From positions 62,001 through 126,000 of the forward strand of contig JAAHFP010000014.1 of the NCBI GenBank assembly GCA_010672925.1: a stretch of 64,000 nt of DNA. Direction: 5' to 3'. The translations under genes and the position numbers were made by a program. The stretch comes from Symploca sp. SIO1C2. GTDB lineage: Bacteria; Cyanobacteriota; Cyanobacteriia; Cyanobacteriales; Coleofasciculaceae. The notes beneath the pieces are model-generated. The model saw only the letters and a program-made list of their open reading frames with translations. It did not search any database and had not been told where the DNA came from. Shown in pieces: positions 1 to 64,000 of the stretch; position 1 is the stretch's first letter, and each line of letters opens with the position of its first letter.

Positions 1-32
1 GGTGGTAGGTGGTAGGTGGTAGATGGTAGGTA
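1..32. repeat. GGTGGTA heptanucleotide tandem repeat (cut by window edge)
   Basis: About four units of GGTGGTA with one variant. The same family recurs, often inverted as TACCACC, at 32.4, 46.1, 54.9 and 59.7 kb. Such short tandemly repeated repetitive sequences are known from filamentous cyanobacteria. The rest of 33-301 is AT-rich, and I see no gene in it. Confidence 0.85.
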
Positions 33-301
33 TTCTTGAATACCCAACCCGGATAATTGCCCATACAAATGGTTCTGTAGGCAAAATCTTTCTCCCCCAG
101 CTCACTTACCGAAAATTATATTTATTCAACCGTATTTGGTATAATCCAGAGTTTACAACCTTTTTATAAACATTTAATAATTATTCTAAAAATAATCAAT
201 TTCAGTGCTGAAACAGTCAAATATTTTTCCTTTTGCCTGTTGACTGTTGCCTATCTTAAAAAGTTAATATTCGACAGACGTGCAAGCTCTAAGTGCAACA
301 C

Positions 302-1429
302 TCATTTCAAGGGTAGGGTAATATCCACTGTTGTTTCTTGTTGATAAATACTGTTGATCAACAACTCTCCTTTGGCTAGTTCAACAACCTTCTGGGCAAT
401 TTTTAAGCCCATACCAATACCTTGTTGCTCATAAGTTTTGCGTTCAAACTGCGTGAAAGCATCAATTTTTGCAATTTGTTCTGTTGTCATCCCTCGTCCT
501 GAATCATGTATAGATAACTTCAGCATCTCCCCTAGGACTTGAGAGCTCACTTGAATAATTGTCTGTGGTGGTGAGAATTTTAAAGCATTATCCACTAGCT
601 CATGCAAGATTGTTAATAAATATCGTTCTGAGAGAGCAATATCTGCCTCTTCAAAGACACAGATGAGATCATCACTACGGTTGACCCCCTGAGCCTGCAT
701 TTTCAACGCGGCTTCAATGGCAGAAGCTGAAAAGTGAGTCCAATTTAAATCGATGGGTTGCTGCCGATTTGCTGCTAGCTCTAGCTCTAAATAGATGAGC
801 AGTCTTTTGGTTAAGTTTTCTAAGCGACGAGCAGATGTATCTGCCCAGCCTAACATCTCGCGGATCTCGGCTAGATCCATATCTTCTAAATCATCTTTAA
901 GCAACCCAATCATGCCTAAAATGCCGTTTAGAGGTGTATTTAGTTCATGAGATAGACTAGAGGCTAAGTTGCCCCGTAGTTCATTGAGAGTGTTCTCTAA
1001 GACATTGATGGTATTTTCTTGGATGTGGGATAAGCTCTGAATATTGTCATAGTGCTGCTTGATTCTGAGCATTGAATGCACACGGGCACGCAGTTCAACA
1101 GCATTAACGGGTTTACTAATGAAGTCGTCAGCCCCGGTAGTTAGACAACGGGCTAGATCAGATTTAGAGCTTAATGCCGTCACCATAATAATCGGCACAG
1201 CTTGCCATTTTGACATGGTTTTGATTTGGCGACATACTTCGATACCATCGATTCCTGGCATCATTACATCCAGCAAAATCAAATCAGGATTGTAGGTTTC
1301 TAGGAATGCGATCGCTTCCTGTCCACTGGCAGCGTAGTGCAACTGATAGTCTTGGTTACTCAAGAGAGCTTCAATTACATCAAAATTATCTGGTTCGTCA
1401 TCAATAACTAGAACGGATGGTATGTTCAT
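302..1429 (-). CDS. Response regulator-histidine kinase hybrid (REC-HisKA-HATPase)
   Basis: A cytoplasmic hybrid of 375 residues in which the receiver comes first. The receiver covers about residues 5-120, with the acidic pair D10-D11, phospho-acceptor D54 in ILLDVMMPG and conserved K106 in SKP. A short coiled linker leads to the dimerisation/phosphotransfer helix with H161 in SLSHELNTPLNGI. The ATPase domain has an N box (HELVDNALKFS), a G1 box (DSGRGM) and a G2-like GIGMGLKIA. There is no membrane segment or PAS domain, so input must come through the receiver, as in cyanobacterial REC-kinases that relay from another kinase. It lies downstream of a second REC-kinase (1593-3179) on the same strand, separated by a 163-base repeat-filled gap, so shared transcription is possible. 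No cognate output gene is visible. Family assignment is certain; the signal is unknown. Confidence 0.93.
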   Translation of the reverse strand: MNIPSVLVIDDEPDNFDVIEALLSNQDYQLHYAASGQEAIAFLETYNPDLILLDVMMPGIDGIEVCRQIKTMSKWQAVPIIMVTALSSKSDLARCLTTGADDFISKPVNAVELRARVHSMLRIKQHYDNIQSLSHIQENTINVLENTLNELRGNLASSLSHELNTPLNGILGMIGLLKDDLEDMDLAEIREMLGWADTSARRLENLTKRLLIYLELELAANRQQPIDLNWTHFSASAIEAALKMQAQGVNRSDDLICVFEEADIALSERYLLTILHELVDNALKFSPPQTIIQVSSQVLGEMLKLSIHDSGRGMTTEQIAKIDAFTQFERKTYEQQGIGMGLKIAQKVVELAKGELLINSIYQQETTVDITLPLK

Positions 1430-1436
1430 TTCAAAA

Positions 1437-1491
1437 AAAAGGCAGGAGTCAGAAGGCAGGAGGCAGGAGGCAGGAGGCAGGAGGCAGGAGG
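1437..1491. repeat. GGCAGGA-type tandem repeat
   Basis: About seven units of AGGCAGG(A) in the gap between two kinase genes. It is followed at 1547-1575 by a CCCTATT heptamer run. Similar CTCCTGC runs lie at 28.98 kb on the opposite strand. Confidence 0.8.
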
Positions 1492-1592
1492 TTCTAAGAG
1501 AAGCTAGCTTATTTGCTAAATTTTTTTCGGCGCGGTGTTTTTACTCTATTCCCTATTCCCTATTCCCTATTCCCTGGGTTGTTAGGCACTTA

Positions 1593-3179
1593 TTATTTCA
1601 ACAAAAGTTGTTGAATAGTAGTTACCAATTGTTTGAGCTTGATCGGTTTGCTAAGGTAATTATTAGCTCCGGCAGCGAGGCAACGATCACTATCGCCTGT
1701 CATAGCGAGGGCAGTTAGGGCAATGATCGGCACATCGACAAGGTTGGGAGTGTGGCGGATATGTTGCATAGCTTCAAAACCGTCCATTCCCGGCATTTGA
1801 ATATCCATCAGAATCAGATCTGGATTTTTAGCCTGAGCCAGAGCGATTGCTTCTGAGCCATTGTTCGCCACAATCAGGCGATAGCCTTTGGCTTTCAAAT
1901 AACTCGAAACTGTATTGATATTGGCTTCATTGTCCTCTGCTAGTAAGATTAAGGGAGATGCTTCCTGCTTGGGCTGGCTGAGTTTGATACTGTGTTTTGG
2001 CTGAGCTTCTAACTCAGGAGAGGGTAGTGGACAAGCCATGCAGGGAAGGTTGATGGTAAAACAACTTCCTACCCCTTCCTCACTAGTTAGCCCTACCTGC
2101 CCATTGTGAAGTTCGACGATACGTTTAACGAGAGAAAGTCCCAAGCCTGTACCTGCATACTGACGATTGAGAGCACTATCGATTTGGACAAAGGGCTGAA
2201 ATAGTTTTTTGATATTCTCCGGAGCAATACCAATACCGGTGTCAGTAACAGCAATACGCAGGCAGTTGAGGAATGAGTAATCGGTGGAACCGGATTCAGG
2301 ACATTGATCATGGCCAGCTTCCAGGGTAATGCATCCTCCTTCTGGAGTAAATTTAACGGCGTTGTTGAGCAAGTTGAGCAAAACTTGGCGGATGCGTCGT
2401 TTATCTACTAATAAATCCGGCAGATTCGGTGGCAGTTTCGTTTCTAGCTGGATGCGTTTTTTCAGGGCTTGTTGTTTGATAAATCCAAGGCTGGATTGGC
2501 ACAAGGGAGCAACGGCAGTGAGGGTAAGCTCGAGTTCGATTCTACCGGATTCAATTTTAGCGAGATCGAGAATATCGTTAATTAGTTCCAACAAATGAGA
2601 ACCACTACGCTCGATAGTTTGTAGGGCTTTGGTTTGTGAGTTGTTAATCTCGCCAAAGACTTGTTCTTGCAGCCCTTCAGTCATGCCCAGGATAGCATTG
2701 AGGGGAGTGCGGAGTTCGTGGCTCATGTTGGCCAGAAATTCGTCTTTAAGTTTAGTGGCACGAGCCAAGTCTTGGTTTTTTTTCTGTAACTCTTGATTCA
2801 GCTGTTGAAAAGTTAGGTGGCTTTTAATCCTAGCTTTGATAACTGGAGGACTTAGGGGTTTGGTAATGTAGTCAATCGCCCCTAATTCAAAACCCTTGGT
2901 TTCATTACCAACTTCACCGAGAGCACTTACGAAGATTATGGGAATAGCTTGAGTCTGAGAAATGCTCTTTAAGCGAGTACAAACTTCGTACCCGTCCATA
3001 TTGGGCATCACCACATCTAAGATAATTAGATCTGGGACAGGATATTTAACTGCCATTTGTAGGGCTTTTTCTCCTGTCTTCGCCGCAACAACAGCATAGT
3101 CGTCTTTCAGGATATGCAACAGCAGTTGTAAATTATCGGGGCTGTCGTCCACAATCAGGATCTTGGGTTTAGTCTTCAT
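1593..3179 (-). CDS. Hybrid histidine kinase, REC-HisKA-HATPase-REC
   Basis: A soluble kinase of 528 residues. The first receiver covers residues 6-122, with D55 in ILDVVMPNMDG and K107 in TKP. A coiled segment leads to H154 in NMSHELRTPLNAI. The ATPase domain follows, with an N box (LLNNAVKFT, about 271-279), a G1 box (DTGIGI) and GTGLGLSL. A second receiver covers about residues 409-526, with D459 in LMDIQMPGMDG. This allows an internal His-to-Asp relay, but no HPt is present, so an outside HPt such as that of the 1691-residue protein upstream (3268-8343) could complete it; that link is inference. The three large kinase genes lie in one direction with tandem repeats between them. The ATG start gives a normal receiver N-terminus. 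Confidence 0.94.
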   Translation of the reverse strand: MKTKPKILIVDDSPDNLQLLLHILKDDYAVVAAKTGEKALQMAVKYPVPDLIILDVVMPNMDGYEVCTRLKSISQTQAIPIIFVSALGEVGNETKGFELGAIDYITKPLSPPVIKARIKSHLTFQQLNQELQKKNQDLARATKLKDEFLANMSHELRTPLNAILGMTEGLQEQVFGEINNSQTKALQTIERSGSHLLELINDILDLAKIESGRIELELTLTAVAPLCQSSLGFIKQQALKKRIQLETKLPPNLPDLLVDKRRIRQVLLNLLNNAVKFTPEGGCITLEAGHDQCPESGSTDYSFLNCLRIAVTDTGIGIAPENIKKLFQPFVQIDSALNRQYAGTGLGLSLVKRIVELHNGQVGLTSEEGVGSCFTINLPCMACPLPSPELEAQPKHSIKLSQPKQEASPLILLAEDNEANINTVSSYLKAKGYRLIVANNGSEAIALAQAKNPDLILMDIQMPGMDGFEAMQHIRHTPNLVDVPIIALTALAMTGDSDRCLAAGANNYLSKPIKLKQLVTTIQQLLLK

Positions 3180-3182
3180 ACA

Positions 3183-3246
3183 TATTAGGTGTTAGGTGTT
3201 AGGTATTAGGTGTTAGGTATTAGGTGTTAGGTATTAGGTGTTAGGT
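3183..3246. repeat. TTAGGTG/TTAGGTA heptamer tandem repeat
   Basis: About nine units alternating TTAGGTG and TTAGGTA, immediately upstream of the ATG at 3179. The 5' region of that kinase gene is therefore repeat DNA. The same heptamer recurs at 42.58 kb. Confidence 0.9.
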
Positions 3247-3267
3247 TGTTCTATCTCCTTCAGCTTC

Positions 3268-6200
3268 CTATTTTCCTATCTCCCCTAATGTAGTACTGAG
3301 TTCGTGCAGTAAATTGTGGGCTCCATCTGTATCAAACTCTATTAATCGCTCCTCTACAACTCGAACCTTTTTCTGAAATGGTGTACCTTTGACTTGTTGC
3401 TTGAGAGTTTCCAAGTGAGCGATTGCTTCCACCAAATCTGTTTCTAGTAATTCGGTAATTTCAGTCAGTAGGGGAATTACCAATTGAGTATCGAGTTCTG
3501 AAAGATCTTTAACTGGCTCTACTCCCTCATCTGTTTTATCTGGCAGTGTTTCAATGCTTTCTAGCACTTGCTGAAGATCTTTGCTTAAGGTTAGACATTT
3601 GTTAACCAAGAGTTCTAGATTAGGAGTCTGGTTCTGTAGAGCCTGCTCTAAACTAGCAGCTGATTGGTAGAGGGTTTCTGCTCCGATGTTGCCTGCTGAT
3701 CCTTTCAATGTGTGAACTAGATGGAAGGCTTGAGACCAATCGTTCTGGTTTAAAGCTGCCTGGATTTGTAAAGCTGATTGTTGCTGGTTGGCGTGAAACC
3801 GTTTAAGAATCTGCTGATAGACCGTCCAGTTACCAACAAGCCGCGCCAATCCTGCATCCACGTTAATACCGGACAAACTTAGTTGAGGAGTCTCTGCCAT
3901 GGGAGAACTTGAGAAACTGCAGGAAACAGGCGAATAGAGCCTGGGAGGAATCCATCTGACAAGGGCAGCAAATAACTCCTGGGGATTGACGGGTTTGGAG
4001 ACATGATCATTCATCCCAGCTTCTAAGCTTTTGCGACGATCACTTTTCATGGCATGGGCAGTCATCGCGACAATCGGCACTGTGGTAAATCGCTCTTTTG
4101 ACGTGTTCCCTGCCTCCGCCATACTACGAATGCGGCGAGTCGCCTCCAAGCCATCCATTTCGGGCATCCGAATATCCATTAGGATCAAGTCATAGCTACA
4201 AGCCTGGACTTTCTCCGTGGCTTCTCGTCCGTTAATCGCCAAATCTACATTCAGCCCCGCACTTTGTAATAGTCTTTGGGCAATTAGTTGATTTACCTCG
4301 TTGTCTTCCACTAACAAGATTTGAGCGCCTTGAATCTCTCGCAGTTGTTCGGGGGAACCCAAGGATTTAGCGGCGCTAAGGGAAGTGGGGACGTAATGTC
4401 CAAAAACCTTCTGAATTGCTTCAAATAGCTGGGAGCGACTGGTGGGTTTTGGCAAGAGAGCGCTAATTCCCACTTGTTCTATTGTCTCGCAGATATCCTC
4501 TTGATTGTAAGCCGTCGTCATCAGAATGTGAGGGATGTGAGACAAGCAAGAATCATTTTTGATTTTTCTAACGGTTTCAATACCATCCATTTCCGGCATA
4601 TGCCAGTCAATTACCACCAGTTCAAAGGGCTCGGATACCGCAGCTTGTTGCAGATAGTTTAAGGCTTCAAGTCCAGAAGAAGCTGCAGTAGGACGAAACG
4701 AGAAGGACTCCAAAACATGGACAAGAGCATCTCGCGACAGCTGGTTATCATCTATCACCAGAGATTTCAATCCCTGCAAATCAGCAATTTCGCAGAGTTC
4801 CAGAGCAGTAGTTTCAAGGGTATACCCCAGTTCAATTTCAAAGTAAAAATTACTGCCTATACCAAGTTCGCTCTCTACCCCAAGGCTGCCACCCATAAGA
4901 CTCACCAGGCGTTTGCAAATCGTTAGTCCCAGTCCAGTACCGCTGTATTTACGACTGATGGAAGGGTCTGCTTGGGTAAAAGCTTCAAACAGTGTATCAA
5001 TTTGAGATGCCGCCAGACCTATCCCTGTATCCTGAACCATAAACTTTAAGCGAACTGTTTCTTCTGTACAGGTAACTGTTTCGACGCTAATCATTACGTT
5101 ACCGGTTTCAGTAAACTTGACAGCATTACTTGCCAAATTAATCAGCACCTGACGTAAGCGCAGAGAGTCCCCAATTAAATGGCGGGGAATGTCATCTCCC
5201 ATCTGACATACCAATTCCAAGCCTTTTTCTACTGCCTTGAAATCAAGAATATTGGTGATGTTATTAAGGACTTCATCTAATTGGAACTGGGTAGATTCTA
5301 ATTCTAATTTTCCCGCTTCGATTTTGGAAAAGTCCAGGATATCATTGATAATTTGCAGTAATGATTTGGCTGAACTCTCAATTTTAGTGAGATATTCTTG
5401 CTGTAGGGGATTGAGATCAGTTTTCAGCGCCAAATGAGCTAGCCCCAAAACTCCGTTCATCGGGGTACGAATTTCGTGGCTCATCAGTGCTAAAAACTCA
5501 CTCTTGGCACGATTAGCAACTTCAGCCGCTTCTTTAGCTTCTTGCAGTCTTTGTTCAGCTAATTTGCGATCGCTAATGTTTGATACGATACCTTCGTAAT
5601 AACTGGGGCGACCTTGTTCATCCCTGACTAATCGACTAGTTTCTGCTATCCATAGAGTACTGCCGTCTCGGTGATGCACTTGAGCCTCGAACCCAACCAC
5701 ACTGCCATGCTCTGCTAGGAGACGCTGGAATTCACTGCGATATTCGGGATGCAAGTAAATCTGGCGGCTAATATCCCTCACCTCAGATATCAGTGCTTCG
5801 GGAGTATCATAGCCATACAGATTAGCCAAGGCTGCATTCACCATCAGGTAACGACCTTCAAAAGTGCTTTGGTAAATACCATTCACCGCATTATCGTAAA
5901 TAGCACGATACTTTGCTTCTGCTTCTCGCAGAGCCCATTCAGCCTGTTTGCGATCGCTGATATCCGTCTTAGTACCAATTACTCGCAGGGGTTTACCATT
6001 TGCGGTCTGCTCAATTACCTTACCTCTATCTAGAATCCACTTGTAGCTACCATCTTTGCAGCGGGCGCGATGTTCACTCCGATACATAGAGGTCTTACCC
6101 TTCAAATGCTGGCTCAAATCTTGACGGTATTGGGCTTGATCATCAGGATGAATGCGGCTATTCCATTGAGTATCGTTCATTTCTTCTTCTACGTAACCAA

Positions 6201-8343
6201 GCATCGCTTGACATGGCCGAGAATAGAAAACAGTATTTGTTTGCAGATCCCAATCCCAGACTCCATCTCCTGCTCCTTCTAAAGCAAATTGCCAACGAGC
6301 TTCGCTTTTCTGTAAGGCTTCTTGAGCTTGTTTGCGCTTGGTTATATCGCGGAAAATGCTTTGGATAATTTTTTTACTACCGATGTTGACAGTTGTTGCA
6401 GAGATCTCAACCGGCACAATTTGACCATCTTGGCGCAAAATATTAGCCTCTATTACTTTTGTATATTTGTCTTGAATGACCTCATCAAAAGCAGCGATAA
6501 CTTGCTCCAAATTCTCTGGTGGATACAGTTGAGACTGATGCATCTTGGTCAACCTTGTGCGATAGTAGCCGAATAATTCCTCAGCCTTACGGTTCATCTC
6601 CAGCAGATTGCCTTGTAAATCTGCCACCAGAATGGCGTTGCTGGCTCCTTTCATTAGGGCACGATAGCGGGTTTCTCGCTCTTTGAGTGCAGCAGTACGT
6701 GCTTTGACTTTGCTTTCTAACTTTTGATTGAGTTGTTCTAGGGATGCCGTAGCTCGTTGGCGCTCTAATTCAGCAGCGGCGCGAGCAGCAAAGACGCTCA
6801 GGATTTGTTCTACTCGTTGTGGGTTTTGGAGAGGCTCCTGATCAATCAGACACAAGTCCCCAATAGCATTGCCTTGATTATCTCGTAAAGTAATCCCTAG
6901 ATAGCTATGTGCATTTATCTTGACTAAATCCGTATCACTCGGAAACTGCTCAGCAACTAAGGAAGCACAATAAAATCTCCCTTCCCGCAAGACCAATTCG
7001 CAGGGAGTTCCTGTAGGATCGAAAGAAAAGTTAGGTCCGAGGCTACCGTCTTGCCAAAAAGCCAGGACATGAAGCCTGTCGTCGATTTTTTCAGCTACTA
7101 AAACGTAAGAAACACGCAAAGTTTCAGCAATATGCTTGACTAACACGGGAAAAAAGTCTTCCCCAGTAGTGGCAACGGTTCCTGCTATCAAGTTTTGCAG
7201 GTCAGTTTCCGCTTGTTTGCGAGCGCTAATATCTTTAACAATCGCTAAATTAGAGAATACTTGACCAGTATCATCACAAATGCGCGAAATAGTCTCCTCT
7301 ACCCAAATAGCAGTACCATCTTGGCGCAGGTAACATTTTTCAGTGGTATTTGATGCCATCTCACCAACAAGGAGTTGATTAACCCAAGCAACATCACTAT
7401 CTCGTTCATCTGGATGAGTAATCTCTTGATACGTTAGTTGTTGTAATTCAGCTTCCGTATAGCCCAGCAACTCACAAAAACATCGATTGGCTCGGATAAA
7501 TTTTCCTGTTACTCCATCCATCTGATTAATGCCAACCCCAGCCTGCTCAAAGATAGCTCTATTCGTCGCTTCGCTCTTTTGCAATGCGGCTTTGGTTCGC
7601 TTGCCCTCACTGATATCACGAGAGACACAAATCAATAGGTTATCATCTGCAAGGGTTAGAGATAACCCCTGGGTAAAGGTTGAACCATCTTTACGGATAG
7701 CCATCGCTTCGCCCCGCCAAGCACGATCTTGTTCCAACAGAGGAAAGACTTCCTGCTCAAACCGTTCTACCTCTTCTGGGGGATACAATAGTTTCCAGGA
7801 TTTGTTTGTTAATTCTTCAGATTGTTTATAACCAAACAATTCTAGATGAGCTTGGTTGGCATAAAGATAGGTACCTCCTTGCACAATGCCAATGCCATTA
7901 ATCGCCGCCTCAATCGCCGCCAATTGCCGCCTAATTGCAACTTCTGCTTGTTTGCGTTCAGCCCGAATTCGAGCCTCCCGCAATTCTCGTCGCACAGCTT
8001 CTGGTAAGCGGGTTAAGTTGTCTTTCATCAAGTAGTCATGAGCACCCGCCTTCATCATTTCCACCGCCGATCCTTCGCCGATAGTACCCGAAACCACAAT
8101 AAAGGGAATATCGAGTTGGCTTTCTTTGAGAATTTCTAGGGCTGTAGGTGCATCAAATCCTGGTAAGTGGTAATCAGCAATAATCACATCCCAGGAACTA
8201 TTTGCCAGCATGGTTTGTAGCGACTCTTCTGTTTCTACTCGTTCCCAAGCAAAATTAAAATTACTACGACGCAATTTTCGGACTACGAAAAAAGCATCGT
8301 CTTCTGAATCTTCTATAAGAAGAATGCGGAGTGAGTCACCCAT
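3268..8343 (-). CDS. Giant multidomain phosphorelay kinase (REC-PASx5-GAF-HK-REC-REC-HPt)
   Basis: A soluble protein of 1691 residues holding a whole phosphorelay. In order: an N-terminal receiver (about 5-125, D57 in [11 protein letters not shown]); PAS at about 145-260 and 262-380; GAF at about 385-545; PAS at about 560-685, 689-810 and 815-935; kinase core with H near 953 in [12 protein letters not shown] and an ATPase domain to about 1185; receiver at about 1190-1310 (D near 1246 in [11 protein letters not shown]); receiver at about 1343-1480 (D near 1388 in [11 protein letters not shown]); and HPt with H near 1542 in HTLKGSAGN. Each PAS ends in the usual PAC pattern (DIS-RK-AE). It starts 2 bases after the upstream Rcp1-like regulator (8346-8768), so the two are almost surely co-transcribed. 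The ligand and final output are not visible. Confidence 0.94.
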
Positions 8344-8345
8344 GG

Positions 8346-8768
8346 TTACAAGTCCTCCGGTAACGGCTCATTAATTAACGCCCAATACAACGCTAGCTGA
8401 GAGACAGCGTTAATAAATTGATAAAAATCTATTGGTTTGCGCACATAACTATTGGCTCCTAGGCCATAGCTTTCAATAATGTCACAGTCTTGGCTGGATG
8501 AGGTGAGGACAATCACTGGTAGCAAGTGAGTAAGCTCACTAGTTCGGATGCGTCGCAATACCTCCAAGCCATCAATTTTGGGCAACTTCAAGTCCAGTAA
8601 AACGAGGCAGGGTAAAGGTTTGGCATCAAATATAGCTGCTAATGCTTCTTCCCCATTACGAGCTACCATAATAGGGTTTTTTACTCTGCTCCGTTTTAGT
8701 GCTCGCTTGCTCAATATTTCATCATCAGGGTTATCTTCAACTAACAAGATTGGACGAAGATGTGTCAT
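8346..8768 (-). CDS. Rcp1-like single-domain response regulator
   Basis: A stand-alone receiver of 140 residues. It has the acidic E11-D12 pair, phospho-acceptor D59 in LLDLKLPKIDG, a conserved T/S region (VLTSSSQD) and K in RKP. The tail YWALINEPLP is typical of Rcp1-type regulators, which dimerise through the region after the receiver core. No DNA-binding domain is present. The stop is 2 bases from the start of the giant kinase, making a regulator-kinase pair; the protein may act as a diffusible phosphate shuttle to or from that kinase. A second Rcp1-like gene lies at 10876-11361 beside the phytochrome. Confidence 0.93.
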   Translation of the reverse strand: MTHLRPILLVEDNPDDEILSKRALKRSRVKNPIMVARNGEEALAAIFDAKPLPCLVLLDLKLPKIDGLEVLRRIRTSELTHLLPVIVLTSSSQDCDIIESYGLGANSYVRKPIDFYQFINAVSQLALYWALINEPLPEDL

Positions 8769-8862
8769 TTTTTTTGCTCTAATTAGTGGAATTCTATTAT
8801 GATAGGCGCGGGGATGCGGAGATTTAGGACTTTGAGATAGAGAGACGCGGGGAAGTGGATAT

Positions 8863-10221
8863 TTAAGACCTTGAGATAGAGGAATTAGCTCTGATTGTCC
8901 ATTTTTCTGGATGATTGATCATTGCTATTATTTGTCCCAACACTTCTTCACATCGAGAATCTAAGTATGAAGCTTCTTCTGTGCTTAAATAGTTGCACCT
9001 CAAAGCAATTTCAATCCAAGTCTGGGTTTCAGCGGCTTCACTTTCAACATCACTAAGCTTACTAACAAAAGCAGCTGGATACCTTCGTTTTTCTTCAGCG
9101 CGTTTGTGATCACTAATATCAATATGAAAACCAATCATCCTTATAGGTTCACCTGCTGCATTCCATTCAATCACCTGTCCCGAACAAAGTACCCATACCG
9201 TTGAACCATTCTTATGACGGTAGCGAACTTCATTGTAGAAAGGGATTTCACCTCGGCTCCGAATATGGCCGTCGAAACAATCCAGAACCAGGGGCAAATC
9301 TTCCGAAAAGATCAGCTTTTGCCAGGTGTCCGGTGAATTCGGTAACTCATCGTCTTCATAACCAAACATCCGCTTAAAGCCAGGACTAAGGTATTCCTGA
9401 TAGTTAGGCAGATCCCAATCCCAATACCCGGCTAAGGCAGTGTCGAAAAGTTCTTCTAATAGTTTTAACTCTAGGCGAAATTTCTCTGCAAGCTGTCGTT
9501 CAGCTTCGGCTTGCTTCTGAGCACTAATGTCAGTAATCGTACCGACATAACCGACCATTTGGCCGTTGGTATCCCATTCAGCAACAAACTGCCCATAGAC
9601 CCATATCACCGTACCGTCGGGATGTCGAAAACGATATTCGAGCTGAAAGGGGCAGTTTTTTTGGATCGATTGAGACCATTCGGCGACAATTTTGTCATGA
9701 TCGTCGGGATGTAATTTTTGTTGCCACCCCTCTCCCATCGCCGCTTCTGAGGTAAGTCCAGCAATCTGACAGTAGCGATCATTAACATAGTTACAGTTAC
9801 CGACAGCGTCAGTGCGAAAAATCCCCACTGGAACTACTGCCAAGAGAGTAGTGTAACGTTGTTCGCTCTCTCGAAGATTGATTTCCGCTTGTTTGTACTC
9901 AGTAATGAATTGAAGAGGTGTGTAGACGGAAATCCCTGCGGTGAGTGCTTTGATAATGCCAAATAACCAATAATTTGGATGCCATAATGTCCAAATTGAT
10001 ATCAAGTGGGTAATACCGTAAAAAACAATAAAGACTGTGAACAGTAAGAAAATTGGGCCGAAGGGGACATTCTTGTGCTTCTGCACAAGAGAGAACATGG
10101 TAAAAGAAATAGAATAGTAGGCGATGCTAATCAGTGCATCTGAAATAAGGTGTAATCCTACCAAACTGGGTTTCCAAAGATAGCAGTTCCCCTGGGGAAT
10201 AAACAGTAGGATGTCTAACAT
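8863..10221 (-). CDS. Ethylene-receptor-like membrane PAS sensor with S23-like C-terminus, no kinase
   Basis: I chose the ATG at 10221; the frame is open to an ATG at 10287, which would add 22 residues. Residues 1-110 hold three hydrophobic helices resembling the ethylene-binding domain of ETR1: D28 and Y35 in SDALISIAYY match ETR1 D25 and Y32, and H72 in YGITHL matches H69. The residue at the C65 copper-ligand position is Y68. PAS domains follow at about 115-240 and 245-370, each with a PAC motif. Where a kinase is expected there are only about 75 residues: YPAAFVSKLSDVESEAAETQ, then TWIEIALRCNYLS and EEVLGQIIAMI. This resembles the C-terminal half of S23/IVP four-helix-bundle proteins. No phospho-acceptor His or ATPase domain is present. 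It may be a fusion or a deletion product. Confidence 0.82.
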   Translation of the reverse strand: MLDILLFIPQGNCYLWKPSLVGLHLISDALISIAYYSISFTMFSLVQKHKNVPFGPIFLLFTVFIVFYGITHLISIWTLWHPNYWLFGIIKALTAGISVYTPLQFITEYKQAEINLRESEQRYTTLLAVVPVGIFRTDAVGNCNYVNDRYCQIAGLTSEAAMGEGWQQKLHPDDHDKIVAEWSQSIQKNCPFQLEYRFRHPDGTVIWVYGQFVAEWDTNGQMVGYVGTITDISAQKQAEAERQLAEKFRLELKLLEELFDTALAGYWDWDLPNYQEYLSPGFKRMFGYEDDELPNSPDTWQKLIFSEDLPLVLDCFDGHIRSRGEIPFYNEVRYRHKNGSTVWVLCSGQVIEWNAAGEPIRMIGFHIDISDHKRAEEKRRYPAAFVSKLSDVESEAAETQTWIEIALRCNYLSTEEASYLDSRCEEVLGQIIAMINHPEKWTIRANSSISRS

Positions 10222-10875
10222 GGTTAGGTTGCCTTGAGACTGCAATTTCCAACATGAGCAATTTGATACCAAATCTGAGGAGAGCAACTCCCGTTTTGAG
10301 TCAACCCCAAAATCCTGTACTAGACGTTGCAGGCAACATCTTTACAATCTAGGGATAACGAGGCTCAAGGGAGCTGTAAATTAGGTAGGGTGTAGGGTGT
10401 AGGGAAAAAGAAGAGCAACGCTGTATTGGTAGGAACACTTAAATCAAATAATGGAAGCCCTTTCTAGCTAATTATCCATGCCTATTTTCACCACACCCTA
10501 TATCCAGTCTCCTTGGTATGTTTTGTTGTGATCCCGTAAGATAACGGGGTTATGTATGCCGGATTTGTTATGAGATAAGACTTCTATTATTAATCATCTC
10601 TAAAATTTGATTCGATAGTAAGATCGGAAAATGCGGAATTTTGCTCTTACACCAGATTTCTATCAAATTACGGAATTCTACGGAGTATGATACAAAGTCA
10701 CTATAGTATAATCAGCGCTTGCTACGCAGGCAACAAAGTTTACTTAGCTTAGATCTGGTACACCTGTCGAACATTGACCTGTAAAAGTAGGCAACAGCTA
10801 ATCTGGCAACAGTGATAAGATCGGATCCTTTCAGACTCACTGTTCACCCATTTGGAAATAAAGTTAAGAAATTTC
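10222..10875. other. Intergenic region, no gene seen
   Basis: Separates the Rcp1-like gene (stop at 10876) from the PAS sensor. It holds a partial copy of the GACGTTGCAGGCAACATCT palindrome near 10324-10350, a GTGTAGG tandem run near 10386-10403, and a dispersed element at 10578-10821. I see no convincing small ORF. Confidence 0.6.
10578..10821. repeat. Dispersed ~240-bp element, copy A
   Basis: Collinear similarity with 14042-14267. Shared blocks in order: TCTCTAAAATTT, GTAAGATCGGAAA, ATGCG/TTGCG followed by AATTT, ACACCAG/ATACCAG, CTGTCGAA-ATTGAC and GGCAACAGTGATAAGAT. The centre diverges. Both copies lie a few hundred bases upstream of a minus-strand sensor gene. Confidence 0.75.
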
Positions 10876-11361
10876 TTACTTTTGGAATAAGTCTATTGAG
10901 TTCGGCAAAATTACGGTTTCTAACCAATAAGCGAGGAGTCCCTTGACCGAGTCAGTGAATGATTTAGTATCAATGGGTTTGAGAACATAGCTATTGGCTC
11001 CATGCTGATAACAAAATTCTACATCCTGAGGATTAGAGGAGGTGGTAAACACGATAATGGGAATTTGTTTGAGAGAGGAATTTTGTTTTAATTGAGCAAT
11101 AACTTCCCGCCCATCGGTTCCTGGTAAGTTGAGATCCAGTAAAATCAAAGCTGGACGTGGAGCTTGTGTCTCATCGGTATACTCTCCTTGATGAAAGAGA
11201 AAGTCTAAGGCTTCATCACCATCCTCAACCCGATAAATTTGCGAGTGATACGACAACTTATTGAGTGATCTTATTAAAGTTTCAAAATCTAAATCACTAT
11301 CTTCAACTACAAGTAAAGGTTGAGGAACTTCAGTTAACAATAGATTCATGTAATCTGACAT
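10876..11361 (-). CDS. Rcp1-like response regulator, phytochrome partner
   Basis: A receiver of 161 residues with acidic residues in VVEDSD, a phospho-acceptor Asp in LILLDLNLPGTDG, FTTSS in place of the signalling Thr region, and LKPID. The C-terminal tail SVKGLLAYWLETVILP is the Rcp1 signature; in Synechocystis, Rcp1 receives phosphate from the phytochrome Cph1. The gene lies 136 bases downstream of a phytochrome kinase on the same strand, the classical cph1-rcp1 order. There is no output domain. A second in-frame ATG is four codons in. Assignment as the phytochrome's partner rests on synteny and family resemblance. Confidence 0.93.
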   Translation of the reverse strand: MSDYMNLLLTEVPQPLLVVEDSDLDFETLIRSLNKLSYHSQIYRVEDGDEALDFLFHQGEYTDETQAPRPALILLDLNLPGTDGREVIAQLKQNSSLKQIPIIVFTTSSNPQDVEFCYQHGANSYVLKPIDTKSFTDSVKGLLAYWLETVILPNSIDLFQK

Positions 11362-11497
11362 AAGTAATATTTTTACCTCTCTTTAACAGTTAATTTGAAC
11401 AATGACTAAAGCTCTCAACTTAGGGCAGTATCTGCTAATTTGAGATGATACTAAGTGTTATACTGTGCTTGAACTCTAACACCCTAGTAGCTTTTTT

Positions 11498-13747
11498 TTA
11501 CTTTAAGGTAAAATAAAATGTTGTACCTTCACCATAAATTGACTCTACCCAAATTTTTCCTCCATGACGTTCAACAATCTTTTTAACAATGGTTAAACCG
11601 GCTCCCGTTCCACCACCATATTTGCTTTGTCCATGAAGACGCTTAAAAATACGAAAAATAACATCAAGGTGTTTCTCTCGAATACCAATACCGTTATCTT
11701 TGACATAAAAGACAAAGTTTTTTTCCGCTTCATTGGTTTGAAGGTCTAACCAGCCAATTTCTACCCACTTTTGGGGACTATTATTGTATTTGATCGCATT
11801 TTGAATTAAATTGTCAAACACCTGGGCAACTAAAATTGGATCACATGCAATCAATGGTAATGGACGAGGAATACGAATTTCTATCTCTTCATCAGCTTGG
11901 TTAATGTTGACAACATTTTCAATATTTTTGATTAATTTTTCTGCATCAGTTGGTTGCAAAGCCAGTTCAGTTCGCCCCAAACGAGAGTAAGTCAAGAGAA
12001 CATTAATTAATTCTTCCATGCGCTTGCTTAAACGAACCAAGGTTTGCAGCTTATAAAGTCCTTCTTGATCCAGAATTTGAGCATAATCTTCTAGCAAAAA
12101 AGTGGAGTAGTTATGAATTCCCCGTAGAGGTTCTTTTAAATCATGGGATGCAACATAAGCAAAGGCATCTAATTCGATATTACTACGTTGTAATTCCAGA
12201 TTAAGTTGGGCAAGCTCATCTACTTTACGCAGAACAATGTCAATGATGGTATTTTTCAGTTCAATTGCTTCTTTAATTTCACAATTTTTCCAAGGTAGCG
12301 AAGTATATTTAACAGTTTCTTTCCACAAATTAAAAGATTGACGGGGCGATAATATTAAACTCCCATCTGCTTCAACTTTGACACCCTTGCTCGGATTTCC
12401 TGCCCAATTGACAGTTTGCAATACTTCGGGGCGAAACCAGAGAATATAATGCTCTCTAATTTTACTAATCTCCAGCGCCAATAAACCACTCCCTACTTGT
12501 GTAAAGTCGGCAGCGGCAGCATACTCTTTGATTAAACAATCTGTATAAAAAATATTCTGTTCATTGATTTTAGTCTTAAGCCACTGTATCAAAAGAGAGC
12601 TATCAGATTTTTGGGGAGTTGTACCAATTTGGGTTAGCTCTCCTTCAACAGATAAAATTGCTCCTTGAGCTCCTACTAAATTGAGTAAGTTTTTTGGAGT
12701 TCTCCCTAACCCCTCTACCCAGTCATCAGCTTGAGAGAGAATCTCAATGAGTTGGGGGTGAATCATTTTAATGCTTTGCTTATAATCTAGATCTTGGTTC
12801 TCTTCTTTAGAGTCAATTTCTAAAGATATCACTTGTCCCAAAAATTCACAAGCAGTACGGATTTCATAGGATAAATATTTCGGGGAGTAATGATGGCAAG
12901 CAATCAACCCCCACAACTTTTGATTTTGAATTAGGGAAATTGACATAGATGCCTGAACTCCCATATTCTTAAGGTATTCAATATGGATGGGAGAAACACT
13001 CCTTAAGACGGAATAACTCAAATCAAAAGGTTGATGGTCTTCTGGATTCGGGGGTAATTCAACAGGTTGATAATCAAGATCTGGAATTAAGCGCAGTAAG
13101 TTTAGTTGGTAAAGTCTTCGTGCAGGTTGAGGAATATCGGTTGCTGGATAATGTAAGCCCAAAAATGCAGTTAAATCATCTCGCTTAGTTTCCGCAATTA
13201 CATGACCTGATTTATCTGGAGCAAAGCGATAAACCATTACTCGATCAAATCCTGTTAGAGTTTTAATTTCTTCAACAATAATTTGAGAAAGATCCTGTAA
13301 ATTAAAGGCATTTTGCATTTTTGATAAAGTGCCTTTAGTCATTTGGTAAAACTGAAAAAATTTATTGTCTTGGTTGGAGGTTAATGGTTCCAACTCAAGA
13401 ATAATATAGCTATCTGGTGAACGGTGAACAATACCATTAAACAGATACTTTTGATTATCTCGTGTCAGCGTAATTTTCAGAGGATTAATCTGTTCAAAAT
13501 CTTTGGCTAGACAGTGGGTAATTAATTCACTTTGTTGTTGTCCTAGGAGGTTGACTAAAGGTTCACCAACTAAGTCATCAGGAGAAATCCCAATCAAGTC
13601 TTCCGTATTTTGACTCACTTGTACAATCTCAAGCTGAGGCTCCCTCAAGACGAACAAAACCCCATGAGGCTGAATAGAACCAGGAATATGAATTTGTTCT
13701 TTATCGCAATTAGTTAAGGTGACGTTGGCAGCAGTAACTATGTCCAT
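11498..13747 (-). CDS. Bacteriophytochrome-type histidine kinase (biliverdin type)
   Basis: A red/far-red light sensor kinase of 749 residues. Domains: PAS (about 15-120), GAF (about 145-315), PHY (about 325-505), dimerisation helix with His in YVASHDLKEPLRG, and an ATPase domain to the C-terminus. Chromophore features: C14 in TNCDKEQIHIPGSIQPHG sits where bacteriophytochromes bind biliverdin, the DIP motif is at 204-206, and H255 is in the GAF pocket. The GAF cysteine of Cph1-type phytochromes is replaced by I254, so phycocyanobilin attachment there is impossible. The PHY tongue carries PRQSFNLWKE. It therefore belongs with cyanobacterial CphB-like proteins rather than Cph1. Its Rcp1-like regulator follows directly downstream. 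Confidence 0.96.
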   Translation of the reverse strand: MDIVTAANVTLTNCDKEQIHIPGSIQPHGVLFVLREPQLEIVQVSQNTEDLIGISPDDLVGEPLVNLLGQQQSELITHCLAKDFEQINPLKITLTRDNQKYLFNGIVHRSPDSYIILELEPLTSNQDNKFFQFYQMTKGTLSKMQNAFNLQDLSQIIVEEIKTLTGFDRVMVYRFAPDKSGHVIAETKRDDLTAFLGLHYPATDIPQPARRLYQLNLLRLIPDLDYQPVELPPNPEDHQPFDLSYSVLRSVSPIHIEYLKNMGVQASMSISLIQNQKLWGLIACHHYSPKYLSYEIRTACEFLGQVISLEIDSKEENQDLDYKQSIKMIHPQLIEILSQADDWVEGLGRTPKNLLNLVGAQGAILSVEGELTQIGTTPQKSDSSLLIQWLKTKINEQNIFYTDCLIKEYAAAADFTQVGSGLLALEISKIREHYILWFRPEVLQTVNWAGNPSKGVKVEADGSLILSPRQSFNLWKETVKYTSLPWKNCEIKEAIELKNTIIDIVLRKVDELAQLNLELQRSNIELDAFAYVASHDLKEPLRGIHNYSTFLLEDYAQILDQEGLYKLQTLVRLSKRMEELINVLLTYSRLGRTELALQPTDAEKLIKNIENVVNINQADEEIEIRIPRPLPLIACDPILVAQVFDNLIQNAIKYNNSPQKWVEIGWLDLQTNEAEKNFVFYVKDNGIGIREKHLDVIFRIFKRLHGQSKYGGGTGAGLTIVKKIVERHGGKIWVESIYGEGTTFYFTLK

Positions 13748-13944
13748 GTTTAAGGGTTTAAGGATTAATTATTGAAATGATAAGTTACTTACTTTTAAGA
13801 GCATTTTTTTTAGGGGGAGTGTAACTCTTGACCCATAATCTATGATTCTCTCCACACCCTCTTCACCGAAAGCCTTTCGGCTTATCTTCGTGCCATTCGA
13901 TTGAGGGGGCAAATGAATATCTTTTGTCTTAACCGGATTTAGTA

Positions 13945-14039
13945 TATAGCAGTCGCCAGGGTGGTTAAGACATTCTCAGGTAAGGCAAGTTAATAAAGGG
14001 CTTAAGCTCCTTGTCCTAATTGCCTTAGCGGTTGCTATA
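13945..14039. repeat. 95-bp MITE-like repeat with TATAGC ends
   Basis: The ends are inverted repeats (TATAGCAGTCGCCAGGGTGG left; the right end read in reverse is TATAGCAACCGCTAAGGC). The inner part GGTTAAGACATTCTCAGGTA and the GGGCTTAAG...CTTGTCCTAAT segment are shared with a second copy at 44039-44130. A right-half fragment lies at 14575-14622. Confidence 0.82.
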
Positions 14040-14041
14040 AA

Positions 14042-14267
14042 AGGATTCTACTTTTAATAGTCTCTAAAATTTCGCAAAATTGTAAGATCGGAAATTGCGT
14101 AATTTAGCTTCTATACCAGGTTACAATCAAATATAAAAGTACGTAATACCAGAGGAGTAGAGCAAAAGACAGATAGCCCCAAAGATCTAAGGTCTCAAGC
14201 TCAGATATTACACGCCTGTCGAAAATTGACTTGGGTCGGGAGGCAACAGGCAACAGTGATAAGATTT
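14042..14267. repeat. Dispersed ~230-bp element, copy B
   Basis: The second copy of the element at 10578-10821, with the same order of conserved blocks ending in GGCAACAGTGATAAGAT. It directly abuts the MITE-like repeat on its left and lies 295 bases upstream of the phytochrome start. Confidence 0.75.
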
Positions 14268-14455
14268 GACTGTTTCAGTATTGCTATATATCAAACCGTG
14301 AAACCCTTTAGTGACGTGGCACAGCTAAAAATGTGTAATAAATTTTAGATTTTAGATTTTAGATTTTTGGTAGTGTGCACGTTACGCGATCGCACTACGT
14401 CTATTCTCTCATTTAAAGTGTGTCACGGTACTACTAGCGCGACACACCTAAAAAT

Positions 14456-14531
14456 GTAGGTTGGGTGGAACGAAGTGAAACCCAACACTCGCCTTACTGA
14501 TGTTGGGTCTCGTTACCTCGACCCAACCTAC
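14456..14531. repeat. Hairpin repeat, GTAGGTTGGGT family
   Basis: Begins GTAGGTTGGGT and ends with its reverse complement ACCCAACCTAC, enclosing a further CCCAACA/TGTTGGG stem. Related copies are at 14691-14737 (partial) and 36285-36359. No coding capacity. Confidence 0.85.
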
Positions 14532-14574
14532 GTCTGATATAGCAAAAGGCAGAAGGAAAAAGATTGATAGATAA

Positions 14575-14622
14575 AGTTTTCAGGCACTTGCTGTTGTCCC
14601 AACAGCCTTGGCAGTTGCTATA
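14575..14622. repeat. Partial copy of the TATAGC MITE-like repeat
   Basis: Carries the right end GCCTTGGCAGTTGCTATA with an inner inverted pair TGTTGTCCCAACA. The left end is missing. Confidence 0.55.
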
Positions 14623-14690
14623 AATTCCGGTTAAAGACTCCCGTTTTCATCAAACCGCGAAACCTCGTAGTGGTGCGACACAGCTAAAAT

Positions 14691-14737
14691 GTTGGGATGG
14701 GAACTGTGTTGGGTCTCGTTGCCTCGACCCAACCTAC
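14691..14737. repeat. Partial hairpin repeat, GTAGGTTGGGT family
   Basis: Shares TGTTGGGTCTCGTTGCCTCG and ACCCAACCTAC with the copy at 14456-14531, but lacks the left arm. Confidence 0.75.
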
Positions 14738-14791
14738 ATTTTTAGGTGTGCTACGGCACTACGATAGGTACATTTTTTTCGATAAAATCAA

Positions 14792-16768
14792 CTAAGGAGA
14801 CACATTCCCAGCCCACTTCAACCATTGGTATAAGGAAGTGACAAAGTTTAACTTGCGCAATCTCGGTGCTTTGGATTTGGCAATAGCATCTACGGTACGT
14901 AAAGCTACGTATTGTAAACCGAGGAAACTATCAACGGCTGCATAAGGTCCACCTAGGGTAATTATGCCAGAAGCATACATTTGACCCCGGGAACTACGCA
15001 TTTCCACCATTTCAAAGTCATTACTAACACTCAGACGCCCTAAGTCATTGAGGGGTAGGTTGTAATGGGTTACCAGGTCATCCAAAAGGGGACTAGCGCT
15101 AACATCAGCTTCAAGTCCGGTAGCATCAATGATAAAGTCCGCTTCTAGACGCAGTTGTCCCTTAAATTTTTTCTCCTGGATATAAGTAACCAGCTTGTTG
15201 GCTTCTCGCTCAACCTTTTCTACTTCCCCAAACTCTATATTGTACCATCCAGAACGGATGCCTTGATCAACAATGCGTTTCCAATCTGTGCGATCAGCGG
15301 TAGTAGTACCTCCCCAATCCGCAAGTAAACGCTGTCGCTCTTGGCTATCAGCCTTTTCCATTATCTCCCGGAGTTCCCCTCCCCAACAGCCTTTAGGCCA
15401 ATTGAACGGTTGAAACTCGTAGTGGTGTTCTACAGAGCGCTGAGCTTGGCGAAATTTGTTACCTTGAGGTTTAAGCGATCGCATCAAGTGTACTACCTGA
15501 ATTTCTGAATTACGCTTTCGTGCTTCATAAAGCCGTTGCAAAATCCGTGATGCGACAATACCTCGACCACGAATCAAGACTATACCACCATGCTCCTCTA
15601 AATATTTGTAGACATGATCGTGGGGTTCATAAGCATTCACTACCGACTGAAAATCATGAGCTTTCAGTCGATAATCTTGCAAATCTGGGAGAAATCTAAT
15701 TGCTGGGTAACCAGTTGCCAGTTGAACATAACGAGCAATAACAAAACCATGTTTACGCTGTTCCGTTTGAGTGGCGGAATAAGCTACACAATATCGTCCA
15801 TCAGCAGTTTTGCGAATTGCCCTGACATTACCATAGCGAAATATTTGCTCCCAGCCAATCCGCTTGGCTTCCCGGTCAATGGAATCAAATACATTACCAG
15901 ACCGAGGGGTATAAGTCTGAATAAAAGTTGGTTCAGCAAATACTTGCCACAGATACCGCAAAGATGTTGAAACACGACCCCGAAAAAGATCACGCCAAGC
16001 TTCTCTTAGGGCATAACTTGGCCAACCCCAGATATTATCAGGACAGGAATCGGAATTAGAGCGCAGCCTTTCGTGAGGGGGAATCTGAGAACTCTGGCAA
16101 AGTTGCTGGTAACGGGCATAGGGTTGGGGAGCAATACCTAAAGCAGTAATCTGAGAGCTTTTCACGCCGGAAATTCTCAAGAAATCCGTCCAAACAAAAC
16201 TGCCTAATCCTCCTCCAACCGCTAAATAGTCCACCTCTTCCACTTCCACACCAGTAGCATAGACATCTTGCACTGCCACCTGTTCTTCATCAAATATCCG
16301 TGGAGGAAATGCCTGTTGATTGACCTCATTATTTCTGGGGGGCTGTGGTGCTGGTTGGTTAGGATCTGGTAGCTGGGTTTGGGGACTAAAGAAAATTTGC
16401 GAACTTCTAGGAGGACGCAATTGGGTTCTAGCAACAAAGCTGACAGTAATGGCATAAGGACCAATTTGTAAAGTATCACCATTGGTCAGGGCACTTCTAG
16501 GGCGACGGACGCCGTTGACAAAAGTCCCGTTACGACTATCTTGGTCAATTACCATCAACCCGCTGATGTCCTGGACAATTAGAGCATGGTAGCGAGATAC
16601 TTCCAGGCTATTGAGAACAATTCGGGAAACAGGAGAGCCTTGCAGTTGGGTCTCCATAGAATTGAAATCCCTTCCCAGAGCAATAGGAACCTCTAGCAAT
16701 GGCTCCCGCATATCTCCTGTAGCTGGTTCTTCCCAAGTCAGCTGAATTCGCATCGGCGCAGAATTCAT
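14792..16768 (-). CDS. FHA-domain flavoprotein (FHA + NAD(P)/FAD-binding oxidoreductase)
   Basis: A protein of 658 residues joining two activities. Residues about 25-112 form an FHA phosphothreonine-binding domain (LGRD at 31-34, SRYH at 58-61, SRNGTFVNG at 78-86). A proline/glutamine-rich linker follows. From about residue 178 there is a dinucleotide-binding fold (DYLAVGGGLGSF, G-x-G-x-x-G at 185-190), a second nucleotide-binding-like strand (GGIVLIRGRGIVASRIL), and a late FIIDATGLE motif, as in flavin-dependent monooxygenase or thioredoxin-reductase-like proteins. The substrate cannot be read from sequence. It starts 5 bases after the FHA/zinc-ribbon gene upstream, so the two form an operon and may be recruited to the same phosphothreonine target, for example of Ser/Thr kinases. 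RBS-like GAGGGG precedes the ATG. Confidence 0.88.
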   Translation of the reverse strand: MNSAPMRIQLTWEEPATGDMREPLLEVPIALGRDFNSMETQLQGSPVSRIVLNSLEVSRYHALIVQDISGLMVIDQDSRNGTFVNGVRRPRSALTNGDTLQIGPYAITVSFVARTQLRPPRSSQIFFSPQTQLPDPNQPAPQPPRNNEVNQQAFPPRIFDEEQVAVQDVYATGVEVEEVDYLAVGGGLGSFVWTDFLRISGVKSSQITALGIAPQPYARYQQLCQSSQIPPHERLRSNSDSCPDNIWGWPSYALREAWRDLFRGRVSTSLRYLWQVFAEPTFIQTYTPRSGNVFDSIDREAKRIGWEQIFRYGNVRAIRKTADGRYCVAYSATQTEQRKHGFVIARYVQLATGYPAIRFLPDLQDYRLKAHDFQSVVNAYEPHDHVYKYLEEHGGIVLIRGRGIVASRILQRLYEARKRNSEIQVVHLMRSLKPQGNKFRQAQRSVEHHYEFQPFNWPKGCWGGELREIMEKADSQERQRLLADWGGTTTADRTDWKRIVDQGIRSGWYNIEFGEVEKVEREANKLVTYIQEKKFKGQLRLEADFIIDATGLEADVSASPLLDDLVTHYNLPLNDLGRLSVSNDFEMVEMRSSRGQMYASGIITLGGPYAAVDSFLGLQYVALRTVDAIAKSKAPRLRKLNFVTSLYQWLKWAGNVSP

Positions 16769-16773
16769 AAAAT

Positions 16774-17274
16774 TTACCCCTCACCACTGTTAGGTGGAAT
16801 GACAACACTTATGGCAGATGTCAGGGAAGTACCACACCATTGGCATCCCAAGGCAATCCGATCATAAGAAGAAGTTCGACCACAATTGGGACACTGTAAA
16901 CCATAGGATACCTGTTTGGGAAGGTATGGTTTCTCTTGTTCACCAAGCTCAACCTCACTCACTTGGAGCTTGACTTCCCCTAAATAAATAGTGCTTCCTT
17001 GATGTAAAAGGGGTTCTTCATAAGTAATTGCTCGTCCATCCACTAGGGGAGGATTACTCTCACGGAGGTTACGCAGCACAAAGGCATGTTTAGCAGAGTC
17101 AAAAAAGATTTCAACGTGCAACCCGGATACAGTTAAGTCACTAAACACCAGATCACATTGAGCTGGGTCTCGACCAAGGCGCACTGTCCCCGGATGCTTG
17201 CTATATTGTTGATGAAAAATTTTCTTAGAGATATTCTGTTGTTTTTCTTGCCAATTTAAAGTTAGTTCAGGCAT
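16774..17274 (-). CDS. FHA-domain protein with C-terminal zinc ribbon
   Basis: A protein of 166 residues. The FHA fold covers about residues 25-110, with VRLGRDPAQCDLVF, VSGLHVEI (the usual S-x-x-H) and NPPLVDG. Residues about 128-152 form a zinc ribbon, with CPNCG and CQWCG separated by 15 residues. No catalytic domain is seen. FHA domains bind phosphothreonine, so this is probably an adaptor read by the Ser/Thr kinase network. The gene is first in a two-gene operon, with 5 bases between its stop and the start of the FHA flavoprotein. Confidence 0.9.
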   Translation of the reverse strand: MPELTLNWQEKQQNISKKIFHQQYSKHPGTVRLGRDPAQCDLVFSDLTVSGLHVEIFFDSAKHAFVLRNLRESNPPLVDGRAITYEEPLLHQGSTIYLGEVKLQVSEVELGEQEKPYLPKQVSYGLQCPNCGRTSSYDRIALGCQWCGTSLTSAISVVIPPNSGEG

Positions 17275-17375
17275 TTTTTCGACCTAATTCTACGATGAGC
17301 CTTAATTTTTCCCTCAACATACTTCACTAGCTAACAACTCGATTCCTGACAAAAGTTAAAAATCATTGGACAAAT

Positions 17376-17403
17376 GTAGAGACGTTGCAGGCAACATCTC
17401 TAC
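17376..17403. repeat. Palindromic repeat overlapping the endonuclease V stop codon
   Basis: GTAGAGACGTTGC-AG-GCAACATCTCTAC, an almost perfect 28-bp palindrome that contains the stop codon of 17400-18098. A perfect relative is at 28842-28871 and a degraded one near 10324. As RNA it would form a hairpin at the end of the message. Confidence 0.85.
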
Positions 17404-18098
17404 AACACGCCAGATGCTAACTGGTCTGCCAAGCGAGTTGTCTGGGGTAATCGATATTCCGTAGTACAACGCAGGACATAGTCAATGGCAGTAGGTAAAC
17501 TGATGAGATGACCAGGAGAAACATAGATAGGCTTGACATTGGTACGCGATCGCACCACTGCTCCAATAACTTCCCCTTGATCCCTTAAGGGTTGCCAGCT
17601 GCCTTTTTTTAAGGCTAACTCATCATGCTCACCAATAAACAAGGACTTAGCAACGCCAATAGTGGGAATCTTGGTGAGCAATCCCAAATGACAAGCAAAA
17701 CCAAATCTACGGGGATGAGCGATCCCCTGACCATCACATAGTATCAAATCTGGTACTGTCTTCAGCTTTCCCAAGGCTTCCAGAATAACTGGTACTTCCC
17801 GAAAGGAGAGTAAACCGGGAATGTAAGGAAAAGTAGTAGAACATAGAGCAATCGCTTGCTCCTGTAGTTGTAAGTCAGGGAAACTTAACACTACCGCTGC
17901 TGCTCTAGAAACAGCACCATCCTCCTCAAAACCAACATCAACACCAGCAACATACCGTACCGTTCCCAATTGATCTATGGTAATTACCTCTGATTGCAGT
18001 TTTTCCTGAATCGCGATCGCTTCTTCTTCTGTTATTTGTTGTTGGTTGTTGGTTGTTGGTTGTTTGTCATTTGTTGTTGGTTGTTTGTTGTTGGTCAT
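17400..18098 (-). CDS. nfi: Endonuclease V (deoxyinosine 3' endonuclease)
   Basis: Nicks DNA on the 3' side of deoxyinosine during repair of deaminated adenine. Seen: AGVDVGF with catalytic D54, SFREVPVILEAL, CDGQGIAHPRRFG with the second catalytic Asp and the DNA-contacting loop, and HLGLLTKIPTIGVAKS. All are hallmarks of the Nfi family, and the length of 232 fits. The first 20 or so residues (MTNNKQPTTN, DKQPTTNN) are a translated intergenic tandem repeat. No other ATG occurs before the conserved core, so the start codon itself appears to lie in repeat DNA. The stop codon lies inside a palindromic repeat. The neighbour upstream is fabI, separated by 214 bases of repeats. Confidence 0.93.
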   Translation of the reverse strand: MTNNKQPTTNDKQPTTNNQQQITEEEAIAIQEKLQSEVITIDQLGTVRYVAGVDVGFEEDGAVSRAAAVVLSFPDLQLQEQAIALCSTTFPYIPGLLSFREVPVILEALGKLKTVPDLILCDGQGIAHPRRFGFACHLGLLTKIPTIGVAKSLFIGEHDELALKKGSWQPLRDQGEVIGAVVRSRTNVKPIYVSPGHLISLPTAIDYVLRCTTEYRLPQTTRLADQLASGVL

Positions 18099-18130
18099 TA
18101 GTCATTGGTCATTTGTTGTTGGTTGTTTGG
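18032..18130. repeat. TTGTTGTTGG/TTTGTCA repeat spanning the endonuclease V start
   Basis: Degenerate 7-10 base units (TTGTTGG, TTTGTTG, GTCATTG). They read in reverse as CAACAAC and CAATGAC and provide the ATG and first codons of the endonuclease V gene. The same family is at 41.8, 48.45, 51.5 and 55.17 kb. Confidence 0.8.
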
Positions 18131-18139
18131 GAATTGTCA

Positions 18140-18248
18140 ATATCTCCCTTGTCTTCCTTGTCTTCCTTGTCTTCCTTGTCTCCCTTGTCTTCCTTGTCTC
18201 CCTTGTCTCCCTTGTCTTCCTTGTCTCCCTTGTCTCCCTTGTCTTCCC
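18140..18248. repeat. CTTGTCTTC/CTTGTCTCC nonamer tandem repeat
   Basis: About twelve 9-base units, CTTGTC(T/C)(T/C)C, followed by CAGCTCCC units to about 18300. A related GCTGAGGGA array lies at 29.78 kb. Period-9 arrays read open in several frames and give spurious ORFs. Confidence 0.9.
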
Positions 18249-18312
18249 CAGCTCCCTCAGCTCCCCAGCTCCCCAGCTCCCCCATCTCCCCATCTCCCAA
18301 ACTCCCACACTC

Positions 18313-19089
18313 TCACATTCCCATAACTTCGTAACCAGCATCCACATACAAAACTTGTCCAGTGATCCCACTAGCTAAATCACTGCATAGAAAAGCAGCT
18401 GTATTACCTACTTCCAGTTGGGTGACAGTACGCCGCAGTGGTGCTACTTGTTCTACGTGATGAATCATATCTAGGATACCTCCCACTGCAGATGAAGCTA
18501 AGGTGCGAATCGGACCAGCGGAGATGGCGTTGACGCGAATATTCTGAGGACCAAGTTCTGCTGCGAGGTAACGGACACTCATTTCCAGTCCGGCCTTAGC
18601 AATTCCCATAACATTATAGTTGGGTATCACTTTCACCCCTCCCAGGTAAGAAAGAGTCACAATGCTGCCCCCTTCTTTCATCAGGGGTTGTGCTGCGCTC
18701 GCTAATCCAGTCAGGGAGTAAGTGCTAATTTCTAGCGCTTGAGAAAAACCTGGGCGGGAGGTTTGACTAAAACCTCCTGATAAATCTTCCTTATTGGCAA
18801 AGGCAAGGCAATGGATCAAGATGTCAAGTTTGCCCCATTGTTGGTCAATTGCTTCAAAAACTGCGGCAATTTGGGTATCATCTTGAACGTTACAAGGTAA
18901 AAAGAGACTAGGTTGGAGTGGTTCTACCAATTCTTCGACTTTTTTCTTATAACGACCTTTCTCATCCGGCAGAAACGTAACACCCAAATTTGCGCCAGCT
19001 TTTTTCAACTGCTGAGCAATACCCCAGGCAATGGAACGGTTATTGGCAATACCAGTGACAAGAGCGTTTTTTCCAGTTAGATTTAGCAT
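18313..19089 (-). CDS. fabI: Enoyl-[acyl-carrier-protein] reductase (NADH)
   Basis: Catalyses the last reduction of the fatty-acid elongation cycle. A short-chain dehydrogenase fold of 258 residues, with the FabI-type cofactor motif LVTGIANNRSIAWGIAQQL rather than the classical TGxxxGIG. The active-site pair is Y158-x6-K165 (NYNVMGIAKAGLE), with the extra Tyr Y148 in TLSYLGG. SAGPIRTLAS and the end LYVDAGYEVMGM are diagnostic of cyanobacterial FabI. It lies divergently from ntcA, with a 300-base gap. Complete, nothing odd. Confidence 0.97.
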   Translation of the reverse strand: MLNLTGKNALVTGIANNRSIAWGIAQQLKKAGANLGVTFLPDEKGRYKKKVEELVEPLQPSLFLPCNVQDDTQIAAVFEAIDQQWGKLDILIHCLAFANKEDLSGGFSQTSRPGFSQALEISTYSLTGLASAAQPLMKEGGSIVTLSYLGGVKVIPNYNVMGIAKAGLEMSVRYLAAELGPQNIRVNAISAGPIRTLASSAVGGILDMIHHVEQVAPLRRTVTQLEVGNTAAFLCSDLASGITGQVLYVDAGYEVMGM

Positions 19090-19389
19090 ATAATTATACC
19101 CTAAGGAGGATGTTATTTTGACTGAAGGGCTTTATAGGGCTGTGTCCTGTTCCCAACAGCTCAGCAGTTAGTTTAACCCGTGAGAAGCCCAACAAATCAA
19201 TAGTGTTGATGAAAAAGGAAAATGTTTGTTTTAAGTCAGAATCTAAGCTGCAAAGGTAAGATAAAGATTTAGAAAGTCAGAAAGCTTTTAAGGTAAAGAG
19301 ACCGGGAATAGTATTTCGGTACTATCTAAACTCTCCCTGTAAAGTGAGAATCCCCGTCAATGAAAGCGCGGGTAGTGTCAACTAGAGCA
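19090..19389. other. fabI-ntcA divergent intergenic region
   Basis: Must hold the promoters of both genes. I saw GTA-N6-TAC at 19314-19325, close to the NtcA consensus but two bases short in the spacer, so I do not call an NtcA box. A GGGCTGTGTCCTGTTCCCAACAGC stretch (split here as two halves of one imperfect inverted repeat) near 19138-19160 resembles the MITE-like family. No gene seen. Confidence 0.4.
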
Positions 19390-20067
19390 ATGGATAGCGT
19401 TGTGACGCAATATAGACCACTAGAATCTGTGTTCCGTCAGATGAGCGGTGGAGGCTTTCCACCGGTTGTCGAAACATTTGAGCGGGGCAAAACAATTTTT
19501 TTCCCAGGAGACCCCGCAGAAAGAGTCTACTTTTTGCTCAGAGGTGCTGTAAAGCTCTCTAGAGTTTATGAAGCAGGGGAAGAAATTACGGTAGCACTGT
19601 TGCGAGAAAACAGTGTTTTTGGTGTACTATCCCTGATTACAGGTCATCGCTCTGACCGGTTTTACCATGCGGTTGCTTTTACCCCTGTAGAGTTACTCTC
19701 TTCTCCAATTGATCAGGTAGAGCAAGCACTTAAAGAAAATCCAGAGCTATCTATGTTAATGCTCCGGGGGTTATCCTCTAGGATCTTGCAGACAGAAATG
19801 ATGATTGAAACTCTGGCTCACCGAGACATGGGTTCCCGATTGGTGAGTTTTTTGTTAATTCTTTGCCGCGACTTTGGTGTACCTACATCTGACGGGATTA
19901 TGATTGACTTGAAACTCTCCCATCAAGCGATTGCGGAAGCGATTGGCTCAACCCGTGTCACAGTTACTCGTTTACTAGGGGATTTACGTACTGAAAAAAT
20001 GATCGATATTCACAAGAAAAAAATTACCGTTCACAATCCGGTAGTTTTGAGTCAGCAGTTCACCTGA
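19390..20067 (+). CDS. ntcA: Global nitrogen regulator NtcA (CRP/FNR family)
   Basis: The 2-oxoglutarate-responsive activator of nitrogen assimilation genes in cyanobacteria. It has an N-terminal cyclic-nucleotide-binding-like fold ([39 protein letters not shown]), a dimerisation helix ([17 protein letters not shown]) and a C-terminal helix-turn-helix ([20 protein letters not shown]) that reads GTA-N8-TAC. From the ATG at 19390 it is 225 residues, the usual size; an in-frame ATG at 19360 would add ten residues not typical of the family. The next gene is a DUF3084 protein. Assignment is firm. Confidence 0.97.
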
Positions 20068-20163
20068 GAATATCAAGGCTGAAGACTCCCTACACTTTCC
20101 TCTCTCATGACCACAAGCACACAGCATAAGTTAGGCTGTATCTGGACAGACTGAAAACATTTA

Positions 20164-21810
20164 ATGACCAGCGCTTACATCCTAATCGCAGCAATCTTGG
20201 TGTTGGGAGCAGTGATCGCAACCCTAGGTGACCGCATCGGTACAAAAGTGGGCAAGGCGCGGTTGAGTTTATTCAATCTGCGTCCTCGCAAAACTGCTAC
20301 TCTGGTCACCATTATTACAGGGAGTTTGATTTCTGCTTCTACCTTAGGGATTCTCTTTGCTACTAGTGAGTCTCTAAGGGAGGGAGTTTTTCAACTGGAC
20401 AATATTCTCAAAAAACTAAGAATTGCTCGTGGTGAAGTTGATATAATTAATGCGGAAAAATTTCAGGTAGAGAACGAGTTGACCCAAGCTCAAACTCAAC
20501 TTAAGGATCTTTCTGCCCAGGGTTCTGTTCTTCGCTCAGAAATCAACTCCCTTTTAAAGGAACGTCAGGTACTCAATAAACAAAAGAAGCAACTCAGTCA
20601 GCAAATTTCTCAACTAAAATCCCAAGTGGTTCAACGGGATCAAGAACTAGCAGAGAAAAATCAAGAACTTTCTCAACGGAATCAGGAACTAGAAGAGAAA
20701 AATCAAGAACTTTCTCAACGGAATCAAGAAATCGCTGAGCAAAAACAAATAATTGCTCAAGGAGAGAATCGCCTTAAGGAAGTTGAACAACAGCTTAATG
20801 GAGCAAGAGATGAGATCTCTCAATTAGAAACTCGCCGTCAGACACTTGAACAAGAACTTGATGGAGCCAAAAGTGAAATCGCTCAACTAGAAACTCGCCG
20901 CCAGGAACTTGAACAAGAACTCGATGGAGCAAGAGGTGAAATTGCTCAACTAGAAACTCGCCGTCAGACACTTGAACAAGAACTCGATGGAGCAAGAGGT
21001 GAAATCACTCAGCTAGAAACTCGCCGTCAGGAACTCGAACAAGAACTCGATGGAGCAAGAGATGAAATCGCTCAACTAGAAACTCGCCGTCAGGAACTCG
21101 AACAAGAATTAGGTGATAGAGAAAAACTAATTGATTTTTTAGCCCAGGAAGCCAGAATCCTAGAACAGAACTATCAAATATTGCGACAAGGGAAAGTTGC
21201 TATCTTGCGTGGTCAAGTTCTGGCATCTGGAGTAGTGCGCATTGTTGAACCAGATGCTGCACCTCAGGCAGTGGATGAACTGTTGCGGCAGGCAAATAAG
21301 GCAGCAATTGAAATTACTCAGTCTGGTAATTATAAACCCAATGGAAGGTTGGTACAAATTCCTCAATCTCAAGCTGAACGCTTAATTAAGCAGATTCAGG
21401 ATGGTCAAGATTATATAGTAAGAATACTCTCAGTTGGTAATTATGTTAAGGGAGAACAACAAATACAGGTCTTTGCTGATGCAGTAGTAAATCAAGTAGT
21501 CTTTGAAGCTGGTCATGTTCTTGCTACGATCCCCATCGATGCCTCAACTATGAACCAAGAGGAAATACGAGTACGTCTCAATCAGTTGCTAGCAGCATCT
21601 GAATTTCGTGCTAGTCGTGCTGGTATTCTGGGTAAGATTCAATTGGGAGATGGTAATAGCACCAAAATCCTTCGCTTTATAGAACAGTTAGAAGAGTATG
21701 ATGAGCCAATCAATGTCAGAGTTGTTGCCCAACAAGCAACTTATCGGGCTGGTCCTTTAAAAATGCAACTGATCGCAATTCAAAATGGAGAAATATTATT
21801 TAGTACTTAG
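20164..21810 (+). CDS. DUF3084 coiled-coil membrane protein
   Basis: A cyanobacterial family of unknown function, 548 residues. Two hydrophobic helices (about 4-20, YILIAAILVLGAVIATL, and about 48-66) enclose a loop with RIGTKVGKARLSLFNLRPRK. Residues about 85-330 are a long coiled coil. The C-terminal 200 residues form the conserved DUF3084 core (GQVLASGVVRIVEP, QQIQVFADAVVN, RAGPLKMQL). The coiled coil holds heptad pairs (KNQELSQRNQE) and then five 21-residue units of the type LDGARGEIAQLETRRQELEQ. These are nearly identical at DNA level, so length probably varies between strains. It follows ntcA by 96 bases; co-regulation is possible but not shown. Confidence 0.9.
   Translation: MTSAYILIAAILVLGAVIATLGDRIGTKVGKARLSLFNLRPRKTATLVTIITGSLISASTLGILFATSESLREGVFQLDNILKKLRIARGEVDIINAEKFQVENELTQAQTQLKDLSAQGSVLRSEINSLLKERQVLNKQKKQLSQQISQLKSQVVQRDQELAEKNQELSQRNQELEEKNQELSQRNQEIAEQKQIIAQGENRLKEVEQQLNGARDEISQLETRRQTLEQELDGAKSEIAQLETRRQELEQELDGARGEIAQLETRRQTLEQELDGARGEITQLETRRQELEQELDGARDEIAQLETRRQELEQELGDREKLIDFLAQEARILEQNYQILRQGKVAILRGQVLASGVVRIVEPDAAPQAVDELLRQANKAAIEITQSGNYKPNGRLVQIPQSQAERLIKQIQDGQDYIVRILSVGNYVKGEQQIQVFADAVVNQVVFEAGHVLATIPIDASTMNQEEIRVRLNQLLAASEFRASRAGILGKIQLGDGNSTKILRFIEQLEEYDEPINVRVVAQQATYRAGPLKMQLIAIQNGEILFST
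20794..21108 (+). repeat. Five 63-bp tandem units inside the coiled-coil gene
   Basis: Each unit encodes 21 residues, exactly three heptads (L-D-G-A-R-x-E-I-x-Q-L-E-T-R-R-Q-x-L-E-Q-E). The period keeps the coiled-coil phase, so units can be gained or lost in register. Confidence 0.9.
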
Positions 21811-21858
21811 GAATAAGCAGTAGTAGGACTTCAGTCCCAAAAAAGCCACGCCTACCAC

Positions 21859-22797
21859 CTATCTCAACGAAGAAAACCCTGCTGGACATAGAATTTCTAA
21901 TGAATCACCTGGTACAATGGTAGGCGTAGTTGATGATGCAATAGAAGATTCTTCAGATGCACAAATCCTTCTAATAGCAGTAGTTTCACCTTCAATTTCA
22001 GTGATGAATAGCCAACCAATATAGCTAGGTAGTTCAGTATCTGGCTTCGGTAGAGCAGTAATTGCGACACTTTGAATAGGTAAGTCGCCGATAGCGGAAC
22101 CATCCGAATCACCTTGAGGAACAATCTCATAGCGATAGAATTGGGTTTCCAAGTTGGTTACAATTCCCAATTCTGCTGTATCAGCCGCAAATTTGCCGTT
22201 TTCTAGATAATAAGCCTGTTGTGCTTGAGTGAGAATAGTGATAAACTGGGTGGGAATATTTGGCCTTGATTTTTGAGTTTCTAACTCAACTACTTGCACC
22301 TCTTCCGGTAAGGTTGTGCTATCAGAAATCTTCTCAAACAAAGTAGCACTAGTGCTAAAAGCAGTCGGTCTAGGTTGTCCAGGATCAATTCCATCTAATT
22401 CTAGACGTAGTTTACCTTCATTGGTCAACTCAAAAATAGTTTGGGCTACTTCATTAGGATTAGCTGCGACCTCAAGTTGCATGGGTTGAGTGGTAACATC
22501 AATTTGGTAACCCATTTCGATAGCGATCGCAGACCCTTCTTTGTCTGGTAAAACAATTAGTAGCTTAGCCTCTGGCGTAAAAATAAATGTTACCAGTTCA
22601 TCAGTATTGGGATCTCTAGCTTGCCATTGCCCCAGTAATTGATTTGTGATACTTTCGGTATCTGCTGCTGCTGAAGCCTGAGCCACTGTCGGTGCGATCG
22701 CGGATTGAGCATTTACCAACGGTGCTTTTACTGTACCTATTAGTGCCAACATTAACAAAAGACAGGAAGTAGAAGGCATAGGATAGAAGTTTTTCAC
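21859..22797 (-). CDS. Type IV pilin-like (G/H family) secreted protein
   Basis: I start at the GTG at 22797 because GGAGGAG stands 5 bases before it and the product then opens with MKNFYPMPSTSCLLLMLAL, a signal peptide ending near VNAQS; the frame is open further upstream to 22857. The mature part has a lipocalin-like or unassigned N-terminal half (GQWQARDPNTDELVTFIF). The C-terminal half contains FITILTQAQQAYYLENGKFA, ELGIV and FYRYEIVPQG, the pattern of cyanobacterial pilin-like G/H proteins. The classical prepilin cleavage motif (G-F-T-L-x-E) is absent, so it is a pilin-like periplasmic protein rather than a pilin subunit. 312 residues. Function unknown. Confidence 0.8.
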   Translation of the reverse strand: MKNFYPMPSTSCLLLMLALIGTVKAPLVNAQSAIAPTVAQASAAADTESITNQLLGQWQARDPNTDELVTFIFTPEAKLLIVLPDKEGSAIAIEMGYQIDVTTQPMQLEVAANPNEVAQTIFELTNEGKLRLELDGIDPGQPRPTAFSTSATLFEKISDSTTLPEEVQVVELETQKSRPNIPTQFITILTQAQQAYYLENGKFAADTAELGIVTNLETQFYRYEIVPQGDSDGSAIGDLPIQSVAITALPKPDTELPSYIGWLFITEIEGETTAIRRICASEESSIASSTTPTIVPGDSLEILCPAGFSSLR

Positions 22798-23170
22798 AGG
22801 TACTCCTCCAATTGTTGGTATGTAGGGGAAAAGCATTTGGGCGATAAATTTTCGCACATAGACCTAATATCAAGTTCGGTTGAATACTTACAATTTGGTG
22901 ACAAGAAGGCAGTTAGGCGAAGCCGTTGCCGAAGGCTAGGCAGAGGGCAGAAGGCAGAAGGGAAGGAAAAAAGTTGCAAGTTAGAAAGGAGTTATCACTG
23001 TTTATCCGAACTTGATATAAGTATACCTATCGTAGGGTGTGTTAGCGAAGCGTAACGCACCGCATCACGGGTACAATCATTTTCACCCAATAGCCTAAGT
23101 CGCAACAGATAACAGGCATCCTACCTGTTCCACAGTAAAATTGAACAAAGTTGTTCACACCCGCAACACA
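22798..23170. other. Intergenic region with dispersed repeats
   Basis: Contains GGCAGAGGGCAGAAGGCAGA tandem units at about 22939-22960. A TAGGGTGTGTTAGCGAAGCG block at 23035-23083 is repeated in reverse at 63.69-63.75 kb. An AACAGGCATCCTACCTGTT hairpin at 23111-23129 has a relative at 37.73 kb. No gene seen. Confidence 0.6.
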
Positions 23171-24001
23171 ATGACTCCGCAGCAACCCCTCAGCCAAAAG
23201 CTACAGAACCTAGAAAAGGTGGGTGATATTGATATTAGTCACTTGGTAATCGAGGATGATACCCCAGTAGACAACTTTCAATCCGAACAACAGCAAAGAT
23301 TACTAATTGAACCATTGCACAGTTCCTCAGCCCTACCCAAGCCTTTTCTAGCGGCAGCTCATGTAGGATTGTTTTACGAACTTAAAGAAGACCCTATCGT
23401 TCCCGATTTCATGCTCAGTTTAGGAGTTCAAAGAGCAGCTGACTATTCATTACGTCAGAATAGAGCTTACCTAGTCTGGAAACTCGGCAAACTACCAGAA
23501 GTGTGTATTGAGATTGTCTCGAATCAGGAAGGAGATGAATTATTTCTGAGCAAGCAATCCCAGCAACAGGGGAAGACTCGGACAAAAATGGATATTTATG
23601 GCGACATTAATATACCGTATTACGTAGTATTTGACCCATTGCAAGAAATCCAAGGCAAAGAAGGGATGGATGGAGCCTTATTGCGAGTGTGGAAGATGTC
23701 TGATAAAGGTTATCAAGAACTGACATCCCATAAGCAAATCATCAATCCAGGAGAGTCGGTGTGGTTAGAAGAAGTTGGTATCGGATTGATGCTTTGGTAC
23801 GGAGAATTTGAGGGAAATATCAAGAGGTTGTGGTTGCGGTGGTGTGATCAAGAGGGTCAGCCAATTCCCACAGGAGCAGAAGGTGCGGAGATATATCGAC
23901 AGCGAGCTTATTATATACGGCAAGCTGAGATAGAGCGACAACGAGCTGAGCGATTAGCCCAAAAGTTACGAGAGATGGGAATTGATCCAGATCAGTTGTA
24001 G
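23171..24001 (+). CDS. Uma2-family putative PD-(D/E)XK endonuclease
   Basis: A protein of 276 residues from the ATG at 23171; an in-frame TTG at 23141 is less likely. The Uma2 (DUF820) core is visible as PIVPDFMLSLGV (the PD of the nuclease motif) and LPEVCIEIVS (the E-x-hydrophobic part, with Ile where the E-x-K lysine-side residue sits), followed by KMDIYGDINIPYYVVFDP. The C-terminus is a charged helix rich in RQRAERLAQKLREMGIDPDQ, usual in cyanobacterial members. These proteins occur in many copies in filamentous cyanobacteria, with no settled function; a nuclease role is inferred from fold. No partner gene is evident. Confidence 0.88.
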   Translation: MTPQQPLSQKLQNLEKVGDIDISHLVIEDDTPVDNFQSEQQQRLLIEPLHSSSALPKPFLAAAHVGLFYELKEDPIVPDFMLSLGVQRAADYSLRQNRAYLVWKLGKLPEVCIEIVSNQEGDELFLSKQSQQQGKTRTKMDIYGDINIPYYVVFDPLQEIQGKEGMDGALLRVWKMSDKGYQELTSHKQIINPGESVWLEEVGIGLMLWYGEFEGNIKRLWLRWCDQEGQPIPTGAEGAEIYRQRAYYIRQAEIERQRAERLAQKLREMGIDPDQL

Positions 24002-24065
24002 GGACTGGTTTAGTAATAACTTAGGTAATTTCCATTGATAATGGGGAATAAAATTCGGTAAATTT

Positions 24066-24128
24066 GTAGGGGCGGGTTTAGTGACAATCTAGGCTATTTG
24101 ACCCGAATATTGGGATCAAAACCCGCCC
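24066..24128. repeat. REP-type hairpin, TAGGGGCGGGTTT family
   Basis: GTAGGGGCGGGTTTAGTGAC on the left and AAAACCCGCCC on the right form a stem. The family recurs at 25.99-26.05, 27.24 and 62.26-62.66 kb, where it adjoins a RAYT remnant. Confidence 0.75.
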
Positions 24129-24162
24129 AACGCTTAAAGGTAACAACTGCATTCCCAGTGAG

Positions 24163-24960
24163 ATGGTTCAACGATCGCTCCGACAAAAACTACCACTGAA
24201 GCCGAAATTTCCCTTAGCTAAGCATCGACTGCTAATGGGTCTTTTTGCCATTGCTCTTACCAGTTCCATCATTATTACTCCAGCAGTTTATCCCCAAAGT
24301 CCTAGCCCCACACCATCTGCTCGTCAGGAATTGGAAGCTGAGATTCGTGAATATGCCGAATTTCATGTAGAAAATGAGCAACCTCCCAAAACCCAAGAAG
24401 TAGTTAATCTTTTGTATCCCAACGAAGTAGGAATGGAGAAGAGAGAGATTGCTAATATCTACAACAAGGAATATCAAAAGCTCAAAGATGCTCAAGATGC
24501 TGACTTATTGCATAAAATCCAAAACGATCTCCTCAAGAATCTGGGCTGGGTTTCTGCGGCAATTTTCGGTATTTTGCTGATCTTCCGCGATGTTGTTACT
24601 GGGTGGATAACTAAGTTATTCAATACTATTGGCACTGGGATTTATAACCGGTGCGCAGGAAGTAGATTATTTCGCAGTATTTCCCTAAAACATTATCGCC
24701 AAGGCTTAATCGAAAAGCATAACCAGTTAAAAATTCCCTTTCGCCCCAATCGCCCCCTGAGTCTTAGGGATATCTTTGTTCCTCTCAAAGTTACTGGTAC
24801 AAAGCTAGGAGCAGCTACTACAGACAATGCTATAGAGAAAGCCTTTGGCAATGTGGCAGCCAATACTAGTGATCGGGGTAATACTGTATTTCAGTTTTTG
24901 GAAGATACTTTAGCAACTAGTAGCGAAGTTAAAGAACAATTTTCTTTTGTTTTGGTATAA
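24163..24960 (+). CDS. Truncated N-terminal region of a NACHT-type (STAND) membrane protein
   Basis: A protein of 265 residues. Hydrophobic helix at about 23-44 (LLMGLFAIALTSSIIITPAV), an acidic helical segment, and a second hydrophobic helix at about 128-145 (LGWVSAAIFGILLIF). Then comes SLKHYRQGLIEKHNQLKIPF and RDIFVPLKV, the block that in large cyanobacterial NACHT proteins lies just before the NTPase. Here the frame ends about 75 residues later, with no Walker A (GxxxxGK[ST]), no repeats and no similar continuation in the next 60 bases before an unrelated minus-strand gene. I read it as the surviving N-terminus of a STAND-type defence or signalling NTPase. A stand-alone short form cannot be excluded. 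Identification rests on recall of the family, not on a search. Confidence 0.55.
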   Translation: MVQRSLRQKLPLKPKFPLAKHRLLMGLFAIALTSSIIITPAVYPQSPSPTPSARQELEAEIREYAEFHVENEQPPKTQEVVNLLYPNEVGMEKREIANIYNKEYQKLKDAQDADLLHKIQNDLLKNLGWVSAAIFGILLIFRDVVTGWITKLFNTIGTGIYNRCAGSRLFRSISLKHYRQGLIEKHNQLKIPFRPNRPLSLRDIFVPLKVTGTKLGAATTDNAIEKAFGNVAANTSDRGNTVFQFLEDTLATSSEVKEQFSFVLV

Positions 24961-25021
24961 AAGAAAGAGACAAAATAATCACAAAATGAGAAATTAGGGA
25001 GATTGCGATGCAACCCTCAAC

Positions 25022-25381
25022 TCAACCTACAAGCAAATCGCATCGACCATAAATGTAATTGCTCCACTGCTGAGCAAGCACAGCGATCTCCTGACGTTCC
25101 TTCTCATTAAGCCATAAATCTGACCAACTCAGCTTCCATCTGCTAAGCAAACGTTGGAGATCTACCAATTCAGTCGCGAAAGTAATATCAGTCTCTAAAT
25201 CGATTTGAGGAACCATCCACTCAATAAAAAACTGACTCTCCCTAACCAGGTGTTGTGCAACAGATTCATCGGTTCCACTCCAAGCCAATAGCTGAATCCG
25301 CATCAGGTTTAAGGCAAGACTATCTAATTGAGTAGCCCTATTTGCTTTAAGATAATGAGACTTAAGTATATCCCAATTCAT
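25022..25381 (-). CDS. Hypothetical protein downstream of hicBA
   Basis: 119 residues, helical, rich in Trp (WDILKSHYL, SRWKLSWSDLWL). No motif that I recognise, no signal peptide and no membrane segment. Its ATG is 8 bases after the HicA stop, so it is probably the third gene of the hicB-hicA transcript. Whether it has a role in the toxin-antitoxin system is unknown. Confidence 0.7.
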   Translation of the reverse strand: MNWDILKSHYLKANRATQLDSLALNLMRIQLLAWSGTDESVAQHLVRESQFFIEWMVPQIDLETDITFATELVDLQRLLSRWKLSWSDLWLNEKERQEIAVLAQQWSNYIYGRCDLLVG

Positions 25382-25389
25382 ATAACTCC

Positions 25390-25629
25390 CTATTTTAAAA
25401 TATTTTCAATCTCCTCATCTGTGAATCCAAACTGCCGAAAAATTCTTAGCACATAGGCAGGTGACATTTCTCTAGCTCCCACATCGATTGGAACTATTCG
25501 TGTTTTATCTTCAGTTACGCGGCTATAAAGGCTATGATCTCCTTTGCCCTCACGATAAAAAACACAACCTGCTTTCTTCAACAGTTTAATTAGCTGCTGT
25601 GGCTTTAGTGAAGGAATATTTTTAGGCAT
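25390..25629 (-). CDS. hicA: HicA-family mRNA interferase toxin
   Basis: 79 residues. The HicA double-stranded-RNA-binding fold shows LKPQQLIKLLKKAGCVFYRE, then GKGDHSLYSR with the catalytic His of the family (GSHxxY in others, here GDHSLY), and a C-terminal helix FGFTDEEIENIL. It cleaves mRNA when free of HicB. The start overlaps the end of hicB by 8 bases, giving translational coupling. The Gly-Ser-His to Gly-Asp-His variation is common in this subgroup. Confidence 0.9.
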   Translation of the reverse strand: MPKNIPSLKPQQLIKLLKKAGCVFYREGKGDHSLYSRVTEDKTRIVPIDVGAREMSPAYVLRIFRQFGFTDEEIENILK

Positions 25630-25888
25630 AAACTGCTCTGAACTCGTAAGATTCTGATACAGGCTCTTTTGATTCTACTGTTAAGAACTCGTGTAATTCC
25701 TTGATAGAAATTGGATTGCAGTAAACATCAGATTGAGAGGTATAAACTTCTTGAAATGACTGAACTGCTTCTTTGAGCTTAGTAATTGCCTGCTCTTGTG
25801 TATCACCTTGTCCAACAATTCCATTCTCTAGGCATAAAGCAACCCAATATTCTTGACTTGGGCGCAGGATAACAGTGTAAAAATCCAT
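25622..25888 (-). CDS. hicB: HicB-family antitoxin
   Basis: 88 residues. The partial RNase-H-like fold of HicB is seen in FYTVILRPSQEYWVALCLEN, IVGQGDTQEQAITKLKEAVQ. There is no recognisable DNA-binding domain at the short C-terminus, so autoregulation would need another factor. First gene of hicB-hicA-25022. The order antitoxin first matches the usual arrangement for type II systems. Confidence 0.88.
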   Translation of the reverse strand: MDFYTVILRPSQEYWVALCLENGIVGQGDTQEQAITKLKEAVQSFQEVYTSQSDVYCNPISIKELHEFLTVESKEPVSESYEFRAVYA

Positions 25889-25953
25889 GTTGGTTACTTT
25901 AATAAAACTCTTGTGGAACAGGTATATTACCTATTATTGTACTGTTTTCGGGA

Positions 25954-26050
25954 AAGCGATCGCGTGATTGTCTAGATTATCGATAAGGCTGGTTTTGTAT
26001 TAAGGTGATCGCTCAATGCGTTAACGATGAACCTAAACCAGCCCCTACAA
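25954..26050. repeat. ~95-bp direct repeat, copy 1
   Basis: Starts AAAGCGATCGCG and runs through TTATCGATAAGGCTGGTTTTG, TATTAAGGT, ATGCGTTAACG to CTAAACCAGCCCCTAC. Collinear with 26943-27031. The two copies flank the UPF0175/PIN cassette. Confidence 0.85.
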
Positions 26051-26097
26051 CGCTCGAATTTTTTTGCTACTCAATTAACCAAATAAAGAGGATGCAA

Positions 26098-26577
26098 TCA
26101 CTCTTTAAAATCATCCGTTAACAAACGTTTGAGCAAACTAGGTGCAACCCAAAAACCAGCAGTCTGTAACTGATCAAAAGCTACTTCGACATCCAGCAAT
26201 TGAGCTTTGGCAGCATCTTTGATAACACCCAAAAGACCGATTATTTTTAATCCACGTTTTGCTGCAATTCGCCTTGCTGCTTTATCATCTAAAATTACTA
26301 GATTTGCTTTCACTTGTTCTGCTAGTACAATTGCTTCACGCTCTCCTAAATCCAGAGTGTCTAACTCAATATCTTGATTCAATTCGATAATTTTAATTTG
26401 TAGCCAATCAGGAGGTTGACTAATCCAGCTTTGGACAATATTTGGAGATTCAGAGGCACTCAGTTCATCAGCAACAGCTTGAGGAATAATGATGCTTGTG
26501 TACAGGGCAGGTAATATATCAATCTGATTAATAATCAGGAGATAACAAATAGCAGAGGTATCAGAAATAATAATCAT
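26098..26577 (-). CDS. PIN-domain protein (DUF3368), VapC-like toxin
   Basis: 159 residues. PIN-fold acidic residues are seen at D6 (IIISDTSAICYLL), in the central LGEREAIVLAEQ and in LVILDDKAARRIAAKRGL, which is diagnostic of the DUF3368 branch. PIN toxins are Mg-dependent RNases. The gene overlaps the UPF0175 gene by one base (TAATG), so the two are coupled. Together with UPF0175 it makes a recurring toxin-antitoxin type pair in cyanobacteria. The pair lies between two direct repeats. Confidence 0.9.
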   Translation of the reverse strand: MIIISDTSAICYLLIINQIDILPALYTSIIIPQAVADELSASESPNIVQSWISQPPDWLQIKIIELNQDIELDTLDLGEREAIVLAEQVKANLVILDDKAARRIAAKRGLKIIGLLGVIKDAAKAQLLDVEVAFDQLQTAGFWVAPSLLKRLLTDDFKE

Positions 26578-26840
26578 TATCCTCTGAATATCCTAAGCGT
26601 TTTAATATCTTGTTCTAACTCAGTCTCATCATAATTTAAATAAACTCCCATGCGCTTGAGAAAAGCATGAGTTGCTAAACGAGTTGGCAGTTGCAGAATT
26701 TGACGAACTTCAGCTGTAGTAAGTTTACCATTTCGATAAGAGTCAGCAACCATGAGTTCTAAGAGACGAACAGAGAGATTTTCTTCAGTTTGCTCTAGTC
26801 TGTGAGCAATGTTGTCAGGAATTTCAACAGTGATTTGCAT
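26577..26840 (-). CDS. UPF0175-family antitoxin
   Basis: 87 residues from the ATG at 26840; the longer frame to 26900 lacks support. MQITVEIPDNIAHRL, then a helix-turn-helix-like AEVRQILQLPTRLATHAFLKR, and YLNYDETELEQDI near the end, are the UPF0175 pattern. It probably neutralises the PIN protein it overlaps and binds the promoter. Good match to family length. Confidence 0.87.
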   Translation of the reverse strand: MQITVEIPDNIAHRLEQTEENLSVRLLELMVADSYRNGKLTTAEVRQILQLPTRLATHAFLKRMGVYLNYDETELEQDIKTLRIFRG

Positions 26841-26942
26841 ACGAAAAAACTTATGTAGTCTAATGCCTAATCTTAAGAGTAGACAATCTCCAAGTAACAC
26901 CTATTGTAGATGATATTGGATATCAATGGTGAACATTTAAAA

Positions 26943-27031
26943 AAAGCGATCGCGCAATTGACTTAGGTTATCGATAAGGCGGGTTTTGTATTAAGGTAAT
27001 TGAAAAATGCGTTAACGGTGACTCTAAACCA
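26943..27031. repeat. ~95-bp direct repeat, copy 2, interrupted by a MITE
   Basis: Same sequence as 25954-26040 as far as CTAAACCA. The expected tail GCCCCTAC is found only after 27240 (CCTAAACCCGCCCCTAC at 27244-27260), so the copy is split by the element at 27035-27237. Confidence 0.8.
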
Positions 27032-27034
27032 TTG

Positions 27035-27237
27035 GTGTCAACTTAAGCCTAGACATAACTGACTAGCTGGATTCCCTAACTCACCTTGGATTCAAATCCA
27101 AGGCTAATAGCTTAAGTCCATTAAAATGGACTAAATTTTTCGGTTTTACCTTAAGTTTAGTCATCTAAAGATGACTTGAGCTATTAGCAAGGAACTTAAG
27201 TTCCTTGTGGGGTGTGAATTTTACGTTAAGTTGACAC
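27035..27237. mobile_element. 203-bp MITE with 12-bp terminal inverted repeats and four internal palindromes
   Basis: The ends GTGTCAACTTAA and TTAAGTTGACAC are exact reverse complements. Inside stand four perfect palindromes: CCTTGGATTCAAATCCAAGG (27084-27103), AGTCCATTAAAATGGACT (27115-27132), AGTCATCTAAAGATGACT (27159-27176) and AAGGAACTTAAGTTCCTT (27189-27206). TGACTCTAAACC and TGACCCTAAACC flank it. No ORF. A partial inverted copy lies at 63783-63926. Confidence 0.85.
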
Positions 27238-27265
27238 ACATGACCCTAAACCCGCCCCTACAAGA

Positions 27266-28561
27266 CTACGAACCTTGCCCATTAACATAGTAATCTCTTG
27301 TACCCTTGGCATTGAGTGCATCTTCAAGGCGATTCAAGGCATGAATATAAGCAGCAGTACGCATGGAAATTCCTAATTCTTGAGAAATTGACCATATTTT
27401 CTCCGTTTCTTCCACCATTTTCTGTTTGAGTCGTTCCGTAACTTGCTCTAATGTCCAATAAAGTCCACTCCGGTTTTGCACCCACTCAAAATAACTAACG
27501 GTGACACCACCAGCATTGACTAAGATATCGGGGAAAACATATATTCCCTTTTCTGATAAAACTTCATCAGCACTAGAAGCAATCGGCCCATTAGCGACTT
27601 CAAAAATATATTTAGCCTTGATATCCCGTGCATTGTCTTCAGTGATTTGATTTTCCAAAGCCGCAGGAATCAGCACATCAACATCTAGGGCAAGCAATTC
27701 TTCATTACTCAAGGATTTATGTTCCACAATATTACAGACTGTCCCTTGGCAATAAACAGCCTTCATTCCTTGAGTAGATGCTTTATATTGCCTAATACTA
27801 GGAATATCTAGTCCCTTTTTGGCGTAAATTGCTCCTTGAGAATCACTAACAGCAACAACTTTATAACCTACTTTGGCCAAAAGTTCTGCTAGCACAGCTC
27901 CCACCTTACCAAATCCTTGGATAGCAACAGTTGTTTCTTTAGGTGGCAGATCAAGTTTGCGCAAAATACATTGAATCACAAAAAAAGCACCATGAGCAGT
28001 TGCTCCATCACGACCAACACTTCCTCCCATCGTCAGGGGCTTACCAGTAACCACCGCTGGACTGAATTGACGGCGGATGATACTGTATTGATCCATCATC
28101 CAACCCATAATCATAGAGTTGGTGTAAACATCAGGAGCTAAAATATCAACATCAGGACCAATAAAATCCGCGATCGCATCTATATAACCGCGACTTAATC
28201 GTTCTAACTCAAACTTGGATAAGGTTTTAGGATTGAGGGTAATTCCTCCTTTACCACCACCAAAAGGTAGATTTAAAACAGCACATTTAAAGGTCATCCA
28301 AAAGGCCAGAGATTGAACTTCATCCAGAGAAACATTGGGGTGATAGCGCACACCACCTTTAGCAGGTCCTCTAGTGTCGTCATAGCGCACTCTATAGCCC
28401 TGAAATATCTTTAAAGAGCCATCATCCATACGGACGGGAATTGAAACACTCACACTTACTTTGGGATGTTTCAACCGTTCACTAGCATCTTCAGAAATCG
28501 AAACATATTTCAGCGCTGCCTGCAATCTTTTACTAGCATCAATAAATAATGAATCAGACAT
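27266..28561 (-). CDS. gdhA: Glutamate dehydrogenase
   Basis: Interconverts glutamate and 2-oxoglutarate plus ammonia. 431 residues, the size of hexameric Glu/Leu dehydrogenases. Seen: GYRVRYDDTRGPAKGGVRYH with the substrate Lys, FKCAVLNLPFGGGKGGI with the catalytic Lys region, LAPDVYT with the catalytic Asp, cofactor loop VAIQGFGKVGAV, VANGPI, and DILVNAGGVTVSYFEWVQN. DSQG after the second strand of the Rossmann fold suggests the cofactor-discriminating acidic position. The REP/MITE region lies directly downstream. No operon partner. Confidence 0.96.
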   Translation of the reverse strand: MSDSLFIDASKRLQAALKYVSISEDASERLKHPKVSVSVSIPVRMDDGSLKIFQGYRVRYDDTRGPAKGGVRYHPNVSLDEVQSLAFWMTFKCAVLNLPFGGGKGGITLNPKTLSKFELERLSRGYIDAIADFIGPDVDILAPDVYTNSMIMGWMMDQYSIIRRQFSPAVVTGKPLTMGGSVGRDGATAHGAFFVIQCILRKLDLPPKETTVAIQGFGKVGAVLAELLAKVGYKVVAVSDSQGAIYAKKGLDIPSIRQYKASTQGMKAVYCQGTVCNIVEHKSLSNEELLALDVDVLIPAALENQITEDNARDIKAKYIFEVANGPIASSADEVLSEKGIYVFPDILVNAGGVTVSYFEWVQNRSGLYWTLEQVTERLKQKMVEETEKIWSISQELGISMRTAAYIHALNRLEDALNAKGTRDYYVNGQGS

Positions 28562-29183
28562 CGATTTATTTCTCCTGTTAGTTAACCAAGTTTTTCCTAC
28601 CCTTTACTTGAGGAAGATATTCTTGTGTTATCTATACCAGCAGCAACTAATCTATAGCCTGTTAAGTAAATCAACTTCACTGCTTGTTCTCTCCCTCACC
28701 AAGCAGAAAAAATAGCCTCTAAATAAAATTATGGCTGATTTTCCTAAGAAATATCCTGAAATCGCACAATACTATATGCATTGTTACAATTTATACAAAA
28801 TCTAGATTCGTCACCCCCATTTTGAGACCACCGCGAAATCCTGTAGAGACGTTGCATGCAACGTCTCTACAGGGTAGGACAACACTAAGTGCTGAAACTT
28901 TTACCTGTCAATTTTTTCCCTTCTGCCCTCTGCCTTCTGCCTTTTGCTATACCAGATTTTGTATTAGCTATCAGCTTCCTTCCTTCCCTCCTGCCTCCTG
29001 CCTCCTGCCTCGGAGCCTTCAGAGTACTAGCGACATAAATCAACAAGTATGTCAATAATAGAAAAGGACTTTTAAATCCGACTTTAAACAAAATAAATTA
29101 GTCTAACCAAATTTTAATTAATCCTGGTTACCCTTAGTTCTTGGGAATAACCAAACCACTCGTATGGCAAACAGGAGGCAAAG
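28562..29183. other. Intergenic region upstream of gdhA and of the DUF4126 gene
   Basis: Divergent gap holding both promoters. Contains a perfect 30-bp palindrome (28842-28871) and CTCCTGC and CCTTCTGC tandem units near 28918-29012. No gene seen. Confidence 0.6.
28842..28871. repeat. Perfect 30-bp palindrome
   Basis: TGTAGAGACGTTGCA followed by its exact reverse complement. Same family as 17376-17403. Could act as a bidirectional hairpin terminator or a REP-like element; no T run follows. Confidence 0.88.
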
Positions 29184-29774
29184 ATGCTTGAACTCCTAGG
29201 CGCACTCTCAGCTTCAGCAGCAGCGGGAATGAGAGTTGCCCTACCCCTCCTTATCATTGGCTTGTTGCACAGTGATTATCTTTGGTCAAAGATACCACTA
29301 CTCTCTCATATTCATCCATCCCTCTTAATAGGTATCTTAACTAGTTGGTCTTTATTTGAGCTATTTGCTTCCAAAAAGCTCATCGGACAGAGAATTTTGC
29401 AAGTGGTTCAGCTATTCTTGAGTCCTATTGTTGGTGCGATTATGGGCATTGCCATTGCTCAGTTCACAGGAGCTCCTGTTCCAGTTGTCTGGATTATCGG
29501 CATAGTCAGTAGTTTATTAGCTTTAGTACTCCAACTGGTTCAAGTGGGCTGGTTCTTCCGTTTACGGGGTTTACCCCTATGGCTAGTTTTTCTTGAGGAT
29601 TTTTTGTGCGTTGCTTTAGTTCTGTTTGCTTTTGATGCACCTCAACAGGGAGGATTAATCGCCCTACTACTATTGTGGCTGGCGATACGCAGTTCCAAGC
29701 AGTGGTATTCCTGGTATATGAAACAGACCAATTCTCGCAGAAGTCGTCGGTTACGCCGTCAGAATCTCGACTGA
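29184..29774 (+). CDS. DUF4126 integral membrane protein
   Basis: 196 residues with five to six hydrophobic segments. It begins MLELLGALSASAAAGMRVAL, the signature of DUF4126, and ends in a basic tail (NSRRSRRLRRQ). The first helix has small-residue packing, and the GTSP-like motif seen in some members is absent. Function unknown. It converges with hemH; the gap between them is filled by a 9-base tandem repeat. Confidence 0.85.
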   Translation: MLELLGALSASAAAGMRVALPLLIIGLLHSDYLWSKIPLLSHIHPSLLIGILTSWSLFELFASKKLIGQRILQVVQLFLSPIVGAIMGIAIAQFTGAPVPVVWIIGIVSSLLALVLQLVQVGWFFRLRGLPLWLVFLEDFLCVALVLFAFDAPQQGGLIALLLLWLAIRSSKQWYSWYMKQTNSRRSRRLRRQNLD

Positions 29775-29777
29775 GCC

Positions 29778-29885
29778 GGAGGGAGTGTGGGAAGCTGAGG
29801 GAGTTGAGGAAGCTGAGGGAGCTGAGGGAGCTGAGGGAGCTGAGGAAGCTGAGGGAGCTGAGGAAGCTGAGGGAGCTGAGGGGAA
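29778..29885. repeat. GCTGAGGGA/GCTGAGGAA nonamer tandem repeat
   Basis: About eleven 9-base units, followed by CCCAATT/CTCAATT heptamers to 29935. Lies between the convergent DUF4126 and hemH genes. Same class as the array at 18.14 kb in the other orientation. Confidence 0.9.
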
Positions 29886-29945
29886 TGTTCCCAATTCTCA
29901 ATTCCCAATTCTCAATTCCCAATTCCCAATTCCCTACTCCCCTCT

Positions 29946-31118
29946 TCACAACAAACCAACAAAATGCAATGGTCCGTAACCAGTAATTAGCTCTAACATC
30001 AAAGCAAGAAAACCAATCATTGCAAAACGACCATTCCAGACTTCTGCTGCTGTAGTCAGACCCCACTCCCAACGTTCTTGGGGATACATCTTAACTGTCT
30101 TGTTTGGACGAACTGCCTCTGAGAAATTACAATTAGGAGCTTCTAGAGCTTCCAATACTAAAGTCGCGAGGGAGTTGATAAAGACAGGATGGGTATTGAG
30201 GGCTGGTACGCGCTGGAAGTTCTTAATCCCTGCTTCTTCTGCTATTTCCCGATACTCAATATCAATTTCTTGAAGGGTTTCAATATGCTCCGAGACAAAG
30301 CTAATGGGAACCACTAACAAATTCTCGACTCCTTGAGCACCAAGTTCTTGCAGAGCATCATCGGTATAGGGTTTGAGCCACTCTACCGGGCCAACTCGAC
30401 TTTGATAAGCCAGGTTGTGGGAATTTGGGCGATTGAGGGTTTTCATAATCAAAGCAGTGCAATCCTCAATTTCTTCCTGATAAGGGTCACCACCTTCTGT
30501 GACGTAACTTACAGGAACACCATGGGCACTGAAGAAGATCTGAACAGATTCAGGGTTGGGAAACTGATCTAGCTCCTGCTCAATTAACTGTGCCATTGCT
30601 TGCAGATAACCTGGTTGTTTATACCAGGAGGGAATAATTGTATATTCAATTTCCTTTAGTTTTGGTTCTTCTTGCCATAGTTGTTCCAGAACCCGGAAAC
30701 TCGATCCACTAGTGCTGATAGAAAATTGAGGATAGAGAGGAAGAATGACCAGTCGCTCAATTTTGTCTCGCTTAATCTGCTCCAAAGCCTCTTCAGTAAA
30801 GGGATGCCAGTAACGCATACCAATATAGATTTGAGCTGGCTGCCCTTGTTGATGCAAATTTTCTTGGAGAGCTTGGGCTTGAGCTTCGGTGATTTTCCGT
30901 AGTGGAGAACCACCTCCAATTTGTTTATAGTTTTCTTGAGATGTCTCAGCTCGCCGAGTGGAGATCAACCAAGCAAGAGGTTTTTGTAACCAAGAAAAGG
31001 GCAGACGGATAATTTCCGGATCAGAAAACAAGTTGTAGAGGAAGGGACGGACATCACCTAGTTCCTCTGGTCCACCTAAATTTAGCAATAATACCCCAGT
31101 ACGACCCATAGTGCTCAC
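29946..31118 (-). CDS. hemH: Ferrochelatase with C-terminal chlorophyll-binding (CAB) extension
   Basis: Inserts Fe2+ into protoporphyrin IX, the last step of haem synthesis. The catalytic core covers residues 1-320: [11 protein letters not shown] at the start, [13 protein letters not shown] with the metal-site His, and [18 protein letters not shown] with the catalytic Glu. Residues about 350-385 are a Hlip-like transmembrane segment [19 protein letters not shown] with the E-x-x-N-x-R chlorophyll-binding motif. This fusion is usual in cyanobacterial ferrochelatases and links haem synthesis to chlorophyll at the membrane. 390 residues, complete. Divergent from a methyltransferase gene. Confidence 0.97.
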
Positions 31119-31220
31119 AAATTTCCAAAAATTTTATATTTGTTACTGATTTTAACAATATATTGTCTTGATGGTTGTAATTTGCATTAAGGAATACAGA
31201 TCTTTACCAGGGAGTGAGCA

Positions 31221-31844
31221 ATGGCTACTATCTTAAGAACTTGGAGTTATCAGTACCAATGGCTATATGACGGGATTTCCCGTCTGGCAGCCCTCGCGGT
31301 GGGTGGGGAAACACGATTCCGCCAGCTACCTTTGCGAGGGTTACAAATTAAACCAGAAACTCAGGTGCTAGATCTTTGCTGTGGCAGTGGTCAGGCTACT
31401 AAATTTTTAGTAAACTCTAGCAACAATATCACTGGCTTGGATGTCTCGCTAGTTTCACTGGAACGAGCAAGGACTAATGTTCCTCAAGCATCCTATGTGG
31501 AAGCCGCAGCAGAAGAGATGCCATTTCCAGATCATCAGTTTGATGTGGTACATACAAGCGCGGCACTTCATGAAATGAAGCCTTCTCAATTACAGGATAT
31601 TATTAATGAAGTTTATCGAGTACTCAAGCCAGGAGGAGTGTTTGCTCTAGTAGATTTTCACAAGCCGACTAATTGGCTATTTTGGCCTGGATTAGCCCTA
31701 TTCCTAGAGTTGTTTGAAACGGAGACTGCTTGGCAGTTGTTGGAGACAGACTTGATTGGGTTGCTTCAAGAAGCAGGCTTTAGTTTACTCAATCACACTT
31801 TGTATGCTGGTGGCAGTTTGCAGGTAATTCAGGTGAGGAAGTGA
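31221..31844 (+). CDS. Class I SAM-dependent methyltransferase
   Basis: 207 residues. Motif I is VLDLCCGSGQATKFL (residues about 49-63), motif II acidic residue in ITGLDVS, post-I AEEMPFPDHQFDVV, and motif III VYRVLKPGGVFALVDF. This is the UbiE/Coq5-like methyltransferase group. The acceptor is not visible; location beside hemH and psbM hints at tetrapyrrole or quinone work, but that is only context. Preceded by GGGAG about 6 bases before the ATG. Confidence 0.9.
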   Translation: MATILRTWSYQYQWLYDGISRLAALAVGGETRFRQLPLRGLQIKPETQVLDLCCGSGQATKFLVNSSNNITGLDVSLVSLERARTNVPQASYVEAAAEEMPFPDHQFDVVHTSAALHEMKPSQLQDIINEVYRVLKPGGVFALVDFHKPTNWLFWPGLALFLELFETETAWQLLETDLIGLLQEAGFSLLNHTLYAGGSLQVIQVRK

Positions 31845-32168
31845 TATCATCATGCCCAGTTGAATACTTATCGTGAAGGCTGACGCGGAGACACGGAGAC
31901 GCGGGGACGCGGAGAAGTTTTTATCATAAGCGATTAAGCGGACATGATTATGATGAGTGTCCGATAATGCAAGCAACAGGGTAAAGTGCAACACATCTTC
32001 ACTCCGAAGTAGTTTTTAGCGTTGGCTCATCTACAGTTAACCTTGCCACGCGGGAAGTCCAGCGCTGTAATTTTCAATTCAGCACCGAGATGAAAGCGTG
32101 GTCGAGATTTGTGGTATGGTAGGGAACGATGTTGGGTACTTCACACATGATTAAGAGGCACTAAGTCA
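31845..32168. promoter_or_regulatory. psbM upstream region
   Basis: Contains GACGCGGAGACACGG-type tandem units at 31880-31915, then single-copy sequence leading into psbM. A weak RBS (AAGAGG, 32153-32158) stands before the ATG. A TATGGT hexamer near 32112 might be a -10 box; I cannot place a -35 with confidence. Confidence 0.4.
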
Positions 32169-32282
32169 ATGGAAGTTAACAATTTAGGGTTTATTGCCAC
32201 TATTCTGTTTGTTCTGGTTCCTGCTGTCTTTTTGTTGATTTTGTATATCCAAACAGCCAGCCAAAGTAACCAAGACAGTTAA
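32169..32282 (+). CDS. psbM: Photosystem II reaction center protein PsbM
   Basis: 37 residues, easily missed by length cut-offs. The sequence opens [18 protein letters not shown] and continues through the single transmembrane helix to [15 protein letters not shown]. This is the near-invariant PsbM, a one-helix subunit at the photosystem II dimer interface in the thylakoid membrane. N-terminus in the lumen or stroma cannot be read here, but family knowledge places it as a single-pass protein. Followed by an imperfect hairpin and a T run. Stands alone between a methyltransferase gene and a convergent stress-protein gene. Confidence 0.98.
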
Positions 32283-32295
32283 AATCTACTGTCCA

Positions 32296-32339
32296 AACCA
32301 TCCAGTCTGTTTGCACTCGAGGCAGGGCTGGTTTTTTTT
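32296..32339 (+). terminator. Probable rho-independent terminator of psbM
   Basis: Imperfect stem AACCATCCAGTCTG with CAGGGCTGGTT, then eight T residues. It starts 13 bases after the psbM stop. Confidence 0.65.
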
Positions 32340-32400
32340 GTATCATTCCAGCCTGGTGTTAAGGGTTAGGAGTTTTTTGCATTTCAAATATCATCTACTA

Positions 32401-32453
32401 AAACCTACCACCTACCACCTAACACCTACCACCTAACACCTACCACCTAGCTA
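32401..32453. repeat. CCTACCA/CCTAACA heptamer tandem repeat
   Basis: About seven units. The array runs up to and partly into the stop region of the universal stress protein gene (32447). Reverse-strand version of the GGTGGTA/GTTAGGT family. Confidence 0.88.
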
Positions 32454-33277
32454 GAACTACGTGTCAACAGTACAGGACAGTTGGCATATACCCGGACGTA
32501 GTCCGACAGGGAATTGCCTAGTAATCGATCCAAATCTACTAGGGCTTTGGCAATGGAAGGACGTCTGTCAGGAGAACCGAGAATTAACAAATCGATATTC
32601 AGCTCTTCTGCCAACCGGCAAATTTCTACCCCAGCCTGACCTGCACTATTATGGCAACTGCAAGCAACACCTTGCTGTTTGGCTTTTGCTGCTGCCTCTG
32701 CTAGCACTGGATCTTCTCCCCCATCAGATTTACGCCGAGTAGCATTAATATGCACGAGATGTAATTTACCTCCTGGGATATCTCGCACTAGGGACAGTGC
32801 TAAATCCAAGGACTGCTGAGCTGGTTTAGACTTATCAATTGCCACCATTACACGCTTCACTTGTTTGATGAAGGTGTCGTCTTTGACCAACAACATGGGG
32901 CGAGTGGACAATTGAAAAACGTATTGGCTCACAGAGTTTTGCAACATTGATTCTAAACGCTTGAGTCCTCGCGAACCCATAATAATCAGGTCAGAATCCT
33001 CTTCTTCAGCAACTTGAGGAACTATAATTTTAGGATCTCCCTGTTTGAGTCTGGGGGTAATTTTGTGTGGCTCTATTTTCAGGGATTTGACCGCATCTGC
33101 CAGAATTTGACCTCCCTCTTCCAGCTTCGCAGACATGTCTTCAGCGGTGATTTGGGGTGGCACAACGTGTAAAACAGTAACTGATGCCCGTTTCATGGAA
33201 GGGACTTCCGTCAACATATTGAGCATCTGTTCACACAAACCTCGACCGGCTACGGATACCAAAATTTTTTCAATCAT
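32447..33277 (-). CDS. Tandem universal stress protein (two Usp domains)
   Basis: 276 residues with two UspA folds. The first (about 1-135) begins KILVSVAGRGLCEQM and has LIIMGSRGLKRLESMLQNSV. The second (about 138-275) begins VKRVMVAIDKSKPAQQSL and has LLILGSPDRRPSI and GNSLSDYVRVYANCPVLL. The G-x2-G-x9-G-(S/T) ATP-binding pattern is intact in neither exactly: the first has GSRG then NSVSQYV, close to it, and the second has a longer spacer. So nucleotide binding is uncertain. Cytoplasmic, stress-related by family. The stop lies in a tandem repeat. Confidence 0.92.
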   Translation of the reverse strand: MIEKILVSVAGRGLCEQMLNMLTEVPSMKRASVTVLHVVPPQITAEDMSAKLEEGGQILADAVKSLKIEPHKITPRLKQGDPKIIVPQVAEEEDSDLIIMGSRGLKRLESMLQNSVSQYVFQLSTRPMLLVKDDTFIKQVKRVMVAIDKSKPAQQSLDLALSLVRDIPGGKLHLVHINATRRKSDGGEDPVLAEAAAKAKQQGVACSCHNSAGQAGVEICRLAEELNIDLLILGSPDRRPSIAKALVDLDRLLGNSLSDYVRVYANCPVLLTRSSS

Positions 33278-33640
33278 AGAAGCTTCTCTTTGAGTATTTA
33301 TTTAGTTGTTAAGTAGGATACCTTCTGACGTGGCTAGAAAAATTTGACAATTTATTAACGATAGGAGTGAAATTCAGAGACTATGGACAGCTTCTAGGCT
33401 GAGGTGGGTGATAATGATAATCTCTTGACGGAGTAAGTCAGTGAGCGGCTTTCACCTCATTGTTTTGATTGTCATGATCATCTGAGTTAATTTATATACT
33501 TAGATGTATTGACAAAATGCATTCGTTTTTAACTTGTTAACTATGTAGCTGGTTCGCAATGTGGCATAAGTGATTGCCATTTCAAGGTAATATACCTTAA
33601 TAAATTGGGTAATTTCCGAGAGTGAGTTAGCAACAAAACT
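33278..33640. promoter_or_regulatory. psbQ upstream region
   Basis: Divergent gap between the stress protein gene and psbQ. I see no repeats of the dispersed families here, only AT-rich single-copy DNA. Promoter elements cannot be placed with confidence. Confidence 0.3.
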
Positions 33641-34096
33641 ATGTTTACCACAAGTTATCGTTCTATTCTGGCCGTGATTCTGGTATTGGTAACAACCTTT
33701 TTGGTAAGTTGCGGTGGCCCATCAGCCTCGAAGCAACCTCCCACTTACACTGCCGAACAGATTCAGCAGATTCAGCAATATGCTGACAGATTGGCGGCAA
33801 AGCGCCAGAGAATCTCCGCTCTTGCAGGCAATATCCAAGACCGAGATTGGGTAGAAGTAGGCAGTTTGATCCACGGCCCCTTAGGTACATTACGACAGGA
33901 AATGAGTTATATGAGCCAGAAACTTCTTCCTCAGGATCAAAAAGTTGCTCGTGATCTAGCCAAAGATTTGTTCGACTGCCTGAATACCATTGATGCTGCG
34001 GCGACAGAGGGCAGCTATTCGGCGGCAATCAGGAACTACGGATTAGCCATACAAGACTTTGATGAGTTCTTGAAGTTGGTTCCCGAACAAAGCTAG
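33641..34096 (+). CDS. psbQ: Photosystem II lipoprotein PsbQ (cyanobacterial)
   Basis: 151 residues. Signal peptide with lipobox LVSC (C24 lipidated), so it is anchored on the lumenal side of the thylakoid membrane. The mature part is a four-helix bundle with the conserved WVEVGSLIHGPLGTLRQEM (the I-H-G-P-L-G motif), LLPQDQKVARDLAKDLFDCL, AAIRNYGLAIQDFDEFLKL. Stabilises the oxygen-evolving complex. Assigned by similarity to Synechocystis PsbQ, from memory. Downstream is a CAGAATT repeat. Confidence 0.94.
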   Translation: MFTTSYRSILAVILVLVTTFLVSCGGPSASKQPPTYTAEQIQQIQQYADRLAAKRQRISALAGNIQDRDWVEVGSLIHGPLGTLRQEMSYMSQKLLPQDQKVARDLAKDLFDCLNTIDAAATEGSYSAAIRNYGLAIQDFDEFLKLVPEQS

Positions 34097-34133
34097 TATT
34101 CAGAATTCAGAATTCAGAATGGAGAATTGAGAA
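34094..34133. repeat. TTCAGAA tandem repeat after psbQ
   Basis: Units of ATTCAGA followed by GGAGAATTGAGAAT. Short intergenic tandem repeat of the same general class as the others in this window. Confidence 0.7.
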
Positions 34134-34283
34134 TGTTCTCTCTTCTCCATGTCTCCTCAACTGGCAGCGCACCGCCCGCTACGAAGGTCAGAAATGAGCA
34201 AAATTCCCCTCCCTCATTCCTTGGAGCCCTCTGCCTCCTACCTTATTTCTTAAAAGAAAGATTTGGGCTTGTATTAATTCAAT

Positions 34284-34309
34284 CTAAAATCTAAAATCTA
34301 AAATCTCTA
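34284..34309. repeat. ATCTAAA heptamer run directly before the ThiO-like start
   Basis: About three and a half units of AATCTAA end 2 bases before the GTG start at 34311. The gene therefore has no recognisable ribosome-binding site and repeat DNA as its leader. Complement of the run at 14342-14368. Confidence 0.8.
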
Positions 34310-34310
34310 A

Positions 34311-35435
34311 GTGGGTCAAGTTGTAATCATTGGATGTGGTGTAATAGGGGCGGCGATCGCTTATGAACTCAGTTTAGTGACTGGGTTACAAGTCACTGTC
34401 CTCGACTGCCAATCCCCAGCTCAAGGAGCCACTAGCGCTGCCTTAGGGGTTATGATGGGGGTGATTAGTAAAAAGGTAAAAGGTAGAGCATGGCGGCTGC
34501 GGCAAGCTACGATACAACGCTATGAAACCCTGATTCCAGAATTGGAAGCAATTACCGGGCGTCAAATTCCCTTTAACCGTACTGGTATCCTGATGCTATG
34601 TTTGGCTGGAGAAGATTTAGCATCTTGGGAGAAGTTGGTAACAACTCGCCAATCCCAAGGTTGGCAATTGGAAATCTGGGATACTGCTCAACTCCAATCT
34701 CGGTGTCCTCAACTAGATTGCCAGGGGATAGCAGCTGCTGTCTATTCTCCTCAAGACAGGCAAGTAGAACCAACTGCTCTCACTCAAGCTTTAGTGGCAG
34801 CAGCTAAAAGTAACGGTGTAACCTTCAAGTTTGGTGTCACGGTTGAGGAAGCTGAATCAATTTCTGACCCTAGTTCAAATTCACGTACTTGCTGCCAAAT
34901 TCATACTGATGCGGGGAAACTAGAAGTCGATTGGTTAGTAATTGCTGCCGGATTAGGTTCGACTCAACTAACTAACTGGTTTCCTGCACCAGACACAGCC
35001 AATACTTCACCCCTAATACTTAAGCCAGTCCTAGGGCAAGCTTTACAAGTAAAATTAAACCATCCTCTTGGACATAGTGATTTCCAACCAGTGATTGCTG
35101 GCAATGATCTGAATATTGTGCCAGTAGGGGAGAGGGAGTATTGGGTTGGAGCAACGGTAGAATTTCCTGATGAGCAAGGTGAGGTAGTTGCCGAAGCAGC
35201 ATTGTTGGAGCAAGTAAGACACGAAGCAATTACTTTTTGTCCAGCCTTAGCTGATGCGACCATAGTCCGCACTTGGTCAGGTAAACGTCCCCGTCCCGAA
35301 GGGCGTCCCGCACCTGTTATTGAACCATTACCTGGTTATAGTAACGTTCTGCTGGCTACAGGTCACTATCGTAACGGTATTTTACTAGCACCTGTTACTG
35401 CTCAAATGATTCGGGAGGCAATTACCAATGAATAA
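34311..35435 (+). CDS. FAD-dependent amine oxidase, ThiO/glycine-oxidase-like
   Basis: 374 residues, DAO fold. N-terminal FAD motif VVIIGCGVIGAAIAYEL (G-x-G-x-x-G) and acidic strand end VTVLD. The middle part has QVEPTALTQALVAAA, the substrate domain has WVGATVEF, and the C-terminal FAD part has RPRPEGRPAPVIEP and HYRNGILLAPVTAQ, typical of glycine oxidases, which make the imine used for thiazole in thiamine synthesis. A role in thiamine synthesis is likely but no thi gene is nearby. GTG start; the protein begins exactly at the Rossmann strand, so no further upstream codons are needed. Confidence 0.88.
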   Translation: MGQVVIIGCGVIGAAIAYELSLVTGLQVTVLDCQSPAQGATSAALGVMMGVISKKVKGRAWRLRQATIQRYETLIPELEAITGRQIPFNRTGILMLCLAGEDLASWEKLVTTRQSQGWQLEIWDTAQLQSRCPQLDCQGIAAAVYSPQDRQVEPTALTQALVAAAKSNGVTFKFGVTVEEAESISDPSSNSRTCCQIHTDAGKLEVDWLVIAAGLGSTQLTNWFPAPDTANTSPLILKPVLGQALQVKLNHPLGHSDFQPVIAGNDLNIVPVGEREYWVGATVEFPDEQGEVVAEAALLEQVRHEAITFCPALADATIVRTWSGKRPRPEGRPAPVIEPLPGYSNVLLATGHYRNGILLAPVTAQMIREAITNE

Positions 35436-35728
35436 TGGATAATTGATAATTAATCATGGAGCCAACAAAACTAAATGCCGTGAGAGCATCCATTGCTTCT
35501 GATGTCGTAAACGATCGCTTCAGTAAAAACTCTAGAACATCAAGAAGGCGATCGCAACTTTTGTTAGGCTGCGTTACTTGGATAGTTATACACTGGGATT
35601 TGAATAGGCTCAATAGCACATTATGTCCGCTTATCAGGCAACTGTCTCACAAGTTCTCCAAATCAACTAGCTCTTGCAGTCTCCCTGATGTAAAAATTAA
35701 AATGCTACAGTGATTTAGGGTTGATGGT
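35436..35728. other. Short intergenic region, no supported gene
   Basis: Contains a TTATGTCCGCTTATCAGG stretch and two HIP1-like ACGATCGC/GCGATCGC sites. Overlapping ORFs on both strands lack family features and look like chance. Confidence 0.4.
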
Positions 35729-36013
35729 GTGAGAGTTGAGGAAATCATTTGGCTACATGCAATTATAGAGAAGCTTGCGCTCAAGCACCACGTAGAGCCT
35801 AATGAGGTAGAAGAAGTTCTCCGCAACAAACCCAAATTTAGATTTGTGGAAAAAGGAGAGCGAGAGGGTGAAGACGTATATCTTGCTTTGGGACAAACTA
35901 ATGCTGGACGTTATCTAACAGTACTGTTTATTTATAAGCCCTCCGCTCAAGCTCTGATTTTAAGTGCAAGAGATATGGCAAATAAGGAGAGGAAGCTATA
36001 TGGCAGAAAATAA
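35729..36013 (+). CDS. BrnT-family (DUF497) toxin
   Basis: 94 residues from a GTG. The RelE-like BrnT fold is seen in IEKLALKHHVEPNEVEEVL, VEKGEREGEDVYLALGQTNAGR, LTVLFIYKPSAQALILSARDMANKERKLY (this last given in parts: LFIYKPSAQAL and SARDMANKERKLYG). BrnT members are ribonuclease toxins. The antitoxin start lies inside its last codons (14-base overlap), so the pair is translated together. Toxin-first order is usual for brnTA. Confidence 0.9.
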   Translation: MRVEEIIWLHAIIEKLALKHHVEPNEVEEVLRNKPKFRFVEKGEREGEDVYLALGQTNAGRYLTVLFIYKPSAQALILSARDMANKERKLYGRK

Positions 36014-36263
36014 GTCTAAAAAATTACCTCAGTTCAATTCTAGTCAGGAACTTGTAGAGTTCTTTGACACTCATGATCTGGGTGAATATGCCAGTGAACT
36101 GCCGGAGGTACATTTTGATGTTGACATTAAACGCAACCATTATTTGGTTTCAGTTGATGAAAATTTGATGAACAAACTTTTGACGGTTGCCTCTGAACAA
36201 CAAGTTTCGGTTGAGATGCTGGTAGATTCCTGGCTCAAAGAAAAACTTCTCAGTGCAACATGA
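36000..36263 (+). CDS. CopG-type antitoxin, BrnT partner
   Basis: 87 residues starting at the ATG at 36000, behind GGAGAGGAAG. The residues FDTHDLGEYASELPEVHFDV and the following NHYLVSVDENLMNKL match the CopG_antitoxin family found beside DUF497 toxins. C-terminal ribbon-helix-helix-like EMLVDSWLKEKL. It should bind the toxin and the promoter. Overlaps the toxin by 14 bases. Confidence 0.88.
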   Translation: MAENKSKKLPQFNSSQELVEFFDTHDLGEYASELPEVHFDVDIKRNHYLVSVDENLMNKLLTVASEQQVSVEMLVDSWLKEKLLSAT

Positions 36264-36284
36264 TATAAAAGAATAGTAAGAGTC

Positions 36285-36359
36285 GTAGGTTGGGTTGAGG
36301 AACGAAACCCAACACCATTAGGGCTTTGTTGGATTGAGTTGTAGTGAAACCCAACCTAC
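36285..36359. repeat. Hairpin repeat, GTAGGTTGGGT family
   Basis: GTAGGTTGGGTTGAGGAACG and GAAACCCAACCTAC ends, enclosing CCCAACA/TGTTGG. Third copy in the window, about 20 bases after the antitoxin stop; the hairpin may also serve as transcription terminator. Confidence 0.85.
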
Positions 36360-36481
36360 AGTTTTAGCTTTGCCACGGTAGTACTTTGTACCCGCTTATC
36401 GGGAAATGGGTTATCTTTTTTGGTAGTCTCACATTGTATAGTGCTATGCTAAATGCTGGCTTACCTATAAAGAGGTAGGAG

Positions 36482-37009
36482 ATGGAGGACACAGGAAAAG
36501 AGCAACAGAGAAAGATCACTGTATTACCCGATCAGTCTTCGAGTGGAGCACTTGTAAGGCGCGAGACCCAATCTGATATTGAAGTCTATAAAGAAGTATT
36601 AAGTGATCGCTTTACAGAAGCAACAACAGTAGAGGAATGCGAAAAGCTCCTTGGATTGAGACGAGAAATTCAAGAATTACAAAGAGAAGATAGGCAATTA
36701 GAATATGCAGAAAGAGCAGCACAAATTCAGCTTCAACAAGCTCAGCAGAAAGCTCGTATGCAAAGTGGACAACAAATTGTAGCTATTACAATTTCAATCA
36801 TCACTGGAATTTATCTATTACAAACTATTCCCTTAGCCGGTCTATTATTCTTGATTTTAGGTTTAGCAAAACCATTGGGATACTCTTTAGTAGAAATAGG
36901 TAGTTTTTTAGATAATTTAAAAATTTTTCCCCAAGACTCAAATAAGCTTTTGTCGAATGAAGTAGAACAAATAGATCCATCTGAGGAGTCTATAGATGCA
37001 AGATCCTAA
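36482..37009 (+). CDS. Hypothetical membrane protein with N-terminal coiled coil
   Basis: 175 residues. An N-terminal polar part, a charged helix (about 48-100: EECEKLLGLRREIQELQRED), then a hydrophobic hairpin of two helices (about 98-138: IVAITISIITGIYLL and LAGLLFLILGLAKPLG) and an acidic tail. No catalytic motif. It overlaps the next gene by 14 bases, so the two form one transcript and probably one complex. GAGGTAGGAG before the ATG is a good RBS. No family name known to me. Confidence 0.75.
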   Translation: MEDTGKEQQRKITVLPDQSSSGALVRRETQSDIEVYKEVLSDRFTEATTVEECEKLLGLRREIQELQREDRQLEYAERAAQIQLQQAQQKARMQSGQQIVAITISIITGIYLLQTIPLAGLLFLILGLAKPLGYSLVEIGSFLDNLKIFPQDSNKLLSNEVEQIDPSEESIDARS

Positions 37010-37604
37010 ATTAGATATGATGAGCGTATTTAAGCTGGAAACAAGGCTTAAAACTTTTGTTGCGATTTATCTCTCAATAGTTCTGCTTGTACTAACCTTG
37101 GTTGTGGTCATGATTCCAATGAATAGTGATTTACAGCAGGCATTAGTGATTATTTTAGGCTTGCTGACAGTCGCTACTATTGATGGCTTCAAAAAAGCAC
37201 TGGATAGTACTTTATCATCTAAGATTAAAGAGTTTAAACAAATTATTATTCAAGATGGAGGTTCTTATGTTGATGGAGATGTTGATGGAATTAATAAGCC
37301 TATTACTGTTGAAGGCAATTATGTAAAGGATGGTGCAATTCATTATGATTATGGATATGAAAAACGACAAACCCTTGCTGAGGCTGCTGCTGAGATTCAG
37401 GATTTACTCCAACAACTAGAGAAATCTAATCCGACTGCTAGCGAAGCTGAAAAAGTTGCATATGTTAATGAGGAAATTGAGCCTGACTTAAAGTCACGTC
37501 TAGTCCAAGCCTTAAAAGCTGGTGGTGAAGTGGCTATTGACAGTTCATTAGATAGTCACTATGTCAATCTCGTCAAAGCTATTATTAAAGGCTGGTATCT
37601 TTAG
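36996..37604 (+). CDS. Hypothetical membrane protein with cyanobacterial conflict-system-type C-terminus
   Basis: 202 residues. Two hydrophobic helices (about 20-42 and 47-63), then a repeat-like segment DGGSYVDGDVDGINKPITVE, then RQTLAEAAAEIQDLLQQLEK, SNPTASEAEKVAYVNEEIEP and RLVQALKAGGEVAID ... LVKAIIKGW. I recall this last block as the C-terminus of many cyanobacterial multi-domain proteins in defence-like loci, where it is fused to pentapeptide, trypsin or NTPase parts. Here it is joined only to a membrane anchor. Translationally coupled to 36482-37009. Function not known; a membrane-attack or signal-recruiting role is inference. Confidence 0.72.
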   Translation: MQDPKLDMMSVFKLETRLKTFVAIYLSIVLLVLTLVVVMIPMNSDLQQALVIILGLLTVATIDGFKKALDSTLSSKIKEFKQIIIQDGGSYVDGDVDGINKPITVEGNYVKDGAIHYDYGYEKRQTLAEAAAEIQDLLQQLEKSNPTASEAEKVAYVNEEIEPDLKSRLVQALKAGGEVAIDSSLDSHYVNLVKAIIKGWYL

Positions 37605-37972
37605 AATTGTTCAGCAGCAAATATGAATAACGGTTACTGCACTAGAATGAATGCTTCAATATGGTCATGCAAGTCTTCTTATAGATCAGCTCGGATGTAT
37701 TCACATTGCATTTTTCGGATGACAGATAACAGGCAAGATACCTGTTCCACAAGAAACTGATGATTTGATTAGATGCATCTTAGCTTACACGCAGTTCTTC
37801 CCTACCCCAAATTTATAGACGAGTATAGCGCGATCGCTTGCTCTTGTAAGTTGCTTCCTTAGAACGAAACCCGACAATCATAGGTTTTTGCTTTGCTAGC
37901 ACAGTGCGATCGCTCTCTATCTGATTGCTATATTAAAATCAGAAAGCGTGCTTAAGTTAGGTTAGCTTAACC
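37605..37972. other. Intergenic region with dispersed repeat pieces
   Basis: ACAGATAACAGGCAAGATAC...CTGTTCCACAAG at 37722-37754 matches 23104-23133. CTGATGATTTGATTAGATGC...TTAGCTTA at 37757-37787 matches the right edge of the window (63965-63998). No gene seen. Confidence 0.6.
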
Positions 37973-38428
37973 ATGAAACACATTCGATTTGATTGGGCAA
38001 TCAAGAAGCTGCTGCGAGATAAGGCTAACTATGGGATTTTGGAAGGCTTCATTAGTGAATTGTTGGGACAGACGGTTAAAATCCAGTCTATCCTGGAAAG
38101 CGAAAGTAACCCCTTAATGCAGGAAAATAAATTCAATCGAGTAGATATTTTAGCTAGAAGTACTCAGGGAGAGTTGCTACTAATTGAAGTACAAAATGAT
38201 TCTGGGGAAGAAAGCGCAGTTTACAAGCGATATTTGCAAGATAAACAGTACGAAAAAAGTATTATTTCAACAACGAAAGCTGCCGCAGAATTGGAAGGAA
38301 GGAAGAAAGAAAAACGCGATATCGCTATAGCAATGAAACAGGCGGGGAGCGACTTGGAGTTTATTGCCCAGATCACAGGATTATCCTTAAGGGAAGTAGA
38401 GCTAATTACTAGAACACCGATTCAGTAA
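37973..38428 (+). pseudogene. Rpn/PDDEXK-type transposase-nuclease with internal deletion
   Basis: 151 residues, about half the normal length. The N-terminus is right (IRFDWAIKKLLRDKANYGIL, EGFISELLGQTVKI), with the nuclease core RVDILARSTQGELLLIEVQN (D-x11-E-x-Q) and the start of YKRYL. It then jumps to YEKSIISTTKAAAEL and the C-terminal RDIAIAMKQAGSDLEFIAQI. The central 100-150 residues between the YKRYL helix and the C-terminal segment are missing, with no frameshift, so this looks like an in-frame deletion. Rpn-type proteins are recombination-promoting nucleases. The catalytic residues are still present, so residual activity cannot be ruled out. Confidence 0.75.
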
Positions 38429-38612
38429 TAAAAGTTGACGAATTGAGAGACGATAAATCAATACTTTCAGCCCTTTCCCATCTCCCCACAACTACCACAC
38501 CCCATACTCTACAGCCCTTTTTTAGGTAGCAATCTATGGCTAATATAGCAAACCATCTTGGTATATAGTTGAGAGAGACTCTGAGTAAGACCAAAAGGTA
38601 GGGGACAAACTT

Positions 38613-39050
38613 ATGACAACCAGCGACGAGTTTAAAGCAAAACTTAAGGCAGGAGAAATTGTTGATGCCCTAACGTTGGCACTGAGTGAAGCAGTTGAGT
38701 TGGAAATTACCACCTGGGTGTCCTCCGGTAATTCAGACTCTAAAAGTGCAGCTAATGTAGAACAATCATCGCCGGGTTACCGTATGCGTACCCGCATGAA
38801 TATTGTAGATGGTGACATCAATAACGAAATTGGCACCCATTTTATTGGCAATGGCCCTTATACTGAACTGCGGAAGTTTCACATGGAGCAGGTTCTGGAG
38901 GGACGTCAGATTATCCGACAAAATCTGGAAAGCATACAACAGTTATTTACCGTTATAGCTAGCACTTTATCTCAGTTGCCCCAAGATTCACGCCAAATTA
39001 AGGAGCGAAATTCCCTGCTGTCTCCGTCTCCCGAAGATGAATTAAAGTAA
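38613..39050 (+). CDS. Hypothetical protein, DGD-motif family (short form)
   Basis: 145 residues, soluble. Block FKAKLKAGEIVDALTLALSE, then AVELEITTWVSS, then TRMNIVDGDINNEIGTHFIG and YTELRKFHMEQVLEGRQII. It is clearly paralogous with the N-terminal 130 residues of the next gene (39214-40848): FKQQLKAGHFAKALAIAFSE, AVELKITTWVSS, TRINIVDGDIENEIGEQFIG. First of four genes on this strand up to hemL that share an h-DGD-(I/L) element. I do not recognise the family's function. The C-terminus is polar and unlike its paralogue. Confidence 0.78.
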   Translation: MTTSDEFKAKLKAGEIVDALTLALSEAVELEITTWVSSGNSDSKSAANVEQSSPGYRMRTRMNIVDGDINNEIGTHFIGNGPYTELRKFHMEQVLEGRQIIRQNLESIQQLFTVIASTLSQLPQDSRQIKERNSLLSPSPEDELK

Positions 39051-39213
39051 TAGAGGAGGTACTTGAAACAGCTGGTAAGCACAGGATGAATTTAAGAAAG
39101 TGAATCATCTGTTCCCTGTTCCCTACACTGGAATTTGGCTATCCTCATCTGTATGCTTAATAGCTGATAACTTCTTGCTCTGCAAACCGCCCGAACTCTG
39201 TGGAAATATTATT

Positions 39214-40848
39214 ATGGCGTCGAGCGACGACTTCAAACAACAACTCAAGGCTGGTCATTTTGCTAAGGCTCTTGCCATAGCATTCAGTGAAGCTGTTGAG
39301 TTAAAAATTACTACCTGGGTATCTTCAGACTCGGATGATCTTAGCTCAACTATCGCCAAGCCAGGTCATCGCCTGCATACCCGCATCAATATAGTTGATG
39401 GCGATATTGAAAATGAGATTGGCGAACAGTTTATTGGCAATAATCCCTACAAGGAATTGCGGCAATTGCACTTTGAGCAAGTAGCTGAAGGTAATGAGAT
39501 TATTCAGAGTAATCTCAAAAGTTTGCAAAAGCTGTTTGAAGTTCTGGTAACAAAAAATTACCAAGGCTCCACAACCCCCGTTATCGAACCCCAAGTTTCT
39601 GGCACTGAAAGTCAGTTTTTGCCTCCTGTTGAGTCTATCAGTACAGCTCGACTAATACAACAGCCGACTGAGTCAGTGCCGGAGGAGTCGGTAATGGCTG
39701 CTGAAACGGTAATTGAAGAACTCCCTGATACTCGCTTGGGAATCGAAGTAACTGAGTCAGCACCGGAGGAGTCGGTGATGGCTGCTGACACAGTAATTGA
39801 GGAACTCACTGATACTCGGTTGGGAATCGAAGTAACCGATTCAGTGCTGGAAGAGCCAGTAATAACTGCTGAAAGTTTAATTGAAGCAGAACAAAACCAC
39901 TCAGCAGCAGCCGAGGGTTTCACTCCAACTGCTGAGCAATTTGTAGAGGAGCAAATTTCCGAGCAACAACCAATCTACTCCGAATTAAATTCCTTCCGAG
40001 AGCTACCAATAGCTATCCCAGAAACTTCAGATTCTGCCATGGCTCAGGAAGATGAAGAAGATGAAGAAGATTGGGCAGACTCTGTTTTGGATTTTATGGA
40101 GTCTTTACCAGCAGGCTCCCCTTCGGACGTAGATCCAGAATGGAGAGACTTAACGACAGAAGACTCAGAGTCAGATTTAGTTTCAGCAGACTCAGAATTG
40201 TCACAAAATTGGGGCTCTCCAACTCTGGAAGAACTCAATTCCCCCTCTGCATCACCAACACCAGAAATCCAGATTTCGGAGTTAGAATTGGATGGGGACT
40301 GGGATGATTGGGTAGTTGAAGAATCCAGTACTTTAACAGATGAATCTGTTAGTGAAGAACCATTATTGGAGCTCCAAGAAGAATATGATGATTGGGATGA
40401 TTGGGTAGTTGAAGAGCCCAGTACTTTAACGGATCTGCCAGTGGATGATGGATTATCGTCAGATTTGGATACAGAAGAAAGCTGGAATCTAGAGGAATAT
40501 TCCGAACCCTTTGCCGCAAGCTCAACAGTCAATGGTTCAATCTCTGAGCTAGAAATCAATGAAGACTGGGATGAGTTTGTAGTAGAGGAACAAAATATTG
40601 CTCCGGAAATTCAAGATCTCGATAGTACTTTTGACTCTTCTACTCTGAGGAAAAACCTAACCTCTAAAGACTTGGATTTCTATCCAATAAACAACTCTGG
40701 CTCAAGAAATCCCTTGGAAGGAGATGTAGCTGATGAATATTCGGGATTGTTAGAAGAGTTAGAAGAGTTGGAAGATGAGTTAGATTTGTCACCCAAGCCT
40801 GTTAACAAAAGAAAGCCACCCAATCCCCCTCCGAAGCAGAATAGTTGA
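39214..40848 (+). CDS. Hypothetical protein, DGD-motif family with long acidic repeat tail
   Basis: 544 residues from the ATG at 39214, which aligns with the start of the short paralogue; the frame is open upstream to 39100 but that part has no match. Residues 1-130 are the DGD domain. The rest is acidic and low in complexity, with two repeat sets: PEESVMAAETVIEELPDTRL (two or three copies, residues about 150-230) and DDWVVEESSTLTD / DWDDWVVEEPSTLTD / DWDEFVVEEQ (about 355-470). The last residues turn basic and proline-rich (PVNKRKPPNPPPKQNS). Such a tail suggests an extended scaffold that presents W-containing acidic motifs. No enzyme motif seen. Confidence 0.75.
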   Translation: MASSDDFKQQLKAGHFAKALAIAFSEAVELKITTWVSSDSDDLSSTIAKPGHRLHTRINIVDGDIENEIGEQFIGNNPYKELRQLHFEQVAEGNEIIQSNLKSLQKLFEVLVTKNYQGSTTPVIEPQVSGTESQFLPPVESISTARLIQQPTESVPEESVMAAETVIEELPDTRLGIEVTESAPEESVMAADTVIEELTDTRLGIEVTDSVLEEPVITAESLIEAEQNHSAAAEGFTPTAEQFVEEQISEQQPIYSELNSFRELPIAIPETSDSAMAQEDEEDEEDWADSVLDFMESLPAGSPSDVDPEWRDLTTEDSESDLVSADSELSQNWGSPTLEELNSPSASPTPEIQISELELDGDWDDWVVEESSTLTDESVSEEPLLELQEEYDDWDDWVVEEPSTLTDLPVDDGLSSDLDTEESWNLEEYSEPFAASSTVNGSISELEINEDWDEFVVEEQNIAPEIQDLDSTFDSSTLRKNLTSKDLDFYPINNSGSRNPLEGDVADEYSGLLEELEELEDELDLSPKPVNKRKPPNPPPKQNS

Positions 40849-40929
40849 ATAAAGTTACAAGGTAACCAGGAAACTATCTTTTTTTGACAAAAATACAGTT
40901 TAAATGTAAAATAGCTCAAATGTAGGCTT

Positions 40930-41784
40930 ATGGCTGCGACCAGTAAAGAAAACGTTAATAAACAAGCAGATAGGGATTTACCAGTACCGGTTAACCAAGG
41001 GACTCGTTCTAATTTAGGTAAAACCTTTAATGCTTTTGTGGAGTCCTTGGAGCAAGTCCTGGTTGACATCACAGCATTAGAAGTTAATACCATGGTCGTA
41101 GAGCGGATTACTGGAGACAAGTTCATTCCCTGGGAAGCCTACCGAGATCTTTACCCCATCTCATCTACCTATCTCGAACAACAAGGAATCCACGAATCTC
41201 TGCGCGATCGCTACATTGAGTTACGCAAGAATTTAGAATTGGAGTATATGCTGCTCCTGAGTGATCCTACCTATGAGTTTTACGATCACACAGTGCTCGA
41301 TTCTGCAACTCAACATCACAATCAAATCCTCTCTGATCCAATGGTGGAATTGGAACAAATGCAGAGTCGGTTACCGGATCCTTATAGTATTAATACTAGT
41401 CAAAGAGCTTCTGAGCTTAAGCAAATTCTCAAAAATGGCCGTTTCTTGCGCAGCTTGCGCAAGATGAGTGAACTCAAAGGAACTCTAGATAATCGCAATA
41501 AGGCACTACACAAAAAGCAAGATGAGCAAAGTCATCTTTCCTCAGAAGTGATCCAAAAAGCGGTAAAAACTGATATGATTTACGCTCAAACGGTAATTCA
41601 GTTAGATGGAGATCTGATCAACCGCTACTCTGAGGAAATCTTAGCCCACCCTCATCGAGATGTAATTTTACAAATCCATAGAGATGGGGTTCTGTCTGGG
41701 CAAAAGCAGTGGCGCGAAATGTTAGAATTTGTCATCGATTTGGTACAAGCATCCCTTCAAAACATCCGGAAAGCATTGAAGTGA
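40930..41784 (+). CDS. Hypothetical protein, DGD-motif cluster
   Basis: 284 residues, soluble and mainly helical. An N-terminal LEQVLVDITALEVNTMVVER resembles the EAVELEITTWV block of the two genes upstream. Central part helical and charged (RYIELRKNLELEYMLLL). The C-terminal MIYAQTVIQLDGDLINRYSE carries the DGD element, followed by EMLEFVIDLVQASLQNI. I recognise no domain. 81 bases after the stop of the upstream gene, same strand, so the four genes may be one operon. Confidence 0.75.
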   Translation: MAATSKENVNKQADRDLPVPVNQGTRSNLGKTFNAFVESLEQVLVDITALEVNTMVVERITGDKFIPWEAYRDLYPISSTYLEQQGIHESLRDRYIELRKNLELEYMLLLSDPTYEFYDHTVLDSATQHHNQILSDPMVELEQMQSRLPDPYSINTSQRASELKQILKNGRFLRSLRKMSELKGTLDNRNKALHKKQDEQSHLSSEVIQKAVKTDMIYAQTVIQLDGDLINRYSEEILAHPHRDVILQIHRDGVLSGQKQWREMLEFVIDLVQASLQNIRKALK

Positions 41785-41799
41785 GTTATTGGTTGTTTG

Positions 41800-41892
41800 T
41801 TATTTGTCGTTTGTTATTTGTCTTTTGTACCAATAAATAATAAATAATAACCAATAACCAACAACCAACAACCAATGACCAATGACTAATGA
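41800..41892. repeat. TTTGTTATTTGTC and AACCAAC/CAATGAC repeats across the start of 41882
   Basis: The left half (TTGTTTGTTATTTGTCG) and right half (AATAACCAATAACCAAC, CAACAACCAATGACCAATGA) are roughly complementary, so the RNA could fold back. The last CAATGAC-type unit gives the start codon of the next gene. Confidence 0.75.
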
Positions 41893-42583
41893 CCAAAAAC
41901 TTAATTTAGAGCGCTATATCAAAATTAACCAAGAACAGATTCACTCTCATGTATTGTTTCACAGCATTAGTTTTCACTTAGAGTCGGAACTGCTTACTAA
42001 AATTCAGCAAGCACAACAGATAGGTTGCCCTCTGGAAATTTCCAGTAAGTTCTTAGCAGATTTGCGCTACTCGGTTTTGGTTGATGGGGAAAACTGCCTA
42101 CAAACTGGATTGACTTTTTACACCTACTATTGGCAGGATGGCTCTGAGGAAGCACTGATGCGCAGTGTCATTGCTATTGATGGAGATATTCTGCACCAGA
42201 TTCAGAGTGGGTGTTTACAGGAGCCTCAGTTTTGTCAGCAAATTGCATCTGCTCACTATTGGTTAATTGAGCAACTACTGAGTCAGCTGCGTTTAGGGGC
42301 TGTCGTTCATCTCAATTCTTTTGCTTGGGTGATGTCTTCGGTGACTACAACACCAATTGCTATTACTAATTTAGAGAACCTATTGCAAGGAGAGCCCTGG
42401 ATGTGGTTGATTCCAGTAGTGATGTTATGGCTATCTAAATTAGTTTGGCAAGTTCTGCTGTCTTGGGTTTTCCCCATGATTAGTCGCTGGTTCTTCCGTA
42501 GATTGTTGTCAGGTTTGCTTTCTGCTAACACAATGGAACATCAAATAGCTAGACGTATTTTGAGATGGTTAGGAAAGTATTAG
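41882..42583 (+). CDS. Hypothetical membrane protein, DGD-motif cluster
   Basis: 233 residues. N-terminal soluble part with FHLESELLTKIQQAQQ, TGLTFYTYYWQDGSEEALM and RSVIAIDGDILHQIQSG (the DGD element), then a helix ANYW-like AHYWLIEQLLSQLRLGAV. Residues about 172-203 form one or two membrane helices (PWMWLIPVVMLWLSKLVWQV, LLSWVFPMI), and a basic C-terminus (RRLLSGLL, ARRILRWLGKY). It is the only membrane protein of the four and could anchor the others. The ATG and MTND lie within an AATGACC/AACCAAC repeat, so the N-terminus is repeat-derived. hemL follows after 142 bases. Confidence 0.75.
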   Translation: MTNDQKLNLERYIKINQEQIHSHVLFHSISFHLESELLTKIQQAQQIGCPLEISSKFLADLRYSVLVDGENCLQTGLTFYTYYWQDGSEEALMRSVIAIDGDILHQIQSGCLQEPQFCQQIASAHYWLIEQLLSQLRLGAVVHLNSFAWVMSSVTTTPIAITNLENLLQGEPWMWLIPVVMLWLSKLVWQVLLSWVFPMISRWFFRRLLSGLLSANTMEHQIARRILRWLGKY

Positions 42584-42606
42584 GTGTTAGGTGTTAGGTG
42601 TTAGGT
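42580..42606. repeat. TTAGGTG heptamer run
   Basis: Three to four units of TTAGGTG, beginning in the stop codon of the preceding gene (TAG in the first unit). Same unit as 3183-3246. Confidence 0.88.
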
Positions 42607-42725
42607 TTTGGATTTATAATGACTTCTCGCCTCCTCCTGTTAAACCTTGTTAACAAAATATTGGGAAAATAAGCCTTGCATGGTTCGATATCTTAAGATT
42701 CAGATCTTGTAACAAGGAGATAATT

Positions 42726-44030
42726 TTGGTTACTACCACAAGTTCTTGGAAAACTACCAAATCAGAAGAAATTTTTACCGCTGCCCAGAAGCTCATGCCG
42801 GGGGGTGTTAGTTCCCCAGTTAGGGCATTCAAATCCGTAGGGGGACAGCCTATTGTCTTTGATCAGGTGAAAGGAGCCTACATTTGGGATGTTGATGGCA
42901 ACCAGTACATCGACTATGTTGGTACTTGGGGACCAGCAATTTGTGGTCATGCTCATCCAGAGGTCATTGTCGCTCTCCACGATGCCCTAGGAAAGGGTAC
43001 TAGCTTTGGTGCTCCCTCGGCACTAGAGAATGTATTGGCACAAAAAGTAATTGATGCTGTTCCTAGCATTGAGATGGTGCGATTTGTCAACTCTGGAACC
43101 GAAGCCTGCATGGGAGTACTGCGCCTGATGCGTGCTTTTACCGGTCGGGACAAAATCATCAAATTTGAAGGCTGCTATCATGGTCATGCTGACATGTTCC
43201 TGGTAAAAGCTGGTTCCGGCGTCGCTACTTTAGGTTTACCCGACTCTCCTGGTGTACCCAAATCCACTACCCGCGACACTTTAACTGCTCCCTACAACGA
43301 CATCGAAGCAGTCAAAGCTTTGTTTAAAGATAATCCCGATACTATTGCTGGAGTAATTCTAGAGCCAGTGGTGGGTAATTCTGGCTTTATTCCCCCCGAT
43401 ACTGGTTTCTTGGAAGGTTTGCGGGAAATCACCAAAGAATATGGGGCTCTTCTCATGTTTGATGAGGTGATGACTGGCTTCCGGATTGCCTACGGTGGTG
43501 CACAGGAAAAATTCGGTGTCACTCCAGACCTTACAACTTTAGGTAAAGTTATTGGTGGTGGCTTACCGGTAGGAGCTTACGGCGGACGAGAGGATATCAT
43601 GTCGATGGTGGCTCCTGCTGGACCAATGTATCAGGCAGGAACTCTCTCCGGTAATCCCCTAGCAATGACAGCGGGAATCGAAACTCTGAAGTTACTAGAA
43701 AAACCCGGTACTTACGAGCAACTGGACAAGATTACCAAAAAACTAACAGATGGTTTGTTGCAAGTTGCCAAGGAAACTGGTCAAACTGTTTCTACTGGTC
43801 AAATCAGTGCTATGTTTGGCATGTTCTTCACTGGAGAGACAGTGCACAACTATGAAGATGCGAAAAAGTCTGACTTGACCAAGTTCCAAAGTTTCCATCG
43901 TGGCATGTTAGAGCGTGGAATTTACCTAGCACCTTCTCAATTTGAGGCAGGGTTTACTTCTCTAGCTCACACTGAAGAGGATATTGACCGTACTCTAGCA
44001 GCAGCAAAGGAAGTTATGTCCAGTCTTTAG
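42726..44030 (+). CDS. hemL: Glutamate-1-semialdehyde 2,1-aminomutase
   Basis: Makes 5-aminolaevulinate from glutamate-1-semialdehyde, the entry to haem and chlorophyll. 434 residues, class-III aminotransferase fold. Seen: [18 protein letters not shown], the PLP phosphate loop NSGTEACMG, the flexible gating loop after [26 protein letters not shown] with the PLP-binding Asp, and [18 protein letters not shown] with the Schiff-base Lys. The start is a TTG at 42726, preceded by AAGGAGA at a good distance. The neighbouring MITE-like repeat begins 9 bases after the stop. Confidence 0.97.
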
Positions 44031-44038
44031 GTATTAGA

Positions 44039-44130
44039 TATAGTAGTCGCCAGGGCGGTTAAGACATTCTCAGGTACAGCACGTTAACAAGGGGCTTAAG
44101 CCCCTTGTCCTAATCGCCTTGGCGGTTGCT
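44039..44130. repeat. 92-bp MITE-like repeat with TATAG ends, copy 2
   Basis: Same element as 13945-14039 (shared GTCGCCAGGG, GGTTAAGACATTCTCAGGTA and the GGGCTTAAG...CTTGTCCTAAT region; right end GGCGGTTGCT). It fills the 102 bases between the convergent hemL and REC-GGDEF genes, where its hairpin could also terminate both transcripts. Confidence 0.85.
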
Positions 44131-44132
44131 CA

Positions 44133-45995
44133 TTATTTATTACTTAAAAAAGTTCCCAATTTCTTAGAGAACTTGTCCAGCACTACCCGATCGCCTCCTT
44201 CTGTTTTAGCCTTACAGAGTGCTTTGTCAGCTGCCTCTACCAGTATTTTGGAGTCAGACTCTGGAGTAGGAACAATACTAGCCACACCTAAACTCAAAGT
44301 AATATACCGCTTCACTGGAGAACTGCAATTAGCTAATTTCAGTCGCTTCACAATTCCCCGCATCTTTTGAGCAATCCAAACTCCTCCAGAAGCATTAGTA
44401 TTAGGTAAAATCACCCCAAATTCCTGTTCACTGTAGCGAGCAACTAAATCGGTTGGTTGCTCAACTGCTTGGCGGATAGCACTGGCAACTTGTCGCAGGC
44501 AATTGTCCCGAACTTGATTACTATGGGTGTCGTTAAGTTCCTGGAAAAAGTCAATATCAGCAACAATTATAGCTAGAGGAGATTTCTCTTGTGCCAGTCT
44601 TTTCCACTCCCAATCTAGATAGTTTTCAAACCAACTACGATTAGCCAGCTGGGTTAAACTATCCATAGAGGCAAGATATTGTAATTGTTGGTTGGCTTGG
44701 TCTAATTTTTGCACTAGTTCGGCTTTTTCAATAGCAGCACCAATTTGGTTAGCTAGCTGTTTGAGGGATTCAATTTGCCACTGTGACCATTGTCTAGGGA
44801 CACTACAATGATGACAAATCAATAGTCCCCACAAATGTTTCCCCGTTAGTAAGGGCACTACTACTTTAGATCTAATACTGAAGAACTCTAGGAAGCGAAG
44901 TTGTCCCTGTTTAAGATCCGCTTTGTAGGTATCCTCAATTACTCTAATTTGTCCGGAGCTATACTGAGAAAGATAATTGGGATCAGCAATCCAAGGATCA
45001 CGTCCCTCCCATCCTAGCAAGCAGAGCAAATCAGAAGCCACTGACTCAGCTACGACTGAACCACTACCATCCGCACTGAAACGATAAATGACGACCTGAT
45101 CATTTTCCAGTAACTGACGCATTTGAGTTACTGTCATGTTCAGAATTTTTTCTAGCTTTAAAGGCTGGCGAAGGCTTTGGGAGAAAGCTGCGACTAACTT
45201 TTCTTGCTGTTCCGATTGCTGCTGAATTTTCTGTGCTTGTTGCTGCTCACTTATATCCTGGAAGACGAGCATACTGCCAATAACTTCACCGTGATTACTT
45301 TTGATGGGGGTAGCTGTACTATTAATCGGTATCTCTTTGCCGTTTTTAGTTTTTAAGAGGTAATTACTTGACAATTTCACTTCAATACCCTTGTGCAGTG
45401 ACTGCATTAGAGGATTCTTGATTTGTGTGTGAGTTTGTGCCTGAATAAAAGTCAGTATTTGCTGAGCATCTATACCTAAAACCTCTGGTAGAGACCAATC
45501 GGTGAGGGATTCAGCAGCCTGATTCATCGACAAAATACGGCCCCGATGGTCAGTCACAATAGTTGCCTCCCCTATACTGATGAGACTGGTAATCATTTGT
45601 TCTTTGATTTCCTGGGAGCGCTTCTCTACCTGATGTCGGCGCAAAGCGATTTCGATAGTTGTCTGTAACTCTCGCTCTTGAAAGGGTTTGACAAGATAGC
45701 CATAGGGGTTGGTACTAATGGCTCGTTGCCAGGTATATTCATCAGCATGAGCTGTCAGATAGATAATCGGAATATCAAAGCGATCGCGGATTTTTCCAGC
45801 AGCGGTAATGCCATCCATCTCATCTTCGAGTTGAATATCCATTAATACCAGATCTGGTTTAATGGCAGCAGGAATTTGAATCGCTTCTGCTCCAGAAGTC
45901 ACATTGGCTACCACTTTATAGCCTAACTGTTCTAGAGTTTCTTGGATATCCCAAGCAACAACGCTTTCGTCTTCGACAATTAATATTTTGATCAT
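44133..45995 (-). CDS. Response regulator with PAS, GAF and degenerate GGDEF domain
   Basis: 620 residues from the ATG at 45995; the frame is open to 46082 but the added part is translated repeat. Receiver at 1-118 (VEDESVVAWDIQETL, Asp in VLMDIQLEDEMDG, KPF), PAS at about 135-255, GAF of the phytochrome-like type at about 280-430 (VVIYRFSADGSGSVVAES, LWGLLICHHCS), and a GGDEF fold at about 455-615 (LDSLTQLANR-like SMDSLTQLANRSWFENYLDW). The signature motif reads SEQEF where active diguanylate cyclases have GG(D/E)EF, and the inhibitory RxxD reads QPTD. So cyclic-di-GMP synthesis is very unlikely. Upstream is a PAS kinase gene on the same strand, 113 bases away; the two are probable partners. 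Confidence 0.92.
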   Translation of the reverse strand: MIKILIVEDESVVAWDIQETLEQLGYKVVANVTSGAEAIQIPAAIKPDLVLMDIQLEDEMDGITAAGKIRDRFDIPIIYLTAHADEYTWQRAISTNPYGYLVKPFQERELQTTIEIALRRHQVEKRSQEIKEQMITSLISIGEATIVTDHRGRILSMNQAAESLTDWSLPEVLGIDAQQILTFIQAQTHTQIKNPLMQSLHKGIEVKLSSNYLLKTKNGKEIPINSTATPIKSNHGEVIGSMLVFQDISEQQQAQKIQQQSEQQEKLVAAFSQSLRQPLKLEKILNMTVTQMRQLLENDQVVIYRFSADGSGSVVAESVASDLLCLLGWEGRDPWIADPNYLSQYSSGQIRVIEDTYKADLKQGQLRFLEFFSIRSKVVVPLLTGKHLWGLLICHHCSVPRQWSQWQIESLKQLANQIGAAIEKAELVQKLDQANQQLQYLASMDSLTQLANRSWFENYLDWEWKRLAQEKSPLAIIVADIDFFQELNDTHSNQVRDNCLRQVASAIRQAVEQPTDLVARYSEQEFGVILPNTNASGGVWIAQKMRGIVKRLKLANCSSPVKRYITLSLGVASIVPTPESDSKILVEAADKALCKAKTEGGDRVVLDKFSKKLGTFLSNK

Positions 45996-46069
45996 GATTT
46001 GAATGGAGAAGGTCGAATTGGGAATTGGGAATTGGGAAGGTCGAAGGTCGAATTGGAAATAGAGGTGAA

Positions 46070-46106
46070 AATTACCTACCACCTACCACCTACCACCTAC
46101 CACCTA
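46070..46106. repeat. ACCTACC heptamer tandem repeat
   Basis: Five units of CCTACCA, ending just before the stop codon of the PAS kinase gene at 46108. Reverse of the array at 1-32. To its left, GGGAATTGGGAATTGGGAA and GGTCGAAGGTCGAATTGG units at 46016-46058. Confidence 0.88.
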
Positions 46107-46107
46107 T

Positions 46108-48462
46108 TTAGCCTGATGCAGTAAATGTAATTTTAAAGATTGTTTCCTCATTTCTGTCAAGCTCAATTTTCCCCTTGAGCTGCTTAACCAAGGTCATAAC
46201 TAGCTTAAATCCCATAGATTGGGATGTTTGTAAATCGAAATCCCTGGGAAGTATATCACCACTATTGCCAACTGTTAAGATGAGTTGATTGTCAGTACTC
46301 GCTTCCAATTTGACAAAAACTTCACCTTCCCTCTGCTGGCGAAAACCATGTTTCAGAGCATTAGTAACTAGCTCATTAATAATCAATCCACAGGGTACAG
46401 CTTGAGCAAGGCTAATGAAAATGTCATGTTCAACAGTAACCTTAAAAGCAATAGCGCCAGACTTGACATTGTAAATCTGAAATAAGTTCCCTGCCAAATT
46501 GCGCACATATTCGGTAAAGTTGATACGGCTAAAGTCCCCAGAGCGATACAAATTCTCATGTACTAGTGCCATAGATTCAACTCGGTTGCGGCACTCTTGC
46601 AAAACTGCCTGGGCTTGAGGATCTTCAACACGATTGGCTTGTAGCCGCAGCAAACTGGCAATAATTTGCAAATTATTTTTTACCCGATGGTGAATTTCTT
46701 TGAGTAGAACTTCCTTTTCTTTGAGGGATGTCCGAATTTGTTCGTCTGAGAGTTTGCGTGCAGTTACATCCTCCGCAATTCCTGCCAGACGGTATACTTG
46801 ACCTTGTTCGTTATAAATAGGAAAGGTGCGCTCGTAGATCCAGCGAATTTCCCTATCTGGTCGCATAATCCGATATTCTTTAGTAATAGACTCCCCCTGC
46901 CGCTGTCGTTCAAAGTCAGCGATCACAGCAGCTCTATCCTCTGGATACACTGCCTCTATCCATTTATAGGGAGCAGCTGGCAAATCCTTGTAAGAGTATC
47001 CCATGATGCGCTCATAGGCAGGACTAACGTAGAGTAGTTGCTCATTATCTAGGGAAAATAACCAGAAGATATCTTCGATATTGTCTGCTAATTGGCGAAA
47101 TAGCTCCTCACTTTCTCTTAATGCCATTGCTGCTTGTCGGCGCTCTGTAACATCTCGCAGAGCCACTACATAGACTAATTCTCCTTGCCAACTCGTTTCC
47201 GCTACTCTCATTTCCCCGATAACTAGTCCTCTTTCGGGGTGATTAATTCCCAACTCTGCTGTTTCTGACACCACAATTGGCTCACCAAAATCGTGATCCA
47301 GCAAATCTTCTGGCTCTTTGCCAAACAACCGAGCTGCTGCGGGGTTAACAAAACGGACTTTGCCTTGAAGGTCTACCAGCAGGATGCCATCGGAGATACT
47401 GTTGACAATTGTGTATAGTCTTCCTTCACTTTCCCATAAAGCACCCTCAATAAACTTGTGTTCAGTAATATCCTGAGCGGTGCTGATAATTTGCTCTGGC
47501 ACACCGTCAGAAGTTCTAGTAAACACCACATTCTGACTACAAAGCCAACGCCAAGAACCGTCACTATGCTGAAGTCGGAATTCCTGTTCAATTACTTCCC
47601 CATCCCTAACTTGAGCAAACCGCTGAGGCAGTAATTGAAATAGAGGTAAATCATCTGGGTGCAATCTCTTCAGAAAAAACTCAGCCTCTAGTTCTGGAGG
47701 TGATTCAGAAGCAGAGCCCAAAATCTGAAAAATTTGACGATTCATGTAGATACTGTACTCAGCAATCAAGTCGTAAATATACAACAGCTGTGGCATAGTA
47801 TCAGCAATGCGCTGCACCAACAGCTGGTTATTACGTAGTGCCTCTTTTGTCTTTTTGCGCCCAGTAATATCGGTATAATATCCAATATGACCCCCAGCAT
47901 AAACTCCGGAACTAATTGACTGACTCCGGAATTCTAACCAGCGCTCGGAGCGTCTATCTCCTGGAATAATGTGGTATTCAAAATTATCAACATAGCTGTT
48001 ATGGTCATAAGTGCCTAGCATCCTAGCAGCAACAGCTTCTGGCTCTGCAAAAATCTGCTGAAGTTGCTCACGAATTAGTTCCCTTTGATCTCTGCCAAGG
48101 ATATCTTTCCTTGGTAAACCCCAGAATCTCTCTAACGCCTGATTAATCCAAACAATTCGGAAGTTGGCATCTAAGATTAAGATACCAACCTCCAAAGAAT
48201 CCAGTACATTCTTAACTAAGGCAGTGTCTGTCTGTTGGTGCTCTTGCACCTCTGTTTGCAATTGGGCATGGGAATATTCTAGATCAGCTAATCTTTCTAT
48301 TTTGATGCTAGCTACTCGGTGAGCTGTTTCCATCCCTTGCAAGCTGTCATGGAGATCTTCAAAAGCTTCTCTTAGCCATTGAGATTGTTCGGGAGTTTGA
48401 GGTAATTCGTTGACTCTTTGCTGTAGTACACTTAAGCGATCGCGCCATTTGTCATTTGTCAT
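46108..48462 (-). CDS. Multi-PAS sensor histidine kinase, HisKA_2 type
   Basis: 784 residues, no membrane helix. An N-terminal coiled region (1-80) is followed by four PAS/PAC domains (about 85-205, 210-335, 340-450, 455-575), for example NVLDSLEVGILILDANFRIV and the PAC segment with WLEFRSQSISSGVYAGGHIG. The kinase core is of the HisKA_2/HWE-like group: KEIHHRVKNNLQIIASLLRL with the phospho-acceptor His, then LIINELVTNALKHGF (N box) and DLQTSQSMGFKLVMTLVKQL. Such kinases often respond to light or oxygen through PAS. The probable partner is the REC-PAS-GAF-GGDEF protein downstream. The ATG sits in a CAAATGACAAATGAC repeat, giving MTND at the N-terminus. Confidence 0.93.
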   Translation of the reverse strand: MTNDKWRDRLSVLQQRVNELPQTPEQSQWLREAFEDLHDSLQGMETAHRVASIKIERLADLEYSHAQLQTEVQEHQQTDTALVKNVLDSLEVGILILDANFRIVWINQALERFWGLPRKDILGRDQRELIREQLQQIFAEPEAVAARMLGTYDHNSYVDNFEYHIIPGDRRSERWLEFRSQSISSGVYAGGHIGYYTDITGRKKTKEALRNNQLLVQRIADTMPQLLYIYDLIAEYSIYMNRQIFQILGSASESPPELEAEFFLKRLHPDDLPLFQLLPQRFAQVRDGEVIEQEFRLQHSDGSWRWLCSQNVVFTRTSDGVPEQIISTAQDITEHKFIEGALWESEGRLYTIVNSISDGILLVDLQGKVRFVNPAAARLFGKEPEDLLDHDFGEPIVVSETAELGINHPERGLVIGEMRVAETSWQGELVYVVALRDVTERRQAAMALRESEELFRQLADNIEDIFWLFSLDNEQLLYVSPAYERIMGYSYKDLPAAPYKWIEAVYPEDRAAVIADFERQRQGESITKEYRIMRPDREIRWIYERTFPIYNEQGQVYRLAGIAEDVTARKLSDEQIRTSLKEKEVLLKEIHHRVKNNLQIIASLLRLQANRVEDPQAQAVLQECRNRVESMALVHENLYRSGDFSRINFTEYVRNLAGNLFQIYNVKSGAIAFKVTVEHDIFISLAQAVPCGLIINELVTNALKHGFRQQREGEVFVKLEASTDNQLILTVGNSGDILPRDFDLQTSQSMGFKLVMTLVKQLKGKIELDRNEETIFKITFTASG

Positions 48463-48783
48463 TTGTTGTTTGTTGTTTATTGTTTTGCCGGACTCCGTCC
48501 CGCTGCACTCTCACGTTAGCGAAGCGGCACGTAAGCGCAGTGTAGCGCTAGTTTCTACGCTTTGCTGCGACAGATCTGAGCGCAAGCATCTCCGTTGGGT
48601 ATTGCTTTGCAAATGCTCACTATACTCCGCAAAGGGTATTGAAGAAAAAATTAAATATAAACATGACACAAGACAATTAACAATCTAACTAATTATCATT
48701 GATAGCCAAAACTAGAAAATATAACTTCAGAATAAATAAATAATTTATCACTCAACCTAGAAGCGAAATCTTTAACGTATTTT
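48463..48783. other. Intergenic region between divergent kinase and CHAT genes
   Basis: Begins with TTTGTCATTTGTTG repeat units (48448-48487) that include the kinase start. Then GGACTCCGTCC...CTCTCACGTTAGCG, repeated at 51.57-51.6 kb, and a GCGAAGCGGCACGTAAGCG stretch. The last 120 bases are AT-rich and should hold the CHAT gene promoter. No gene seen. Confidence 0.55.
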
Positions 48784-51516
48784 ATGCATATTACCCAAAT
48801 CCGTATTGTTACCATGATTACTACCATTGCTATCCTCAGTTTTGGTAACTTGGGCTTGCTTGTTAACCGCAACTGTCCACGAACAGACACTAAGCAATCA
48901 GATCTTATTTGCCAATCTTCCTGGTTCAAGTTTGCTAGCATCTTAGGACTAGATCCTACAGCAGTCGCTGCTCCCAGCAGCCCAACGGAAACTGTCTCAA
49001 CATCTGAGCCACAGTTACTCACTATCTATGAACCAATCCATAATTTTGAGTGGGAGGGAATGTTTGTCAGTCCCCAAGGTATTGCCTACTTTGCGGAAGA
49101 AGTTGCCCCAGACTGGTTAACAACTAATGAATTAGCAGTAGAGTTTGCTAGAAGCAATAGAGACCGTCAAGCCGAGGCAAAAGCTCTGTTTGAGCTGGGT
49201 TTAGCTAACCATGTTAGGGGTGGCTTTTTTGACAGAGCAATTGACTACTATCAACAAAGTTTAGCCATTGCTAAAGAAACTAGCGATCGCGACTTAGAAG
49301 TACTTCTGCTGGGCAATTTGGGATTAGCATACCTGCAAAGTGGTTACTATTACATTGAACCATTTAACTATTTACAGGAATATTTTAATTATACCTGGCA
49401 TAAAGCTTATTATTACCAAGGAGGCGATCCGAAATTAGGAGGGATAGCTCTAGGAAATCTGGGTAATGCTTATTATGGTGCAGACCTTTATGCTCAAGCT
49501 ATTGTTACTCATCAGCGACGTTTAGAACTCTCTCAAGAGCTTAAAGACCGCCAAGGAGAAGCCAAGGCTTTAGGAGATTTTGGTCTGGTTTATCATGCCT
49601 TAGGAGAACATGACCAAGCTATTAATTATCATCAGCAGAGATTAGCCATCTCACAAGCAATTCAAGACCGCCAAGGAGAAGGGCAAGCTCTCTCTAATTT
49701 AGGGATAGTTTACCATACATTAGGAGACTATCACCAAGCGATTGAATACCAACAGCAGTATTTAGCGATCTCCCGAGTTCGCCAAAATCCCCTAGAAGAA
49801 ATTCAGGCTTTAGGTAACTTAGCAGGTGCTTACTACTTCCTGGGAGATTATAACCGAGCGATCGCACTGTATGAGCAGGCTTTAGCAGTAGCTTATGAAA
49901 TTCGTGAGTCCCAAATGGCGAATAAGATTCGGGGTAATCTCGGACTTGTCTATTTTCAACAGGGAGATTTAGAGCAAGCAGATCAGCTATATCAAAGTTT
50001 CTTTACCTCTGCCTCCTCTAGCAATAACCGCCGAGGAGAAGCGATCGCGCTCAATAATAAAGCAATTGTTAAATTTGCCTCTGGCAAAGTATCAGACGCC
50101 ATTGGTATGCTACAAAAATCTATTCAGCTTTTGGCATCTCTCAGAACCAGATTGGGCAACAATGATGCCTACAAAGTATCAATTTTTGAAACACAAAATA
50201 CTCCTTATATTAACTTACAAAAAATTTTTATTGATCGAGAGCAACCTGAAGCGGCTTTGGCAGTTGCTGAGCAAGGTAGAGCTCGTGCTTTGGTTGAGCT
50301 TTTATCTCAGGGTTTATCTTCTGGGCAAACTGGAGAACCTCTGATTACTCCACCCAATGTTGAAGAAATTAGACTCATTGCGAAAGCTCACCAGGCGACA
50401 ATCGTTGCCTATTCAATTATTGCGGAAAACTTCAAAGAAGAGAATAGACTACAAACCAAGGAATCAACTTTGTTAATTTGGGTAGTTCAACCATCTGGGA
50501 AAGTTGCCTTGCGCCAAGTAGATTTAAGCTCTCTAGGGGACAAACAACCAAATTCTTTGGAAAAGTTGGTTCTCAGTAGTCGTGATTCAATTGGTGTCAG
50601 AGGCATCGTAGTGGTTGAAGCTGCGCAACCAGGAAATCAATTGCCACAGGAAACTAACTCTATTAAACGTCTACAGCAACTTCATCAACTGCTGATTGAA
50701 CCGATTGCTGAGCTGTTACCAAAAAACCCTAACGAGCATGTGATCTTTATCCCTCAGGGTGAGTTATTCCTCGTTCCTTTCCCTGCACTTCAGGACAATT
50801 CAGGTAAATATTTAATTGAAAAACACACTATTCTCACTGCACCTTCTATTCAAGTACTAGATTTAACCCGTAAGCAAAGGAACAGGATTGGAGATGAAGG
50901 CTCCCAGGCTTTAGTCGTAGGCAATCCTACCATGCCTGCTGTGTCCCTCTTTCCAGGCAAGCCGCTACAACAATTATCCTCCTTGCCTGGTGCTCAAAGA
51001 GAAGCAAAAGCGATCGCACCTTTATTAAATACCCAACCCCTCATCGGTAAGCAAGCTACTGAAACTAAGATTAAGCAGCAGTTAGGTAAAGCCAGCATTA
51101 TTCACCTGGCAACTCACGGTTTATTAGATGAGATTAGGGGATTAGGAAGTGCCATTGCTTTAACCCCATCTGAGCAAGACGATGGCTTACTCACCGCAGA
51201 AGAAATCCTTGACTTGCAATTGAATGCCCAATTACTGGTTTTGAGTGCCTGTGATACAGGTAGAGGTAGAATTACAGGAGATGGGGTAGTTGGGTTATCT
51301 CGCTCCTTTATTAGTGCTGGTGTACCGAGTGTGATCGTTTCCTTGTGGCAAGTACCAGACGGTCCCACTGCCTCCCTAATGACTCAGTTTTATCAAAGTC
51401 TCTCATCCAACCCAGATAAAGCCCAAGCCTTACGCAGTGCAATGTTGGCAACAATGAAGCAACATCCAGATCCAAAAGATTGGGCAGCTTTTACACTAAT
51501 TGGGGAAGCGGATTGA
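48784..51516 (+). CDS. TPR-CHAT caspase-like protein
   Basis: 910 residues. It opens with a hydrophobic helix (about 12-30, TMITTIAILSFGNLGLLV) that may be a signal anchor. Residues about 125-430 hold at least seven TPR-type repeats (AKALFELGLANHVRGGFFDR, ALGDFGLVYHALGEHDQAI, ALSNLGIVYHTLGDYHQAI, ALGNLAGAYYFLGDYNRAI and others), many with a DRQGE spacer. The C-terminal CHAT domain (about 620-908) has the caspase-type dyad: His in IIHLATHGLLDE and Cys in LVLSACDTGRG, followed by GDGVVGLSRSFISAGVPSVI and SLWQVPD. CHAT proteases take part in regulated cleavage in bacteria. The target is unknown. No partner such as a gasdermin or Csx30-like gene is next to it. Confidence 0.94.
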   Translation: MHITQIRIVTMITTIAILSFGNLGLLVNRNCPRTDTKQSDLICQSSWFKFASILGLDPTAVAAPSSPTETVSTSEPQLLTIYEPIHNFEWEGMFVSPQGIAYFAEEVAPDWLTTNELAVEFARSNRDRQAEAKALFELGLANHVRGGFFDRAIDYYQQSLAIAKETSDRDLEVLLLGNLGLAYLQSGYYYIEPFNYLQEYFNYTWHKAYYYQGGDPKLGGIALGNLGNAYYGADLYAQAIVTHQRRLELSQELKDRQGEAKALGDFGLVYHALGEHDQAINYHQQRLAISQAIQDRQGEGQALSNLGIVYHTLGDYHQAIEYQQQYLAISRVRQNPLEEIQALGNLAGAYYFLGDYNRAIALYEQALAVAYEIRESQMANKIRGNLGLVYFQQGDLEQADQLYQSFFTSASSSNNRRGEAIALNNKAIVKFASGKVSDAIGMLQKSIQLLASLRTRLGNNDAYKVSIFETQNTPYINLQKIFIDREQPEAALAVAEQGRARALVELLSQGLSSGQTGEPLITPPNVEEIRLIAKAHQATIVAYSIIAENFKEENRLQTKESTLLIWVVQPSGKVALRQVDLSSLGDKQPNSLEKLVLSSRDSIGVRGIVVVEAAQPGNQLPQETNSIKRLQQLHQLLIEPIAELLPKNPNEHVIFIPQGELFLVPFPALQDNSGKYLIEKHTILTAPSIQVLDLTRKQRNRIGDEGSQALVVGNPTMPAVSLFPGKPLQQLSSLPGAQREAKAIAPLLNTQPLIGKQATETKIKQQLGKASIIHLATHGLLDEIRGLGSAIALTPSEQDDGLLTAEEILDLQLNAQLLVLSACDTGRGRITGDGVVGLSRSFISAGVPSVIVSLWQVPDGPTASLMTQFYQSLSSNPDKAQALRSAMLATMKQHPDPKDWAAFTLIGEAD

Positions 51517-51810
51517 GAATTGTTATTTGTCGTTTGTTATTTGTTGTTTGTTGTTTGTTGTTTGGCCGGACTCCGTCCCCCTGCGCTCTCACGTTAGCGT
51601 CTACACTTTGCTCACCATGCTCCGAAAGGGAATTGGCGAGTTTCAATATCTTCTATTTTGTCTCCTTCAGCTTCCCCTGCTCCCTCAGCTCCCTCAGCTC
51701 CCCACACTCCCCCCTTGAGCTTGTTCCCAGTGGGCTGATGGTGTATGATCACAATCGCTCCTTGGAGTAATTGGAGATTTCAATACTGCTGGCAAATCGG
51801 GTTTAGATAT
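51517..51810. other. Intergenic region with tandem repeats
   Basis: TTATTTGTCGTTTGTTATTTG and TTGTTTG units at 51523-51563 (split across two halves), then GGACTCCGTCC...TCACGTTAGCG shared with 48.49 kb, then CAGCTCCCT units at 51676-51705. No gene seen. Confidence 0.6.
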
Positions 51811-52128
51811 ATGGCAAAGTATTTTTTAATCGAATCAAGGAGCCCCTTTGATTCAACCCAAGTAAGTCAGAATTATCAGTTGGCATCGGATTTAGCCAAT
51901 GCAGGCAATGAAACCACCTTGTTTCTAGTGGAAAACGGTGTATTAGCGGCTCGTGCTGCGGCAGTTTATGGTTTAGCCAATCTCAACGCTGTCAATGTAT
52001 TGGCAGATGATTTTTCTTTAAGAGAGCGCAGTATCTCTGAAACTGAACTGAAAGATGGTGTGCAAGTAGCAAGCATTGGTGCAGTCATTGAGGCGATGGC
52101 GCAAGGACAAAAAACAATTTGGCTGTGA
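51811..52128 (+). CDS. DsrE-family protein 1
   Basis: 105 residues. The DsrE/TusD-like fold is suggested by YFLIESRSPFDSTQVSQNYQ, then LASDLANAGNETTLFLVENG and a C-terminal QVASIGAVIEAMAQGQKTIW. There is no cysteine at the C-terminus; the family's acting Cys is absent here, so it is probably the structural partner of gene 2. 21 bases before the next gene, same strand; first of three DsrE-type genes. The overall set resembles dsrEFH/tusBCD, sulfur-transfer trimers, but the cyanobacterial role is not established. Confidence 0.78.
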   Translation: MAKYFLIESRSPFDSTQVSQNYQLASDLANAGNETTLFLVENGVLAARAAAVYGLANLNAVNVLADDFSLRERSISETELKDGVQVASIGAVIEAMAQGQKTIWL

Positions 52129-52149
52129 TGTTGAGTTCACCAGAGAATA

Positions 52150-52560
52150 ATGAGTACCAAAACCTTAACCTTTTCCATTATGGATGGTCCCTTTGAGCAA
52201 GCAAGGACTACCACAGCGTTTCGGATGATTCATGAGGCAATCTCAAGGGGTTACAATGTGAATGTTTTTGCTTATGAAGGTGCAGTATCTTTAGCCTTTG
52301 CTCAGCAAAAACCCCACGCCAATGCGGTTCATGGTAGAAGCGTGGAAGAAGAAGATCATCCTTTAACTAAAGATTGGATTGCTGCACTTCAAGAAAAAGC
52401 AAAAGCCAATGGATGTAAATTAGATTGGATCAATTGCGGACTTTGTGTAGATGAGCGAGGGGTTAACGATGCCATTAGTGGCTGTCGTCGTGGTAAGCCT
52501 AGTGACTTATGGCAATGGGCAAATGAATCGGATGGAACTTTAATTATTGCGACAAGGTAA
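52150..52560 (+). CDS. DsrE-family protein 2 (with conserved cysteines)
   Basis: 136 residues. MSTKTLTFSIMDGPFEQART, RMIHEAISRGYNVNVFAYEG (the a/b DsrE core), and INCGLCVDERGVNDAISGCR, which places Cys residues where TusD/DsrE carries its persulfide Cys. End DGTLIIATR. This is the most likely sulfur-carrying subunit of the three. Translationally close to gene 1. Gene 3 is separated from it by the tnpB element, with 1,448 bases between the stop and the next start. Confidence 0.82.
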   Translation: MSTKTLTFSIMDGPFEQARTTTAFRMIHEAISRGYNVNVFAYEGAVSLAFAQQKPHANAVHGRSVEEEDHPLTKDWIAALQEKAKANGCKLDWINCGLCVDERGVNDAISGCRRGKPSDLWQWANESDGTLIIATR

Positions 52561-52649
52561 TTCCGATGACACAATTTCACCACCAGGTGATAAAAGTATA
52601 CTCTTTCCCATGCCCCATTCCCTATTCCCTACTTAAAAGTCAAGAAGGA

Positions 52650-52730
52650 CATATCATTGACATCCTCCCATCGCTAAAAGCGTTCGCGTAGCGTCTCGTA
52701 GAGAGGGATTCCTAAGACTCACGACTTAGG
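52650..52730 (-). ncRNA. Candidate omega RNA / right-end structure of the tnpB element
   Basis: TnpB nucleases use a guide RNA derived from the tnpB 3' end and the element's end. Here the minus strand after the stop shows CCTAAGTCGTGAGTCTTAGG (a hairpin), then CTCTCTACGAGACGCTACGC and the CGCTTTTAGCG hairpin. Any guide would be the sequence beyond the element end at about 52640-52655. Inferred from family knowledge. Confidence 0.5.
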
Positions 52731-53913
52731 TTTGGAGTTTCCTTCCCTTACGGGTTTTACGCAACTGCCCTTTAACACTATGGTTATCAGGTCTTATGTC
52801 CGCTCCACAGACTGACACCGCAAGCCCTGCGGCCAATATATTTTTTCCAGCATTGATGTCTCGGTCGATACCCTTGGTTCCACACTCAGGGCAATCCCAA
52901 CTACGGATATTTAAGGGTAACTTTTCCACCACAAAACCACACTGGTTACATCGTTTGCTGCTAGGAAAAAATCGGTCAATTTTGACCAGCTCTCTCCCGT
53001 ACCAATGGCACTTGTACTCAAGCTGTCGGAAAAATTCCCCCCAAGATGCATCAGATATTGCCCTGGCTAGCTTGCGGTTCTTTACCATGTTCCTCACTCC
53101 CAAGTCCTCAATCGCAATCAGGCTATTTTCTTGGACTAGTCGAGTGGTTAATTTCTGTAAAAAGTCGGTACGGGTGTCTTGGATAAGGCTGTGTATTCGA
53201 GCTACTTTTAGACGCGCTTTGTCTCGGTTATTTGAGTCCTTGGTTTTCCGACTCAATGCCTTTTGCGCCCTCTTGAGCTTCTTATACAGCCGATTGAATT
53301 GCTTGGGGTTGGCTACTTTTTCTCCATCGCTGGTACTAATCAAACTGGAAACACCCACATCAATCCCAACCTGTTTTTCAGTTGGTGGATGGGGTGTAAT
53401 GGTTGGGTCATCTACCAACAAGGAGACAAACCAACGTCCTGATGGTTCTAATCGAACTGTCACCGTAGAAGGAGATACCCCCTTGGGTAAAGTCCGACTC
53501 CAGCGAATGGTTAAAGGTTCAGTTGATTTAGCCAAATACAACTGTCCATCTTTCCACTTGAAAGCGGACTTGGTGAACTCGGCTGAACCCCCATTGCGCT
53601 TTTTCTTGAACCTTGGATACTTAGCCCGTTTCCCCCAGAAGTTGGTAAATGCCTTCTGCAAATGTCTTAAGCATTGTTGCAGTGGCACACAACTAACTTC
53701 GTTGAGAAAATCTAAATCCTCTTGTTTTTTCCATTCAGTTAGGAGGTTAGAACTTTGCTTGTAATCAATCCGCTCCTGCCTTTGATACCAAGCTTCGGTT
53801 CTAATACCAAGAGCTTTGTTGTAGACCAAACGCACACAACCGAGTGTCCGTCGCAAGAGATTCTCTTGTTCGGCAGTTGGGTAAAAACGATATCGGTAGG
53901 CGCGTTGTGTCAT
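52726..53913 (-). CDS. tnpB: TnpB (IS605 OrfB) RNA-guided nuclease
   Basis: 395 residues, complete and apparently intact. N-terminal helix-turn-helix RAYRYRFYPTAEQENLLRRT, WED-like barrel, and a split RuvC nuclease: Asp in KQVGIDVGVSSL, Glu in SLIAIEDLGVRNM, and Asp in GIDRDINAGKN. The zinc ribbon has CNQC and CPEC (between RuvC parts II and III). All four zinc cysteines and the three RuvC acids are present, so it should be active, cutting DNA next to a target-adjacent motif. Known TnpBs help retain the element after transposon excision. Shares its strand with no other gene here. Confidence 0.96.
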   Translation of the reverse strand: MTQRAYRYRFYPTAEQENLLRRTLGCVRLVYNKALGIRTEAWYQRQERIDYKQSSNLLTEWKKQEDLDFLNEVSCVPLQQCLRHLQKAFTNFWGKRAKYPRFKKKRNGGSAEFTKSAFKWKDGQLYLAKSTEPLTIRWSRTLPKGVSPSTVTVRLEPSGRWFVSLLVDDPTITPHPPTEKQVGIDVGVSSLISTSDGEKVANPKQFNRLYKKLKRAQKALSRKTKDSNNRDKARLKVARIHSLIQDTRTDFLQKLTTRLVQENSLIAIEDLGVRNMVKNRKLARAISDASWGEFFRQLEYKCHWYGRELVKIDRFFPSSKRCNQCGFVVEKLPLNIRSWDCPECGTKGIDRDINAGKNILAAGLAVSVCGADIRPDNHSVKGQLRKTRKGRKLQT

Positions 53914-54008
53914 GCTTCACATTCTACCACTCTTGTTGTAAACACTTTAGTTGGAGGCGCGGCATTCCTCCCATCGCTAAAAGCGAGGGTCTCCTGCCGC
54001 GAAGAGAG

Positions 54009-54389
54009 ATGAAAGCCTTACAAATAGTTGAATCTGCCTATCGTTGTACCATTGAAGAACAAGATGACCCCTCTGTTTGGATTTGCCAAGCGATGAAAGG
54101 CGCTGGTGCAGATGTAGACATTCTGCTGAGAGGGAATGCAGTGAATTATGCAGTGAGTGGACAAGATGCCTCAGGATTAGTGTTTGGGGATAAGCCACAA
54201 ACTCAGCCACCTAAGTTAGATCAAGATTTGCTGCGGGCGATAGAGAAAGGAATTATGGTTTATCTTGTTGTAGATGATCTCAAGTCTCGTGGAATTCCTG
54301 AAGGCAAAATGATTGATGGTGTGATTCAAGTTACCTGTCAAGATTTGCCGGGGTTATTTGGTAATTACGATCAAATTTGGCATTGGTGA
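54009..54389 (+). CDS. DsrE-family protein 3
   Basis: 126 residues. MKALQIVESAYRCTIEEQDD, then WICQAMKGAGADVDILLRGN (the usual b-strand/helix core), KGIMVYLVVDDLKSRGI and a C-terminal IQVTCQDLPGLFGNYDQIWH with a cysteine in the position of DsrH/TusB-type proteins. The element's end hairpin finishes 7 bases before the ATG at 54009; the short spacer GAAGAGAG serves as the RBS. I rejected an upstream TTG start inside the insertion (53844). Its function together with genes 1 and 2 is inferred from family and order. Confidence 0.8.
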   Translation: MKALQIVESAYRCTIEEQDDPSVWICQAMKGAGADVDILLRGNAVNYAVSGQDASGLVFGDKPQTQPPKLDQDLLRAIEKGIMVYLVVDDLKSRGIPEGKMIDGVIQVTCQDLPGLFGNYDQIWHW

Positions 54390-54486
54390 CATATTCCCAC
54401 ACCATAATCTATGATTTGGTGTGGGTTTCTCTACAGGATTTCGCGCTTTCCTCAAAATGGGAATATCCAAACCGGATGTAGTATCA

Positions 54487-54882
54487 CTAACTCTTCTCAA
54501 ATTTCAAAGCAGCGGAATTCATACAGTAGCGCAAACCTGTTGGCTGGGGTCCATCGTTAAATACATGTCCCAAATGAGCACCACAGGAAGAACATAACAC
54601 CTCTGTGCGTCTCATAAATAGGCTGTTATCTGCTTCTTCTGTCACATTTTCTTCTTTGATAGGTTCCCAGAAACTCGGCCAACCTGTGCCAGAATCATAC
54701 TTGGTGTCTGAGTGGAACAACTCTGTACCGCAGCAGACACATTTGTAGATACCTTTTTCTTTGTTATCCCAGTATTCTCCTGTAAAGGCTCTTTCTGTAC
54801 CCTTCTTTCTCGTAACCTTGAACTGTTCTGGAGTAAGCTGCTCTTTCCATTCAGCTTCTGTCTTTTCTACCTTAGTAACCAT
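54487..54882 (-). CDS. msrB: Peptide-methionine (R)-S-oxide reductase
   Basis: Reduces methionine-R-sulfoxide in proteins. 131 residues from the ATG at 54882; the TTG further up adds six residues. Zinc site CVCCG and CSSCG (both C-x-x-C), the substrate-pocket motif [31 protein letters not shown], and the catalytic Cys in [10 protein letters not shown]. Length and motifs fit the zinc-type MsrB. Cytoplasmic; no signal peptide. Part of oxidative-stress repair; neighbours are DsrE genes (convergent) and a kinase gene upstream. Confidence 0.96.
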
Positions 54883-54929
54883 AATCTGCGTTTTCGTCAA
54901 GAAAAATTACATTTTGATACTTAACTTAA

Positions 54930-55208
54930 CATAGGTGGCAGGTGGTAGGTGTTAAAGAGATGGGGAGTTGGGGAGTTGGGGGGCTGAGGGGGGTGAGCGA
55001 AAAAAAGGGTGGGGAGCAGAGGAGCTGAGGAACAGAGGAGCTGAGGAGCTGAGGAGCTGAGGAAGAAGAGAGAACTGATAATGTTTGGATACAAAGCTCA
55101 AGAAATCCCACCCAAAATTTCGTTCACCCGGCTGAGGGAGACAAGAAAGAAATGTCCAATTCCCAATTCCCAAACAACAAATGACAAATGACAAACAACA
55201 AACAACAA
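54930..55208. repeat. Mixed tandem repeat region between msrB and a kinase gene
   Basis: GGTGGCAGGTGGTAGGTG at 54934-54951, GGGGAGTT heptamer-type units at 54962-54980, GGAGCTGA units at 55020-55062, and AAATGAC/AACAAAC units at 55177-55207 ending next to the stop codon of the kinase gene. No gene supported. Confidence 0.75.
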
Positions 55209-56798
55209 TTATTCATTCCTCCTCGGTTTTCTGTATAAACGAGTGACTTCTTCATCCACCAACAGTTCTTCCCTTTGATATACCCGTAACCTAGGATTTG
55301 TGGCACTTATATTCCTTAAGTTAGGAACTTTATATAGGTAAGTGCCATTGCGAAAACCTTCTCTTTGTCCTTTCCAAGAAACTTGGATACCATTACCACT
55401 ACCTTTATCTTGCCCTAAATAGAATTTGGGGAATCGATTTTCCCCACAGACAGCAAAATGAAATGAGGGTGTTTCCCCAACAACTTGGAAGTGTGTATTG
55501 TCAGGACATTCCGTAAAAACAGCTTCTGGGGGTAAGGCAGCAGCAACGTAATTGGGAAAAATTTGATCTAAATCAGAAGATGCTGGTGGTGTAGGTGAGG
55601 GTGAAATTTTCGGTGAAGGTGAAGCTGTAGGTGAGGGTGAAACCGTCGGTGAAGGTTGTGTTGTTTGTGAAACTGTCGGTGAAGTTGAAGGATTTGGTTC
55701 AACTACCGGCGAAATTTGCTTGGATTCCCTGGTAAGTACTAGACCAGCTATAATCGAACCACCGATTAGAGTACCTGCGATCGCACTAGCAATAATTATC
55801 CCTTTACTACTGCCTTGATGAGTAGGAGGAGGGTTAGTCGGTAGTGCAGCTCTAGGAGATACTGCTTGGGTAGCAACTTGGGAATCTGTCCTTATTGGTG
55901 GTTGAGTTGGTTCAACTGCGGGTGGAGGCATCTTTGGTGGAATGGAAGCCAGAGGAATAGTTGGTGATACTGAAGCAGCTGAACCCTTCAGGGCTTCCAA
56001 CATTTCTCTAGCGGTGGCATATCGATCGCGTCCGTGGGATTTGACTGCCTTCTCCAAAACTGCCGCTAAAATAGAGTTAGAGAGCAAACCTTCTTGTTGC
56101 CAGATAATTTCACCGGTTAAGGGATCTGTCTCTAACTGTTGAGGTAACTTACCCGTCAACAAATAGAGCGCCGTTAACCCCAAACTATACAAGTCACTAG
56201 AATACATTGGTCTGCCTGCTGCTTGCTCAGAAGGCATAAATCCAGGAGTACCAATTACAATGGAGCTAGTAGAATTGCCCTGGGAATTTACCACTGTTCC
56301 CATGGTTTCTCTCACCGCCCCAAAATCAATCAAAACTGGCAATTCATCCCAAGAGCGCAAGATGATATTGTCTGGCTTAATATCCCGGTGTACAATTCGC
56401 TTACTGTGGACATAATCCAGTACAGGCAAGATATTGAGCAGAATTTTGTTGACTGAATCTTCACTAAATGAGCCCTGTTTTTGTACTAGATTACCAAGAG
56501 TTTCCCCCTCAATAAATTCTTGAATTAAGTAAAATTGCCCCTGTTCAGTAAAATAAGCGTATAAATTGGGAATCTGGTAACTACCGGAGCCTAATTCTTC
56601 CAGAATAGCTGCTTCCCGCCCAAACCGTTCCTGTACCAACTGATGCACTTGTGGATTATTAGTCACAGGTTTGAGCAGCTTAATCACACAGCGACGTCCA
56701 GAAGGCATATGAGTATCTTCTGCTAAAAAAGTTTCACCAAATCCACCCCTTCCCAAAGTACGAATAATTCTATAGCGATTGTTGAGTAGTGACTCCAT
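55209..56798 (-). CDS. Membrane-anchored Ser/Thr protein kinase
   Basis: 529 residues. The kinase domain covers about residues 8-275: LGRGGFGETFLAED (nucleotide loop), VIKLLKP with the ATP Lys, catalytic loop RIVHRDIKPDNIILR, LIDFGAV (DFG), GTPGFMPSEQA. Then a proline-rich linker, one transmembrane helix (about 338-360, GIIIASAIAGTLIGGSIIAG), a low-complexity Pro/Ser/Thr stretch with SPTPSPSP-type repeats (about 370-408), and an extracytoplasmic C-terminal domain of about 115 residues (DNTHFQVVGETPSFHFAVCG). The kinase is intact. Its ligand is not visible. Transcribed with, or close to, the small membrane protein upstream (56841-57248). Confidence 0.94.
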   Translation of the reverse strand: MESLLNNRYRIIRTLGRGGFGETFLAEDTHMPSGRRCVIKLLKPVTNNPQVHQLVQERFGREAAILEELGSGSYQIPNLYAYFTEQGQFYLIQEFIEGETLGNLVQKQGSFSEDSVNKILLNILPVLDYVHSKRIVHRDIKPDNIILRSWDELPVLIDFGAVRETMGTVVNSQGNSTSSIVIGTPGFMPSEQAAGRPMYSSDLYSLGLTALYLLTGKLPQQLETDPLTGEIIWQQEGLLSNSILAAVLEKAVKSHGRDRYATAREMLEALKGSAASVSPTIPLASIPPKMPPPAVEPTQPPIRTDSQVATQAVSPRAALPTNPPPTHQGSSKGIIIASAIAGTLIGGSIIAGLVLTRESKQISPVVEPNPSTSPTVSQTTQPSPTVSPSPTASPSPKISPSPTPPASSDLDQIFPNYVAAALPPEAVFTECPDNTHFQVVGETPSFHFAVCGENRFPKFYLGQDKGSGNGIQVSWKGQREGFRNGTYLYKVPNLRNISATNPRLRVYQREELLVDEEVTRLYRKPRRNE

Positions 56799-56840
56799 AT
56801 CTTATCTTTGTGTTCTTTGTGCCTTTGTGGTTTTAAAACC

Positions 56841-57248
56841 TCAGCTATTCTCTAGCACATCAATTTGCCAATCCTTACCTTTCCTCATCAATCCCATTTT
56901 CAGAGGAATTTCTATGCCAGATTTAGTAATCAGCGTTATTCCTATTGTACAATCTTTGCCCTTGATACTGGGCATAGCCATCTTAAGACGCTGGTACTGT
57001 TTGAATTTATTGGTTTTAAGGAACTTGAGAAACTGCTTTTTACTTACCTGAGTTCGAAAATTCTCAGTAGTGAGTTGATAAGCGTTGTCAATTTCTCCTG
57101 TAGCAATCAGCTCAAAAAAATTAGTTATTGCCTGAGGTAGTCCTTTAGTACCAAAAAAGATCCTGACAAAAAAGATCAGCCACACAATTAAGACAATACC
57201 AACGACAGCCGCAACACCAATGCCCAAATAACCGATAAATGATTCCAT
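56841..57248 (-). CDS. Small membrane protein upstream of the kinase
   Basis: 135 residues. One N-terminal hydrophobic helix (about 8-30, LGIGVAAVVGIVLIVWLIFF), then a small alpha/beta domain (FFELIATGEIDNAYQLTTEN, FRTQVSKKQFLKFLKTNKFK, WQIDVLENS at the end) of the NTF2/DUF4878-like shape common in lipoproteins and membrane-bound substrate-binding folds. I cannot name the family. 42 bases from the kinase gene, same strand, so it may be a partner of that kinase. Confidence 0.7.
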   Translation of the reverse strand: MESFIGYLGIGVAAVVGIVLIVWLIFFVRIFFGTKGLPQAITNFFELIATGEIDNAYQLTTENFRTQVSKKQFLKFLKTNKFKQYQRLKMAMPSIKGKDCTIGITLITKSGIEIPLKMGLMRKGKDWQIDVLENS

Positions 57249-57283
57249 ATCTCACCTTTGTGTCTTTGTTTCCTTGTGGTTTC

Positions 57284-57916
57284 TTAAAATCTCTTTACCA
57301 AACCACCACCCCTTTCCGTCTCCAAATAACAGTGGTGAAAAATATAATTAATTGCCGCCATAAGCTTAGCCAACTCTCTAATCGTATAAATCTGAGTGTC
57401 TTTAGCAAAAGTATCTGCCTTTAATCTGCCAAACTCCCAAGTAATACCATTAGAGACTATACCAAAAACAGCCTTTTCTTTAGTACGATTGATCCTTTGA
57501 GCAGCAATTAATTCTGCCAAACATTTTCCCCAGCCTTCATTAACACCATTTTGAGTAACTTCAATTACTACAAAATAGGGGTAATCCAAAACCACCCTAC
57601 CAAGAGATGATTTTTTGGTTACCAAATAATCGGGAATCCATGACAATTCATTACCTGGACTTAAGGGTTGATGACTCCAGAGGGTAATTTTTTGACGGTA
57701 TGGTTTCCATACTTCCTTCAAAATAGGATAGATAATCCCTTCACAAATGGCCTCCTGGGAATTTTCAAAAACTCTTTCATTAATTACTAAGCGCAAATCT
57801 GCTAAAAAGTGTTTATTAATGTCAATTTTGGTTGCCGGTATATAATTTCCTTCAATATAGCTTATATGAAATTTATTAATCAAGTTACCGACACTGGTAT
57901 AATTATTAAAAACCAT
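57284..57916 (-). CDS. Hypothetical protein with PD-(D/E)XK-like features
   Basis: 210 residues from the ATG at 57916; the frame is open to a GTG at 57940 and the true start is unsure because AAAGGA lies too close to this ATG. LRLVINERVFENSQEAICEG and PILKEVW, then IPDYLVTKKS followed by YPYFVVIEVTQNGVNEGWGK and LAELIAAQRI, resemble the fold of restriction-type or Uma2-like nucleases (P-D ... E-x-T). The lysine of the classical E-x-K is a Thr here, so nuclease activity is doubtful. I do not recognise the family. Gap to the small membrane protein: 35 bases. Confidence 0.62.
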   Translation of the reverse strand: MVFNNYTSVGNLINKFHISYIEGNYIPATKIDINKHFLADLRLVINERVFENSQEAICEGIIYPILKEVWKPYRQKITLWSHQPLSPGNELSWIPDYLVTKKSSLGRVVLDYPYFVVIEVTQNGVNEGWGKCLAELIAAQRINRTKEKAVFGIVSNGITWEFGRLKADTFAKDTQIYTIRELAKLMAAINYIFHHCYLETERGGGLVKRF

Positions 57917-58064
57917 TCCTTTTTTTTTACAGCCAACCACACGGTCAAAGAGTGCATAATAAGGATTATCAAGTCATCGGGGCAGGTTGACTAAAAATGC
58001 CATCCTGTTCCCAAATATTGATTAACCCACTCTTACCAACCATAAGGTTAGCGTCGAGAAGATG

Positions 58065-59597
58065 TCACCCTTTGCGAGTGTAGCGATGTTTGACTCCGAT
58101 GGGAAAATATTCTGGATCTCCAGTGGGAGCAAGTTCTACCTGAGGAAGCTGATACTCAGCCGGGACATAGTTAGCAAACTCACTGTTGAGTCGCAGCAAT
58201 TGGGAGAGAATGGAAGCAGCGATCGCTTTTCGTTTGGGCTCATCACCTGCTACCGTTGGGGCTAACTCCACTACCACTGACAAGAAGCGGTTCTGTTCTA
58301 CATCCTCCTTAACCTGGAGGACGAACTTACCCGTTACCCATTCCCTAATCTCTGGCTGCTCTAAACCAACAGTGACATTTTCTGGATAAATATTGGCACC
58401 AAAGTAGGAAACGGTAAAGTCGGAGCGCCCAAAGACATAGACAAAAGGTAATGGATGGATACCTTTGGGTAAGGAATCTTGACAGTTCACACCCAAGCAC
58501 TGCAACTCTGCCACTGGGTCAAAATTCCATTCTCCCAGGAATTGCAGCATTTCCTGATAGGAGATTAGTCCCCCATTATCTGAGATGTGATACCGCACCA
58601 AAGGTATACCATTATCTCCAGAAAACAGCAGTGTACCGTCCTGGACTTCAAAAAAGCGGCTGAGGGGGTCATACTGAACCAGGGTAGGTAAACGAGATTC
58701 CCCAAACAAAGTACGAGCAGCTTCTGGATGTTCTGCGAGAAATCGACGGATACAGATACTTAAAGGGGTTTCATTGCCCAACACCCCAGCATCAGCTGTA
58801 CCGTAAAGGGAGGCAGAGTCATGGCAAGGATGGTTTGAGCCAACTCTTGCTCCTACCAGACTACGCCATTCTTCACTGAACACTTCTCCCGCCATTACCA
58901 GTTTAATCCGATACTGTTGCCACTCCAGACCACGAGCAATACCAGTATCAATCACATCCTTGAGAAATGGCGGATAGCCCAGCAACACCACTTGCTCAAA
59001 GGCATCACCCAGTTTCTCTACCACTCGCAAGATTTCCTCTTTGTTACTACCAGGAGTAATCACCGTAATCGGATAGCCTTTACTTGCCAGGTAACGACAG
59101 CAATTAGCAGTGTAGATCCCCCCTACCCAAGTGCCTAAACTAAAACAGATTACAGCAAGGGTAGATTGGTTCTGAGCAGCAAAACTGTCGTAGAATATTT
59201 GTTCAAAGCGGGTAGTAATCTGGAGTTCGTCTGATAAAAAACGAGGCCAGAAGGTGGGAGATCCGGTAGAACCAGAGGAAACAGCAATCATGTCACAGTC
59301 TTCTAACTTTCCGTTGCGGCACAAGTCTGCTATGGGGTGGCGGGAATGATAGTTCTGTTTGTTAATTAGCGGTAGTTTTTGGAAATCTTCAAAAGTTTGA
59401 ATAGATACAGGCTCAATACTATGCTCTTTGAGGAAAGCTTGGTAAGCTGGAACAGTGTTGGCAACCGAGTGAAATAAATCGAGGGCTGCGACTTCTGGAG
59501 AAACTTGCCGATGTCTTTGAAGTCTTATTTCTAGGGGAGTGGTGAGGAACTCTTGAAATGCTGCACTCACTTGTTGAGTTTGTTCTTTCCGGATCAT
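58065..59597 (-). CDS. Phenylacetate-CoA ligase-like (PaaK family) adenylating enzyme
   Basis: 510 residues. I chose the ATG at 59597 because GGAGGTGATGA stands directly before it; the frame is open to 59744 through repeat DNA. AMP-binding features: AVSSGSTGSPTFWPRF (P-loop-like A3), the A4/A5 region AGEVFSEEWRSLV and SLYGTADAG, LLFSGDNGIPLVRYHISDNG, and a C-terminal subdomain with FGRSDFTVSYFGANIYPENV. This is the COG1541 PaaK/F390-synthetase group, which activates aryl or other acids to CoA thioesters. No carrier protein or degradation genes are near, so the substrate is open; stand-alone copies are often linked to secondary metabolism. Confidence 0.85.
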   Translation of the reverse strand: MIRKEQTQQVSAAFQEFLTTPLEIRLQRHRQVSPEVAALDLFHSVANTVPAYQAFLKEHSIEPVSIQTFEDFQKLPLINKQNYHSRHPIADLCRNGKLEDCDMIAVSSGSTGSPTFWPRFLSDELQITTRFEQIFYDSFAAQNQSTLAVICFSLGTWVGGIYTANCCRYLASKGYPITVITPGSNKEEILRVVEKLGDAFEQVVLLGYPPFLKDVIDTGIARGLEWQQYRIKLVMAGEVFSEEWRSLVGARVGSNHPCHDSASLYGTADAGVLGNETPLSICIRRFLAEHPEAARTLFGESRLPTLVQYDPLSRFFEVQDGTLLFSGDNGIPLVRYHISDNGGLISYQEMLQFLGEWNFDPVAELQCLGVNCQDSLPKGIHPLPFVYVFGRSDFTVSYFGANIYPENVTVGLEQPEIREWVTGKFVLQVKEDVEQNRFLSVVVELAPTVAGDEPKRKAIAASILSQLLRLNSEFANYVPAEYQLPQVELAPTGDPEYFPIGVKHRYTRKG

Positions 59598-59635
59598 TTC
59601 ATCACCTCCGAGAGCAATGGACTTTAAAATACAAA

Positions 59636-59800
59636 AAGTATAGTCAACAGGGAGTAGGCAACAGGTAATGGGGAATAGGTAATAGGCAACAGGCAACAGG
59701 GATGCTGATACTTTTATAACCTGGCGGTAAAAAATACCTACCACCTAACACCTAACACCTACCACCTACCACCTACCACCTACCACCTAACACCTAATTT
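59636..59800. repeat. AGGCAAC and ACCTACC/ACCTAAC tandem repeats
   Basis: 59640-59700: units such as GGCAACAGG, GGAATAGGTAAT. 59737-59796: about eight units of the ACCTACC/ACCTAAC heptamer. The stretch lies between two divergent genes and must surround their promoters. Confidence 0.85.
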
Positions 59801-59872
59801 CTGATCTTAATCCGGAAATGTTACTAATTTTGAGGGAAATGATATATCCGTCCCCACAGTTTATTCACCATC

Positions 59873-61864
59873 ATGAAGGCTCTACTGTGCACTCAACAAC
59901 ATGTGAATTCCCCGAATAATCGCTTTTGTACCACATGTGGTGAAAACTTGGTGAGCAATAAAATTCATTCAGGACTAATTCTAGGCGATCGCTATCGTAT
60001 AGTTCGTCAGCTAGGGCAAGGTGGCTTTGGACGCACATACTTGGCGGCGGATCTCAGCCGCTTCAGCGAACTTTGTGTTCTCAAAGAATTTGCCCCTCAT
60101 TTTCAAGGCACTTATGCTTCCCGAAAAGCTCAACAGCTATTTGAACGGGAAGCAAAGGTTCTCCATAGGCTGCAACATCCTCAAATACCCCAGTTTAGAG
60201 AGCTCTTTCAAGTACAACAGCAAGGCAAAGACTCCCTATTTTTGGTACAAGATTTTGTTGTCGGTCAAACTTACCATGCTTTACTGATGGCTCTGAAGAG
60301 TCAGGGACACCGATTTAGCGAAGCCGAAGTAACCCAACTGCTGCTCAAAATCTTGCCAGTTTTGACATATATTCACTCCGAGGGAGTAATTCACCGGGAT
60401 ATTGCTCCGGATAATCTGATGTTACGGAGTAGTGATGGAGAGCCAGTATTGATTGACTTTGGTGGAGTCAAACAAGTAGCGATGTCAGTAGCCAGGGAGT
60501 TCCAAGGAACTATTTTTGATACCAACAAGATACCAGCGACACGAGTTGGTAAGCTGGGTTATGCTCCCCCAGAGCAGTTACAACAAGGTATGGCTTCTCC
60601 CAATAGCGATTTATATGCCTTAGCTGCCACCGCATTAGTCTTGCTCACAGGGAAAGAACCCACCCAATTAATTGAGCCTCAAAGCCTGAATTGGAACTGG
60701 CGGCAAGAGGTTGAGCTGAGTCCCCGGTTAGGAGACATTCTAGACCGTATGCTCCAACGGAAACCAAGCGATCGCTTTGGCAGTGCGACGGACGTGTTAC
60801 AAGCTCTAACTAACCAGTCAGTCGTAAGTCAGCCTCAACCTAAGCCGCAAAACCCTGATGAAGTAGAGGATGATGATCTGCCAAGATCTAATCATCTATT
60901 TTCCGGCTGGTTATGGAAAATTCCTATTACTTTGCTGGTGATTGTCACCGCTGGTAGTTTTGGCTGGTGGGGGGGCAATGTTTGGATTGAAACCAAAAAA
61001 GCTCCATCTTCCCCAGAAAAGGAGGAACTCTTTGCCAAAGACTATTCTACTTTTACTTTCTTACTAGATGATACTAACGAACCTCCTCCACCATTGAAAT
61101 TTTCTCCCCAAGAGCAGCAGCGTCGGGAAAACCTGGAGAGGCGGCTCGATAATTTGGGCATTAACCGGGAGTTTTACAGTAGTTTAGTTTATGAAGCATT
61201 TTGGAAAAGATATCCTCAGCAACAAGGACTCAAGCCAAGCAATTCTCCAAAAGATACTGAGCTTAGAGCCGACAGAGATGCGATCGCGGCTAATTTACTC
61301 TCTAAAATAGAGGAGCTCCAATTGAGCAAAGAGGCAATGAAGCGTTTGGGAAGCTATAAAAAAGCAGACCTCACCCAGTGGAGAAAAGAAGCTAACCGTC
61401 TACACCTCAGTAGCAGTGCTTTGTATGATCTAGCAGATGCCAAATTCTTCAAGCAGTTTCCTGAGGAACCACGGGAACCTTTGACTGACAAGTCTATTGG
61501 ACAAGTGTGGGAAGCGGTTGTTGGAGACACCATCAACAAGTTACAATCTCAAGCTGCTGTTGAACAAATTGTTTTTGACGAAGGAACAGTAAGCCAACAG
61601 AAAAATGGTACTCTTCAACCAGGGGAAGGTAAAGCTTTTATTGCCAGACTCTCCGAGGAGCAGCTCATGGAGGTAGAGTTAAAAGCTAATTCTTCAGCCT
61701 TGTTCAGTATCTATTGTCCTCCCAGAGTTGATCCGATTATTGAAGACTCCAAGGAACGCAGTTGGTCAGGAAATATTAAAAAATCCGGTTTTTATGAGTT
61801 TATCATAGTTTCGGAAGCTGCTGAGCCTATTGAATATCAACTCAACCTAACAGTTGAAGATTAG
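59873..61864 (+). CDS. Zinc-ribbon Ser/Thr kinase with transmembrane and PPC-like tail
   Basis: 663 residues. N-terminal zinc ribbon C6...C19-x2-C22 (CTTCG), kinase domain about 38-315: LGQGGFGRTYLAAD, LKEFAP with the ATP Lys, catalytic loop GVIHRDIAPDNLML, LIDFGGVKQ and LGYAPPEQ. In the catalytic loop the usual K of HRDxKPxN is A, a change common in this cyanobacterial 4-Cys branch, so activity is uncertain. A TM helix (about 347-366, WKIPITLLVIVTAGSFGWWG) and an extracytoplasmic part with a C-terminal beta domain (GTLQPGEGKAFIARLSEEQL, FYEFIIVSEAAEPIEYQLN). Divergent from the PaaK-like gene. Confidence 0.9.
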   Translation: MKALLCTQQHVNSPNNRFCTTCGENLVSNKIHSGLILGDRYRIVRQLGQGGFGRTYLAADLSRFSELCVLKEFAPHFQGTYASRKAQQLFEREAKVLHRLQHPQIPQFRELFQVQQQGKDSLFLVQDFVVGQTYHALLMALKSQGHRFSEAEVTQLLLKILPVLTYIHSEGVIHRDIAPDNLMLRSSDGEPVLIDFGGVKQVAMSVAREFQGTIFDTNKIPATRVGKLGYAPPEQLQQGMASPNSDLYALAATALVLLTGKEPTQLIEPQSLNWNWRQEVELSPRLGDILDRMLQRKPSDRFGSATDVLQALTNQSVVSQPQPKPQNPDEVEDDDLPRSNHLFSGWLWKIPITLLVIVTAGSFGWWGGNVWIETKKAPSSPEKEELFAKDYSTFTFLLDDTNEPPPPLKFSPQEQQRRENLERRLDNLGINREFYSSLVYEAFWKRYPQQQGLKPSNSPKDTELRADRDAIAANLLSKIEELQLSKEAMKRLGSYKKADLTQWRKEANRLHLSSSALYDLADAKFFKQFPEEPREPLTDKSIGQVWEAVVGDTINKLQSQAAVEQIVFDEGTVSQQKNGTLQPGEGKAFIARLSEEQLMEVELKANSSALFSIYCPPRVDPIIEDSKERSWSGNIKKSGFYEFIIVSEAAEPIEYQLNLTVED

Positions 61865-61973
61865 GTGTTCATTAATTAATAATAGATAATTACAATAAAG
61901 TTAAAACTCACAGTTAAGAACAATACCCGGTAGTGGAGCAGCAGAGCTGAACACGAGTAGAAAATGTCATGGT

Positions 61974-62246
61974 TTGCCAGAAATTGTGCGGGGATTAAAA
62001 ACTTTTTCAGCTCGTAGAATTAATCAATTACGCAACCAGAGAGGTGTTCCTGTCTGGCAACGAGGATACTATGAAAAGGTCATTGGCAATGAACAATCGT
62101 TACAAAATATTCGGGAATATATTGTGAATAATCCTTTGGGTTGGGAAAAGGATGAAATGCATCCCTCAAAATCATTCTCTTTCAATAATCAAATCTGGCT
62201 TAAATTCCAGGAATGCTCTCAATTTGTGATGAATCTCAATTATTAA
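61974..62246 (+). pseudogene. C-terminal remnant of a REP-associated (RAYT) Y1 transposase
   Basis: 90 residues. LPEIVRGLKTFSARRINQLR, then VPVWQRGYYEKVIGNEQSLQ and NIREYIVNNPLGWEKDEMHP (consecutive) are the end of the IS200-like RAYT family; the Tyr pair in GYYEKVI includes the likely nucleophile. The N-terminal half with the H-U-H motif is missing. The frame runs on upstream without a proper start through GGTAGTGGAGC, which is also the edge of the flanking repeat. So it is a deletion relic, not an active transposase. The adjoining 237-bp units carry the REP-like palindromes it probably once moved. Confidence 0.8.
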
Positions 62247-62253
62247 TTACAAA

Positions 62254-62490
62254 GGACAATACCCGGTAGGGGTGGGTTCACCTACCATTAAGCCTGTCCA
62301 CAAGCCAATGAGATAAACCCACCCCGGTTTAGTCCAGGATAATATCATCAAGGCCGGGGCGGGTTTAGTTTAATTATCATTGAGTAGCCTCAGTATTGAG
62401 CGAACCCGCCCCTACATCTCGTGTATAATCGCCAGCAGTGTCAGCTGATACCGTAAGCGATCGCTCACCCAACAATAGCAACCAAATTAA
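62254..62490. repeat. 237-bp tandem REP-type unit, copy 1
   Basis: Begins GGACAATACCCGGTAGGGGTGG and ends CCCAACAATAGCAACCAAATT. Inside it are three GTAGGGGCGGG/CCCGCCCCTAC-type arms (GTAGGGGTGGGTTC, CCGGGGCGGGTTTAG with AACCCACCCCGG, GAACCCGCCCCTAC) giving nested hairpins. A fragment of its left edge (TTAAGAACAATACCCGGTAG) also stands before the RAYT remnant at 61913-61932. Confidence 0.88.
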
Positions 62491-62720
62491 GAACAATATC
62501 CGGTAGGGGCGGGTTCACCTATCATTAAGCCTATCCACAAGCCAATGAGATAAACCCACCCCGGTTTAGCCCAGGATAATATCATCAAGGCCGGGGCGGG
62601 TTTAGTTAAATTATCATTGAGTAGCCTCAGTATTGAGCGAACCCGCCCCTACATTTGTATAATCGCGATCAGTATCAGCTACAGTTTTAGGCGATCGCTG
62701 ACCCAACAATAGCAAGGAAA
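62491..62720. repeat. 237-bp tandem REP-type unit, copy 2
   Basis: Collinear with copy 1 over its whole length (for example AGCCTATCCACAAGCCAATG and GTTAAATTATCATTGAGTAG), with scattered substitutions and a few short length changes near the right end. Followed at 62740-62761 by an unrelated TTTCGCAG...CTGCGAAA hairpin. Confidence 0.88.
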
Positions 62721-62817
62721 TATAGTATATATATGTATATTTCGCAGCAGCGTCTGCGAAAGTAACGCAACCTACAAGATCTGTAAACATAGCGTTTATG
62801 TTTGCTGATCGCTATAT

Positions 62818-63222
62818 CTAATAACAAGATTCTCCAGGTTGAGCAAAACATAAACGCTCTCTGCCGTAAGTTCTGCTGGGTATCACTCTCGGACGTCTAT
62901 CTATAGGTGTACTCGAAAAACGATCGCGTGCTTCAGCCGTTGCTTCATAAAGAGCTCTGGGCCTATATCCTTGACTGGCTGCTTGTTTGACGGCAAATTC
63001 ACAAGCAGAAATCCCATTGCGTCTATCAACTCCCCAGAAAATAAGGTCTCGACGACCATCAGGACTGGCAGCAACAACACCACAACGATATTCACCAGGC
63101 TGTGTAAATGGCCCTACAGTTGTTCTGCTTCCTCGAAAACCACCTTGAGCATTTGAGACTACAGAAAACCCAACAGCTAGGGAGCAGCCCAAAATCGATG
63201 ATATAGTCAACTTCTTGAACAT
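62818..63222 (-). CDS. Small secreted protein, function unknown
   Basis: 134 residues from the ATG at 63222; the frame is open to 63303 but the added residues do not improve the signal peptide. MFKKLTISSILGCSLAVGFS ends in VVSNAQG, a typical signal peptidase I site. The mature part has GEYRCGVVAASPDGRRDLIF, ISACEFAVKQAASQGYRPRA and a C-terminal RLCFAQPGESCY, four cysteines in all, so two disulfides are possible. No family known to me. Stands alone, with REP units on one side and a toxin remnant on the other. Confidence 0.72.
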   Translation of the reverse strand: MFKKLTISSILGCSLAVGFSVVSNAQGGFRGSRTTVGPFTQPGEYRCGVVAASPDGRRDLIFWGVDRRNGISACEFAVKQAASQGYRPRALYEATAEARDRFSSTPIDRRPRVIPSRTYGRERLCFAQPGESCY

Positions 63223-63412
63223 AAAAAAACTCAAAAAGTTAGGAAAAATAATACTTTCACTAAAAATATCACAATCGTGGGGTAAAATAATAATTGCTCT
63301 CACTAATTTTGGAGAAAGCTATCAAGACTGCTTAAGAAAAGAAAGTTTTCTAGTATGGCCTTACCTGCTAAAGTTAGGACAAATAGCATAGAAGCAATAA
63401 TTGCTAGAATAG

Positions 63413-63607
63413 CTAAATTGCAGGCTTTTTTGTTCCCTATTCTCCATTTTCCAATGCTTAGCGCGTTATCCCTACATGGGTAAGTTCTATACTCACCTAA
63501 AACCAGGCTTAAGGGGACTGTTGCTAATGGGATACATCATCTTCTATCGTGTTGTTGAAGATAGTGTAGAGATTTTACGGGTTGTCAGTGGTTATCGTAA
63601 TTTGTAG
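63413..63607 (+). pseudogene. ParE/RelE-family toxin C-terminal remnant
   Basis: Reading from 63413, the frame gives RYPYMGKFYTHLKPGLRGLL, then LMGYIIFYRVVEDSVEILRV and VSGYRNL before TAG at 63605. These are the last three strands of ParE toxins (P-x-M-G-x-x-Y...L-R-G...YIIFYR...EI-L-R-V-x-x-G-x-R). The N-terminal helices are gone (a stop codon stands at 63410), and no antitoxin gene precedes it. From the ATG at 63476 only 43 residues remain. Confidence 0.75.
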
Positions 63608-63782
63608 GATGTTTTCTCAGAGTAATGCTATAGGGTAAGATTTGTGATCGCTGGGTAATGGTTTAGTCCACTGAGGCAATTTTTGAAAATGATTGTACCG
63701 GCGATGTGGTGCGTTACGCTTCGCTAACACACCCTACAATAGGTATATTTTTGGGGAGCATCCCAAAGTTGTAAATGAAATC

Positions 63783-63926
63783 GCTCAAGTCATCTAAAGA
63801 GGACTAAACTTCAGGTAAAATCGAAAAATTTAGTCCATTTTAATGGACTTAAGCTATTAGCCTTGGATTTGAATCCAAGGTGAGTTAAGTCATTCAGCTA
63901 GCCAGCTATGTCTAAGCTTAAGTTGA
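63783..63926. repeat. Partial inverted copy of the 203-bp MITE
   Basis: Reverse complement of 27038-27180, with the palindromes AGTCCATTTTAATGGACT and CCTTGGATTTGAATCCAAGG intact. It lacks the AAGGAACTTAAG hairpin and both clean inverted-repeat ends. 36.6 kb from the full element and in opposite orientation. Confidence 0.85.
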
Positions 63927-64000
63927 AACTAATGAGCATCTACACCCTGACTGGATTTATGCAAACTGATGATTAAATTTAGATGCATTTTAGCTTAATC

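Follow-up and report, generated by a model that had tools for sequence, protein, structure and literature searches.

The window, which is the whole stretch of 64,000 nucleotides analysed here from contig JAAHFP010000014.1 of Symploca sp. SIO1C2, encodes a group of four proteins referred to as P1 to P4 (Table 1). The sequence-only reading had described a same-strand cluster of genes at 38613, 39214, 40930 and 41882, each with a short DGD element, and this description is borne out by the ORF scan. The elements are NIVDGDINNEI in P1, NIVDGDIENEI in P2, IQLDGDLINRY in P3 and IAIDGDILHQI in P4. They are preceded by the upstream blocks EAVELEITTWV, EAVELKITTWV and TALEVNTMVVE in P1, P2 and P3 respectively, and by a weaker counterpart, LTFYTYYWQ, in P4. 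The ATG at 39214 is used as the start of P2, for which the longest mechanical ORF opens at GTG 39100.

Table 1. Features of the P1-P4 cluster, in positions of the window
Feature	Position	Strand	Description
P1	38613..39050	+	145 aa ORF; stand-alone domain protein
P1 secondary structure			alpha1-alpha2-beta1-beta2-(DGD turn)-beta3-long alpha3, predicted in the AF2 model
P1 beta1 codons 33-35 (T-T-W) around Thr34	38709..38717	+	Thr34 in 145/145 distinct P1/P2 domains
P1 His90 codon	38880..38882	+	His in 145/145 distinct P1/P2 domains
P2	39214..40848	+	544 aa from the ATG; N-terminal domain of ~120 aa and tail of ~420 aa
P3	40930..41784	+	284 aa; same domain with helical insertion between beta1 and beta2
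P4	41882..42583	+	233 aa; diverged domain, membrane-type stretch at residues 176-194, basic C-terminal end

The pattern [VILMF].?DGD[VILM] occurs in 5/60 window ORFs of at least 100 aa. Since four of these five carriers are P1 to P4, against a background of 10/1570 ORFs (at least 60 aa) outside the families in the fetched loci, the presence of the motif in the four proteins exceeds chance. Nothing ties the fifth carrier, the ORF at 36996 (VDGDV), to the family. Among the relatives the element is weakly conserved, being kept in 63/168 P1/P2, 85/113 P3 and 47/102 P4 ORFs with near-duplicates counted, and the stable parts of the domain are the glycine of the turn, a threonine and a histidine. When only distinct sequences are counted, the strand Thr and the helix His are invariant in 145/145 P1/P2 and 100/100 P3 domains; His90 of P1 corresponds to His250 in P3 (100/100) and to His125 in P4 (87/89).

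Profile comparisons indicate that one homologous DGD-bearing domain is common to all four proteins. P1 and P2 are paralogues, as had been proposed earlier, the domain being matched in the N-terminus of P2, while P3 has a P1-type domain with a helical insert and P4 is a diverged copy. The HMM of P1 gives split matches, in the right order, to four P3 homologues (E 1e-5 to 9e-4). Comparison by hhalign relates P1 to P3 (P=1.2e-4), P3 to P4 (P=1.8e-5) and P1 to P4 (P=6e-4); none of 60 column shuffles equalled the score of any of the three pairs, and lower scores came from the reversed profiles, from five unrelated families and from YbaB. A bridging P4 homologue (locus L234) is matched by all three HMMs, with E of 1.6e-4, 8.4e-7 and 2.7e-14. 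The tree is built on few columns and many of its forks are weak, for which reason it has been used for the Nostoc-type group and the nearest rows only. A common fold around the DGD element had been set beforehand as a test of the cluster, and the AF2 models of P1 and P3, predicted separately from alignments of 68 and 32 rows, agree in a predicted common layout with DGD as the hairpin turn (mean pLDDT 79.8 and 85.6).

The tail of P2 is presumably disordered, to judge from its composition. In the window protein it includes two DDWVVEE units and one DEFVVEE, and across relatives the tails are acidic and reach 1805 aa. Tryptophan lies within acidic patches at 379/609 positions, as compared to 150 in shuffles, and the excess is larger than that for F, L or V; 2/68 tails are devoid of Trp. 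The number of motifs under one definition, W..[WF][VILM], does not rise with tail length (rho -0.12). The acidic-aromatic composition and the DDWVVEE repeats described in the sequence-only reading are real, but the tail is not obligatory, because no tailed P2 was found in 29 Nostocales-type loci; P1, P3 and P4 are found in Nostoc-type loci. The ORF caller misses some copies: a 2 kb gap in one locus (L097) possibly hides a P2, and in genome G116 (L068) ORF calling gives one domain ORF as against two domain matches by alignment search.

P4 is the predicted membrane subunit of the window set. In the hydropathy scan it is the sole protein of the four with a membrane-type stretch, so that its uniqueness and its basic end stand as first described, but the stretch is single (176-194) and not the plural helices claimed. 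Such a stretch is present in 96/102 P4 ORFs, and the end that follows is net positive in 95/96. In relatives, for example Moorena and Roseofilum, 16 tailed P2 ORFs carry a hydrophobic 19-residue stretch of their own at residue 117 or beyond, so that P4 is not necessarily the sole membrane subunit in every genome.

Co-occurrence of the four genes in other genomes, also a test set beforehand, is found and extends to their order. Within 120 genomes of the order, the P1/P2 domain, P3 and P4 are together in 54; the P1/P2 domain is alone in 11, with P3 in 1, and P3 and P4 without it in 1; P3 is alone in 1, and 52 have none. P3 and P4 thus occur together in 55/120 genomes, P3 without P4 in 2 and P4 without P3 in 0. 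The P1/P2 domain is found in 65 or 66/120 genomes, depending on the search, and P3 in 57/120, the P3 counts coming from a single-sequence search and those of P1/P2 and P4 from alignments, with unequal sensitivity. The P4 count is that after one match was dropped beforehand (G013, E 8.8e-4, stop-interrupted and away from the cluster), and the Fisher tests on co-retention treat genomes as unrelated. P4 is kept also in 6 genomes that have it on a different contig and in 1 where it is 1.3 Mb distant. The 11/120 genomes that carry the P1/P2 domain alone indicate that the anchor is not obligatory. The detected gene order is a subset of psbP-maf-P1-P2-P3-P4 in 120/121 loci, which include some contigs twice, and in the remaining locus two short domain proteins precede P3. 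All adjacent gene pairs (261/261) are on one strand.

No family had been recognised in the sequence-only reading, in agreement with the lack of a significant match in Pfam, NCBIfam, PADLOC and PHROGs. The window proteins P1 to P4 are below the curated cut-offs of Pfam and NCBIfam, and a Pfam search with 29 P4 and 68 P1/P2 rows gives just weak matches, each from a single member; P3 was covered by the window protein. The only PADLOC match is that of JetC to P1 (E 0.0044, 12.8 bits), which covers 75 residues of a 1355-position model and is taken as a coiled-coil chance match; the only one in PHROGs is to P3 (E 0.1). The cluster is not named in the literature searched, a search that says little as regards the Nostoc locus tags, which were guessed by way of the acetate kinase neighbourhood.

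The neighbouring ORF at 42726 is hemL (TIGR00713, E 2.9e-185). The adjacency to hemL noted earlier is incidental, as hemL adjoins the cluster in only three of the scanned loci, namely the window and L079 and L080, the two nearest named relatives. Two candidates for a fifth partner, DUF1232 (beside P4 in 5/121 loci, and in L231) and DUF4327 (two loci), look lineage-limited and have been rejected; the remaining recurrent neighbours reflect local synteny or are response-regulator and TPR genes. A BrnT/CopG-antitoxin pair and an Rpn-type gene are situated just upstream of the cluster in the window.

The nearest folds in structural searches are those of YbaB/EbfC (PF02575), with which P1 and P3 are predicted to have only topology in common. 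YbaB structures, among which we count 3f42, occupy ranks 1 to 4 for the P1 model (Z 5.0-5.2, 79-83 residues, rmsd 3.8-4.8) and three of these four ranks for P3 (Z 7.8, 6.6 and 6.3, 90-91 residues, rmsd 5.4-6.7). The models are similar to YbaB in core size and agree with a1-b1-b2-b3-a2, which is the published YbaB topology (N-a1/b1/b2/b3/a2-C; PMC9610160). The cluster could accordingly be imagined as a nucleoid or DNA module of far YbaB/EbfC relatives, forming tweezer-like dimers on DNA or RNA, with P4 as tether and the P2 tail modulating the binding. Against this unlikely possibility, Z below 8 is common by the search tool's own note, and the best YbaB rows in Foldseek are not significant (E 1.6 and 3.7). 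Comparison by hhalign with a cyanobacterial YbaB alignment (19/30 fetched loci) gives scores on a par with those of unrelated families, and PF02575, searched at E<=1 in 59 genomes including that of the window, matches ordinary YbaB elsewhere, also in the own genome, but not the cluster. All four window proteins are also net negative (-6, -106, -6 and -3 for P1 to P4). P1 to P3 differ from YbaB in the invariant Thr and His, and we know of no counterpart in YbaB of the helical insert of P3, the membrane stretch of P4 or the acidic tail of P2.

The neighbourhood invites another suggestion, that the cluster works with psbP (CyanoP) in the assembly of photosystem II at the thylakoid membrane. The first domain gene is within 2.5 kb of maf in 42/66 genomes, and the order is psbP-maf-P1 in loci that show both neighbours. 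CyanoP (PsbP) and Maf, although often immediate neighbours, belong to other families by Pfam/NCBIfam, by which their identities were confirmed on one representative each. A specific linkage has been rejected, since psbP adjoins maf at a similar rate in genomes that lack the cluster (45/50) and in those that have it (47/59). The cluster also lies apart from the pair in three Nostocaceae (G035, G077, G111) and in the window's own genome, and psbP is present in 109/120 genomes as against 57/120 for P3, all of which makes a role in photosynthesis quite improbable. An organiser of cell envelope, shape or motility, whose acidic Trp motifs would position proteins of the envelope or cytoskeleton, would fit the carriers named among the relatives listed (80 of 105 found), namely Symploca, Moorena, Spirulina, Nostoc, Pleurocapsa and Prochloron. 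Many of these are filamentous or colonial, and eukaryotic adaptors bind partners through acidic Trp motifs. This too is unlikely, as 52/120 genomes of the same order are without any part, Prochloron and Aphanothece are unicellular carriers, and no linked envelope gene recurs across loci. The patchy presence, along with the BrnT/CopG-antitoxin pair and the Rpn-type gene of the window, could recall a mobile or defence cassette. Such a cassette is highly improbable in view of the PADLOC and PHROGs results, the absence of P3 relatives from viral contigs and plasmids (P3 as query) and the recurrence of the chromosomal neighbours across families; a fold search of viral models with P1 also gave no significant match.

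We favour, at somewhat below even chance, the reading of this chromosomal module as a membrane-anchored scaffold with a recruiting or organising role, in which P4 is the anchor, P1 and P3 the core and P2 the recruiting arm. The domain homology, the co-retention, the gene order, P4 as membrane subunit among the four window proteins, the composition of the tail and the motif enrichment are results of the analysis. From these we infer a heteromeric assembly in which the small domain of P1 to P4, of YbaB-type topology, probably pairs with its own kind. The C-terminal hydrophobic stretch and basic end of P4 would tether the assembly to the membrane, P1 and P3 would complete a cytosolic core, and the long, flexible and strongly acidic arm of P2 may offer a client in the cytosol its repeated motifs of Trp in acidic patches. 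There is a general class of membrane-tethered scaffolds whose acidic arms are intrinsically disordered and bear short linear motifs. P2 resembles them in its folded domain, its long, variable, low-complexity acidic tail and its repeated aromatic-acidic motif, but there is no family in common, and here four paralogous domain proteins are encoded in one operon-like cluster.

A bolder and more doubtful suggestion is that the module represents a class of bacterial membrane organiser that has had no name so far. In it, four paralogues derived from one small alpha/beta domain would form a heteromeric platform on a cyanobacterial membrane, where a fast-evolving acidic arm, whose Trp-acidic motifs may number in the tens, gathers a specific client, perhaps as a condensate, the arm length being tuned by repeat expansion. 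The P1/P2 domain (66/120) and P3 (57/120) each occur in roughly half of the genomes sampled from the order and are tightly co-retained. One domain in four roles, with one anchor, one recruiting arm and two fixed residues, offers an anatomy that is directly testable. If the scaffold reading is true, the P2 tails, at about 100 to 1800 residues, would provide a natural series of arms for client binding.

Four adjacent genes, ahead of hemL in the 8.67 Mb genome of Symploca sp. SIO1C2, code for proteins here called P1 to P4. The positions, strand and short DGD elements (for example NIVDGDINNEI) that the sequence-only reading had quoted for them were confirmed by inspection of the ORFs. Its statement that no family is recognised also holds, as P1 to P4 are unnamed in every library searched (Pfam, NCBIfam, PADLOC, PHROGs and PDB). 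Nothing near the cut-offs was obtained for any of the four in Pfam and NCBIfam; PADLOC gave a single match, to P1 (E 0.0044, 12.8 bits), which we have discounted as chance, and PHROGs a single match, to P3 (E 0.1). Profiles of P1/P2 and P3 have no match at E ≤ 1 among PDB sequences, and that of P4 has one row at E 0.8. Among the matches listed, the closest named relatives are those of Symploca sp. SIO2E6 and SIO2C1. A published description of the gene set was not found in an open-access library, which is weak evidence that there is none.

Features of the cluster and its surroundings (positions in the window)
Feature	Position	Strand	Remarks
BrnT-type toxin gene (PF04365) and CopG-type antitoxin gene (PF12441)	35729-36263		just upstream of the cluster
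202-aa ORF	36996-37604		VDGDVDG stretch; weak ThiS match, E 0.0011, under cut-off
Rpn/PD-(D/E)XK transposase-type short ORF	37973-38428		PF12784; TIGR01784 slightly under cut-off
P1	38613-39050	+	145 aa
P2	39214-40848	+	544 aa, tailed paralogue of P1
P3	40930-41784	+	284 aa
P4	41882-42583	+	233 aa
hemL	42726

A domain bearing the DGD element is common to all four proteins, as the shared element had suggested. An HMM of the P1 type matches P2 relatives in their N-terminal part. It also matches four P3 proteins, as two pieces in the correct order (E 1e-5 to 9e-4), which is expected if P3 is the same domain with an insert. Profile-profile comparisons relate P1 to P3 (P 1.2e-4; score 34.6 versus 22.0 reversed), P3 to P4 (P 1.8e-5; 43.5 versus 17.5) and P1 to P4 (P 6e-4; 29.4 versus 17.0). 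None of these scores was attained in 60 column shuffles, and control profiles of five unrelated families and YbaB reached at most 17.5. The three HMMs all match a bridging P4 homologue from another order (locus L234 4567-5496, genome G274), with E 1.6e-4, 8.4e-7 and 2.7e-14. The AlphaFold2 model of P1 (mean pLDDT 79.8) comprises H3-12, H16-27, E29-35, E57-63, E69-73 and H84-121, and that of P3 (mean pLDDT 85.6) a helix, E49-55, a helical insert, E217-224, E229-233 and a long final helix. From this strand layout, DGD is the predicted turn of the β2-β3 hairpin. It is retained in 63/168 P1/P2, 85/113 P3 and 47/102 P4 ORFs, near-duplicates counted. Thr34 and His90 of P1/P2 are identical in all 145 distinct domains, as are their counterparts Thr54 and His250 in all 100 distinct P3 proteins; of 89 P4 proteins, 87 have His125 and 88 the glycine of the turn, and T or S occupies the strand Thr position of P4 in 26 of 29 rows (alignment A3).

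In a survey of 120 genomes of the cyanobacterial order of the window, the P1/P2 domain has been identified in 65 by single-sequence search and 66 by alignment search, P3 in 57 and P4 in 56, one of the last (G013) being a weak, broken match that was removed before combinations were counted. All three occur together in 54 genomes, the domain only in 11, the domain with P3, P3 with P4 and P3 only in one each, and none in 52; the two genomes with P3 and without the domain are both incomplete (G030, 61%; G070, 77%). The domain and P3 are no more than 9 kb apart in 50 of 55 genomes and on separate contigs in five. The distance between P3 and P4 is at most 3 kb in 48 of 55 genomes and 1.3 Mb, on the same contig, in G088; in six further genomes the two are on separate contigs, where some separations may be assembly breaks. 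The Moorena-type genomes G042 and G084 have P4 and P3 on separate contigs. Among 194 genomes of the phylum, 27 carry the P1/P2 domain, two of them (G139 and G274) outside the order, and all 21 P3 carriers are among the 27. The proposal of a four-gene system agrees with this co-occurrence and with the order of the genes, which is kept.

We have compared 121 loci, 41 with the window included and 80 named (80 of 105 relatives found), some contigs being present twice. The detected genes form an ordered subset of psbP-maf-P1-P2-P3-P4 in all but one, which has two short domain proteins ahead of P3. Adjacent P1-P4 gene pairs share a strand in 261 of 261 cases, and the median gaps between them are 73, 70 and 10 bases. 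Thirty loci, 29 of Nostoc type and one of Limnofasciculus (L097), have P1-P3-P4 without a tailed P2, which in L097 may be hidden in a 2 kb gap; of the 29 distinct P1 rows from such loci, 28 fall into a single group of the tree (support 100/100). In five loci psbP-maf is accompanied by just one domain protein, a tailed one, with P3 and P4 not detected; in one of them, G116, a second domain copy was found by alignment search. Since psbP (CyanoP) and maf are adjacent both with the cluster (47/59 genomes) and without it (45/50), their link to it is positional, and in the Symploca genome they are on contigs other than the window's. The adjacency to hemL is true of the window, L079 and L080, and absent from all other scanned loci.

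Other neighbours have also been observed. The Rpn-type ORF lies directly upstream of P1, the position of maf in many relatives, and the VDGDVDG of the 202-aa ORF apparently fits the DGD motif by chance. Six loci, L231 and five from the set of 121, have a DUF1232 gene after P4 (for example L231 8914-9213 and L054 11874-12182); in L231, P4 and P1-P3 are on separate contigs. A DUF4327-type small protein is encoded near the cluster in two distant lineages (L233 6635-6958 and L057 11641-11859; PF14217 confirmed in L057). An unnamed protein of about 270 residues, divergent from P1 in the three inspected, is found beside the cluster in 30 loci (L057, L124, L138 and others of Nostoc type), and an acetate kinase gene lies nearby in 22 (identity confirmed in L057).

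The P2 tails of at least 80 residues (68) are 98 to 1805 residues long, with 2.9% Lys+Arg overall; the median Asp+Glu content is 28% (n=69), a composition from which the tail is inferred to be disordered. The acidic tail with aromatic motifs read from the window recurs in P2 relatives: 379 of 609 tail Trp residues have at least three acidic residues within three positions, against a mean of 150 and a maximum of 170 in 50 shuffles. Phe (343 versus 272), Leu (1019 versus 764) and Val (430 versus 342) also exceed shuffled counts in acidic patches; Thr, Ala and Pro fall under expectation. W..[WF][VILM], a pattern matched by the WDDWV core of the window P2 repeats, was counted 76 times where 5.5 were expected, and 44 of the 69 tails contain it; two of 68 tails are Trp-free. 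A 1931-aa P2 relative (L062 1832-7627) has near-identical tail repeats (ESLWEETPATPSLELVEETEE and ETPFDNLEETEDFGETDSLFVYPSELSRT blocks), which look like a recent repeat expansion.

By hydropathy, 96 of 102 P4 relatives have at least one membrane-type stretch, followed in 95 of the 96 by a net positive segment, and P3 has none in 113. P4 is likewise the sole one of the window four with such a stretch, and the several helices ascribed to it reduce to one (176-194). One or two stretches are present in 17 of 168 P1/P2 ORFs, of which 16 are tailed and have theirs at residue 117 or beyond, including Moorena, Roseofilum and Hormoscilla. In lineages of these types P2 itself could contact the membrane, and the 16 tailed P2 count against P4 as the sole anchor everywhere. 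These 16 tailed P2 ORFs, each with a hydrophobic stretch of 19 residues, are those of L040, L088, L089 and L090 (Moorena type), L058, L063, L114, L115, L117, L118, L121 and five others.

Four chains of the same domain, a membrane chain, a motif-bearing arm and co-retention despite relocation suggest a recruiting membrane platform. P1 to P4 would build a membrane-anchored heteromeric platform with one domain type in four chains, and the P2 arm would recruit a putative client through its motifs; we hold this as a serious possibility that falls a little short of probable. The failure to detect tailed P2 in Nostoc-type loci, the two Trp-free tails, the hydrophobic stretches in some tails and the lack of P3 and P4 in 11 of 66 genomes with the P1/P2 domain all count against it. 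YbaB is described in PMC9610160 as a homodimer formed by sheet pairing, with topology N-α1/β1/β2/β3/α2-C, and by analogy P1 to P4 may heteromerise through their common domain. The likeness of P1 and P3 to YbaB is one of structure alignment of models only (Z 5.0-5.2 for P1; 7.8, 6.6 and 6.3 for P3), and the best YbaB rows in Foldseek have E 1.6 and 3.7. Profile comparison with YbaB did not find homology, so we do not assign the proteins to that family.

That the gene set is real, co-retained and undescribed is a much firmer claim than this mechanism. The protein families are without a name in every library searched; the principle inferred for them, a membrane scaffold that recruits through a disordered arm, is of a kind already known.
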